Source: Candidatus Woesearchaeota archaeon
GTDB taxonomy: Archaea > Nanobdellota > Nanobdellia > Woesearchaeales > DSVV01
Direction: 5' to 3'
Assembly (NCBI GenBank): GCA_016214075.1
Contig: JACRPI010000041.1
Span: forward strand, 1-36,575
DNA length: 36,575 nt
In this document: positions 1-36,575 of the stretch, piece by piece
How the letters are laid out: each line of letters starts with the position of its first letter
Numbering within the stretch: position 1 is the first letter of the stretch
The notes under the pieces: model-generated
Database searches by the model: none
Seen by the model: the letters and a program-made list of their open reading frames with translations, nothing else
Told to the model about the DNA's origin: nothing
Program-made: the position numbers and the translations under genes

Positions 1-66
1 AAGTTCATCCGGAATTCTCCAACCATCATCTCTAACAACTAATCCCATCGGGTCACCTCTTCTCAT
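1..66 (-). CDS. Transposase, N-terminal fragment (runs off left edge)
   Basis: The reverse strand is open from an ATG at 66 to the window edge, giving 22 residues that end in RDDGWRIPDEL. The stretch DDGWRIPDEL resembles the N-terminus of IS5-type DDE transposases, whose first helix commonly reads like DDGWxxPDxLWE. Only this start is visible, so family assignment rests on about ten residues. A 7-bp inverted repeat (50-56 and 73-79) straddles the start codon. The other window end also carries transposase sequence, but of a different part of the protein, so the two cannot be shown to belong together. Confidence 0.45.
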   Translation of the reverse strand, partial: MRRGDPMGLVVRDDGWRIPDEL

Positions 67-79
67 TCTCACGTGACCC
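50..79. repeat. Short inverted repeat GGGTCAC/GTGACCC over transposase start
   Basis: The arms GGGTCAC (50-56) and GTGACCC (73-79) are perfect complements separated by 16 bases. They flank the start codon of the left-edge transposase. The repeat could be an operator or part of an IS terminus. No target duplication could be identified. Confidence 0.4.
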
Positions 80-180
80 ATTCCCTAATATCTATTCAAT
101 GAGAAAGCTACTATTTATTCCTTTCGGGATAGGCTCTTAGCATTGAGCATATTCTTCAAAACGATTCATGGGCAAGGGAT

Positions 181-390
181 GTGCAGGGAAAATTAACGAG
201 TATGAATCAATGGACAAACGCAATGATGTACGCGTATGATAAAATATTGGAGAAGCTGTACAGAACTGACAGAGCCTCATTTAATGGAGCAGTAAGTGGT
301 CACAATAATTTTAGAGGGTATGGCTATTGGGATGATGGAGAGTTTATTGCACTGGAAGATAAAATAAAAGAATATCGCGCAAGAAAGTAA
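181..390 (+). CDS. Small hypothetical protein (69 aa)
   Basis: This is a short open frame starting with GTG at 181; an in-frame ATG at 202 is an equally possible start and neither has a convincing ribosome binding site. The product is a soluble, mixed-charge peptide with the central stretch RGYGYWDDGEFIALEDKIKE and a basic end. No signal peptide, membrane segment or cysteine motif is seen. It lies between a left-edge transposase and nreA and has the same orientation as nreA. I recognise no family. It may be a real small gene or part of a decayed element; coding potential is only moderately convincing. Confidence 0.4.
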   Translation: MQGKLTSMNQWTNAMMYAYDKILEKLYRTDRASFNGAVSGHNNFRGYGYWDDGEFIALEDKIKEYRARK

Positions 391-448
391 AGAAGAATAA
401 AGAACTGAAACCATCCACTTTTTATTCTCCTTTTTTCTTCTAAAAGCA

Positions 449-1627
449 ATGGACACATCGTGGATAAAAACAAAAGGAAGAACATTCGACCCCATTCAAT
501 TAAAAGTCGCGTATCAAAAAAATTTCAATCAAACAGCAAAACAGGAGTATGCAGGTCAATCCCCCAACATCTTCGTGGGCAGGTTTGGCTATCCAAACAT
601 CAATGTTGGCTTTCTTAATACAGAACAGTATACAGAGCATGATGAACAAATCGCTTGGGGAAAAACCAACAAGCAAATCCCCGAAATCATAAAGTTGAGA
701 ACACAGCTCATCAATTCTTCATTCAAAACAACAATTCATTCATTTAATGAAAAATTATTAGGGATGGCGCAAGAAATAAGCCAGGCGGCAAAACCAGTGG
801 AGATGGAAATCAATCTGGAAAAAAAACCGTTTTTCTCACTGAACATGAATCAGGAAGCTGCGCCGCATGGCCCAAATACAAAACTAAAGCGTGCGCAGCT
901 CACGGAAAATCCAAAGATCCCTGTGCATATTGACAAAGCAGTATCAGACAATGATTTGAAAGCAGCAGATGCGCTGACTTATCTCACGAAAAAAGGATAT
1001 GATGAACATGCACTAACAAAACTCTTGACAGTAGGAAATCTCGGTATAAAAAAGCAGAGAAAGCTCGTTCCAACGAGGTGGGGAATTACCGCAGTGCATT
1101 CCACAATAGGCAACAATATAGTTAAAGAAGTAAAATACCATGAGCAAGATCAATATGCTGCGTATTTTGGAAGCTACTTGGGAAATTATTATTTGCTCCT
1201 CACCTTTCCAGAAGTTTGGCAATATGAATTGTTTGAAACAATCATCAGTGAAAATATGCACTTCTCCACGAATTACGAACCATATGAAGGAAGAAAAGAA
1301 TATGCGCATGAAACAGCAGGAGGTTTCTACACAGTACGTCTTGCCTGTCTCGAACAATTGCAAAAAAGAAGACGCCAGGCTTCTGTTCTTGCGTTGCGAT
1401 TTATCAATCCAAAAGAATATGTTGCGCCGCTGGGTGTTTGGGTCACGCTTGAAGCAACAAGACGCGCGATACAAGCACAACCAATCGTTTTCTCGTCAAA
1501 AGAATTACTCCTCAATTACACGCAAATTTTTGTCAAGAAGAAATTTGGTTTAGATGTTACCCCAATCCTACAAAAAAGCATCCTTTTACAAAACATAAAG
1601 ATGCAAAAAAAGTTGACAGAATTTTAA
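449..1627 (+). CDS. nreA: DNA repair protein NreA with C-terminal PCNA-binding motif
   Basis: A 392-aa protein matching the archaeal Nre family (Nre_N plus Nre_C domains), implicated in repair of DNA damage in partnership with the sliding clamp PCNA. Family hallmarks are visible: FVGRFGYPNINVG near residue 45, KLVPTRWGITAVHSTI near 205, GRKEYAHETAGGFYTVRLA near 280 and RRRQASVLALRFI followed by APLGVWVTLEATR. The last seven residues, QKKLTEF, fit a PIP box (Q-x-x-h-x-x-F), as in characterised homologues that bind PCNA by their C-terminus. Length is normal. The ATG at 449 lies about 27 bases after a T-rich TATA-like stretch, consistent with leaderless expression. The gene converges on the ABC transporter ATPase gene. 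Confidence 0.88.
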   Translation: MDTSWIKTKGRTFDPIQLKVAYQKNFNQTAKQEYAGQSPNIFVGRFGYPNINVGFLNTEQYTEHDEQIAWGKTNKQIPEIIKLRTQLINSSFKTTIHSFNEKLLGMAQEISQAAKPVEMEINLEKKPFFSLNMNQEAAPHGPNTKLKRAQLTENPKIPVHIDKAVSDNDLKAADALTYLTKKGYDEHALTKLLTVGNLGIKKQRKLVPTRWGITAVHSTIGNNIVKEVKYHEQDQYAAYFGSYLGNYYLLLTFPEVWQYELFETIISENMHFSTNYEPYEGRKEYAHETAGGFYTVRLACLEQLQKRRRQASVLALRFINPKEYVAPLGVWVTLEATRRAIQAQPIVFSSKELLLNYTQIFVKKKFGLDVTPILQKSILLQNIKMQKKLTEF

Positions 1628-1630
1628 TCA

Positions 1631-1718
1631 TAGTTGAGAACACAAATAATTAACATTATAACATGTTCTCAACTATTCCATCAAGAACATTTTCTCATTA
1701 ATTATTTATGTTCTTGAT
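1631..1718. repeat. Two tandem hairpins between convergent genes
   Basis: Two perfect inverted repeats lie side by side between the stops of nreA and the ABC ATPase gene. The first has 12-bp arms at 1631-1642 and 1664-1675 (TAGTTGAGAACA and its complement). The second has 11-bp arms at 1680-1690 and 1708-1718 (ATCAAGAACAT and its complement). Both share a GAGAACA/AAGAACA core, so they look like related copies. Neither is followed by a clear T tract, so they are not classical intrinsic terminators; a role in bidirectional 3'-end formation is an inference. Confidence 0.75.
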
Positions 1719-1719
1719 T

Positions 1720-3303
1720 TTAGTTCAATATTTTTCTAAATTTTTCGCTTCTCCAATGTTTATAATCGCGATGAAGAAGATGCAGCAATTCAAGCAATTT
1801 TTTTGAATTTTTGAGCGCGAGACAATGATGTCTGATAAAATGTTTATCGTATCCAGAAATTTTCTGTAATTTTTCTTGAAGCTGCGCAAGAAAATCTTTG
1901 TCAAATTCAGGGAGATGCTGGAGTACAAAGCCGATAGTTTCATGATGAAGAAGCAGTTGAAGAACATCATCAAGAACAGTTTCATTGCCGAGCTTTGCAA
2001 GTGCGATAATTGCGTAATTTTTTGTAAGAAGTTCTTGTTGATCAAGGATCTCAAGAACGCGTTTCGTAAAGCTTTTGTCTTTAATTTGTCCAATAACATG
2101 AAGTGCTTCTTGTTGCATTTCCTTTGAGCCAGAAAGCATGTCTAAAAGAATGGGTTGGACAGTGATTCTATTTTTCTTCCAAAAAAGTTGACATGCGCGA
2201 GAACGAATTTTAGGATTAGTATGTTCTAGCAATTTTTCAAACTCTTGAAGCGGATCTTCTCCATCTTTACTAAACGATTCAAGTTTTTGCGCTTTGTGAT
2301 CATTGCTGTCCACTTTCAAAAATTTTCTATAAACATCTTCTAAGCCAAGAAGTCCTGCGTTCATTTGATCAACAGATATTTTGTATTGTCGCAGTGCTTG
2401 CGCAACGCGGACAAGAAGTTGTTTGGAGTCAATAGAAGTGTATAAACGGATGCTGTGGGTCTGCCCTTCACTCTCAAGAACAGTATAATCAAGGAAGAGA
2501 TGCTGTTTCTGCAGATTGTAAAGAACTTTGTTGATATTTTTTCCAGTGCAAACAATATCGAGGACATTGGTGTCTCTATACACTTGCTTGAGTTTTTTGA
2601 CAGAGCCGTCAAAAAGAAGTTTTCCTTCATTAATAATAAGAAGCCGCTTGCAGATTTTTTCCACTTCTTGAAGTTGGTGATCAGTGTAAATAATCGTCGT
2701 TCCTTTGTCGTTGAGTTCTTTCAGGATGGAGCGAATTTCATCTTTCGCGTAGGTGTCAAGACCAAGAAGCGGCTCGTCAAGGAAAAGGATTTTTGGATTT
2801 TTGAGCAGCGCGACAGCAAGAGAGTATTTTGCGAGCATGCCTGTGCTCAGACGCCAGACATCGTTGGTGCGTTTGTCTTCAAGTTTGAACTTTTTTAAAA
2901 GATAGTCAATGCGCGGTTTTGCTTCAGCGTCTGGAATGCCGATAAATGAAGCGGCAAGCGCCATGTTCTTTTCAAGAGACGCCCAGCCAATACCAGAATA
3001 ATCTTGACTGAACATCCAGGAAATTTCCTCTTTAATTTTCTCCTGATCTCGTTCAATGTCGTTGCCATAAATTTGCACTTTTCCTGAGGTTTTTCCCATG
3101 TTTGTGGTGAGGATGCGCATAAGGGTGCTTTTTCCCGCGCCATTAACGCCGATAAGGCCGACAAAATCTCCTGTATGGACATCAAAGCTGATGCCAGAGA
3201 GTGCTTTTGTAAGCAGCTTCCCTCGAAAAAATACTTTGTATTGGTAATAATCTTTTTTAAGATCGCGCACAGTGATAATAGGACGTTTCCCTTGCTTTGC
3301 CAT
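1720..3303 (-). CDS. ABC transporter ATP-binding protein with C-terminal HEAT-like extension
   Basis: A 527-aa protein. The first ~240 residues are an ABC ATPase of the ABC-2 exporter type: Walker A GVNGAGKST, Walker B ILFLDEP followed by LLGLD, and a switch histidine in IIYTDHQ. The signature loop reads LSTGM instead of LSGGQ. A linker of ~100 residues leads to an alpha-helical tail (from ~residue 350) with HEAT-like units such as KIRSRACQLFWKKN and MQQEALHVIGQIKD; this roughly doubles the usual ATPase length. ATG at 3303 was chosen because it overlaps the permease stop by one base (TAATG); a GTG nine bases upstream is possible. It is cotranscribed with the permease just upstream. Substrate is unknown. 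Confidence 0.85.
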   Translation of the reverse strand: MAKQGKRPIITVRDLKKDYYQYKVFFRGKLLTKALSGISFDVHTGDFVGLIGVNGAGKSTLMRILTTNMGKTSGKVQIYGNDIERDQEKIKEEISWMFSQDYSGIGWASLEKNMALAASFIGIPDAEAKPRIDYLLKKFKLEDKRTNDVWRLSTGMLAKYSLAVALLKNPKILFLDEPLLGLDTYAKDEIRSILKELNDKGTTIIYTDHQLQEVEKICKRLLIINEGKLLFDGSVKKLKQVYRDTNVLDIVCTGKNINKVLYNLQKQHLFLDYTVLESEGQTHSIRLYTSIDSKQLLVRVAQALRQYKISVDQMNAGLLGLEDVYRKFLKVDSNDHKAQKLESFSKDGEDPLQEFEKLLEHTNPKIRSRACQLFWKKNRITVQPILLDMLSGSKEMQQEALHVIGQIKDKSFTKRVLEILDQQELLTKNYAIIALAKLGNETVLDDVLQLLLHHETIGFVLQHLPEFDKDFLAQLQEKLQKISGYDKHFIRHHCLALKNSKKLLELLHLLHRDYKHWRSEKFRKILN

Positions 3304-4133
3304 TAAAACCACCGTCCTTCAATCTTCGCTCTGCGAATACCGTAGTAAAAGAGATAGAATCCTGCAAGGAAAATCAAGAGGTTGACAATAAGACCGCTCA
3401 AAATGAGAACAAGGATTTCTTTTTGATAATAAACATGATTGAGAAAAAGAGTTTCTCTCCAGATTAAAATGATGTATGCGCTAGGCAATATTTTTGGGAG
3501 AAAGACAAGAAATCTTGGAAGAAATGTGGTTGGAAAGTATTGACCAGAGAAAAATCTGTTAAGCTGTTCCATAAAAAAGCTGACAGGATTTCCTTGTTTC
3601 AAAAACAGTGTTGCGCCGACTGTCATGAGTTGAAATCCTAAATTACCAACAATAAAAATTCCTAACGCGAGAAGCAAGGTGATCCAGTTTTCAAGTCCAA
3701 AATACAGCAGGCTTTCTGTTGCGCTAAACTGCACAAGCAGGCTGTACACAATAATCATTGGAATAAAGATAGTAAATATGTCGAAGAGAAGCATGGTAAG
3801 AAAATTAATAAGAAAATATTCCCCTATGTGCATGTTCGATAAATAGACGAGTTTGAAAAGACCGCTCTGGCTGTCTTCGTGGAATTTATCAGTAAAACTT
3901 GCGCCGACTCCATCGACGAAATAAATTGCGACACTTCCGATAAGGATGAAAGGCATGTATCCGATTCCTTCATAGCCAAGTGTGGAGGGGTCAATAATTT
4001 TCGCGAGAAAGAACCACATAAGCACTTCTAAGCAGGTGTTCATCACATTAATGAGAATGTTCACTTTAAACGTGCAGAACTCTTGCCAGCGACAGATAAA
4101 GTTAGTTTGTAATTTTCGGAAAAACGGAAACAT
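3303..4133 (-). CDS. ABC-2 type transporter permease
   Basis: A 276-aa polytopic membrane protein with about six hydrophobic segments, the typical size and layout of ABC-2 permeases of the drug/polysaccharide export type. The N-terminus is basic (FRKLQTNFICRWQEFCTFK) and precedes the first membrane span. The motif DSQSGLFKLVYLSNM matches the cytoplasmic region of ABC-2 permeases that reads 'xxGxlexlxxsp'. Its stop codon overlaps the start of the ATPase gene, so the two form one export system. The only other gene close to its 5' end is the divergent cluster of tiny basic genes. Cargo cannot be predicted. Confidence 0.8.
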   Translation of the reverse strand: MFPFFRKLQTNFICRWQEFCTFKVNILINVMNTCLEVLMWFFLAKIIDPSTLGYEGIGYMPFILIGSVAIYFVDGVGASFTDKFHEDSQSGLFKLVYLSNMHIGEYFLINFLTMLLFDIFTIFIPMIIVYSLLVQFSATESLLYFGLENWITLLLALGIFIVGNLGFQLMTVGATLFLKQGNPVSFFMEQLNRFFSGQYFPTTFLPRFLVFLPKILPSAYIILIWRETLFLNHVYYQKEILVLILSGLIVNLLIFLAGFYLFYYGIRRAKIEGRWF

Positions 4134-4239
4134 GTTTTTTTTTGCGTTCTTAGTGCTTAAAAAACTTGCGGTGTGTTTGTGCTTGGTCGGTAACGAAAGT
4201 AACAGCGCCCGAGGGAAAATAAATCAAGAAAACAAAACA

Positions 4240-4248
4240 TTTATATAG
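4240..4248 (+). promoter_or_regulatory. TATA box of the tiny basic gene cluster
   Basis: TTTATATAG is centred about 27 bases before the ATG at 4271. This implies a leaderless transcript start for the first gene of the cluster. Confidence 0.65.
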
Positions 4249-4270
4249 CTTATACACTAAAAAAAGCATC

Positions 4271-4453
4271 ATGTCTAAAGCAACAGAAGAGAGTTTGCGA
4301 GCGTCGCGGCTCAAGCGTCAGCAAAAAAAAGAAGAAAATGAAAATAAGAGATCTTCGTTTGGTGGATTTGGCAAAGGTTCAACAAGCGGAAGTACGTATC
4401 ATAAATCAGGATTAAAAAAACGCAGTGATTATGGCTCAAATTCATATGAGTAA
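4271..4453 (+). CDS. Tiny basic protein 1 of a six-gene cluster (60 aa)
   Basis: The first gene of the cluster encodes a 60-aa hydrophilic peptide. A lysine/glutamate-rich helical half (SRLKRQQKKEENENKR) is followed by a Gly/Ser-rich half and the tail HKSGLKKRSDYGSNSYE. It has no hydrophobic core, cysteines or membrane segment, so it is probably disordered unless bound to nucleic acid or a partner. It starts at an ATG 27 bases after a TATA box. The Gly-Leu-Lys-Lys/Arg-Arg tail recurs in cluster members 3 and 6 (GLKRR, GLKVR). No family is recognised. Confidence 0.6.
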   Translation: MSKATEESLRASRLKRQQKKEENENKRSSFGGFGKGSTSGSTYHKSGLKKRSDYGSNSYE

Positions 4454-4502
4454 CTAAAAAGCACAATCATGATCTCATCATGAAATAAAGAGGTGGAAAT
4501 AC

Positions 4503-4682
4503 ATGGCATTAAAAAACAGAACAGCAGCAGATGCGGTAAATAATGAAAGAGTGTATGGGACTGCGAAAGCACGATCTGCACTGGTCGATGCAAATCAGGC
4601 AGCAAGAGGACAAGGTCGTGGAAAAATGCAGCAGGGAATGACAGTTGATGGTCGAAAGACAGGCATAGTGCGCCGAAAATAA
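4503..4682 (+). CDS. Tiny basic protein 2 of the cluster (59 aa)
   Basis: An ATG at 4503 follows the Shine-Dalgarno-like GAGGTGG and opens 59 codons. The peptide is Ala/Arg/Gln/Gly-rich, with DANQAARGQGRGKMQQG in the middle and the C-terminus GRKTGIVRRK. The central D-A-x-x-x-A-R-x-x-G pattern and basic tail resemble members 3 and 4. The gene begins 49 bases after gene 1. A correct ribosome binding site together with conserved size and composition supports coding. Function is unknown. Confidence 0.6.
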   Translation: MALKNRTAADAVNNERVYGTAKARSALVDANQAARGQGRGKMQQGMTVDGRKTGIVRRK

Positions 4683-4695
4683 AAAAGGTGAAAAC

Positions 4696-4851
4696 ATGAC
4701 AGGAGCAAGTAAAAGAGACCAAGGAGATAAAAATAATAAAATAATTTTAGACGCACGGAATAAAAGACAAGAAGCAGGGCAACGTCCATCAGGTCCAGGA
4801 ACTTCAACAAACACGCGACCAAACACAGGCTTAAAAAGAAGAAGTGAGTAA
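4696..4851 (+). CDS. Tiny basic protein 3 of the cluster (51 aa)
   Basis: An ATG at 4696, only 13 bases after the stop of gene 2 and preceded by AAGGTG, opens 51 codons. The peptide contains ILDARNKRQEAG, a Pro/Gly/Thr-rich stretch and the C-terminus NTGLKRRSE. The RNKRQEAG segment parallels KEAKRDAG in member 4 and the GLKRRS tail parallels GLKKRS in member 1, which suggests common ancestry. It is hydrophilic, basic and lacks any recognisable domain. Confidence 0.6.
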   Translation: MTGASKRDQGDKNNKIILDARNKRQEAGQRPSGPGTSTNTRPNTGLKRRSE

Positions 4852-4899
4852 ACACTTCCTCATGCCTACATAATCATAGCAGTCAAGGAGGTTATACAC

Positions 4900-5064
4900 A
4901 TGGTAAACATTGGATCAGATCGAAAAGACTCGATGCGAAAAGATAAAAACGAAGCAAAAATCAAAGCAATCCGTGATGCAAAAGAAGCGAAGCGAGACGC
5001 GGGCGTAGCAGCAAACCCGAAAACACAAGGAAGACTTGGGACAGGACACATTAAAAGAGCATAA
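4900..5064 (+). CDS. Tiny basic protein 4 of the cluster (54 aa)
   Basis: An ATG at 4900 lies behind the best ribosome binding site in the cluster, AAGGAGGTT ending 7 bases upstream. The 54-aa peptide is highly charged: a helical Lys/Arg/Asp/Glu stretch containing IRDAKEAKRDAG, then a Gly-rich segment ending LGTGHIKRA. It shares the R-D-A-K/R-x-x-x-R-x-A-G pattern with members 3 and 5. The strong ribosome binding site suggests high expression. No family is recognised. Confidence 0.65.
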   Translation: MVNIGSDRKDSMRKDKNEAKIKAIRDAKEAKRDAGVAANPKTQGRLGTGHIKRA

Positions 5065-5088
5065 TCTCTTTTTACTATCTTTAACAAA

Positions 5089-5244
5089 ATGGCTGCTTCA
5101 CGACGAGAAAAATATGCTCCCGCAGAGATAAGTGCAGATCGCGCTGCGACGCAGCGAGAGCGCAATGAAGCGAGGAATACAGGAAAAGGAGTTTCATTTT
5201 TACGATCAAGATTAAAAAAAGCAACAGATCGTGCGAGAGAATAA
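5089..5244 (+). CDS. Tiny basic protein 5 of the cluster (51 aa)
   Basis: A 51-codon frame from ATG at 5089, 24 bases after gene 4. No Shine-Dalgarno site is seen. The peptide is arginine-rich: SADRAATQRERNEARNTGKG, then SFLRSRLKKATDRARE. The R-N-E-A-x-x-T-G-x-G pattern is shared with members 3 and 4. Composition suggests a helical nucleic-acid- or rRNA-binding peptide, but this is inference from charge only. Confidence 0.55.
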   Translation: MAASRREKYAPAEISADRAATQRERNEARNTGKGVSFLRSRLKKATDRARE

Positions 5245-5261
5245 AAAACGAGGTGTATGAA

Positions 5262-5417
5262 ATGGGAGTAACAAACAAATCTAAAGGTTCAAATACTGAA
5301 GGATCACATGCAAAAACAATGGCAACTCGAAAAGGAAGCGGTGGCTTTAAAGCAGGATTAAAAGTCCGTGGCGGTTCCGGTTCCACCACAGGATTATCCA
5401 CATCCAAAAAAAATTAA
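5262..5417 (+). CDS. Tiny basic protein 6 of the cluster (51 aa)
   Basis: The last gene of the cluster starts at ATG 5262, 17 bases after gene 5 and behind GAGGTG. The 51-aa peptide is Gly/Ser/Thr/Lys-rich, with MATRKGSGGFKAGLKVRGGS in the middle and a Ser/Thr/Lys tail. GGFKAGLKVR echoes the GLKKR/GLKRR element of members 1 and 3. A T-rich tract immediately follows the stop and probably ends the transcript. No function can be assigned. Confidence 0.6.
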   Translation: MGVTNKSKGSNTEGSHAKTMATRKGSGGFKAGLKVRGGSGSTTGLSTSKKN

Positions 5418-5540
5418 TTTTCTTTCTTTTTTTATAGTTGTTTGTGCGATTTATCTTATTCTATATCCCTAATGTTGTTCATCATAAAAAAAACAACGCC
5501 AAGCAACAAACACGCACCAGTAAACTCTAAATGTCAGGGG

Positions 5541-5574
5541 GACCCATCTCACCCAAGTGAGATGGGGTCTTTTT
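5541..5574 (+). terminator. Hairpin plus T tract (intrinsic-type terminator)
   Basis: GACCCATCTCAC (5541-5552) pairs with GTGAGATGGGGTC (5557-5569, one bulged G) around a CCAA loop and is followed by five T. It lies in the 212-base gap between the tiny gene cluster and the convergent KH gene and points with the cluster. The preceding 120 bases hold no gene, so the hairpin may instead be the 3' end of a small RNA starting after the TATA-like TTCTATATCC near 5459. Confidence 0.6.
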
Positions 5575-5629
5575 AAGAAGTGAAAGAATATGTAGAAATG
5601 TTTATACAATATCTTTCAAATAAAGAAAA

Positions 5630-6157
5630 TCAAATTCTCGTCCGCATTTCTTTTCTGCGTTTTTCAAGCCATTTGTAGACAACAGCATGCGGCGCTCCTT
5701 GAAGCAATGATTCCATTGCGCGTTTGCAAATGCTGACGTTTTCTGTTTCACCGATAATGCCGATGCTTTTCCCATAAACACAAATGTTTGTCTGGGTAAG
5801 CTCTTCAATCACGACCCGTGCTTTTCCCTCTTTCCCTATAATGCGTCCCTTAATACGGAGAAGATGGTTTTCTTTGACATATCGTGTAATGTCAATGAGC
5901 TCAAACACGTAATCTGATTTAAGGAGAAGGAGTGCGATTTCCGGATTAAAGCCACGACCGATTGCGCGAATAATGTCTCTGCTCACATACAGTTGAAGTG
6001 CGTCGCTTCCTTGGATAGTAACATCCCCTTCTTGTGAATCAATGCTTAAATCAACATGCATTTCAGTTTCTACTTTACTTTTGGTTTCCCCTTTTTTGCC
6101 AATAAGAACAGCAATACGTTCTTTTGGTATTTTAACATCGTAGGAAAATTCAGCCAT
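5630..6157 (-). CDS. KH-domain RNA-binding protein, Krr1/Dim2 (Pno1)-like
   Basis: A 175-aa protein with two KH domains. The first shows IGKKGETKSKVETEM near residues 18-33 and the second GRIIGKEGKARVVIEELTQT near 100-120, both with the GxxG-type RNA-binding loop. Size and architecture match archaeal homologues of Krr1/Dim2, a small-subunit ribosome assembly factor that works with RIO kinases; a RIO1 gene lies at 31.7 kb. The ATG at 6157 was chosen because a TATA box (6179-6188, reverse strand) sits 26 bases upstream and the first KH strand begins at residue 4. The longer open frame upstream overlaps the divergent NAD kinase and is not used. Confidence 0.88.
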   Translation of the reverse strand: MAEFSYDVKIPKERIAVLIGKKGETKSKVETEMHVDLSIDSQEGDVTIQGSDALQLYVSRDIIRAIGRGFNPEIALLLLKSDYVFELIDITRYVKENHLLRIKGRIIGKEGKARVVIEELTQTNICVYGKSIGIIGETENVSICKRAMESLLQGAPHAVVYKWLEKRRKEMRTRI

Positions 6158-6178
6158 AACAGAGAAGAAGCAAAGCCC

Positions 6179-6241
6179 CTTTTTAAATGTTGATCTTGGC
6201 AGACCAAAAATGGGTGAAAAGTGACTGTAACCTATATATAA
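6179..6241. promoter_or_regulatory. Divergent promoter region: KH gene (-) and NAD kinase (+)
   Basis: The reverse-strand TATA box (6179-6188) is centred 26 bases from the KH ATG. The forward TATATATAA (6233-6241) is centred 26 bases from the NAD kinase ATG at 6263. Both genes therefore appear to be leaderless. Confidence 0.7.
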
Positions 6242-6262
6242 TAGAACTGCTTCAGAAATCCC

Positions 6263-7045
6263 ATGAAACTCAGGAACGTTCTTGTTGTTCATAAGATGGG
6301 ATATAGTGCAATAGAGAAGCAGACTGTTGATGCAGTGATGGAACTCCTGAGAAAAAAGAAAATTCTTCATCGCTCCATCTCTCGCCTGGAAGTGAATCAC
6401 GAAATAGTGAAAGGAAGAGACCTTATCATTATTGTGGGAGGGGATGGGACGTTTCTAAAAACAGCGCAGTTCACAACAGGCAACATTCCGTTTCTTTGCA
6501 TTAACGCGGATCCACAAAATACAGAAGGATTTTTTTCAGGCGCAACAAAAAAAACATGCGCAGCAAAAGTGGAAAGCATTTTGAAAGGAAAAATAAAATC
6601 AAAAAAATTCTGGCGTTTAATCGCAAAAATAAATGGAATAGAAATAGAGCCATGTTTGAACGAATACTATATAGGCCAGCAGAAGCCATACGACGTTTCC
6701 CGTTATCTCATCCAAACAGGGAAAAAAAGTGAAGAACAAAAGAGTAGCGGTGTTTTGATCTGCACTGCGGCAGGTTCAACTGCGTGGTGTAGAGGAGCTG
6801 GTGGAAACGTTTTGAAGCCAGAAAAAAAAGTATTCCAATTTGTCGTGCGGGAGCCGTATGTGGGAACATTGCTGAAAACAAAAATAACAAAAGGAATTCT
6901 CAAAGAAAAAGAGATGATCAAGATAACGGCAAAAACAGATGGGATGATCATTGTGCCAGATGCGGTGGGAAAGGAGCATCTCTTCCAAAGAAATGCTGTT
7001 GTGGAAATAAGTCTTGCGAAAAGTCCGATTCTTCTATTCAAATAG
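6263..7045 (+). CDS. nadK: NAD(+) kinase
   Basis: A 260-aa protein of the NAD kinase/diacylglycerol kinase superfamily, which makes NADP from NAD. It has the ATP-binding GGDGTFL motif near residue 59, LNEYYIG near 132 (the conserved N-E that contacts NAD ribose) and the glycine/serine-rich SGVLICTAAGSTAW near 165, where GSTA is the family hallmark. The C-terminal beta domain is shorter than in bacterial enzymes. The ATG at 6263 lies 26 bases from the TATA centre. The thiE-like and folate genes follow in the same orientation, 50 bases downstream, so NADP supply and pterin metabolism may be cotranscribed. Confidence 0.88.
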   Translation: MKLRNVLVVHKMGYSAIEKQTVDAVMELLRKKKILHRSISRLEVNHEIVKGRDLIIIVGGDGTFLKTAQFTTGNIPFLCINADPQNTEGFFSGATKKTCAAKVESILKGKIKSKKFWRLIAKINGIEIEPCLNEYYIGQQKPYDVSRYLIQTGKKSEEQKSSGVLICTAAGSTAWCRGAGGNVLKPEKKVFQFVVREPYVGTLLKTKITKGILKEKEMIKITAKTDGMIIVPDAVGKEHLFQRNAVVEISLAKSPILLFK

Positions 7046-7095
7046 CAAAAATTCTATATATTCTTTAAGGAGCTGAAATCAAAAACCTTAAAAGC

Positions 7096-7731
7096 ATGAG
7101 CGATCTTCGTTTTTCCATGAAAAACATTGGCGCGTATTTTATTCTCAATGAGATGCATTCTAAGAACGGGATTATTACAGATGCGAACAATGCGATTGGT
7201 GCGGGAATACGGGTAATTCATTACAGTGAAAAAAAACTTCGCAAGAGAGAAGTGTTGGAAAATGCGTATATTCTTTCCGCGTTATGCAAAAAAAATAATG
7301 TGCTTTTTATTATTGAAGACTATCCAGACATCGCGACATTAGTCAGCGCGGATGGCGTTCACTTAACACAGGAATTTAACATTGATCATGTTCGCAAAAT
7401 AATTGGTCCTGAGAAGCTTATTGGCGTTAATTTCACTTCACTAAGAGAAGCGGTGTATGCAGAAGAAAAAGGTGCGGATTATATCGGTGTTGATACAAGA
7501 GTGGCACCGCAGCTCACGGTAAAAGGAGCAGTAGGTTCTATGAAAAAAATGCGGGATCTCTTGACTGTCCCTATTGTTGCGCTTGGCGCGTTTACGTTGG
7601 AGCAGACACAGGAGTTGCTTGTTGCGGGTATAGATGGTGTAGGCATGATGCCGTTGCTTTCTGATGAGGGTGGCATTGAGCAGTATGTCAAGCAAGTCCT
7701 TGCAATTCAGGATGCAAGAAGAACATTTTAA
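7096..7731 (+). CDS. Thiamine-phosphate synthase/TenI-like TIM-barrel protein
   Basis: A 211-aa protein with the fold of ThiE/TenI: SADGVHLTQEF near residue 88, LIGVNFTSLREAVYAEEKGA near 115 and GADYIGVD. Several residues of genuine ThiE are missing. The Q-x-R-x-K motif of strand 2 reads VIHYSEKKL, the N-D-R stretch reads IIEDYPDI, and the pyrophosphate-binding T-x-T-K segment is replaced by DTRVAPQLTVKGAVG. It is therefore a family member with doubtful thiamine synthase activity. It sits between nadK and folP, which hints at a role connected with pterin or cofactor metabolism (inference). Confidence 0.72.
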   Translation: MSDLRFSMKNIGAYFILNEMHSKNGIITDANNAIGAGIRVIHYSEKKLRKREVLENAYILSALCKKNNVLFIIEDYPDIATLVSADGVHLTQEFNIDHVRKIIGPEKLIGVNFTSLREAVYAEEKGADYIGVDTRVAPQLTVKGAVGSMKKMRDLLTVPIVALGAFTLEQTQELLVAGIDGVGMMPLLSDEGGIEQYVKQVLAIQDARRTF

Positions 7732-7758
7732 TCTTCGATTTTCACCAAAGCATTGTCA

Positions 7759-7899
7759 CAGCGACCGCTCACCATCAGTCACTAGACCGATAGCATTCTC
7801 GCCCTTCAGGCTCCGGGCGGTCGCTGGGACTATTACAGTTTTCTGCTGTGCAGTATCCAAACGACTAATCATCGCTTCGCTCAAGACTGGTGGAAAACT
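7759..7899 (+). repeat. Compound palindromic element, copy A (intergenic)
   Basis: This 141-base element lies in the gap between the thiE-like gene and folP. Module 1 is bounded by CAGCGACCG (7759-7767) and CGGTCGCTG (7818-7826), a perfect 9-bp inverted repeat enclosing the core TAGACCGATAGCATTCTC. A GGACTATTAC linker leads to module 2, bounded by AGTTTTC (7837-7843) and GAAAACT (7893-7899). The same arrangement occurs inside folK (copy B, roughly 80 percent identical through module 1) and, with different outer stem sequence, at 28475-28605 (copy C). One forward frame is open across the element, as in copy B. Confidence 0.85.
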
Positions 7900-7918
7900 G
7901 AAATATTCTAATGAAACG

Positions 7919-7927
7919 TTTATAAAA
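7919..7927 (+). promoter_or_regulatory. TATA box for folP
   Basis: TTTATAAAA lies just downstream of palindromic copy A and is centred about 36 bases from the folP ATG at 7959. The fol operon may thus have its own promoter, separate from nadK. Confidence 0.55.
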
Positions 7928-7958
7928 CAAGAAAGACTCCTTCATCATGGTGTAATTG

Positions 7959-9161
7959 ATGAAGCTTCGTTTACGATATTATAATTCTCTCGCAGTGTTG
8001 GAAAAAGAATATGAAAGTATTGGCTGCGATCCCGCGGGAATTAAAATCATGAACAAGAAGGGAATATTTCTTACCTTAAAAGTGGAAGCCCTGCAACTCA
8101 GAGCAGCAATAATTCTCAAGCAGGAAATGATGGCGATTGGGGGAGAAGTAGTGGTGAGTAGAGACGTCATGACGCTCAAGCCAGAGAAAACAGATGTCCT
8201 CATGTTAGGAACAGAGAAGCAATGTCAAAAGCTAGTCATGAAGCTCTACCAACAACCGTTTGGTTGCAAAGAGCTTGCAGAGCAGCTCAAAAATCTGCTT
8301 GAAAAAAAGCTCTACGCAGAACCTGGCATGTGGAAAATAGAAAATTCTTTGCTTGACTTCACAAAGCCAATAATCATGGGGATTATAAACATCACGCCAG
8401 ACTCTTTTTCAGATGGCGGAAAATTTCTTAAGCCAGAGATAGCGATAGAACAGGCAAAACAGCTTATTGCAGAGGGTGCAGACATCCTTGATTTAGGCGC
8501 GGAAAGTTCCAGGCCAGGAAGCGACCCTGTTTCAGGAGAAGAAGAGCTGAAAAGATTGCTTCCTGTGCTTCAGGCATTAAAAAATGACAACTCCATAAAG
8601 ATCCCGATCTCTATTGATACCTACAAACCAGAAGTAGCGAAAATATGTTTAGAGAATGGTGCGCACATCATCAATGACATTACGGGCATGCAAAATCCTG
8701 CAATGCGAAAAGTAGTCGCAGAAAAAAATGTTCCAGTCATTATGATGCACATGCAAGGCACACCAAAAACAATGCAGGAAAATCCACAGTACAACGATGT
8801 GGTGGATGACATTATCTCTTTTTTTGAGCAACAAATTGCCGTATGCGAACAAGAAGGAATAACACAAATAATCTGTGATCCGGGAATAGGGTTCGGAAAA
8901 ACAGTGGAGCACAATCTCCAAATCCTGAATCGACTGAAAGAATTCAAGATGCTTGGAAAACCGCTGCTCATAGGAACATCAAGAAAATCGTTTATCAACA
9001 AAACAATTGGCGGTACGCCAGAGGATCGCGTAGAAGGAACAATCGCGAGCAATGTTGTCGCGAGAATGAACGGTGCGCACATCTTTCGTGTGCATGATGT
9101 CAAAGCGTGCAGGCGTGCATTAGAGCTCACAAATCTCATTCAGAATGGAGAAAAAAAATAA
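7959..9161 (+). CDS. folP: Dihydropteroate synthase with N-terminal extension
   Basis: A 400-aa protein that condenses p-aminobenzoate with hydroxymethyl-dihydropterin pyrophosphate. Family motifs are complete: MGIINITPDSFSDGG near residue 139, DLGAESSRPGSDP near 178, SIDTYKPE near 220, GAHIINDITG, PVIMMHMQGTP, ICDPGIGFGKT and PLLIGTSRKSF. The ~125-residue N-terminal extension (containing ILKQEMMAIGGEVVVSRD and TDVLMLGTEKQ) is known from thermophile and archaeal enzymes, so total length is not abnormal. ATG at 7959 was chosen; a TTG at 7956 is in frame. The gene overlaps folB by one base. Confidence 0.93.
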   Translation: MKLRLRYYNSLAVLEKEYESIGCDPAGIKIMNKKGIFLTLKVEALQLRAAIILKQEMMAIGGEVVVSRDVMTLKPEKTDVLMLGTEKQCQKLVMKLYQQPFGCKELAEQLKNLLEKKLYAEPGMWKIENSLLDFTKPIIMGIINITPDSFSDGGKFLKPEIAIEQAKQLIAEGADILDLGAESSRPGSDPVSGEEELKRLLPVLQALKNDNSIKIPISIDTYKPEVAKICLENGAHIINDITGMQNPAMRKVVAEKNVPVIMMHMQGTPKTMQENPQYNDVVDDIISFFEQQIAVCEQEGITQIICDPGIGFGKTVEHNLQILNRLKEFKMLGKPLLIGTSRKSFINKTIGGTPEDRVEGTIASNVVARMNGAHIFRVHDVKACRRALELTNLIQNGEKK

Positions 9162-9520
9162 TGATTGGAAAGATAACACTCAAAGGACTGAAGTATCAAA
9201 TAAAAATAGGCGTTACAGAAGAGGAACGCAAACAACCACAACCTGTGCTCATCGATCTTCAGTTGTACCTTGACATCACAAAAGCAGTGGCAACAGAAGA
9301 CATTGAAGAAACAGTAAACTATAGTGCTGTACAAAAAAAAGTAAACGTATTTCTAGAAAACAAGGAATATGTTTTAGTGGAAAAAGTAAGTGCTGATCTT
9401 GTCAATCTACTTCTTTCTGAATTTGAAAAAATCAAAGCAGTCAAATGCACCTGTTGGAAGCCAGAAGCGCTGAAAGACGCGGAAAATGTGGGTGTTACTG
9501 TTGTCAGAAAAAGAAAGTAA
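9161..9520 (+). CDS. folB: Dihydroneopterin aldolase
   Basis: A 119-aa protein with the FolB fold: KGLKYQIKIGVTEEERKQPQ at the N-terminus, VNYSAVQKKV near residue 53 and YVLVEKVSADL near 70, which carries the conserved Glu and Lys of the active site. It ends with the usual VxVVRKRK strand. It converts dihydroneopterin to hydroxymethyl-dihydropterin, the substrate of FolK. The ATG shares a base with the folP stop (TAATG), and the 3' end overlaps folK, so the three fol genes are translationally packed. Confidence 0.9.
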   Translation: MIGKITLKGLKYQIKIGVTEEERKQPQPVLIDLQLYLDITKAVATEDIEETVNYSAVQKKVNVFLENKEYVLVEKVSADLVNLLLSEFEKIKAVKCTCWKPEALKDAENVGVTVVRKRK

Positions 9521-10154
9521 TATATTTATTGGTTTGGGAACAAATCTTGGGAATAAGGAAGAAAATCTAAAACATGCTATTGAGGAAATAGAAAAAGTTG
9601 CAGAAGTTCTTGTCTGCTCACCAATATATGAAACAGAACCTATCGGGTTTGCGAACCAGCCGTTAGTCAACAGCGACCGACCACCATCGGTCAATAGACC
9701 GATGGCATGCTCACTTCGCTCGGGTCGGTCGCTGGGACTACTAAAGTTTTCCACCAGCGTAATTTTCGTACCACTGGTGTCGCTTCGCCCACACCAGTGG
9801 AAAACTTCAGTATTTTATAATCAAGTGCTAGAAATACGCACTGCATTAAATCCAGAAGCGCTTCTTGTTGCGCTAAAAGATATTGAAAAAAAATTGGGCA
9901 GAGTTCCCACAATCAGAAATGGGCCAAGAAGTATTGACTGTGATATCTTGTATCACAAAAACAGAATTGTAGAAACAGAAACACTGGTAATCCCGCATCC
10001 TCGGGCGGCAGAACGTGCGTTTGTTCTTATGCCATTGCAGGATATTGCACCAGAATTTGTGGATCCTGTACAAAAAAAAACAATTCATGAATTAGTGGAA
10101 AAGCTTCCAGAAGAAGAGAAGAGGAAAGTTAGGAAATTGTGCAAACGTGGGTGA
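9486..10154 (+). CDS. folK: Hydroxymethyl-dihydropterin pyrophosphokinase (HPPK) with in-frame palindromic insert
   Basis: A 222-aa open frame containing a complete HPPK: IFIGLGTNLGNKEENLKHAI at the start, YETEPIGFANQP near residue 57, FYNQVLEIRTALNPEALL near 110, GRVPTIRNGPRSIDCDILY with the Mg-binding D-x-D, and IPHPRAAERAFVLMPLQ. Normal HPPK is about 160-175 aa. The surplus is a block of about 49 residues (LVNSDRPPSVNRPMACSLRS… to WKTS) exactly between FANQP and VFYNQ, encoded by palindromic element copy B. The frame stays open and both halves are intact, so the enzyme may tolerate the insert as a loop. Start is ATG 9486 or TTG 9501. Confidence 0.85.
   Translation: MWVLLLSEKESNIFIGLGTNLGNKEENLKHAIEEIEKVAEVLVCSPIYETEPIGFANQPLVNSDRPPSVNRPMACSLRSGRSLGLLKFSTSVIFVPLVSLRPHQWKTSVFYNQVLEIRTALNPEALLVALKDIEKKLGRVPTIRNGPRSIDCDILYHKNRIVETETLVIPHPRAAERAFVLMPLQDIAPEFVDPVQKKTIHELVEKLPEEEKRKVRKLCKRG
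9671..9806 (+). repeat. Compound palindromic element, copy B (inside folK)
   Basis: This 136-base element lies within the folK coding sequence. Module 1 has arms CAGCGACCG (9671-9679) and CGGTCGCTG (9725-9733), with a nested ATCGGTC/GACCGAT hairpin and the core TAGACCGATGGCATGCTC. Module 2 has AGTTTTCCAC/GTGGAAAACT arms around a CCACTGGTGT/ACACCAGTGG hairpin. It is collinear with copy A at 7759-7899. The whole interruption of folK (about 9663-9809) is 147 bases, an exact multiple of three with no stop. Confidence 0.88.
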
Positions 10155-10860
10155 AAAATTCAGGAGTATGAGAAGAATGTTCTTGGTAATCATCATATGT
10201 TGAAATAGTGCTAAACCCTACTTCATGAAGTAATGCTTTGAGTTCTCCTGTTTTGAAAGGATAAAGAGTAAGTCTCACACTTTCATGAGTCCTCCTATCT
10301 TTATACTCCATAACTATTTCTTCATAAGTGATGGAAACAGGGTACGCGTCAATCTCTTCTCTTCCGCAGTACACAACAGTGCCAGACCAACGATAATTTC
10401 TTCCAGAATGATCAGAAAGAAAAAGTGCTGGATAGTTTCTTTCATCAATAATCAGTTTCCCTTCTGGCGTAAGTGCTTCTCTAAAACTTCGAAGTGCGGA
10501 AAGCTGTTCTTCTCGATCAAACAACAACGTGAGTGAATTCCCTAAACAAGTAATAGCGTCAAAAGAAGAAGGGTAGAGAGAACCAATTTCTTCCCAAGAA
10601 TGTGCTGTTGTGCTAAGTGGAACTCCGTAACGGAGAGCTTCTTGCTCAGCCAGTTGCCTATAATGGGGATCTATTTCGTTGGAAACAAGATGTTCAATGC
10701 CTGCGAAGCGAAGACCAAGGCTCGTTGCTCCAGAGCCAAGTGCTGCGTCAAAAATATGTGGATTTTCATAGTCCTTCAGCTGTTCAAGTAAGAAAGGAAT
10801 CTCTTTCTTGCGTCTTTCTTCAAAATTGACAAACCTTATCCACATGGTGTACATATTCAT
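10129..10860 (-). CDS. SAM-dependent methyltransferase, glycine N-methyltransferase-like
   Basis: A 243-aa class I methyltransferase. Motif I reads FDAALGSGATSLGLRFAG near residue 37, followed by the acidic NEID at the end of strand 2. ITCLGNSLTLLFDR near 103 and KLIIDERNYPALFL near 133 resemble glycine/sarcosine N-methyltransferases (CLGNS and DxRNYD motifs). Substrate specificity cannot be settled from sequence. The 3' end overlaps the convergent folK by 26 bases. Several ATGs cluster at the start (10860, 10854, 10845); the first is listed. Confidence 0.75.
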   Translation of the reverse strand: MNMYTMWIRFVNFEERRKKEIPFLLEQLKDYENPHIFDAALGSGATSLGLRFAGIEHLVSNEIDPHYRQLAEQEALRYGVPLSTTAHSWEEIGSLYPSSFDAITCLGNSLTLLFDREEQLSALRSFREALTPEGKLIIDERNYPALFLSDHSGRNYRWSGTVVYCGREEIDAYPVSITYEEIVMEYKDRRTHESVRLTLYPFKTGELKALLHEVGFSTISTYDDYQEHSSHTPEFFTHVCTIS

Positions 10861-10920
10861 TACTACTCATGGATGCTACTGGTGTATAAGAAACATTCTC
10901 CACATTTTGTGAACAAAAGG

Positions 10921-10934
10921 AAATATTTAAAAAG
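10921..10934 (+). promoter_or_regulatory. TATA box of the double Lrp/AsnC regulator
   Basis: AAATATTTAAAAAG is centred about 30 bases before the ATG at 10958 and fits near-leaderless transcription. Confidence 0.55.
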
Positions 10935-10957
10935 TAAAACATCCTTTTGGCTAGTAA

Positions 10958-11956
10958 ATGGGTAAAAAAAAGGATTTAAAGAGAAAAGCAGACAAAATAT
11001 TGGATGTAAAAGACAAGAAGATACTTTTTGAGTTAGATTTTAACGCAAGAATGTCATATGCGCAATTAGGAAGAAAAGTTGGTTTAAGCAAGCAGGGAGC
11101 AGAATACAAGGTAACTAAACTCGTAAGCAGAGGCATTATCAAAGGATTTTATCCTGTAATCAATGTTCCAAAAATGGGCTATCTTTATTGTCGTCTTCTT
11201 GTCACGCTTCAGAATTTGACAAAAGAGAAGAGAGAAGAATTTCTATTGTATCTCAAAAATCACAAGAAAGTATTTTGGTTGTTAGAGATGCATGGGCAGT
11301 GGGATGTTCTTATTGTTATATGGGCAAGATCTATAACAGACTTCAAATCATTTAATGAAGAAATTATTGGTAAGTATGGTTCACATATCAAGAGAAAGAT
11401 AGAGACGGTTGCAACAGACGTTATTCATCTTCAGCATCGTTATTTGCTTGAAAAGATGCAAACAAAAGAGATTCATATAAGGGAAACACAGGAGAGGGTA
11501 AATGTAGATGCTCTCGATAAAAAAATACTCTCCCATCTCTCTAGCGATGCGAGAATGTCCTTGATAAAGCTTGGAAAAATATGTCATATTTCAGCAAAAG
11601 TTATTGCGTATAGAATAAGAAGAATGGAAAAGGTAAAAATAATAGAGGGATATAGGCCTATTATTGATCATAGTAGATTGGGATTCACGTACTATAAACT
11701 GTTTATCACATTGAATAACATTTCAAAAGAAGGATTGCAAAAAGTAAAAGCATATTTGAAAGGAAGTAAGCGCTGTGTCTATCTTGTGGAAGGAATTGGA
11801 CTTCCAGCAGACCTTGACGTTGAACTCATGGTTGAGTCTAATCAGCAACTATTTTCATTAATGGAAGAGCTTCGTTTTTCGTTTCCTTCACTCATTGGCG
11901 AGTATCAAACAGTGATGTTCTTAGATACCTTGAAAGTAAAATATTTTCCAGAATAA
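10958..11956 (+). CDS. Lrp/AsnC family regulator with two fused copies
   Basis: A 332-aa protein built from two Lrp/AsnC-like units. The first has a winged helix with FNARMSYAQLGRKVGLSKQG near residue 30, then a RAM-like alpha-beta domain (MGYLYCRLLVTLQNLTKEK). The second repeats this with SDARMSLIKLGKICHISAK near 195 and LGFTYYKLFITLNNISKEG. Typical family members are ~150 aa, so this is a tandem duplication/fusion that would present two DNA-binding domains per chain. It lies directly upstream of alanine dehydrogenase, a classical amino-acid-responsive target, so control of ald is a reasonable guess. Confidence 0.82.
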   Translation: MGKKKDLKRKADKILDVKDKKILFELDFNARMSYAQLGRKVGLSKQGAEYKVTKLVSRGIIKGFYPVINVPKMGYLYCRLLVTLQNLTKEKREEFLLYLKNHKKVFWLLEMHGQWDVLIVIWARSITDFKSFNEEIIGKYGSHIKRKIETVATDVIHLQHRYLLEKMQTKEIHIRETQERVNVDALDKKILSHLSSDARMSLIKLGKICHISAKVIAYRIRRMEKVKIIEGYRPIIDHSRLGFTYYKLFITLNNISKEGLQKVKAYLKGSKRCVYLVEGIGLPADLDVELMVESNQQLFSLMEELRFSFPSLIGEYQTVMFLDTLKVKYFPE

Positions 11957-11987
11957 TCTTCGTCCCCACCTCGCAATACTCCTAAAA

Positions 11988-11997
11988 CTATATATAG
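11988..11997 (+). promoter_or_regulatory. TATA box of alanine dehydrogenase
   Basis: CTATATATAG is centred about 28 bases before the ATG at 12021, indicating a transcript separate from the upstream regulator. Confidence 0.65.
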
Positions 11998-12020
11998 AAA
12001 GGCACTTCTAAAAAAGGATA

Positions 12021-13157
12021 ATGTTTATCGGTGTTCCGAAGGAAATAAAAAACAGTGAAAACAGAGTGGGTTGTACGCCTGAAGGAGTGAAAAAGCTCGT
12101 TTCTCAGAAGAATAAAGTGTGGGTTGAAGCAGGTGCAGGCCTTGGCAGCGGTTTCGATGATTATGAATACAAAAAAGCAGGCGCACAGATTGTTTCAACA
12201 GATGATGTCTGGCGTGCAGAACTCATAGTAAAAGTAAAAGAGCCGTTGCTCATGGAGTATCATCTGCTCAAAGAAAATCAAATTCTCTTTACCTATCTTC
12301 ATCTTGCTGGTGGTGACCAAGATCTTACAAGAGAGCTATTGCGAAGAAAAATGACTGCGATCGCGTATGAAACAGTGGAAAACAAAAAGGGAGAACTTCC
12401 ACTTCTCAAGCCAATGAGTGCAATTGCAGGAAAAATGGCAGTCCAAATAGGAACTGAGTATCTGGCAAAATTCAAAGGAGGACGTGGAATCTTGCTTGAT
12501 GGAATTTACAATGTTCCTCCAGGAACAATCGTTATTGTGGGTGCAGGAACAGTAGGCCAGAATGCGGCGCATGTTGCGCTAGCGCGAGGGGCAAAAGTAG
12601 TGGTGCTCAATCGCTCAAAATCAAAGCTCATTGAGTTGCAGAAGTGGGCAAAGAAGAATAAGGTCAATACAAAAAATCTGGTGTGTGAGCTTACAACAGA
12701 AGCGGCAATAGAAAAATGGGTAAAAGAAGCAGATGTCCTTGTCGGTGCAGTGCTTGCGGTCGGCGCAAAAGCGCCAATAGTTGTTCCAGAAAAAATGGTC
12801 AAGCTGATGAAAAAAGGAGCAGTGATTGTGGATGTTGCGATTGATCAGGGAGGGTGTGTCGCGACGAGCAGACCGACGTCGCATAAAGAGCCAATCTTCA
12901 TGAAATATGATGTGATTCATTATTGTGTCACAAATATGCCCGGTGCCTATCCGATGACTTCAACAATAGGATTGACAGCAGAAACGCTTCCGTATGTTCT
13001 TTCATTGGCAAAAAATGGAGTTCTCAAAGTAGCAAAAGCAGATAAGAATTTTGCGAAAGGAATAAACACCTACAAAGGGCAGTTGACCAATCAAAGTGTT
13101 GCAAAAGCGTTAGAGATGGAATACAAGTGGAAGGATTTTTGGAGTTTAGTGAGATAG
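12021..13157 (+). CDS. ald: Alanine dehydrogenase
   Basis: A 378-aa enzyme that interconverts L-alanine and pyruvate with NAD. It starts with MFIGVPKEIKNSENRVGCTP, the canonical N-terminus in which the Arg binds the carboxylate. VKVKEPL near residue 72 contains the catalytic Lys and FTYLHLAGG near 93 the catalytic His. The Rossmann motif is IVGAGTVGQNAAHVALARGA near 172, and VDVAIDQGGCVATSRPTSH and NMPGAYPMTST complete the family pattern. Length is typical (~370). It has its own TATA box and follows the double Lrp regulator. Confidence 0.95.
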   Translation: MFIGVPKEIKNSENRVGCTPEGVKKLVSQKNKVWVEAGAGLGSGFDDYEYKKAGAQIVSTDDVWRAELIVKVKEPLLMEYHLLKENQILFTYLHLAGGDQDLTRELLRRKMTAIAYETVENKKGELPLLKPMSAIAGKMAVQIGTEYLAKFKGGRGILLDGIYNVPPGTIVIVGAGTVGQNAAHVALARGAKVVVLNRSKSKLIELQKWAKKNKVNTKNLVCELTTEAAIEKWVKEADVLVGAVLAVGAKAPIVVPEKMVKLMKKGAVIVDVAIDQGGCVATSRPTSHKEPIFMKYDVIHYCVTNMPGAYPMTSTIGLTAETLPYVLSLAKNGVLKVAKADKNFAKGINTYKGQLTNQSVAKALEMEYKWKDFWSLVR

Positions 13158-13294
13158 TCTCTTTCTTATCACAGAAAAACACGCACTATCTTAATGTATG
13201 AGTCGCTCAGCAAGTCCTACAGCACAATTCATCTCTTTATTATTTTTAAAAATAAAACAAGAAGCAATTTAAATTGGAAAAAATACCTTGAGAG

Positions 13295-13879
13295 ATGAAT
13301 ATTGAGGAGCGAATAGCGCAAGCAGAGCAAGCAAACCGTGTTGCAAGTTTTCTTATTCCTGTACAAGATGAAAATATATTTCTTACAGAGCGGGTAAAAG
13401 ATCCCTACAAAGGATTTTATTGTGCGACAGGGGGCAAAAGAGTCTACTTGCCAGACAGCGCAAGATATGAAACACCAGAAGAAACAGCAGTAAGAGAATT
13501 TTGTGAAGAAAAATATTCAGGAACAGTAAAGCCAGAAGAGCTTCTTCGCTGTGATCTTTCCATTATATATCTGGGATTTATTTTTGATGATGAATTTGAT
13601 TTCATATGTCACACATCAATTGGATGTTTTGATGGAGCGCCAGATTTTATCTTGAAGCAAGACGAAGTGAGAAGAAAAAGAAATCTGGAAGACATAAAGC
13701 CAGAAAACATAAATCCTATCACGCAGCATATGTTAGAGAGAGTGCGATTTATGGATTTTAATTATATGCTTCCAGCAGTATATCAGCAGAGAGATTTTCT
13801 GTTTCCGCAAATCCATCATTTTAGCAGTGAACCACCGTTTGATGTTCCGACAGTAAAATATTGTCGTTGGAGAGAATAA
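13295..13879 (+). CDS. Nudix hydrolase-like protein
   Basis: A 194-aa protein with a recognisable Nudix box: ETPEETAVREFCEEKYSG (about residues 62-79) fits E-x7-R-E-x-x-E-E-x-x-G. The glycine that should lie six residues before the first Glu is displaced; GGKRVYLPDSARYE implies about seven extra residues. Catalytic Glu residues are present, so it may hydrolyse a nucleoside-diphosphate derivative. The C-terminal ~70 residues are aromatic-rich and unassigned. TTTAAATT at 13268-13275 is placed 24 bases upstream as a TATA box. The stop codon overlaps the T tract that ends the convergent SRP RNA. Confidence 0.65.
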   Translation: MNIEERIAQAEQANRVASFLIPVQDENIFLTERVKDPYKGFYCATGGKRVYLPDSARYETPEETAVREFCEEKYSGTVKPEELLRCDLSIIYLGFIFDDEFDFICHTSIGCFDGAPDFILKQDEVRRKRNLEDIKPENINPITQHMLERVRFMDFNYMLPAVYQQRDFLFPQIHHFSSEPPFDVPTVKYCRWRE

Positions 13880-13884
13880 AAAAA

Positions 13885-14158
13885 GTGGTAGGCGCCTGAA
13901 GATTGTATCATACACGTTCTGTTGTGTGCTCCTGATCCTTCTCTGTTCCGAACCCCCTGAAGCATCAGGTGCGTCACTGAGTGCTGCTTCATTCCTGACC
14001 TGACACGGTTCATGAAGCATCCGATCCTCAAGGACAGAACATCATTGTACAGACCAAGCACAACAAAATATGTATAATCCGCTCTCCAGTTTCACCCCAT
14101 CATAAGCCAGTTTATGGTGACAGGAGTCGGCTACTCTCCCAGTAGAGCCTACCAAGGA
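13885..14158 (-). ncRNA. ffs: Signal recognition particle 7S RNA
   Basis: Read on the reverse strand, this ~274-base RNA has the SRP domain IV signature GTCAGGTCAGGAATGAAGCA with a GGAA tetraloop (around 13960-13985). The canonical C-C-GGAA-G-G closing pairs are replaced by a covarying C-A/T-G. The 5' end TTGGTAGGC pairs with the 3' end GCCTACCA, closing the long helix. An Alu-domain-like segment with TGTCACC and the loop-loop region follows the 5' end. TATTTTAAATG at 14176-14186 serves as TATA box about 25 bases upstream, and a run of T follows the 3' end. It directs secretory proteins to the membrane with SRP19/SRP54. Confidence 0.93.
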
Positions 14159-14201
14159 GAAGCAAGGATGTCTTGTATTTTAAATGTTGTGCACAATCAC
14201 C

Positions 14202-14210
14202 TTTATAATT
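14202..14210 (+). promoter_or_regulatory. TATA box deciding the start of the MBL-fold gene
   Basis: TTTATAATT is centred 26 bases before the ATG at 14232. The longer frame from 14184 would begin upstream of the promoter and is rejected. Confidence 0.65.
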
Positions 14211-14231
14211 TCTAAAAACCTCCTAGAACAC

Positions 14232-15041
14232 ATGCAAGCCCAAATTATTTTCTTAGGTACAGCAGGAGACGCGTTCGTCCTCAGTAAGCAGGACAGAATC
14301 GCGGGTGGTTTTATTGTGCAAACAGAGAACGCGCAGCTCCATATCAATCCAGGCCCAGGAGCGTTTCTTGCGGCGAGCCTTGCGAAAATACAAGTCCAAA
14401 AAACAACAGCAGTCATAGTGACAGATAACACATTCATCCACACGCATGATGTGGCTGCGTTAATCGAAGCAATGACCTTGGGAACATTTGACGCGAAAGG
14501 ATTGTTGCTTGGCCCAAAGAGCGCGTTGGAAGAAGTTGATCCAAAAAATCCTCCAAGAGTTCAAAAAAAATATCAGGACGCAGTGGAAAAAACAATTCTT
14601 TTGCAGGAAGAAACAAGAGTAGAATGCAACGGAATTCAAATTCAGACAGTAAAAATAAAAAATAGCGATCCAACTGCAATTGGTCTGAAGATAATCACAA
14701 AAGATTTTTCGTTGGGGTATACAGGAAAAACAAAATACACTGCAAAATTAAAAGATGCGTTCAACGATGTAGAAATAATGATTTTTGAACTTTCCTTATT
14801 AACAGAAGAAAAAAAAGAAGACGGTCTTTGTTTGGAAGAAGTGAAAAAACTCCTTGAAGAAATAAAGCCGCAGCTCGCGGTGCTTACAGGTTTTGGAATT
14901 TCCATACTGAAAGAAGATATTTTGGAACTCACCCGTGCTCTTTACAAGCAAACAGGAGTCCAGGTAATTGCGGCGAAAGAAGGATTTTCTTTTGATCCAA
15001 CAAATTACGCAGTGAAATTGCGGCAGAAAAGATTGATTTAA
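14232..15041 (+). CDS. Metallo-beta-lactamase-fold protein with degenerate metal site
   Basis: A 269-aa protein that starts like MBL-fold hydrolases: IIFLGTAGDAFVLSKQDRIA then QLHINPGPGAF, where active members have the 'LLIDxGPG' strand. The position of the H-x-H-x-D-H zinc motif reads VTDNTFIHTHDVAALIEA, so only an offset H-T-H-D remains. A later LGYTGKTKY strand corresponds to the family's LGYTGDT segment, with the metal-ligand Asp replaced by Lys. It is probably non-catalytic or uses altered chemistry. The gene converges on the mTERF-like gene with a 4-base overlap and is divergent from the SRP RNA. Confidence 0.65.
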   Translation: MQAQIIFLGTAGDAFVLSKQDRIAGGFIVQTENAQLHINPGPGAFLAASLAKIQVQKTTAVIVTDNTFIHTHDVAALIEAMTLGTFDAKGLLLGPKSALEEVDPKNPPRVQKKYQDAVEKTILLQEETRVECNGIQIQTVKIKNSDPTAIGLKIITKDFSLGYTGKTKYTAKLKDAFNDVEIMIFELSLLTEEKKEDGLCLEEVKKLLEEIKPQLAVLTGFGISILKEDILELTRALYKQTGVQVIAAKEGFSFDPTNYAVKLRQKRLI

Positions 15042-16198
15042 TAGCGTCTTTCGAAAGCGGCTACACCTACGCGAAGCTTTTCTTTATTTTTCTCAAGAGA
15101 TGAAATGGATGCGACAAGAAGGAAAGGATATTGCTGTATATGATGGTAGAGTGCTTCAATGGCTGCCTTTTTTTGTTCTTTTGGAATAGTTCTATAATCA
15201 TACAGCTCCAGCAGCATCCATGCCATTTTTTCCCGTTTCTTTTGTGGTGTTGTTCCAAGCAGAATGCCATCATCATAAGCAATACCTCTTGTATAGAGAA
15301 ATTGGATGTTGCCGGTCATTGTGTTAGGAGAAACGCCGAGAAGTTGTGCATAAACAAATACTATATCTCTTCCAGAATTTCTGTCATTATAATCCGATCG
15401 CAGAAGACAGATATGGTTTCGATAATTTCTTTCAACAGTTTTTGGGTGCATTCCAAGCAATTGCGCGTTTGCTGCGATTTTGCTGTTGGATAGTCCAAGT
15501 TTTTTAAGATGATAATGGTTCTTATCTATTTCTTCCGAATCGCGTGCGAGAAGTTGTGCTTGTGATGCTATTTTTTTATCAGTGAGTCCAAGCATATGAA
15601 GCCGCTGATGTTTTTTTTCGAGAGTGGCAGGGTCAGCGCCGAGGAGTTGTGCCTGTGACGCTATTTTTTTTCGCGTTAATCCAATCCGCTTGAGGCATGT
15701 ATAATTTCGTTGCAGTGTTTCTGGATTGCGAAGGAGGAGTCGAAGATGGGTAATTATTTTTGCGTCAGATAATCCAAATCGCTTCAGCGTCCTGTAGCTC
15801 TTCATAATAGTCTGTGGATCTCTTCCGAGAATTTGTGCTTGGGATACAAGCGAAGCGTCGCGCAGTCCAAGTTTCTTGAGAAAGTCATAATTTCTTTGCA
15901 CTGTCTCAGAATGAATGCCCAGTAATTGAGGGTGTGCCGCTATGGTGTTTGGAAGTAAACCAAGAACACATAAATGCTGATAGCGCGATTTGACAATAGT
16001 GGGATCTTCACCGAGGAGATGGGCATGGCGGAGCATGACCTCCTGTTGAATGTCATAAGACGTTAAAAGTTCGTACATTTCTCTGACAGTATTTTCTGTT
16101 GCTTCTGCCCTGTTGAGTATCCAGTCTATGGAAAATTCACTGATGGATGAATCAGGAAAGAATCCATAAAGAATCGCTTCCAAACTAATCTTGTCCAT
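15038..16198 (-). CDS. mTERF-like helical repeat protein
   Basis: A 386-aa protein dominated by at least six clear tandem 31-residue helical repeats (about residues 70-275). The consensus is LGL-x5-I-A-x2-AQLLG-x2-P-x-T-x2-RNY-x2-LKK, e.g. RKKIASQAQLLGADPATLEK and NSKIAANAQLLGMHPKTVER. The leucine/proline spacing resembles mTERF motifs, which form left-handed superhelices that bind nucleic acid in mitochondria and chloroplasts. The C-terminal ~90 residues are helical and not clearly repetitive. TATATAAATA at 16221-16230 lies 27 bases upstream of the ATG, giving a leaderless mRNA. Binding to DNA or RNA is inferred. A structure-based search is needed to separate mTERF from other solenoids. Confidence 0.65.
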   Translation of the reverse strand: MDKISLEAILYGFFPDSSISEFSIDWILNRAEATENTVREMYELLTSYDIQQEVMLRHAHLLGEDPTIVKSRYQHLCVLGLLPNTIAAHPQLLGIHSETVQRNYDFLKKLGLRDASLVSQAQILGRDPQTIMKSYRTLKRFGLSDAKIITHLRLLLRNPETLQRNYTCLKRIGLTRKKIASQAQLLGADPATLEKKHQRLHMLGLTDKKIASQAQLLARDSEEIDKNHYHLKKLGLSNSKIAANAQLLGMHPKTVERNYRNHICLLRSDYNDRNSGRDIVFVYAQLLGVSPNTMTGNIQFLYTRGIAYDDGILLGTTPQKKREKMAWMLLELYDYRTIPKEQKKAAIEALYHHIQQYPFLLVASISSLEKNKEKLRVGVAAFERRY

Positions 16199-16220
16199 GG
16201 GTTGAGAGAAGGGGGTACGC

Positions 16221-16268
16221 TATATAAATATTACTAATTAGTAGTGAAATTAGAGAAAAATATAAAAA
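16221..16268. promoter_or_regulatory. Divergent promoters: mTERF-like gene (-) and metalloprotease (+)
   Basis: The reverse TATA at 16221-16230 and the forward TATAAAAA at 16261-16268 are each centred 27 bases from their start codons (16198 and 16291). Between them lies the 10-bp palindrome TACTAATTAGTA, a possible shared operator. Confidence 0.6.
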
Positions 16269-16290
16269 GGGGGAGAATTGCCAAAGAAGA

Positions 16291-17001
16291 ATGGCGAGAA
16301 TACTAAAGGCGATGCTGGGTGCTACCGTTCTGTCTATGGGCTGTAATAATATTGATTGTGCTGCGGAAAAGATGACAGATGGCGAGTTTCCAGTCTACAT
16401 TGTTCCAGCGTCGTATTATGATATGGAAACATTCAGAGAAAACAGTTGTGCGTTGGTGGAGTTGTTTAAAGATCATTATTTCTGGCACGAACATTTTGAT
16501 CAACTGGGTTTCTATCGCTTGGAAATAGAGAATACGTCTTGTCCACTTCCTGGTGCGTGTGATGTTGCTGCCATAAATGAGCAAGTAAATGAGGTATACG
16601 CGGAAGAAGGGACAATAATGGTGATGATGGAGCACGCGTTTTCCTATGGAAAAGCGTATGACAATGTTGCATTGTTCAGCAGGGAAGATGTTATGGACAG
16701 GAATACAATAGCTATTCATGAATTTACCCATGCGTTTTCCGATCTGGGTGATGAAACGTATGATGAAGAGAGTCCGTACTCGCCAGATGTCGAAACGTCA
16801 TTGAACTGCGCTTCTGATAAGCCAGGCGATACCTGTGATGAAAAGTGGGCAGGACTGGAGTATGAATGTATTGTTGGATGTATGAATAATAGCGCGCTCT
16901 ATCGCCCAGCGGAAAGTTGTTTAATGAATGGAACAAATAACAGTTGGGAATATTGTCCGGTGTGTACATATCAGTTGGAGCAAATTCTCACTGACGAGTA
17001 A
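16291..17001 (+). CDS. Secreted M64-like zinc metalloprotease, probable lipoprotein
   Basis: A 236-aa exported protein. The N-terminus (MARILKAMLGATVLSMGCNN) is a signal peptide ending in a lipobox-like LSMGC. AIHEFTHAFSDLGDE near residues 140-154 carries the H-E-x-x-H zinc motif with the F-x-x-L-x-D-E continuation typical of peptidase family M64. GLEYECIVGCMNNSALYRPA and the later EYCPVCTYQLEQIL match the M64 C-terminal 'GC…YRP…CLM…CPVC' pattern. Ten or so cysteines suggest disulfide bonds outside the cell. It is shorter than most M64 enzymes, which often carry extra domains. It faces the presenilin-type protease gene tail to tail. Confidence 0.72.
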   Translation: MARILKAMLGATVLSMGCNNIDCAAEKMTDGEFPVYIVPASYYDMETFRENSCALVELFKDHYFWHEHFDQLGFYRLEIENTSCPLPGACDVAAINEQVNEVYAEEGTIMVMMEHAFSYGKAYDNVALFSREDVMDRNTIAIHEFTHAFSDLGDETYDEESPYSPDVETSLNCASDKPGDTCDEKWAGLEYECIVGCMNNSALYRPAESCLMNGTNNSWEYCPVCTYQLEQILTDE

Positions 17002-17007
17002 ATGGGA

Positions 17008-17970
17008 TTATAATAGTAAGGCAATTCCATATCCGACAAAACATCCGCCTGCAATGAAAGGGATTGCGGGATAAAACTTTCCTTTTTCTCCGTAATAAAA
17101 AAGAAGCGCGAGCGCGCATGTTGTCGTGAGAGTAGTAATAACTGGAGCGACAAATCCTCCAGTTGTTTTCAAAAGAACGCCAGAGAAAAGAAGAGGGAAT
17201 GCGACATCGCCTCCTCCAAGAATCGCGGTGCTCATTGTTTTTGTTTCAGAAGGAATCTTTTTCAGCGTCTTCATACTTTTTTGCTTCTCTGAAGCAACAG
17301 GTGTAGCTCCTTGTTTTGTATCAACATGATAAGGAATATACAAGCCAGCAAATACTTTTTGTTCTGTCTGGAATTTCGCCATTGCGATCATGTGTTTGCT
17401 TTTCCAGACAGCGTACATGTCATACAATGCAAAAAGGAGAAGCGCAACAGTGATTGCAAGAACATTAAAGAGAGGAACGAGCAATGCTGCAAGGCCACCG
17501 TAAATAAAAATTTCTGTGAGGTTATGAATAAAAATCTGATTTCTAAACACTTTAAAGTATGCAAGGAGCGCCGCAATCAAAAGCGTCATACTATAGAGAT
17601 GTCCTGAAATAAAAGGAACATTCTTGAATACTTTTGCGAAAAGAGGAATGAGTGCTAAAGTAAGAGTAAGCACGACGCTGAAAAAAAACCAGAATTTCCA
17701 AAGATTCCCTTGTTTAAATTTAATCAAAAGTAAAATAGCAAGTGTTCCTAAAAATACAGGAAGCACGAGATAGATCCAGCTAAAGGACTCGTTCTCCACT
17801 AAAACAGGAGTTATCTTCCCATTTGCGTACATTTCATCTCGGGGGACAGTCTTGCCCGTCTTTGCGCTCTCCTCAATGTCGATATACTCTGAAACAACAA
17901 ACAATCCATAAAACTGCGCAAGCACAAAAATAAGTAACAATGTTGCGGTAATGCTGACAGAATGTTTCAT
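17008..17970 (-). CDS. Presenilin-family intramembrane aspartyl protease (PSH)
   Basis: A 320-aa polytopic membrane protein with about nine membrane segments. It has the two catalytic aspartate motifs of archaeal presenilin/signal-peptide-peptidase homologues: ALYDMYAVW (Y-D) near residue 183 and LGGGDVAFPLLFSGVL (G-x-G-D) near 250. A late PAIP (~residue 302) stands in place of the P-A-L signature. The loop between the two catalytic helices is long and hydrophilic (~residues 205-245), as in the family. It would cleave transmembrane helices, for example leftover signal peptides or membrane anchors. Downstream of it on the other strand lies a secreted protease. Confidence 0.88.
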   Translation of the reverse strand: MKHSVSITATLLLIFVLAQFYGLFVVSEYIDIEESAKTGKTVPRDEMYANGKITPVLVENESFSWIYLVLPVFLGTLAILLLIKFKQGNLWKFWFFFSVVLTLTLALIPLFAKVFKNVPFISGHLYSMTLLIAALLAYFKVFRNQIFIHNLTEIFIYGGLAALLVPLFNVLAITVALLLFALYDMYAVWKSKHMIAMAKFQTEQKVFAGLYIPYHVDTKQGATPVASEKQKSMKTLKKIPSETKTMSTAILGGGDVAFPLLFSGVLLKTTGGFVAPVITTLTTTCALALLFYYGEKGKFYPAIPFIAGGCFVGYGIALLL

Positions 17971-18032
17971 CTGATTGTAACCTTTTTCGTTCTATTTAAC
18001 AGTTACTATTTGGAAAATCTTCTTCTAATTAT

Positions 18033-18121
18033 CTTACATAATATTTACTAAAAATAAAGCTTATGTAAGAAAAAATATGTATATTTTACATAATATTTAA
18101 AAGTAATAACTATTATGTAAG
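18033..18121 (+). promoter_or_regulatory. Duplicated palindromic operator with embedded TATA box
   Basis: Two direct copies, 52 bases apart, each consist of TTACATAATATTTA (18034-18047 and 18086-18099) and a downstream TTATGTAAG (18061-18069 and 18113-18121). TTACATAA and TTATGTAA are complementary, so each copy is a palindrome with a ~13-19-base spacer. The second copy contains the likely TATA box (ATATTTAAAA at 18093-18102) for the HTH gene starting at 18138. A repressor bound here would occlude the promoter; autoregulation by the HTH protein is the simplest model. Confidence 0.75.
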
Positions 18122-18137
18122 AAAAGAAGCACAAAAA

Positions 18138-18644
18138 ATGAGCGGTGTGAAGAAAAAAGACGAGCGACAACTACTTGAAGTACTCACCTTGCTCAAAAAA
18201 GTAGAGCCAAAAGATATTCTCAAGCTTCTGAAGGAAAAAGAAAAGCAAGAACGCCAGCAGCAGAGTCAGCATATTCCTGTTTCTTTATTCGCTGCAACAC
18301 CGCTGAGTAGTCTTGAAGCGATAACAGTGTATCTTCGAGAGAAGCGGCAATTACAATTTGTGCAGATGGAAAAATTACTTGATCGAAATCAGATTGCGTT
18401 GAGTACAACATATAGGCGAGCGAGAAAAAAATATGCGATTTCGCTAGATATTCCAGAAACAAAATGGACAATTCCATGTTTATGTATTGCGGATAAAAAA
18501 TTAAGTGTTCTTGAAAGTATTGTCGTGTATCTAAAAAAAACATATTCTCTCTCTAATGCAAGTATAGCAAAGCTCCTCAAAAAAGATCAAAGAACAATCT
18601 GGACAGTTCTGAACCGTGCGAAGAAGAAGGAGGTGAGAACATGA
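18138..18644 (+). CDS. Two-HTH DNA-binding regulator
   Basis: A 168-aa basic protein. After a charged helical N-terminus it has two similar helix-turn-helix units. The first begins SSLEAITVYLREKRQLQFVQ (from ~residue 57) and ends TTYRRARKKY; the second begins SVLESIVVYLKKTYSLSNAS (from ~residue 121) and ends TIWTVLNRAKKK. Each resembles the sigma-region-4 type HTH with a serine/threonine-containing recognition helix. Two HTH units per chain fit the tandem palindromes upstream. The stop overlaps the start of the giant surface protein by four bases (ATGA), which implies coupled translation and a role in controlling that gene. Confidence 0.65.
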   Translation: MSGVKKKDERQLLEVLTLLKKVEPKDILKLLKEKEKQERQQQSQHIPVSLFAATPLSSLEAITVYLREKRQLQFVQMEKLLDRNQIALSTTYRRARKKYAISLDIPETKWTIPCLCIADKKLSVLESIVVYLKKTYSLSNASIAKLLKKDQRTIWTVLNRAKKKEVRT

Positions 18645-21600
18645 GCGCAGAAAATAAAATGCGGAACATGAATCACCTTCTTGCAACAGTTGTGTTTGTC
18701 TTCTTCATAGTCATCGGAATAATGTTGTCTGTACAAGAAGCAGGAGCAGTTAATACAGGGCTGGGAACAAATGCAACGCTTAAACTCTTTGATGATGGGG
18801 ATATTGTTCCAAACACAGCGAGCAATGTTAAAATACCTGGTCTGGAAATAAACAATTTGTTCAACGATACAAGCAATGTATACTTCTATGCGAATTATAC
18901 AAATGGGACAGGATCTCACATGACTCCAACTCCAGGAACAATATGTAACATTGAGTTTACATCAGAAGCAGGGGGAAACACAGGACCATTTACAATGGTA
19001 AGTAACGCAACGCTTCAATTATTTGAATACAATAGGTCCTTCCAAGGGAATGGTACATTCGCGTGGAACGTCACTTGTGGAAATACAGTTGCGGGAACCG
19101 CGAATGTCACGGTGTATGATAATGTCAGAATATTTGGTCCGGGGTGCACGAGAGTGGGGACAGGATCTGAATTTCCTATCATTAATAATACTATTTTATG
19201 TAGGGATCAGTATCTGATTTCCGGTTCTGAGGCACAGATAGATATTGGTGTTGCGAACATTACCTTAGATTGCAATGGTTCAATAATTGAGTCAGATGAC
19301 CCCGCAGATGATACTAAAGAGAGTGCAATAGCGGTGCGTAGCAAAGGAGTCATAGTCAAGAATTGTAATTTTGCTGGCGCTCGGTTTGGAGTAAAGATCG
19401 AGTCAGGTGCAAATCAAACCCTCCTTTACAATAACACATTTGAAAATAATACACGAGTTGCGATCAATATTACAGGAACATCAGCAGGGAATACGAGCTT
19501 CATCACAATAGATAGCAACAATTTTACAGGAGGTTTCTTTGCAGGATTTGCTATTGACATAAGAAATGCGACGAACATTAACATAACCAGAAATATCTTT
19601 GCAAACAATCATAGCAGGCCACTCATTCGTTATGAAAACGTCTTCATCAATACAACAGACAACAACACGATTCAGCCAAAGCTCATCAGCACAGCAAATA
19701 ATACCGATCAGTATGAAATTAACTTTACATTTAATATTCCAACTCTGGGATTTGCGCGAACCTGTGATCTCGCGCTGAATGTCTCTGGAGGAAGCTTCTC
19801 AGGAAGAACAACAGTGCTTGCTGCGAATGATAATGATGTGAATGTAACATTTAATAGGACGTTTTTCAGTGGAGACAGATTTACTTGGCAAGTCAATTGC
19901 ACGGATCCAAATAATAACACCGGAAACAGTGTTCTATTTAATTCAACATATAGAGCATGCACTCTTCCAATTATATCAGGAATAGGACTTGATCCAGGTA
20001 TAAACGTCACATTCTGTCCTGGAACGTTTAGGATAAATATATCGTCATCATCACATTTTATAGAAATTAATAATGTTAATGACTCTGTCATCAGTTGTAA
20101 TAATACTATTATAATTGGAAACAGTAGTGGAGATTTATTCAGTATTGTGAATGGCTCAAACAGAGTTCGAATCCAGCATTGTCTTGCAGAGAATTATAGC
20201 ACTATGATCAAGACACAATCCTTATCATCATCAAGAAATGTTACCATATTCAATAACACCTTCAGTAATGCGTCAAGCGAAGCGATACTTATACACGCAG
20301 AAGGATTTAATCTAACAAATAATACTATTGCAAACTCAACAATAGGTGTTCACCTGATTAATAGAGGAAATCATACGCTTCTGAACAACACGATCAAAGG
20401 GTCTGGTCGTTCCGCGCTTATAGTAGAGAATACATCAAGCAACACTGTCCTTTGGAATAATTTATCTTTTGGTTCGGAAAATGGGATTATCATTAATGTT
20501 GGTGCGGTGGCGGGATTGCCTGCCTCTGTGACAAGACCAGAGTTTGTGAATCTCATTGCAAATAATACTGTCTGTGGGTTTAGAGTAAATGGGCTGTCTG
20601 TTGAAAACACTCGTTTTAGTACAAGCCCAATAATGGATGGTCTTATTGCGAATAACACCTTTTGCAATACAACGACAGGAACAGAAAATGGAAACATTTC
20701 ACGACTGATGTGGAATATAGATATTCAGGCGGTGAACGCGACAAACACATCAATGGTTGATGTAAACATAAACATCACAAATCTATTGAATAGAAGTACG
20801 CTCCAAAATGTGGGAACCCCAAGCGATGGCATCGTTTCATTCCTGAATATTACACAGTTTATAGTAAATAATAGTAACATCCTTGTCAATGAATCACCAA
20901 CAACATTGGTCGGTGCAAAGAATAATGAAAAAACAAATCTGACATTACTCATTGATCAATTGCGAATAGTGCCATTAGCAAACCAACTCATCCTCAATCT
21001 CAGTCAAGATAATACTCCTCCAAATGTCACGCAAATATCTCCAACAACAGCAAATGAAGATACAAACATTAACTTTAGTGCAACTGTTGTTGATCAAACA
21101 GGAATACAATCATGTAGTTTGTTTGCTGGTACGGGTAGTTCGATAACAAACAGAGGAGTGATGACATACTCATTGAGTAATGGAATAGTAAACAGAACAC
21201 TGCTTCTTGCAGATCCAGATACATATACGATTTATGCAAATTGCACGGACAACGGAGGAAATATTGGGTTCAACACAACACTTGTTGAGATTAATGACAC
21301 AACACCACCAAATGCATCAGTTATTTCTCCTCTAGCGAACAATTTCACTGCAATGAACAGCGTGGTTAATATAACAGTCAACGGTTCGGATAATGTCTTC
21401 GTTATATCCGGGCAAGCAAACATTACCTATCCAAATAATACAACAAAAGAAACGCTGACATTGCAAGCTAACGATAGTATCCTCTCCACGAAAAGGAAGT
21501 TGACATTTAATTACAGTTTCGGAAATACATCAATGGAAGGGCATTACAATGTTACAATTACTGTGTTAGATCAGACAGGAAACCTGAACACAACGGAAAA

Positions 21601-23755
21601 AACAAACTTCACAGTAGATTCAACAGGCCCTGCAATAACAAACATAAATCCAGTATCAAACACAACAGGGGTAAGAAATGGAACAGTAATTAACATCAGT
21701 GTCAATGTCAGTGACCTCTTTTTAAATGTCGAGAAAGTATTTGCAAACATTACATATCCAGATAATAGCACAAAAGAACAAGTAGCTTTAGTAAAGGTTG
21801 GAAACATTTACAATTTCAGTTTCGCAAACACAACAGCGCATGGTCTTTACAATATCACATTCATTGCGAATGACACAGCAGGAAATCTCAACACAAGCGA
21901 GAAAACAAATTTCACCAGTGATGACGCAAATCCACAAGTGAGTGAAGTCACTCCTACTTCTGGAACTGCGGGATCATTCACATTCACAGCAACAGTGACG
22001 GATAATATAGGAATAGAATCATGCAATCTCTTTGTAGGTGTTGCAGGTTCGGAAACAACAAATCAAGGAGCAATGACATATTCCTCAGCAACGAATCTCT
22101 CAACAGCATCAATAACACTAAGCACAGCAGGGGCATATACAGTGTACTCAAATTGTACAGACACCTCTGGAAATATTGGATTAAACAGTACAAGTGTTTC
22201 AGTTTCACTTGTTTCAGGAGGCGGCGGAGATGACGGTGGAGATGAAGGAGGCAGTAGCGCAGGAGGTGGTGGAGCAGCTCCTGCGGCAGCAGAGACCGCA
22301 ACAGAAACAGCAGAGCCTGCGGCAGAAGAAACTGCACCAGCAGAAACAGCAGCAGAAACAGGTGCAGAGGCAGCAGCAGAAGCAGCTAGTGAAGGAGATG
22401 GTGAACAAGATGAGGAGGAAGAGATTGAAGCAGAAGCGGCAATCCTCGCAGAAGAAGGGGGTATTGAAATAACAAGCATTACCGCAAACGATGTTACTGT
22501 CTACGAAAATGGAGAGCAAGTGGATACAGTCACAATAAAAGATGAAGACGTCTTGGTGCTTGAAATTACAATAACCAACCCAGAAGAAGGAGTAGCGGAA
22601 AATCTTGAGGTGCTCCTCAAAAATCTTCCAGAAAGTATAAGCATAGAAGATCTTTCGCCAGAAATTATTGAAGCATTAGAGGCAGGCGAAACACAGACTA
22701 TACGAATTGAGTTAGAATCAGGTGATGTAACAGAAACCTTTAGCTTAGATATAGAAATACGGAGTCTGACTGCGTATGCGTCTGTCTCTATCGGAACAGT
22801 ATTAGAAGAAGGGAAAGGACAATTATATTATACGCGCCAGAAGATAATTGAAGAAACAAAAGAAGTAGTTATTAGAACGTATAAAATATTGTTCCTCTTG
22901 TTCCTCGTTCCAATCTTACTCTTACTCCGTGCAACAACAATTGTTGATGAAAATGCACTGAGGAGAATGATTGATGATAAAAAATTAGGAGACCATTGGC
23001 GAGTCTATGTTCCAGAACAAAGTTATTTGAAATATAACATGTTCCAGAACTTGAAGCCAATACATCTTGAAGAGGATGAAGTCGCAAAGGCAAATCAGCT
23101 TGTACATGAGGGAAAAATATCTTATTCTCTTGCAACAATGATTCTGTATGCAAACAAAAAAATGATTCCAAGAGTCTTCACTCTAGAAAAAGTGTCTGAC
23201 GAAATAAGGCACAAATATCCGCGTGTTTATTTCACGTCACCATTGCGCGATTATAGAGAAGAACAACTCCAACGATACGTCGAAATGCAGAAGAAGAAAG
23301 GCTACAAGAGTAATGACATACGAGAAGCGTTGCTTGCAGCAAAATGGGATGCGGCAGTCGTTAAAAAATATCTCAATCCTGAAGAGGATCTTGCACAATA
23401 CATTGCAGAACAGCAAAAACAAGGAAAATCGTTGGGAGAACTACGAAAAGAATTGCTTGAAGTCAAGTGGGATAAAGCAGTCGTGGATAAACATATCCCG
23501 CGTGAAACTGTCTTAAAAGAGTATATCGCTGTTCAGAGAAAAACAGGAAAGACGAATGAGCAACTAAGAAAAGAATTGATAAAAGTTGGCTGGGAGAAGG
23601 AACTTGTGAAAAAATACTTGAATCCGGAAAATGATCTGAAAGCGTATGTGGTAAGCCAGCAACATAAAGGAGTAAGCAATGAACAGATTAAGCAGCAGTT
23701 GATAAAAGGAAAATGGAAGAAAGAGGTAGTAGAGAGAATTTTCTCAAATAAGTAG
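18641..23755 (+). CDS. Giant surface protein: beta-helix, Ig-like repeats, membrane anchor, cytoplasmic repeats
   Basis: A 1704-aa protein. Residues ~12-36 form a signal peptide/anchor. Residues ~180-700 contain parallel beta-helix repeats rich in N-N-T and N-x-T/S sites, including GVIVKNCNF and NLTNNTIANS. Four Ig-like repeats open with variants of DxTPPNxxxISP (starting ~789, 886, 992, 1093). An Ala/Glu-rich linker (~1192-1273) leads to a CARDB-like beta domain (~1275-1375) and a membrane helix (ILFLLFLVPILLLL, ~1418). The cytoplasmic tail ends in four 41-residue repeats from ~1540 (L-x2-Y-x3-Q-x2-G-x4-L-R-x2-L-x3-W-x4-V-x-K). Dense sequons suggest heavy N-glycosylation; adhesin or S-layer-like function is inferred. 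Confidence 0.82.
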   Translation: MSAENKMRNMNHLLATVVFVFFIVIGIMLSVQEAGAVNTGLGTNATLKLFDDGDIVPNTASNVKIPGLEINNLFNDTSNVYFYANYTNGTGSHMTPTPGTICNIEFTSEAGGNTGPFTMVSNATLQLFEYNRSFQGNGTFAWNVTCGNTVAGTANVTVYDNVRIFGPGCTRVGTGSEFPIINNTILCRDQYLISGSEAQIDIGVANITLDCNGSIIESDDPADDTKESAIAVRSKGVIVKNCNFAGARFGVKIESGANQTLLYNNTFENNTRVAINITGTSAGNTSFITIDSNNFTGGFFAGFAIDIRNATNINITRNIFANNHSRPLIRYENVFINTTDNNTIQPKLISTANNTDQYEINFTFNIPTLGFARTCDLALNVSGGSFSGRTTVLAANDNDVNVTFNRTFFSGDRFTWQVNCTDPNNNTGNSVLFNSTYRACTLPIISGIGLDPGINVTFCPGTFRINISSSSHFIEINNVNDSVISCNNTIIIGNSSGDLFSIVNGSNRVRIQHCLAENYSTMIKTQSLSSSRNVTIFNNTFSNASSEAILIHAEGFNLTNNTIANSTIGVHLINRGNHTLLNNTIKGSGRSALIVENTSSNTVLWNNLSFGSENGIIINVGAVAGLPASVTRPEFVNLIANNTVCGFRVNGLSVENTRFSTSPIMDGLIANNTFCNTTTGTENGNISRLMWNIDIQAVNATNTSMVDVNINITNLLNRSTLQNVGTPSDGIVSFLNITQFIVNNSNILVNESPTTLVGAKNNEKTNLTLLIDQLRIVPLANQLILNLSQDNTPPNVTQISPTTANEDTNINFSATVVDQTGIQSCSLFAGTGSSITNRGVMTYSLSNGIVNRTLLLADPDTYTIYANCTDNGGNIGFNTTLVEINDTTPPNASVISPLANNFTAMNSVVNITVNGSDNVFVISGQANITYPNNTTKETLTLQANDSILSTKRKLTFNYSFGNTSMEGHYNVTITVLDQTGNLNTTEKTNFTVDSTGPAITNINPVSNTTGVRNGTVINISVNVSDLFLNVEKVFANITYPDNSTKEQVALVKVGNIYNFSFANTTAHGLYNITFIANDTAGNLNTSEKTNFTSDDANPQVSEVTPTSGTAGSFTFTATVTDNIGIESCNLFVGVAGSETTNQGAMTYSSATNLSTASITLSTAGAYTVYSNCTDTSGNIGLNSTSVSVSLVSGGGGDDGGDEGGSSAGGGGAAPAAAETATETAEPAAEETAPAETAAETGAEAAAEAASEGDGEQDEEEEIEAEAAILAEEGGIEITSITANDVTVYENGEQVDTVTIKDEDVLVLEITITNPEEGVAENLEVLLKNLPESISIEDLSPEIIEALEAGETQTIRIELESGDVTETFSLDIEIRSLTAYASVSIGTVLEEGKGQLYYTRQKIIEETKEVVIRTYKILFLLFLVPILLLLRATTIVDENALRRMIDDKKLGDHWRVYVPEQSYLKYNMFQNLKPIHLEEDEVAKANQLVHEGKISYSLATMILYANKKMIPRVFTLEKVSDEIRHKYPRVYFTSPLRDYREEQLQRYVEMQKKKGYKSNDIREALLAAKWDAAVVKKYLNPEEDLAQYIAEQQKQGKSLGELRKELLEVKWDKAVVDKHIPRETVLKEYIAVQRKTGKTNEQLRKELIKVGWEKELVKKYLNPENDLKAYVVSQQHKGVSNEQIKQQLIKGKWKKEVVERIFSNK

Positions 23756-23782
23756 TTTTGCAAAGTTCTCTTCACTGTTTAT

Positions 23783-23893
23783 AGTGAATGGCTTTAATAA
23801 TCGGAACTTTGTCCATTCGAAAAGCCATTCACTTATTATGAGAAAAATGGAAATCTCAATTTTGGAAGTTCCGAAAATTAATGTTTTCTCATA
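23783..23893. repeat. Interleaved hairpins downstream of the giant gene
   Basis: Three inverted repeats overlap here. AGTGAATGGCTTT (23783-23795) pairs with 23821-23833. TCGGAACTT (23801-23809), inside that loop, pairs with AAGTTCCGA at 23866-23874, a pseudoknot-like arrangement. TATGAGAAAA (23837-23846) pairs with TTTTCTCATA (23884-23893). A nested AATTTTGGAA/TTCCGAAAATT hairpin lies within the third. The rest of the 272-base gap up to dcd holds only the dcd promoter. Confidence 0.7.
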
Positions 23894-23998
23894 TAGAATC
23901 GCCTTACTGCTTTTGAATCCCTAATCTATTTTTATAATAATGAAAATAATACATTTAACTGTCCTTCAGAAAGGTAAGTAATTCTTAAAAACAATCAC

Positions 23999-24007
23999 TT
24001 TTTATAG
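23999..24007 (+). promoter_or_regulatory. TATA box of dcd
   Basis: TTTTTATAG is centred 25 bases before the ATG at 24028 and supports that start over the in-frame TTG at 24022. Confidence 0.6.
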
Positions 24008-24027
24008 CTGTAAAATTCCCTTTGTTT

Positions 24028-24585
24028 ATGGGTATTTTAAGTGATAGAGATATTAAAGAATTTCTTAAAGCGGGGGAAATAGTTATTCGAGAGATCCAGG
24101 ATGATCAAGTCGGAAGCTGTTCTGTCGATCTGCGATTAGGAAGTACTTTTCGCGTTTTTAAACATGCGGAAGTAACGCATGTTGATCCAAAGCATGGAAT
24201 TGCCGATGAACTCATGGACCTCGTCACAAAGCAGGAGAATGAACCCTTTATCATTCATCCAGGAGAATTTGTTTTGGGAAGCACAGTGGAGTATGTCAAA
24301 ATTCCGCGGCATCTCGTTGCGAGACTAGATGGGAGAAGTTCGTGGGGAAGATTAGGAATTATCATTCATTCGACAGCAGGATCAGTGCAGCCAGGATACG
24401 CAGGTCAGCTCACGCTTGAAATCGCGAATATATCGAAAGTCCCTGTTAAATTGTGGCCAGGCTCAAGAATTTGTCAGATATCATTTGAACAGTTAAGCAG
24501 TCCATGTGAGAAATCGTATGGCGAAAGAAATTCAAAATATATGGAACAGAGCGGACCGCAGGGAAGCAAGATTAAGCATGATTGA
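24028..24585 (+). CDS. dcd: dCTP deaminase
   Basis: A 185-aa trimeric nucleotide enzyme that converts dCTP to dUTP for thymidylate synthesis, possibly bifunctional with dUTPase activity. Motifs: GILSDRDIKEFL start, GSCSVDLRLGSTFRVF near residue 36, ARLDGRSSWGRLGIIIHSTA near 106 (with the catalytic RSSxxRxG segment), GYAGQLTLEIAN near 129 with the catalytic Glu, and the C-terminal GSRICQISFEQL followed by a YG-x4-SKY tail that closes over the nucleotide. Length is typical. It is monocistronic with its own TATA box. Confidence 0.93.
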   Translation: MGILSDRDIKEFLKAGEIVIREIQDDQVGSCSVDLRLGSTFRVFKHAEVTHVDPKHGIADELMDLVTKQENEPFIIHPGEFVLGSTVEYVKIPRHLVARLDGRSSWGRLGIIIHSTAGSVQPGYAGQLTLEIANISKVPVKLWPGSRICQISFEQLSSPCEKSYGERNSKYMEQSGPQGSKIKHD

Positions 24586-24770
24586 AAGTGATTATTAAAT
24601 ATTAAATTAGTTTAAGTTGTACCATTTTTCTATACAATTTTACGAAGAGCGTTTTGGTCGTATCGAAGAAATGACGTATTCATCTAAATAATTTTTTTGT
24701 TCTTCTCTTATGAAACAACAAAATTTAAATATTAAAACAGTTTTACGTTTTTTCACATGAAGGTGAAATT

Positions 24771-25016
24771 ATGGTAAGTATTACGTTAGCAATCCCGAAA
24801 GAAGTGAAGGGGAAGATGGAACAATTTGATGAGATAAACTGGTCTGGTTTTATTAGAAAGTGCATTATTCAAAAGACTGAAGAGCTTTCTTGGAAGGAAC
24901 ATATGATCAAAAAATTACAAGGTGAAAAAGAGTTGAATGAATGGGCTGTGAAGATATCACGGGAAGCAAAAAAAGGTCGCTTTGAAGCATTGGTAAAAAA
25001 AGGATTGATTTCATGA
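24771..25016 (+). CDS. VapB-like antitoxin
   Basis: An 81-aa protein starting with VSITLAIPKEVKGKMEQFDE, a ribbon-helix-helix-like strand and helix, followed by INWSGFIRKCI, typical of archaeal VapB-type antitoxins. The C-terminal half is charged and helical and would bind the toxin. A Shine-Dalgarno AGGTG lies 5 bases before the ATG, and AAATTTAAATATT near 24721 is the likely TATA box. It overlaps the toxin gene by four bases (ATGA), the usual arrangement of such pairs. Confidence 0.72.
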   Translation: MVSITLAIPKEVKGKMEQFDEINWSGFIRKCIIQKTEELSWKEHMIKKLQGEKELNEWAVKISREAKKGRFEALVKKGLIS

Positions 25017-25417
25017 AGCTTATAGCTGATAGTAATATTCTTTTTACTTTCTTCTGGAAAAATGCGACAGCAACAGATTTGTTCGTCTTTCAAAATTTAG
25101 AATTATACAGTCCTGAATTTGCCCTTGAAGAAATTCAGAAATATAAACAAGAAATTGTGAGAAAAGCAAAAATGACTGATACGGAATTTCGAGAAATTAA
25201 AAAAGAACTTCAATTACTCATCACATTTGTTCCATTGGAAGAATATATGAGATATTTTCAAAATGCTGCAAAGATAAGTCCTGACAAAGAAGATGTTGAT
25301 TTTTTTGCTCTCGCATTACTAAAGAATTGTCTTATATGGTCAAATGACAAGAAATTGAAAGAGCAGAATGAAGTAAAGATACTCACAACAAAAGAAGTAA
25401 TAGAATTGTTTGACTAA
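25013..25417 (+). CDS. PIN-domain ribonuclease toxin, VapC-like
   Basis: A 134-aa PIN-domain protein. Acidic catalytic residues appear in KLIADSNILFTFFWK at the N-terminus, in FALEEIQKYK near residue 39, in SPDKEDVDFFALAL near 92-100 and in WSNDKKLKEQ near 115. This is the order expected for a PIN nuclease, which cleaves tRNA or rRNA in most VapC toxins. It pairs with the antitoxin just upstream. Its stop overlaps the stop of the convergent HerA-like gene by four bases. Confidence 0.8.
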   Translation: MKLIADSNILFTFFWKNATATDLFVFQNLELYSPEFALEEIQKYKQEIVRKAKMTDTEFREIKKELQLLITFVPLEEYMRYFQNAAKISPDKEDVDFFALALLKNCLIWSNDKKLKEQNEVKILTTKEVIELFD

Positions 25418-26736
25418 ATCACAAACTTACTCTTCACATCGTGCAGTGCGCTTGGGCTTTCGCCGCCATGCCAGGTAAAGCGTGGTCGAATTTTGACTGC
25501 GTAGAGTTTCTCGTTCGTATCATCAAAGAGCAATGCGCTTCCTTTTGTTCGCGGTAATTTATCGAGTTGCACATCAAGTCCTTCGCGCATGTAACTCTGC
25601 ATCAGCGCGCCAAGTGCTTCTGTGTCAATTTTTGCGGTGATGCGATGACTCAACACAGTATCGCTCTGCGTCATAACGTCAGTATGAATTTTCCCAGGCT
25701 GCTGCGTTGCAAGAATAAGGCTAATGCCGGGCTGTCGTCCTTCTCGTAAAATAGTAATCAATGGATCTGTTGCGGTCGTTTTTCCTTGCCTTGGTAAAAA
25801 TTCGTGTGCTTCATCAACAACAACCCACACTAAAGGAAAATCTTGTTTTGCTTCTTCATCAACGCTAAAGTAGCGCATGGATTCCTGCAGCTGCGCAAAC
25901 TCTTCATTTTTACGCACGAGCATGCGCTGCATAAAGAGTTTCTTGCAAATAAGGCCAACAACAAGGCATTTAATTTTCCAGCCGTTGGGCATTGTTGCGT
26001 AGCAGGAAACATCAAGAATGCAAACTTTTCCTGATTGCGCGAGGTCTTCTATTTTTGTTCCTTTTTTGTCAAAAATACCCCAACTCAGCGTGTTGATAAA
26101 TCTATTTTTGAGTGCTTCCTTTATTTCAGAAGATGCTTCTTGTTTGTCAATGGTGAGAATAATATCCTGAATACTAAATCCTTCTTCTTTTTTCTCATCG
26201 CGAAGGGTGTTGATGCATCGTTCCAGAACAACACCATAAGGATCATTAATATTCATATCAAACGTCGTGCACCAATCCTCAGGAGTCAGTTCATTAGGCT
26301 GAAGCGCGAAAGAAAAATCAGTGGGAATTCCTTTTTCTTGGTATTCTTCGTAAAATTGAATAGGGGTATAGATTTGCACATCAAGTGCTTTTGGTTCAAG
26401 CCCCCATTCTTTGAGTTCGGGAAGTTCTTTTTTGTTGGGATACTTCATGGTCCAATAAACGCCCATGGTATCAAGGAGTAAGATAGTAATGTTTTGTTTA
26501 ATTTCAGGAGGAAGGTCAGCCATTCCTTCTGCGACAACGCCTAGAGTATAAGATTTTCCACTACCGCGTTTGCCCGCAACAAGCACAACGTGGCTGCGCA
26601 CCATGTCAACGTAAACATTATTGGAGAGAGATGTTGTTTGTCCCATAGTAACATATTGTTTCCCAAGAAAGATGGCGCCTTTAGTGCCATACTTTTCTAA
26701 GTCGTGTTTATCTCTACCAATAACAATTTCATACAT
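25414..26736 (-). CDS. HerA/FtsK-type P-loop ATPase
   Basis: A 440-aa ATPase. Walker A is VAGKRGSGKSYTLGVVAEGM near residue 53; Walker B is VWVVVDEAHEFLP near 303, followed by LREGRQPGISLILATQQPG, the HerA-clade sensor region. The N-terminal segment (IVIGRDKHDLEKYGTKGAIF) resembles a HAS-barrel. Members act as hexameric DNA pumps in end resection with NurA/Mre11/Rad50 or in other DNA translocation; no nurA, mre11 or rad50 lies nearby, so the exact role is open. ATG at 26736 is supported by a TATA box (26759-26768) 27 bases upstream; the longer frame would start at 26757. Confidence 0.83.
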   Translation of the reverse strand: MYEIVIGRDKHDLEKYGTKGAIFLGKQYVTMGQTTSLSNNVYVDMVRSHVVLVAGKRGSGKSYTLGVVAEGMADLPPEIKQNITILLLDTMGVYWTMKYPNKKELPELKEWGLEPKALDVQIYTPIQFYEEYQEKGIPTDFSFALQPNELTPEDWCTTFDMNINDPYGVVLERCINTLRDEKKEEGFSIQDIILTIDKQEASSEIKEALKNRFINTLSWGIFDKKGTKIEDLAQSGKVCILDVSCYATMPNGWKIKCLVVGLICKKLFMQRMLVRKNEEFAQLQESMRYFSVDEEAKQDFPLVWVVVDEAHEFLPRQGKTTATDPLITILREGRQPGISLILATQQPGKIHTDVMTQSDTVLSHRITAKIDTEALGALMQSYMREGLDVQLDKLPRTKGSALLFDDTNEKLYAVKIRPRFTWHGGESPSALHDVKSKFVI

Positions 26737-26758
26737 GGGTTCCTTAACAGAATGCAAC

Positions 26759-26768
26759 TATTTATACT
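26759..26768 (-). promoter_or_regulatory. TATA box of the HerA-like gene
   Basis: AGTATAAATA (reverse strand) is centred 27 bases from the ATG at 26736. A forward TATA-like CCTTTTAAAACC at 26821-26832 serves the divergent isomerase gene, leaving a leader of roughly 30 bases. Confidence 0.6.
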
Positions 26769-26884
26769 TATTGTCTTAGGATGGTATCACTTCACATAAA
26801 AGCAGAAAGCAAATTCACAACCTTTTAAAACCGCACTCTATTGTCTATTTTATGACAAGTTAATTCTTGAAGAAGAGGGATATC

Positions 26885-27958
26885 ATGGAGAAAAAAAAAC
26901 AATCTATTGTGAAAGAACATGGTTCTGAAAAAGTAAAACAAACACAGGCACCTATTGCTCCTGTCAGAGAAGCACCAAAAGTCCTTTTTGAGTTGGATAC
27001 AAAGCTTCTCCTTATTGCAGTAGTAGGAATACTATTACTCGTCTTAGTAACATATAATTCAAATTCTTTTTCTGATCTTTTCTCATTCGATACTGTCGTT
27101 GCAACAGTGAATGGGGTAGAAATCACAGAAAGCAGTCTTCAAAAAGAAATTGACAAACTTCCAGAGTATTACAAAAATGGAGCAATTGATGAGGAAACAC
27201 TTCGTTCCGCGATTCTCGAGCAGCTGATTGCAAGAGAATTATTGCTTGCAGAAGCAGAGAATAAAGGGGTCAGCGTAAGCAGCGCAGAATTAGAAGCAAC
27301 TATTGCAAATATTACAGCAGAAGCGCAGGTAACGCTGGAAGAGCTTCAACAAAAATTAGAAGAACAGAACGTTACTATGAATGAGTTTAAAGAAGCAATA
27401 GAAACACAGATACTCATGAACAAACTGATTGAGCAGCAGGTTCTTGCGGATGTGAGTGTGACAGAAGAAGAGCTCCTTTCCTATTATGAAACGCAAAAAG
27501 ATACTCTCACAGAAGTTCGAGCAAGTAACATTCTCATTTGTTATACTGGTGCTTTACGATGTGAAAGCAATATGACAAAAGAAGAGGCATTGGAACAAGC
27601 AACAGCACTCATTGAAAGAATAAAAGCAGGGGAAAGCTTCGAAGCGCTCGCAAAGGAATATTCAACAGATCCTTCTGCGGAGTTTAATGGGGGAGATCTT
27701 GGTTGGTTCGCAAAAGGACAAATGGTTGCAGAGTTTGAAACAGCGGCATTTAGTCTGAATGCAGGAGAAATGACTGAAGAACCTGTAGAAACAGCGTTTG
27801 GATATCATATTATTATGGTAACAGACAAGAAAGAGACGCTTGAAGATGTGCAGGAAGAAATTCTTGCAACACTGACGCTCGAGAAGCAGAAAACAGCAGT
27901 CGAGAATTATGTCCTTGCACTCAAGCAAGTTGCAAAAATTGTGTATGGAGAAGAGTAA
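26885..27958 (+). CDS. Membrane-anchored parvulin-type peptidyl-prolyl isomerase (PpiC/SurA-like)
   Basis: A 357-aa protein with a charged cytoplasmic N-terminus, one membrane span (KLLLIAVVGILLLVLVTY, about residues 42-59) and an extracytoplasmic SurA-like chaperone region (VVATVNGVEITESSLQKEID). A parvulin domain spans ~215-320: VRASNILICY, EEALEQATALIERIKAGESF, DPSAEFNGGDLGWFAKGQMV and AFGYHIIMVTDKK. It should fold or isomerise exported proteins on the outer face. ATG 26885 was chosen over TTG 26867 because GAAGAGGGA lies just upstream as a ribosome binding site. Confidence 0.88.
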   Translation: MEKKKQSIVKEHGSEKVKQTQAPIAPVREAPKVLFELDTKLLLIAVVGILLLVLVTYNSNSFSDLFSFDTVVATVNGVEITESSLQKEIDKLPEYYKNGAIDEETLRSAILEQLIARELLLAEAENKGVSVSSAELEATIANITAEAQVTLEELQQKLEEQNVTMNEFKEAIETQILMNKLIEQQVLADVSVTEEELLSYYETQKDTLTEVRASNILICYTGALRCESNMTKEEALEQATALIERIKAGESFEALAKEYSTDPSAEFNGGDLGWFAKGQMVAEFETAAFSLNAGEMTEEPVETAFGYHIIMVTDKKETLEDVQEEILATLTLEKQKTAVENYVLALKQVAKIVYGEE

Positions 27959-27965
27959 AACCTAA

Positions 27966-28343
27966 TTATTTATTCTTTCTTTTTTGTTTCTTATTTTTCT
28001 GAGTTTGCTTTGTTTTAATTACAAAACTCTTTGTTGGAGGAATGCACTCATAATATGTTTCCATTTCTTTGTTCCATTCTTCGCCAAGGATCTTTCTAAT
28101 AAACTTTTCCTCCCCACAGGTATAAAGTTCTTCAACAATGTCGCTGACAATCGTGTGGATATATTCATGAGTATAAGTCAAAGAAAAGAGTTTGATAAAT
28201 TTGTTTTCATCTTTCTTGCAAAGTTTCCATATAAATTCGATATTTACTTCAATTTGTCCAGTGCACGTATCGCTCATGCCGTAAAACGGCTCATCGCGGT
28301 AGTATTTTGTCTGAAATGATTTCCCTCGCTTTCGTTTGGACAT
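27966..28343 (-). CDS. Small HExxH-motif protein of unknown function
   Basis: A 125-aa protein with YTHEYIHTIVSDIVEELYTC near residues 57-76, a perfect H-E-x-x-H zincin motif followed by acidic residues that could supply a third ligand. The ends are very basic (SKRKRGK at the start, a Lys-rich KTKQTQKNKKQKRKNK tail) and no signal peptide is seen, so it is likely cytoplasmic. A minimal metalloprotease or a protein binding nucleic acid through its basic tail are both possible. It converges on the isomerase gene with 7 bases between stops. No family is recognised with confidence. Confidence 0.6.
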   Translation of the reverse strand: MSKRKRGKSFQTKYYRDEPFYGMSDTCTGQIEVNIEFIWKLCKKDENKFIKLFSLTYTHEYIHTIVSDIVEELYTCGEEKFIRKILGEEWNKEMETYYECIPPTKSFVIKTKQTQKNKKQKRKNK

Positions 28344-28385
28344 ACTATTATTAAGGAGAAGGGGCTATAAATATATTTGGAATTT

Positions 28386-28470
28386 ATAGTGAACGCACTA
28401 AATTATCGTAATAATAGTGCGTTCACTATTCCGCAGACGCAAATAAGTTACAATAATTTATTGCGTCTGC
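28386..28470. repeat. Two perfect or near-perfect hairpins in the dnaG downstream region
   Basis: ATAGTGAACGCACTA (28386-28400) pairs perfectly with 28415-28429. GCAGACGCAAATAA (28433-28446) pairs with TTATTGCGTCTGC (28458-28470) with one bulged A. They sit directly beside palindromic copy C, so that four hairpins lie in series between the HExxH gene and dnaG. Confidence 0.8.
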
Positions 28471-28474
28471 TATA

Positions 28475-28605
28475 CCACTGGTGAGGAAGCCAGTGGACAC
28501 AGTCCACGATGTGAGGGAGGAAGGTGATAAATTCCTGATATGCTCAAGAACCACCACGAGCATGCCACACTGTCTATAGCGACTGAAAGGAGCGGTGGTT
28601 CTTGA
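28475..28605 (-). repeat. Compound palindromic element, copy C (divergent)
   Basis: Read on the reverse strand this has the two-module order of copies A and B. Module 1 has arms TCAAGAACCACC/GGTGGTTCTTGA (28594-28605 and 28544-28555) around TAGACAGTGTGGCATGCTC, nearly the TAGACCGATGGCATGCTC core of copy B. Module 2 is a CCACTGG/CCAGTGG hairpin (28475-28481, 28490-28496), matching the inner module 2 hairpin of copy B. The outer stem sequence is unrelated to A and B but still complementary, as expected if structure rather than sequence is kept. Confidence 0.6.
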
Positions 28606-28654
28606 CAAGTTGAGGTTAGGGGAAAAAGAAAGAAGAATAAAAAAGAAAAAATCT

Positions 28655-29965
28655 TTACAACTCATCTGCTGTAAGAATCTGCACGTTTCCTGTTGGTTTT
28701 ACCTTTGTGCCCATTGCGATAAGGTACTTGACACTGCAGGTTTCTGCGACATCAACGAGTTCTTCTTCGATCATACCATCAAAGACAACTGCGTGAACGC
28801 CATTGTTCAGGCTTTTGATTGTTGCGCTGAGTTCGCTGGAGGGTACTTTTCCAAGAATGTTAAGTTTTGCGTCGAGGATATACGCGCCACGTGTTCCAAT
28901 AAGATCTTCAAGCATTTTTCCAAATGCTTTTTTCTCATCAGTGCCAGTAGGAGCTCGTGCTGTCGCGATTGGTCTTCGTACAACTGTTCCTTGTGGGAGT
29001 GGTGCTGCAGTTCGTACAGGAGCTTGTGCTGGTCGCATTGGCCGCATTTCTCTTCTTCCTGGAGAAGGTGCGCTTTGCATCATTGGGCGTCGCTGTTGCT
29101 GATATCTATCATTACCATTGGATGGACCATGCGCTCCACCTTCAGATTTGACTTGTTCTGGGCTTATTTTGGAGCGAAGCGCTTTGAGAATTTCTTTTTG
29201 GGTTAATTCTTCTACTTCTTTTCCATCAGGTGCCTTAGTAACAAAGTCAACATCTGTGACAGTGGTAAGTTCCTTAATAATAAGGTCTCCTCCTCTGTCG
29301 CCGTCAACAAATGCAATAACTGTTTTGCGTCTGCAGAGATCAATCATTGTTGGAGGGACAGAAGTTCCGTTAAGTGCGACGGTGTTTTTAATACCATATT
29401 TCAAAAGATTGATCACATCTGCGCGCCCTTCAACAACAATAATTTCATCAGATTCTTCAAGTGCTGGACCGCAAGGAAGTTTTTCAGAACCATACTCTTG
29501 AATCTCCATGACACGAACAGATTGCGCGACTTCATCCGCAAGTTCCTGTGAATCAGGCATGCCTGTGTCCACAAGGTGTTTAAGAAGTTCTTTTGCGCGT
29601 TCAATAACTTGTTGTCGTTTAGAAATACGAACGTCTTCAATTTTTTCAATGACTATTTTTGCGTTGCATGGTCCGATTCTCTGAATAATTTCCAAAGACG
29701 CGGCAACAATCGCGGTTTCTGCTTTATCGAGGCTGGAAGGAATAATAATAGATCCTTGTGCTTTGCCGCCCTTTGTTTCTGTATTGACTTCAATTCTTCC
29801 GATTCTTCCAGAGCGCTGGAGTTCGCGAAGTTCAAGTTCATTCCCAAGAAGACCTTCTGTTTGACCAAAAATTGCGCCAATGACGTCTGGCTTGTCAACC
29901 ATACCTTCAATGTGGATGGTTGCGTGAACGATATATTTTGCAGATACTGGACTAATTTTACCCAT
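28655..29965 (-). CDS. dnaG: Archaeal DnaG-like primase
   Basis: A 436-aa protein of the archaeal DnaG family, a primase homologue that in several archaea is a subunit of the RNA exosome. The N-terminal domain starts GKISPVSAKYIVHATIHIEG. The TOPRIM domain (~residues 165-245) has DEIIVVEGRADVINLL with the conserved Glu, and VIAFVDGDRGGDLIIKEL with the D-x-D. A Gln/Pro/Arg-rich linker (~275-335) precedes a conserved C-terminal domain ending in VQILTADEL. ATG at 29965 follows a GGAG sequence; a TTG three codons upstream is possible. A structured RNA candidate is encoded upstream in the same orientation. Confidence 0.93.
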   Translation of the reverse strand: MGKISPVSAKYIVHATIHIEGMVDKPDVIGAIFGQTEGLLGNELELRELQRSGRIGRIEVNTETKGGKAQGSIIIPSSLDKAETAIVAASLEIIQRIGPCNAKIVIEKIEDVRISKRQQVIERAKELLKHLVDTGMPDSQELADEVAQSVRVMEIQEYGSEKLPCGPALEESDEIIVVEGRADVINLLKYGIKNTVALNGTSVPPTMIDLCRRKTVIAFVDGDRGGDLIIKELTTVTDVDFVTKAPDGKEVEELTQKEILKALRSKISPEQVKSEGGAHGPSNGNDRYQQQRRPMMQSAPSPGRREMRPMRPAQAPVRTAAPLPQGTVVRRPIATARAPTGTDEKKAFGKMLEDLIGTRGAYILDAKLNILGKVPSSELSATIKSLNNGVHAVVFDGMIEEELVDVAETCSVKYLIAMGTKVKPTGNVQILTADEL

Positions 29966-30157
29966 AATACTCAACTCCGTTTAATTTGTATAGAATAAGT
30001 ACCAAACCAAAAACGAGAGATAAAATTGCTCCTCTCAGTATTCGGTCTTTATGTATTTGTATACGCTTGCACAGTACACGAAACCTAAAGGCTGATAATG
30101 GTGAATTGGAATGAACTTATTCTATGTTTTTTCTTTTTTTCTGTTTGACAAAGCCTC

Positions 30158-30371
30158 CAAAAAGGAAAAGCTCTGTGTTTCCATATGGCGTATGCCATGT
30201 CTAAGTATGAAAATGAAAGTGTTGCCCGAGACACTAACGCGCAACTGCATAGCTTGCATGATTGCGACAGCTTCATTGCGTTACTCTCGTGTCGGGCTGT
30301 GTGATGCAAGAGTGTCTTGGTGTCATAGCATCGAACAACAAGTTCGGCTCAATAAGGACCCATTTGCATCC
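30158..30371 (-). ncRNA. Candidate structured ncRNA (~210 nt)
   Basis: The 430-base gap between dnaG and the next gene holds no convincing ORF but is rich in pairing on the reverse strand. A TATA box TTTATAAA (30395-30402) predicts a 5' end at ~30371, exactly where GGATGCAA begins. Domain 1 is closed by GATGCAA/TTGCATC (30364-30370 with 30303-30309), with an inner CGAAC/GTTCG hairpin, and is followed by ACACA. Domain 2 is closed by GCCCGA/TCGGGC (30292-30297 with 30224-30229), has an inner TAACGC/GCGTTA stem and is followed by AACA. A small ATGGC/GCCAT hairpin and a T-rich tract follow. Two hairpins each followed by ACA recall H/ACA guides, but pockets are not convincing. Confidence 0.5.
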
Positions 30372-30394
30372 TAAGGAATAGTAGAAGGTTATGG

Positions 30395-30402
30395 TTTATA
30401 AA
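30395..30402 (-). promoter_or_regulatory. TATA box of the candidate ncRNA
   Basis: TTTATAAA on the reverse strand is centred 27 bases from the first base of the GGATGCAA helix. No coding start lies at that distance, which favours an RNA gene. Confidence 0.55.
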
Positions 30403-30484
30403 TGTTGTGGACAATTAATTTGATTACTCAATAATGGTAATTTTAGAAAAAAATAGTCAAAAAAAGCAAAAGAATATGTACGTC

Positions 30485-30715
30485 TTACTCGTCGTCAATT
30501 TCACTTTCCATTTTTGCTATGGGCTGTTTAAACTCATCGTCAATTTCAGACTCCATTTTAGAAACGGGTTTTATTTTGATTGCAGATGTCGCCTGACCGC
30601 TAATAGCGTCGTCTCCGAGACCTGCGTTCATCAACAAAACCAAAATGCCCACAGCCGCGACAACACCAACGATCACGACAATATATAGTTGTAATTTTTC
30701 TTCACTTATTGCCAT
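30485..30715 (-). CDS. Small membrane-anchored protein with duplicated acidic tail (76 aa)
   Basis: A 76-aa protein: short N-terminal cytoplasmic part, one membrane helix (LYIVVIVGVVAAVGILVLLM, residues ~10-29), then ISGQATS and a tail in which KMESEIDDE occurs twice. The helix is very similar to that of the gene at 36045-36356 (VGVVAAVGI in both) and the SGQA/TGQA/TGFA motif after the helix is shared with it and with the upstream neighbour. GAGGTG lies 6 bases before the ATG. It is the second gene of an operon, 13 bases after the Gln-rich gene. Function is unknown; export with a membrane stub is likely. Confidence 0.7.
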   Translation of the reverse strand: MAISEEKLQLYIVVIVGVVAAVGILVLLMNAGLGDDAISGQATSAIKIKPVSKMESEIDDEFKQPIAKMESEIDDE

Positions 30716-30728
30716 TCTTTACACCTCT

Positions 30729-31592
30729 TTAATCAGATTTTTGTTCGAAGCAACTGCTCTCTTTTTCAGATTTGTATTTTTCCATGCATGATCCTATTGC
30801 TTTCATAATGCATTCAACATTTGCGTCTTCATCAAGACATGTTTGAATTTCGTCTTCAGTGCATGATTTAATTTTTTCATCAATTGCGTCTAAGCATGCT
30901 TTGCTTTCTTCGCTGAGTTCTTGGACTTGTCCAGAAGATTGTCCTTCTTGATATTTCTGGCTGTTTGCCTCGTAATCAGAGTCCTCATCTTCAGCGTCTG
31001 TTCCTAATTTTTCCTCTTCTGCGTCACTAAGACCATCGCCATCTGTATCTGTTCCATCATCATACATTTCAGGGTTTTGTTGTTGTCCGCCATTTTGTTG
31101 CTGTGTTCCCTGTGGTGATTGCCCCGTTTGTTCCTGAGTTCCCTGTTGCTGATTTTGTGATTGTCCTTCTGTTCCAGATTGTTGATTATTTTGTTGATCA
31201 CTGCCAAATCCAAAGAAGCCACCTACTTTTTGGAAGAATCCTTGTTTCTGTCCGCTTGTTTGTTCTTGAGTTCCAGTTCCCTGTTGTGTCTGTCCTTGAC
31301 TACCTTGCGAATTTCCTTGTTGTCCATCACGTTGTGAACTTTGTGCAGCAGTTCCTTGTTGGCTTCTTTGCTGTCCACCAGTTTGACCTTGACCGCCTTG
31401 TTGTGCTTGTCCCTGCTGTCCTCCACCTTGCGGAGTTCCTCCTTGTTGACCGCTAGGCTGACCTTGACCACCTTGATCACCAACAGCGAATCCAGTGATG
31501 CCAGATGTTCCATCAGTAAGCATCATTTGAATTCCTAAAATAAGAACAACACTAACAATTGCATACGCGTAGAGCGGATGATATTTTTCCAT
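30729..31592 (-). CDS. Membrane-anchored Gln/Gly-rich protein with calcium-binding-like repeat
   Basis: A 287-aa protein with an N-terminal membrane helix (YAYAIVSVVLILGIQMML) followed by ITGFAVG. Residues ~35-165 are low-complexity, dominated by Gln, Gly, Ser and Thr, and likely disordered outside the cell. DDGTDTDGDGLSDAEEEKLG (~170-190) matches thrombospondin type 3/dockerin-like calcium loops (D-x-D-x-D-G-x-S-D-x-x-E). The C-terminal ~80 residues are helical and acidic with five cysteines. ATG at 31592 sits behind AGAGGTGTG; a TATA-like GATATAAATATT at ~31639-31650 leaves a leader of ~28 bases. It heads an operon with the 76-aa protein. Confidence 0.7.
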   Translation of the reverse strand: MEKYHPLYAYAIVSVVLILGIQMMLTDGTSGITGFAVGDQGGQGQPSGQQGGTPQGGGQQGQAQQGGQGQTGGQQRSQQGTAAQSSQRDGQQGNSQGSQGQTQQGTGTQEQTSGQKQGFFQKVGGFFGFGSDQQNNQQSGTEGQSQNQQQGTQEQTGQSPQGTQQQNGGQQQNPEMYDDGTDTDGDGLSDAEEEKLGTDAEDEDSDYEANSQKYQEGQSSGQVQELSEESKACLDAIDEKIKSCTEDEIQTCLDEDANVECIMKAIGSCMEKYKSEKESSCFEQKSD

Positions 31593-31706
31593 AAAACACA
31601 CCTCTTTCTGAAAATAAGTATTTCTTTTTCATTCTTGCAATATTTATATCTTTCTATATTCTCTGTTCAAATCACCCAAGAAGAAAGAGAAAAGCAGAGG
31701 AAGTAA

Positions 31707-31713
31707 TTTATAG
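31707..31713 (+). promoter_or_regulatory. TATA box of the RIO1 kinase gene
   Basis: TTTATAG is centred 26 bases before ATG 31736, supporting that start rather than the upstream TTG at 31724. Confidence 0.55.
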
Positions 31714-31735
31714 GGCAGCGCAATTGTACACAATA

Positions 31736-32467
31736 ATGGCACGAATTACCCACGAACGATGGAAAGTGTATGGCAATGTTTTTGATGAGTTCACAATAAA
31801 TGACTTAATCAAGTTAACAAAACAGCGTCATTATGATGAATTAATTAGTCCTGTCTCTATTGGAAAAGAAGCAAATGTCTTCTCTGCGCGAAAGAAGATA
31901 GAAGGACATGACGAATATAGAGTTGTAAAGATTTATCGCCTTGAAGCATGCAATTTCAACAAAATGTATGATTACATCAAGCATGACCCACGATATTATG
32001 CGCTAAAAAAACAGAGAAGACAAGTCATTTTCTCATGGGTACAGCGAGAATACAGAAATATCATGAAAGCAAGAGAAGCAGGAGTGCGTGTTCCGCTTCC
32101 TATCGCGCTCCTGCATCATGTTTTTGTCATGGAATTAATTGGAGACAAAACAACAGGAGAAACAGCGCAGCGGTTAAAGCAGCAATCTCCAAAAGATCCA
32201 CAAAAGTTCTTTGATTTATTAATAGAAAATCTCGCGCTGCTCTATCAAAAAGCGCAGTTGGTGCATGGAGATTTAAGTGAGTATAACATTCTGAATTGGA
32301 AAGAAACTCCCATAATAATTGATATGTCACAGGCAAGTCCAGTAGACGCGGTGAATGCGGAAGAGTTGCTCGATCGTGATGTGAGAAATATGGTGTCGTA
32401 TTTCAAGAAGCACGGAGTAGCAACAACAGCGGAAACGTTGAAGAAGAGAATTATGGGAAAGAAATAA
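31736..32467 (+). CDS. rio1: RIO1-type serine protein kinase
   Basis: A 243-aa atypical protein kinase/ATPase needed for late small-subunit ribosome maturation. It has the RIO flexible nucleotide loop PVSIGKEANVFSA near residue 38, VVKIYR with the conserved Lys near 60, KREYR-like QREYRNIMKAREAGVRVP near 105, the catalytic loop LVHGDLSEYNIL near 180 and the metal-binding IIIDMSQASP near 200. Length is typical for archaeal RIO1. It probably works with the Krr1/Dim2-like KH protein encoded at 5630-6157, although in many archaea these genes are adjacent. Confidence 0.93.
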   Translation: MARITHERWKVYGNVFDEFTINDLIKLTKQRHYDELISPVSIGKEANVFSARKKIEGHDEYRVVKIYRLEACNFNKMYDYIKHDPRYYALKKQRRQVIFSWVQREYRNIMKAREAGVRVPLPIALLHHVFVMELIGDKTTGETAQRLKQQSPKDPQKFFDLLIENLALLYQKAQLVHGDLSEYNILNWKETPIIIDMSQASPVDAVNAEELLDRDVRNMVSYFKKHGVATTAETLKKRIMGKK

Positions 32468-32468
32468 T

Positions 32469-33068
32469 ATGATTACGACAATAATTTGTGATTGGGGTGG
32501 AGTTCTCTCCTGTGGAAGATATACCCCAGCAATACTTAATGTTCTTTCAAAAAAAAGGCAAATCTCCATAGAAAAAATATACAAAGAATTTAATGGTCTG
32601 ATGATTCAAATGAATGAAGGGCTTCTTTCTTCGAGTGACTTTGTAAAAGCTGTTAATGAAAAATTTCAGTTAGGACTGACAGAAGAAAAGATGCAGGACA
32701 TATTCAGAAAAGCAATAATTCCAAATAAAGAAATGATCGGTCTACTCAAAAAAATTCATTCCAAATATGATTTAATCCTTTTATCTGATAATGATGACAT
32801 AACTCTAAATAATTTACAAAAAGATCATGCAACAATGCTTGCTCTTTTTAGGAAAATGTATTTTTCTCATGAACTGAAAATGGCAAAACCAAACAAAAAA
32901 CTTTTCGAACATGTTTTAGCGGATTTAAACATCGAAGCATCAAAGTGTATTTTTATTGATGATAAACAAAAAAATATTGATGCTGCAAGAGAATGCGGTA
33001 TAAGGGGAATAGTCTTTTCTTCTGTAGAACAAACAAAAAAGGAACTTGCGCTATTAGGAATAGTGTAA
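32469..33068 (+). CDS. HAD-superfamily hydrolase
   Basis: A 199-aa HAD-IA hydrolase. Motif I is IICDWGGVL (the nucleophile Asp; the second Asp is replaced by Gly, as in many D-x-G-G-V-L members), motif II is LLSDND near residue 98, motif III is KMAKPNKKLFEHVL near 138 and motif IV IFIDDKQKNIDAA near 159. The cap is a small helical insert after motif I. Substrate is unknown; sugar phosphate or nucleotide phosphatase activity is typical. It starts one base after the RIO1 stop, so the two are cotranscribed. Confidence 0.85.
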   Translation: MITTIICDWGGVLSCGRYTPAILNVLSKKRQISIEKIYKEFNGLMIQMNEGLLSSSDFVKAVNEKFQLGLTEEKMQDIFRKAIIPNKEMIGLLKKIHSKYDLILLSDNDDITLNNLQKDHATMLALFRKMYFSHELKMAKPNKKLFEHVLADLNIEASKCIFIDDKQKNIDAARECGIRGIVFSSVEQTKKELALLGIV

Positions 33069-33088
33069 AAACTCTCTCACAAAAAGAA

Positions 33089-35947
33089 TCACTCCACCAA
33101 TATCGCGGGCTTCCCAGGAACAGCTTGTCCTGCTTTTGGATGACCGGAATTTGCTGCCTTCATAAATTCAATAGCGCATCCAAACTCTTTTTCTAAAAAT
33201 GATTTTGCGCTGTGCAACGTTTTTAATTCATCGTCATCAGACGCAAGCGCGGGAGTAAGTTTTCCAGAGCCAACAAGTCGTGGCAAGAATTTAGAAATGT
33301 CATTGCCGTATTTTTTCATTTCTTTGTCTTCCATGATCTGCTGGAGAATCATTTTTGGATTTTTTGTCGACTCCATAAGGTCATAAAGTTTCTCGAAGAG
33401 TTTATACTTCCAGGGGAGAGAAACAAAAAGCGTGATTTTTTGCGGCTCTTTTTTGATAAGCTTCAAAACACTGCTAATGTCAGAAAGAACAGTACTGACA
33501 ATCTCTTCTTGGGTGTTGAGTTCTTTATTGATTCGCTGTTTTTGTACAGCAGGCCAAGCACCAGCACTGACAAATCCTTTTTTGCCAATTGCTTCCCAGG
33601 TTTCTTCGCAAACGTGCGGACAGAAAGGACTAAGCATAATCAGTTGTGTTTCGATAACAGTGTTGATCAACTGTTTCTGTGGTTCGTTATGGCAGCGCTT
33701 GAGGTACCATTTGAGTGCGGACTGCAGTTCAAAAAAGATGAGCTGCGACGCAGTGCGGAATTGTGTTTCTTCCATTGCAAAAGTAGCACGAGCAACAATG
33801 TCATAAAGCTGTGATTCCATCCAAGAGTCAATTGCATGATGTGTTTCTCTTCCCTTGTTATAATGGCTAAGCGCGAAATCATGGATGCCATCAAGTTTTT
33901 GTTTTGCGGCAAGAGCAAAGCTGCTGTCCCAATTTGGATCATCAAGTCCTTCGCCGCCGGAAAGAATAGTGAGTCGTGCGGCGTCAACGCTGAATTTGCT
34001 GGACATGTCACGGAGAGGAATCATATTTCCAAGAGATTTACTCATCTTCTCTCCATCAATAGTAACCCAACCATTGACCCCAATACCTGTTGGCCATTTA
34101 TCTTCAGGGAATAATGCGACATGATTAAAGATAAAGAAGGTGAGGTGATTCTGGACAAGATCTTTTCCAGAGTTTCTAAAGTCAAGTGGATACCAGTACA
34201 TGAATTCTGCGCGCATCTTCTCAAGAAGCGCGGGAGCGGTTTCATAATGCGGTGCAAGTGCGTGAGGATTTCCTTTGCCGTGAAAGACATAATCAAACAA
34301 TGCGTCGTCAACTTTTTCAGGATCAAGAGTAGAGAGAAGATGCGTGATAGTGTAATATGCCATATAAATCGTGCTGTCGCTTAAACTTTCAATAAGCCAG
34401 TCTTGATCCCAGGGAAGTGCTGTGCCAAGTCCTTCTTTTCGAGTGCATGCCCAGTTGTGCAGCCAGTCAATAACATATTCAAATTGCTGCCGGACATTGT
34501 CAGGATACAGTTTCATTTTATTCAGGCACGCGTGCGCCTGCAGTTTCCACTGTTCATCCCCATACGCGATAAACCATTGATCAGAAACAAGTTTTGGAAC
34601 GCAAGGAGTCAAACAACGACAGACAACAGGGCCTGTGAGTTCATAAAATAATTCAAACCCTTTGCCAAGAAGTTCTTTTTTGATAATCTCCTTTGCTTCA
34701 GTGACTTTAATTCCTTCAAGATTCTTTCCATAAAAGTTTCGGTAAAGCCCGTTCATGGTGCTTTGATAAAAACTTTTTCTATAGAGTGCTTTTCGCGCTT
34801 CAAGGAGTTTCTTTTCATCCTTTTGACTTGCAATCCCAAACTCTTCACAAAGTTTCATTGCGGGAATCTCTCCATAATCAGGGGTATCCAATACAGGAAT
34901 AACGCGAATTTCTTCGATTGTCCGATAATCAAGACTATACTTTTCACAAAGAATATGATTACGCTGAAGATCTTGGAGTGCAATCCAGTCATCAGGACTG
35001 TCTGAAGGAACGCTGTGCACAATGCCTGTTCCTTTGTCAGGAGCGCAAAATGTGCCAGGGAGAATCATAATTTTTTTACCATTAAATTCCTCAACAATCT
35101 TTCCAATAAGATCTTTTCCAGAAACTTTTCCAACAAGTTGAATAGTTCGTTCTTGCGCGGCGAGTTTTTCTGCGGCTTCTGTGCTAATAATCCAGTGTTC
35201 ATCATTGACGACTGCGCGAACATAGGTAACGTCGGGATGGAGCCAAATATTGGTAACACCAAGAATTGTTTCTATGCGAAGCGTTGCGCTAACAAGATAA
35301 TCAGAAGTGCCAGCAAGTTTGTGTTTGACCAAGACAAACTCTTGTGTTGTCTCGCCTTCTCCTTTGCTTCTGGAGTGATCACTCACTGCCATGTTTTCTT
35401 TAGGACACCAGACAACAGGAAATGTACCGCGGGTCACATAGTTTTTTGCTTGGAGTTTTCGAAATTGCCATTGAATAAACGCGTCATAATGAGGATTGAG
35501 AGAAGTGGTGTAGAAATTTCTGCGCCAGTCAATCACAAAACCCATGCTCCGAAAATCCTTCTCAAATTCTGGAGCGAAATAATCAATCCAGTGTTTCGGA
35601 TCTTCAAATGAGCGAAATTCTTTCTCAGAGATGCCCATGTCTTTCATGATCTTGATTTGTTTTTCTTCGCGTTCTTTCACGCGTTTTGCGGCAGCGATGA
35701 TAGGGCTTCCTGTCGCGTGCCATCCCTGCGGAAATAAGATGTTATATCCCTGGAGCTTTTTGTATCGCGCGAGCGCTTCAACACGCATGATCGTGTATAA
35801 ATGCCCAATGTGGGGGAATGCGTTGATGTACGGATACGGAAATGTGCCGAAGAATTTTTTTGTTCCAGGTTGCGCGTCAGTGTCAAAGAGTTTAGCTTCT
35901 TTCCAGCGCTGTTGCCATTTCTGTTCAATAGCTTGGGTGTCGAGCAT
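33089..35947 (-). CDS. leuS: Leucyl-tRNA synthetase, archaeal/eukaryotic type
   Basis: A 952-aa class I synthetase. The HIGH motif is PHIGHLYT near residue 47 and KMSKS occurs as DGEKMSKSLGN near 630. The CP1 editing domain lies between (SATLRIETILGVTNIWLHPD, then GTGIVHSVPSDSPDDW, with the conserved Asp). Domain order (editing domain inserted after the zinc-like region) and length match archaeal LeuS rather than bacterial. The C-terminal ~120 residues after the anticodon-binding helices contact the tRNA. ATG 35947 was chosen because TATTTATAAAA (35968-35978) is centred 26 bases upstream, indicating leaderless expression. Confidence 0.94.
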   Translation of the reverse strand: MLDTQAIEQKWQQRWKEAKLFDTDAQPGTKKFFGTFPYPYINAFPHIGHLYTIMRVEALARYKKLQGYNILFPQGWHATGSPIIAAAKRVKEREEKQIKIMKDMGISEKEFRSFEDPKHWIDYFAPEFEKDFRSMGFVIDWRRNFYTTSLNPHYDAFIQWQFRKLQAKNYVTRGTFPVVWCPKENMAVSDHSRSKGEGETTQEFVLVKHKLAGTSDYLVSATLRIETILGVTNIWLHPDVTYVRAVVNDEHWIISTEAAEKLAAQERTIQLVGKVSGKDLIGKIVEEFNGKKIMILPGTFCAPDKGTGIVHSVPSDSPDDWIALQDLQRNHILCEKYSLDYRTIEEIRVIPVLDTPDYGEIPAMKLCEEFGIASQKDEKKLLEARKALYRKSFYQSTMNGLYRNFYGKNLEGIKVTEAKEIIKKELLGKGFELFYELTGPVVCRCLTPCVPKLVSDQWFIAYGDEQWKLQAHACLNKMKLYPDNVRQQFEYVIDWLHNWACTRKEGLGTALPWDQDWLIESLSDSTIYMAYYTITHLLSTLDPEKVDDALFDYVFHGKGNPHALAPHYETAPALLEKMRAEFMYWYPLDFRNSGKDLVQNHLTFFIFNHVALFPEDKWPTGIGVNGWVTIDGEKMSKSLGNMIPLRDMSSKFSVDAARLTILSGGEGLDDPNWDSSFALAAKQKLDGIHDFALSHYNKGRETHHAIDSWMESQLYDIVARATFAMEETQFRTASQLIFFELQSALKWYLKRCHNEPQKQLINTVIETQLIMLSPFCPHVCEETWEAIGKKGFVSAGAWPAVQKQRINKELNTQEEIVSTVLSDISSVLKLIKKEPQKITLFVSLPWKYKLFEKLYDLMESTKNPKMILQQIMEDKEMKKYGNDISKFLPRLVGSGKLTPALASDDDELKTLHSAKSFLEKEFGCAIEFMKAANSGHPKAGQAVPGKPAILVE

Positions 35948-35967
35948 GAGAAGAGTGAAAAAGTACA

Positions 35968-35978
35968 TATTTATAAAA
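35968..35978 (-). promoter_or_regulatory. TATA box of leuS
   Basis: TTTTATAAATA on the reverse strand is centred 26 bases before ATG 35947; it rules out the longer frame whose start would fall in the box. Confidence 0.65.
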
Positions 35979-36044
35979 TTTTGGACATAGAAAAAAACAA
36001 AAGGAAAAATAATTTTTTTTAAAGAGTTGTTTAAGTAGTACAGC

Positions 36045-36356
36045 TCAGCAGCTAGTGCCCTGCTTTATAGCACTACAAACCCCGCCTTCTCTTGAACATG
36101 TACCACAGCAGACGTATCCTGCCGGTACTTTACAACCTGTTGATCCGCTGTTTACTGTTGTCAATTCTTCCTTCAATTCATCAGACAATTCTAGTTTTTT
36201 CTTTAATTTTTCTACTTCGTTTGCAGATATTGCCTGTCCAGTCATATCATATGAGATTCCTGCTCCTATAAATAAAACAATAATTCCAACTGCTGCAACA
36301 ACTCCGACAATGCCGACAAGAAACATCGCTGCTTTATCATCATTCATTTTTACCAT
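36045..36356 (-). CDS. Small membrane-anchored cysteine-rich protein (103 aa)
   Basis: A 103-aa protein: charged MVKMNDDK start, membrane helix (FLVGIVGVVAAVGIIVLFIG), MTGQAIS motif, an amphipathic Lys/Glu-rich helix and a cysteine-rich C-terminus with six Cys (GCKVPAGYVCCGTCSREGG and CSAIKQGTSC). The helix and TGQA motif closely match the 76-aa protein at 30485-30715. The Cys-rich part is probably outside and disulfide-bonded, or a metal site. GAGGTG lies upstream of ATG 36356; the longer frame to 36404 lacks such support. It may be a member of a lineage-specific exported family. Confidence 0.68.
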   Translation of the reverse strand: MVKMNDDKAAMFLVGIVGVVAAVGIIVLFIGAGISYDMTGQAISANEVEKLKKKLELSDELKEELTTVNSGSTGCKVPAGYVCCGTCSREGGVCSAIKQGTSC

Positions 36357-36394
36357 ATGACACACCTCTTTTGGACATACATCTCTAAGATTAT

Positions 36395-36412
36395 ACCCTT
36401 TCAAGAAAGGGT
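36395..36412. promoter_or_regulatory. Perfect palindrome in the promoter of the Cys-rich gene
   Basis: ACCCTTTC and GAAAGGGT are separated by two bases. They lie between a TATA-like TTAAATAG (~36413-36420, reverse strand) and the leader of the gene starting at 36356, where a repressor would block initiation. Confidence 0.5.
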
Positions 36413-36442
36413 CTATTTAATTATTTCTATTTTTCGACATTG

Positions 36443-36575
36443 TCATCTCTTCGTCATCTGCATTTTTGCTCTCCATCTTATGAGATCAAGAAGCTTGTTC
36501 TGTCCTAAATGGAGATCAATCTCTGCTGCTTCAGCAGGAGTTTTCCCTTTGAGTTGTTGATGTGGATTAACAAAG
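36443..36575 (-). CDS. Transposase, C-terminal fragment (runs off right edge)
   Basis: The reverse strand is open from the right window edge to a TGA at 36443-36445, giving 43 residues. NPHQQLKGKTPAEAAEIDLH is the typical end of DDE/integrase-core transposases, where a tyrosine- or His-Pro segment is followed by L-x-G-K-T-P-A-E-A. The continuation LGQNKLLDLIRW fits the same group, common in archaeal insertion sequences. Most of the gene lies outside the window. Confidence 0.75.
   Translation of the reverse strand, partial: FVNPHQQLKGKTPAEAAEIDLHLGQNKLLDLIRWRAKMQMTKR

Follow-up and report, generated by a model that had tools for sequence, protein, structure and literature searches.

RMF of E. 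coli is a basic, ribosome-binding protein of about 55 aa. The minor small acid-soluble spore proteins of Bacillus (SspK, SspN, SspO and SspP) are mutually unrelated, small, hydrophilic and disordered; they are made together, and their role is poorly known. Phenol-soluble modulins are several small leaderless peptides, amphipathic and membrane-active, that go with the Pmt ABC exporter. More generally, arrays of secreted peptides are typically small, fast-evolving and multi-gene, with gene turnover. Hydrophilins are defined by a Gly content above 6% and a hydrophilicity index above 1, and RMF is counted among them (PMC7448490). In Halobacterium salinarum, the small basic protein Brb cooperates with Brz and Bat and is co-transcribed with the regulator gene brz (PMC3184054). 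Our literature search found nothing on clusters of the kind described here.

The window, a stretch of 36,575 nucleotides from a Candidatus Woesearchaeota archaeon (contig 41 of assembly G000; assembly size 1.62 Mb, 98% complete), carries six consecutive plus-strand ORFs at 4271-5417 in its ORF list, which we call P1 to P6. They lie between a divergent ABC transporter pair and a convergent KH protein gene, as follows:

1720..3312, minus strand: ABC ATPase, DrrA-like, with C-terminal HEAT repeats (PF00005, 7.7e-28; PF13646, 5.5e-9)
3303..4133, minus strand: ABC permease, 276 aa, divergent from the cluster, without a Pfam or NCBIfam match
4240..4247, plus strand: TATA box TTTATATA of the small-protein operon, its center 27 nt before the P1 ATG
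4271..4453, plus strand: P1, 60 aa, charge +7, with a short C-terminal extension after the tail KSGLKKR; coding score +0.13
4503..4682, plus strand: P2, 59 aa, charge +9, tail RKTGIVRRK; Shine-Dalgarno GAGGTG; coding score +0.30
4696..4851, plus strand: P3, 51 aa, charge +7, tail NTGLKRRSE; Shine-Dalgarno GGTG; coding score +0.23
4900..5064, plus strand: P4, 54 aa, charge +8, tail TGHIKRA; Shine-Dalgarno GGAGGT; coding score +0.32
5089..5244, plus strand: P5, 51 aa, charge +7, predicted helical, with a conserved RNTG.G.SF; no Shine-Dalgarno
5262..5417, plus strand: P6, 51 aa, charge +9, 22% Gly, ATG start at 5262; Shine-Dalgarno GAGGTG at 5250-5255; coding score +0.26
5543..5574, plus strand: intrinsic-type terminator with a perfect 10-bp stem, a 4-nt loop and a T-run; single copy in the window
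5630..6157, minus strand: Pno1/Dim2-type KH protein (PF22891, PF00013), convergent neighbor and synteny anchor

The KH protein is 79-80% identical in two congeners (JAHFMP010000051.1 and JACRKI010000035.1), through which we found the equivalent loci, L014 and L015. In both of these other species examined in the genus, five orthologous ORFs lie in unchanged order beside the KH gene, which is convergent with them there too. L014 carries P1, P2, P4, P5 and P6 and lacks P3 in its cluster; the permease is also adjacent there. L015 carries P2 to P6 on a contig that begins just before P2. P1 has its orthologue in L014 (29/55 identical, z 16) and P3 in L015 (GPGT..NTRP.TG), while P2, P4, P5 (z 11-24) and the weakly conserved P6 have orthologues in both relatives, between which P5 is the best conserved small protein. 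Orthologues are 34-62% identical between species, and, apart from one P2 pair and one P6 pair, their alignments score above every shuffle or almost every one.

The signals around the six ORFs are consistent with a single operon. Its TATA box is contained in a promoter block, AAACAAAACATTTATATA, which is identical in L014. With the box centered 27 nt before the P1 ATG, the P1 mRNA is probably leaderless; a TATA-like sequence, TTTTTTAAG, stands at a similar distance, about 27 nt, before the permease ATG. Shine-Dalgarno sites precede P2, P3, P4 and P6, whereas P5 is without one in the window, in L014 and in L015 alike. The good ribosome binding sites that the initial annotation had seen for several frames are present for four of them, with P5 having none and P1 probably leaderless. 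All six of its consecutive frames of 51-60 codons exist, although the start of P6 had to be corrected: we rejected GTG 5253 because it falls inside the GAGGTG Shine-Dalgarno, and placed the start at ATG 5262, and the L015 orthologue shows the same AGAGGTG-to-ATG spacing. The single TATA box proposed to frame the cluster also stood, but the proposed downstream T tract proved to be a perfect 10-bp hairpin plus T-run. This is a perfect terminator of the bacterial intrinsic type, in an archaeon; a terminator of this type is absent in L014, where P6 and the KH gene abut.

The coding potential of the six frames was assessed with a codon-usage model trained on 15 other genes of the window, in which true gene segments average +0.21 and wrong frames give -0.08 to -0.14. 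In-frame scores were positive for all six ORFs (+0.07 to +0.32 per codon), the signal being weakest for P5, with 0.073 vs 0.084 in a shifted frame. In nucleotide-only alignments of the orthologues, 1021/1183 columns (86%) are in frame, and mismatches at codon positions 1/2/3 number 101/98/154. The KH gene, compared between the window and L014, shows 34/8/83 at the same positions. By this comparison, constraint acts on the small genes, but their rate of evolution is far higher; the six small proteins are fast-evolving yet under purifying selection. On the opposite strand, ORFs of 97-108 aa lie across the cluster and would allow the six frames to be spurious or mere shadows of genes on the other strand. 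However, every antisense codon score is negative (-0.07 to -0.29), for which we rejected antisense genes here, and the sense frames, their order and most Shine-Dalgarno sites are kept in two other species, leaving that explanation hardly credible. On this comparative evidence, P1 to P6 are almost certainly real, co-transcribed genes. The initial annotation had proposed real coding frames, whose conservation and coding signal were to decide the matter, and both the codon scores and the frames conserved in two other species bear it out; its view of one operon encoding basic peptides outside known families is likewise supported, and the peptides are hydrophilic too.

The cluster has a very narrow distribution. 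No peptide matched Pfam up to E 10, no small protein had a significant match in NCBIfam, PHROGs, PADLOC or PDB, and no relatives were found on viral contigs (P2, P4, P5), in phages (P5) or on plasmids (P2). The initial annotation had suggested a profile search for clusters elsewhere, and this returned congeners only. Across 353 genomes of the order, profiles built from all peptides (A1), from P5 (A2) and from P2 (A4) gave true matches in three congeners only, and across 371 genomes sampled from the phylum, A1 matched only G000 and G009, G008 not being among the matches. We found no homologue of the small proteins in eight other genomes of the family, and no further copies in the organism's own genome in a profile search up to E 10. 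A search for clusters by ORF properties at 80 KH-anchored loci recovered only the two congeners. Among the weak matches of these profiles outside the genus, those that we inspected (L039-L041, L044, L160-L166 and L177) were rejected: none has a comparable small-ORF cluster, and many overlie other genes. Short, low-complexity profiles such as these could let strongly diverged relatives escape; within the searches made, the cluster occurs in a single genus of Woesearchaeota. In uncultured archaea, genes of this size often go unnoticed, and here six in one row are shown comparatively. The row is found in one genus only, with a tail common to four of its members and no homologue in the libraries searched. 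If expressed and functional, these proteins would be an example of presumably symbiotic archaea building new nucleic-acid-binding or secreted proteins.

The relationship among the six proteins proved more limited than first proposed. They had been described as six diverged paralogues with a common R-x-x-x-R-x-E-A-G middle and a GLKKR/GLKRR-type tail. Within the window, only the pairs P1-P3 (z 4.7) and P3-P4 (z 3.2) are clearly beyond shuffles, the rest being marginal or not distinguishable, and the middle motif is convincing only for P3 vs P4. A free gapless-block search was significant in the window set only at width 8 (3/300 shuffles), where the block is the tail, and gave no significant shared block in either relative. 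Profiles that leave out one orthogroup at a time recognize, of the window peptides, only P3. Ten of the 16 peptides from the three species carry the tail motif, chosen post hoc, among their last 20 residues, against a shuffle mean of 0.17. With a tail matrix derived from the other orthogroups, the top match in P2, P3 and P4 falls 11-14 residues before the C-terminus whatever the species, the score itself being significant for some only. From these sequence comparisons we conclude that P1 to P4 have a common C-terminal tail, [T/S/A]G-x-[K/V/I/M]-[K/R], acquired through descent or convergence. The similarity of P5 and P6 to the other members is indistinguishable from shuffles, and their relatedness to the rest is not demonstrable at this level. 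Consequently, paralogy applies to P1-P4 at most, the tail to the same four, and the middle to P3 and P4.

What might these proteins do? All 16 peptides are strongly basic (charge +6 to +9, pI 10.0-11.6), free of Cys and hydrophilic (GRAVY -0.56 to -1.74), which makes a signal peptide or a membrane segment unlikely; by inspection, none has a GG leader or a hydrophobic stretch. AlphaFold2 places a helix at residues 8-38 of P4, followed by a loose, low-confidence tail (mean pLDDT 62), and helices at 11-31 and 34-50 of P5 (mean pLDDT 70), both being weak predictions built on three sequences. We hypothesize that the small proteins act in the cytosol by binding RNA, DNA or the ribosome. The charged N-terminal stretch, predicted helical in P4 and P5, would be complemented in P1-P4 by a flexible C-terminal tail making electrostatic contact, and the co-expressed set might cover or modulate the nucleoid or the ribosome as its polyanionic target, in the way RMF does on E. 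coli ribosomes.

We give a probability of about 35% to this tentative reading, in which P1 to P6 are cytosolic helix-plus-basic-tail binders of nucleic acid or ribosome, similar in character to RMF and the minor spore proteins. It is consistent with the order and frames kept in three species, the positive coding scores, the shared composition of the 16 peptides, the tail found in 10 of them, the helix-plus-tail prediction for P4, and the residues kept between orthologues, which are often R, K, N, T or G. On the other hand, a basic composition is generic evidence, and no homology links any of the proteins to a nucleic-acid-binding family. Apart from the convergent KH gene, which in other genera of the family adjoins different genes, the neighbors give no pointer to nucleoid or ribosome. 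RMF is small, basic and ribosome-bound, as proposed for P1-P6, but it is a single bacterial gene with its own Pfam family, whereas P1-P6 match none. The Bacillus minor spore proteins are likewise several small hydrophilic proteins made as a set; theirs, however, are spore-specific and bacterial, and P1-P6 match no such Pfam family. We know of no sporulation in Woesearchaeota. Two archaeal histone genes (PF00808) are present in G000, which also counts against nucleic-acid binding, and two in G008, while none was found in G009 (89% complete). Because the organism encodes two histones of its own, we rejected a replacement of histones as main nucleoid protein, and the nucleoid role listed by the initial annotation is unlikely as a sole role; the specific functions it named go beyond what the data support.

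The same composition would fit stress protectants of the hydrophilin or LEA type, disordered proteins that shield macromolecules without a specific partner. With -GRAVY taken as the index, 10 of the 16 peptides reach both the Gly and the hydrophilicity thresholds, but six fall short. Moreover, tail residues and, in P5, RNTG.G.SF are selectively conserved, which suggests specific contacts, and no stress-repeat family is matched, so that we regard general protection as improbable. Small modulators of transcription or translation that work with protein partners, as Brb does, are similarly doubtful. P1-P6 resemble Brb in being small, basic, archaeal and operon-encoded. Unlike Brb, a single protein encoded with the regulator gene brz, they form an array of six genes whose operon holds no regulator gene, and Brb is likened to them by description alone. 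The tail of P1-P4 would also allow a lineage-specific disordered set recognized by one partner, either the ribosome or the HEAT domain of the neighboring ABC ATPase, through a common docking tail, [T/S/A]G-x-[K/V]-[K/R], with divergent N-terminal halves serving different functions. Such a microprotein set would be of an undescribed type, and we consider this explanation rather unlikely.

The main rival to cytosolic binding comes from the transporter genes upstream. By analogy with the phenol-soluble modulins, also several small leaderless peptides beside an ABC exporter, P1-P6 could be leaderless substrates of the divergent ABC-2 pair, secreted to act on a partner organism or on competitors. 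The permease is 81% identical in L014, with only two distant matches (25-26% identity) elsewhere among the 353 genomes of the order, and the ATPase has a 74% identical orthologue, within the family in G009 only. The two distributions are therefore nearly equal and narrow (permease orthologue 2/353, peptides 3/353); the gene order is conserved in L014, and the cluster, with its several small and fast-evolving genes and its turnover (P3 is absent from L014), looks as a secreted array typically does. The initial annotation had proposed to look for co-occurrence with the ABC pair, and peptides and pair do occur together in G000 and G009, the two species with both sides assembled. In G008, however, neither a permease nor a close ATPase orthologue was found, in an assembly that is 82% complete and whose contig ends inside the cluster, at P2. 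A narrow distribution common to both within a single genus amounts to one phylogenetic event, and peptides and pair have separate promoters. The peptides lack a double-Gly or Sec/Tat leader, a hydrophobic or amphipathic core and Cys, and we saw no maturation or immunity gene. They are very hydrophilic, in contrast to the amphipathic modulins, and the match of the ATPase to PmtA is generic and below cut-off. Weighing both sides, we consider export unlikely, if the strongest competitor to cytosolic binding.

The best NCBIfam model for the ATPase is drrA, below that model's cut-off. Here an ATPase-HEAT fusion pairs with just one permease, itself outside any known family, and the orthologues of the pair are found in one congener only. 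Elsewhere, the window carries at 13886-14154 an archaeal SRP RNA, in keeping with its assignment to Woesearchaeota, and, at 15038-16198 (minus strand), a gene for a 386-aa protein matching mTERF (PF02536, E 1.6e-12), a family chiefly associated with mitochondria and chloroplasts. At 18138-23755 (plus strand), a 168-aa ORF weakly resembling sigma-70 region 4 is followed by the gene for a probable surface protein of 1704 aa, with beta-helix and Ig domains. A SurA/PpiC-type peptidyl-prolyl isomerase, in an archaeon, is encoded at 26867-27958 (plus strand).

Follow-up and report, generated by a model that had tools for sequence, protein, structure and literature searches.

A mobile two-hairpin element in frame within the folK gene of a Woesearchaeota archaeon

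Interrupted folK gene and site of the insert

The window analysed here is a whole stretch of 36,575 nucleotides from a Candidatus Woesearchaeota archaeon (contig JACRPI010000041.1), in which the HPPK motifs of a folK gene are separated by an extra block of codons. The question raised by this locus is what this block is and whether the gene can still give a working enzyme. The features concerned are the following:

7956..9161, plus strand: folP (Pterin_bind), from its Pfam match
9161..9520, plus strand: folB, overlapping the 5' end of folK, from its Pfam match
9486..10154, plus strand: folK (HPPK) ORF, interrupted in frame, from its Pfam HPPK match
9666..9812, plus strand: two-hairpin mobile element in frame in folK, 49 codons without a stop, from alignment, copies and fold
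9813..9821, plus strand: FYN codons of HPPK directly 3' of the insert, from alignment

Using a profile search, Pfam HPPK was found to match the folK ORF in two stretches, and the motifs RNGPRSID-DIL and PHPR were both present in the protein. This agrees with an earlier, sequence-only reading of the locus, which had placed HPPK motifs on both sides of a stop-free block of 147 bases (49 codons). The adjoining folP and folB genes gave full Pfam matches, and the start codon of folK is uncertain (9486 ATG or 9501 TTG). The insert reads GTC...GTA and is joined to Gln-Pro-Leu before it and Phe-Tyr-Asn after it, with the flanks IGFANQPL and FYNQVLEI. Its length had been read correctly, and its position (9663–9809) had been set about one codon too far to the left; owing to a repeated TA, the boundaries 9664–9810 to 9666–9812 are equivalent and the cut is ambiguous by two bases. 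The Asn of FYN is the pterin-binding residue of HPPK, and the insert lies in the segment called loop 2.

The claim that such a block is absent from normal HPPK was borne out by alignment with homologs from one genome of the host's genus (G002, 49% identity) and three of its family (G003, G004, G008; genomes, contigs and loci are given as G, C and L numbers). All four are uninterrupted and lack the 49 codons, which form the single extra block of the window protein, and a native loop of the same length was not found among them. The spacing from Gln to Phe is two residues in each of the relatives, as it is in the window protein without the block (P, L). There are 33 distinct PDB sequences that match the window FolK, and the same two residues were present in all five PDB HPPKs aligned residue by residue (2cg8, 8sk1, 3qbc, 4cyu, 2qx0). 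No HPPK relatives for alignment were found in the viral contigs searched. In G004, folP and folK were seen to be fused in one 435-codon open frame (L010; G004:C6:78660-79040).

Fold and covariation of the element

The insert with short flanks was predicted to fold at -70.4 kcal/mol (z = -7.6), with none of 200 shuffled sequences as stable. The predicted fold comprises two adjacent hairpins:

9666..9738, plus strand: hairpin 1, in which an outer stem surrounds a 9-pair hairpin and a very small one, from fold and covariation over 9 copies
9739..9812, plus strand: hairpin 2 (TACT...AGTA), with arms of 16 bases, from fold

The block had been described as a palindromic element, a description that holds as regards an in-frame mobile insertion and fails as regards a single palindrome, given the two hairpins and the inner branches of the first.

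Covariation in hairpin 1 was assessed over nine copies from four genomes (G000, G004, G006, and G057), using a structure that we wrote from these same sequences. Standard pairs occupied 94.7% of cells, a value reached by none of 500 shuffles, and changes on both sides were found in 11 of the 23 pairs, which again no shuffle of 500 equalled. Sliding the partner by one base lowered the pairing to 41–46%. The number of further pair types was no higher than in shuffles (457 of 500 reached it). For hairpin 2, the arms of 20 hand-listed pairs had a mean complementarity of 0.99, a value that is high by construction as the arms had been picked for complementarity, against 0.48 for arms taken from different copies; what follows from this test is a wide divergence of the paired sequences from copy to copy. 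In the folK copy the stems are near-perfect, and this copy obtained the top score to the hairpin 1 covariance model (R1), though it is one of the training sequences. Rfam gave no matches at E ≤ 1 within window positions 7000–10500.

Copies in the host genome and spread of the family

The block had also been read as a structured repeat occurring elsewhere in the window, and a DNA search of the host genome (1.62 Mb, 46 contigs) verified this, with six matches at E ≤ 1e-3 including the folK copy itself and a best other match of E 2e-49. These represent three more full copies and two decayed ones, the latter being one partial (C14) and one degenerate (C43). The full copies on C28 and C7 match at 88 and 86%, and a further copy is located in the window (E 2e-17; 83% over its first 82 bases):

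7755..7905, plus strand: second element copy, between the TMP-TENI gene and folP, from DNA search

An open phase runs through this second copy, forming an ORF (7664–7984, plus strand, 106 codons) with no recognised gene. The search of the whole genome yielded further copies of the element, the absence of which would have spoken against the sequence-only reading; no further in-frame insertion in a known gene was recognised among those of the host genome, and three were recognised in other genomes.

The covariance model of hairpin 1 was searched against 241 genomes of the host's order at E ≤ 1e-3, and the family was present in 44 of them (the host included) with up to 21 copies per genome, many copies within one genome being identical. 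A pattern scan of GTDB (84,980 species) returned 69 stretches, with 64 titled Candidatus Woesearchaeota, four Nanoarchaeota and one Micrarchaeota, a count that does not bound the range of the family as the pattern was narrow. The Micrarchaeota-titled stretch is a single 3.5 kb contig (JAHFFJ010000078.1, L096) with a divergent copy, for which mis-binning is possible.

A set of copies was assembled from the model matches in three rounds. The first 84 matches supplied 72 copies, after 12 that were partial, antisense or weak had been set aside, and a second hairpin was obtained for 69; the next 77 gave 69 (eight already being in the set), with a second hairpin in 68 and a sum of 134 distinct copies; and a further 41 gave 34 (two duplicates and five weak ones omitted), for a total of 168 distinct copies. 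At least 250 bp were available on both sides of 140 of these, and at least 600 bp on both sides of 94 of the first 134.

Copies between and within genes

The element is mostly intergenic. In 26 of the 94 copies the closed site is spanned by an ORF of 120 codons or more, against 80% (1175/1468) of random positions in the same loci. Of the 140 copies flanked by 250 bp or more on either side, we judged nine to be gene-internal; these were selected by eye from the best 45 of 92 spanning ORFs, guided by the coding score to either side and partly by homology, and unclear cases (e.g., L110, L111, L312, L131, L183, L313, and L327) were left uncounted. Four of the nine, all from different genomes, keep the frame and contain no stop:

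folK, window genome: 147 nt
YdjM-like membrane protein gene, G004: 144 nt
NUDIX gene, G055: 138 nt
msrB, G194: 135 nt, right end of the element truncated

Uninterrupted homologs were found for the other three genes also. The two parts of the YdjM-like gene, the protein of which has a Pfam match below cut-off (E 2e-4), lie within about 55 bases of each other in nine other genomes of 60 searched, three of which were aligned in full; a tenth genome (G057) matches the element only. For the NUDIX gene, the best downstream match was 60% identical (G003), and one homolog at 50% (L296, G054) was aligned in full. The MsrB protein matched 22 distinct PDB sequences, and in PDB 6q9v residues 119 and 120 are adjacent at the point that corresponds to the gap between 123 and 166 of the query.

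In the other five gene-internal copies, stop codons or a loss of frame disrupt the gene:

L139: methyltransferase
L306: HTH-nucleotidyltransferase-like
L085: membrane protein, no Pfam hit
L145: HAD-like, domain crossing the junction
L207: no Pfam hit

L145 is the only one of these in which a Pfam domain clearly crosses the junction, the other calls resting in part on our own reading. Two of the uncounted copies stand at the ends of ORFs. One (L327, from about 1241; G323:C3) occupies, in frame, the 5' end of a 313-codon lipoprotein-like ORF, the true start codon of which may follow the element, and the other (L313, 2066–2141, minus strand; G194:C49) is at the C-terminal end of a RelE-like ORF (a family name assigned by eye) and would extend the protein in frame.

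All four in-frame copies are read on the plus strand, with the reading in frame with the first codon of the element. This plus-strand phase 0 was open in 45 of 118 distinct copies, compared with 25 and 20 for the other two phases; the family has one phase open more often than the other two, and that phase is not open in most copies. The count was anchored on the CCACC core and drawn from 163 copies of usable length, with 13 lacking the anchor and identical hairpin-1 sequences counted once. Under a chance model in which one copy in three has a length divisible by three and each copy is open at the rate seen over its own six phases, the probability of at least four of nine copies being in frame was P = 0.007; without folK, which had prompted the search, that of at least three of eight was P = 0.034. 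Were every length taken to be divisible by three (family mean), the values would be 0.10 and 0.22, respectively, and four of nine in frame would not be unusual. An excess of in-frame cases is thus modestly supported, and it is inflated to the extent that decayed broken genes would be missed.

Ends of the element and its mobilization

The ends were measured in one genome, G157, in which 19 near-identical copies have both flanks (loci among L079–L145). The exact 5' end GTC occurs in 13 of these and the complete 3' end in 11, with both in six. The 3' side is short in eight copies, and the 5' side is short by 5–11 bases in four and by a single base in two; L143 alone is short at both sides, the 5' side by one base. 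It was observed in these copies that the outer arm of one hairpin or the other is partly missing, and never both, bar this one trivial exception. By eye, neither a target-site duplication nor a conserved target was visible in the flanks of the 19 copies or in the other copy flanks listed, and the ends (5' such as GTCAAA or GTAAAA, 3' such as ATTTTA or ATTCAA) do not form terminal inverted repeats.

The Y1 transposase was considered as a candidate mobilizer and could not be tied to the element. PF01797 was found in 11 of 20 chosen genomes, with three matches about 100, 255, and 365 bp from a copy; some copy-rich genomes, namely G134 (21 copies, 73% complete) and G159 (eight copies, 92% complete), gave no match. 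In the flanks of the PF01797 matches inspected, no transposase unit was seen that ended in the element.

The ragged ends and the lack of a visible target duplication would fit a single-stranded hairpin intermediate better than classical cut-and-paste. More speculatively, and with the balance of our judgement against it as a complete account, the elements may form a class of Woesearchaeota-type archaea that moves as a single-stranded two-hairpin molecule through unrecognised machinery, leaving ragged ends and no target duplication, with a recurrent open phase (VKxxRPPPVNRxxACSxRSGRF) that would let different enzymes take up a protein insert.

Probable function of the enlarged FolK and alternative explanations

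That folK contains an in-frame mobile element of two hairpins is nearly certain, and the evidence supports the in-frame insertion of a mobile palindromic element as fitting far better than the alternatives considered. The explanation that we favor as a whole, and hold to be fairly probable, is that a non-autonomous mobile element of ~150 bp, consisting of two adjacent hairpins, was inserted into the loop 2 segment of folK, that an enlarged FolK is made and is probably active, and that the element has spread in the order mostly between genes, with some gene-internal copies in frame and others breaking the gene. The folK copy has the orientation and phase that are most often stop-free in the family and a length that is a multiple of three, and the gene therefore still reads through. 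FolK would accordingly carry a 49-residue insert in its loop. It would probably keep its activity, as this is the one HPPK gene found in the host genome and the motifs are intact on both sides of the insert, and a working enlarged FolK is in our judgement likely, with appreciable room for doubt. In-frame copies of the element may have been kept by selection. An AlphaFold single-sequence model of the enlarged FolK was uninformative (pLDDT 34.6).

Another explanation is that a recent insertion inactivated FolK, the open frame being a matter of luck and the gene an early pseudogene. The 49 stop-free codons, the length in multiples of three, the intact downstream motifs, the full Pfam matches of adjoining folP and folB and the three other in-frame cases all speak against this, whereas the near-perfect stems of the folK copy and its top R1 score (as a training sequence) suit it, since such stems may indicate a young copy in which an absence of decay says little. 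HPPK is also dispensable in many relatives, a match being present in 7 of the 60 genomes searched, and the folK of G041 has been broken by a different hairpin insert (see below). On this evidence, an early pseudogene is an unlikely reading of the locus that nevertheless deserves to be taken seriously. Removal of the insert from the RNA like an intron, or its skipping, would give a normal FolK and would be in keeping with an insert that folds on its own with ends defined by hairpins, but each hairpin closes within the element, leaving its two ends apart, the fold shows no apparent bulge-helix-bulge where the insert joins the gene, and Rfam gave no match at the above threshold. The frame would also not need to stay open, and we regard this route as very improbable. 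For a native, lineage-specific HPPK loop that is palindromic by chance, no point in favor was found; relatives of the same genus and family lack it, related sequence recurs at other places in the genome and, in further genomes, within different genes, and the copies refute it to the point that it is scarcely credible. An assembly error was also considered, and copies of differing sequence and two gene halves that fit together speak against it as they do against the intron and the native loop.

Relation to known palindromic elements

The Rickettsia palindromic elements (RPEs; Ogata et al., 2000, 2002) are described in three papers as being about 105–150 bp long and located either between genes or in frame within them (PMC10969869, PMC2229807, PMC3733652). 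One of these describes a long stem-loop with terminal inverted repeats (PMC2229807), and a review reports that nearly half of the RPEs of R. conorii are in frame in genes (PMC10969869). As far as these descriptions extend, the present element shares a size of about 105–150 bp, a strong structure, many copies and the presence of some copies in frame and open in unrelated genes and of others between genes. The same repeat stands between genes and in frame in four unrelated genes of four genomes, with an open frame through the element in each of these four cases. The present element differs in having two adjacent hairpins without terminal inverted repeats, in belonging to an archaeal order and in being mostly intergenic with few in-frame cases. 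It works like an RPE and has a different structure from that described for RPEs.

An archaeal parallel to the Rickettsia elements had been suggested for this locus, and this stands as regards the way of working, though it would not be the first. Palindromic repetitive elements with coding potential were reported in Methanocaldococcus jannaschii by Suyama, Lathe and Bork (2005), as cited in passages of PMC2229807 and PMC2996958; going by these citing descriptions, they are likewise archaeal palindromic repeats fused into protein genes, in another archaeal group. A literature search, with subscription papers mostly outside its reach, returned no paper recognised as dealing with such elements in Woesearchaeota or DPANN among the matches listed.

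Like the MITEs of bacteria and archaea, the element is small, present in multiple copies and without a transposase gene of its own, but it has no terminal inverted repeats, its ends are ragged and no target-site duplication was seen. REPs (GTAG/CGTC REP repeats, RAYT REPtrons) are given as 20–40 bp in PMC3733652. With the GTAG/CGTC REPs as described there, the element shares hairpins with a recurrent 5' foot (GTC, GTA, ATC, or TTC in this case), whereas it is several times longer, the base before GTC varies and no consistent Y1 transposase partner was seen among the 20 genomes searched.

Protein-coding palindromes, described in Rickettsia, Wolbachia and, according to the citations in PMC2229807 and PMC2996958, one archaeon, are a proposed route by which new segments are added to proteins. 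The origin, tolerance and evolution of such inserts could be tested independently with a covarying two-hairpin family that is present in many genomes of an archaeal order and has four in-frame insertions in unrelated genes. For the host enzymes FolK and MsrB, many family members have solved structures (the 33 and 22 distinct PDB sequences matched above).

Other repeat structures were also observed. In the window, an AT-rich inverted and direct repeat (18020–18134) occurs upstream of the ORF at 18138. The folK gene of G041, a genome from a separate family within the order, is disrupted by an out-of-frame insert of a different kind (L013, about 1410–1503, minus strand; G041:C21, about 3733–3823), which also looks like two adjacent hairpins (AGAGAAGTTTGA..TCAAACTTCTCT and AGAGAACTTTGC..GCAAAGTTCTC). 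A further repeated unit of G041, with the ends GGTCATGGCG...AAGGCCATGAC, is present in two nearby copies (L189, about 1375–1535 and 2390–2510, minus strand).
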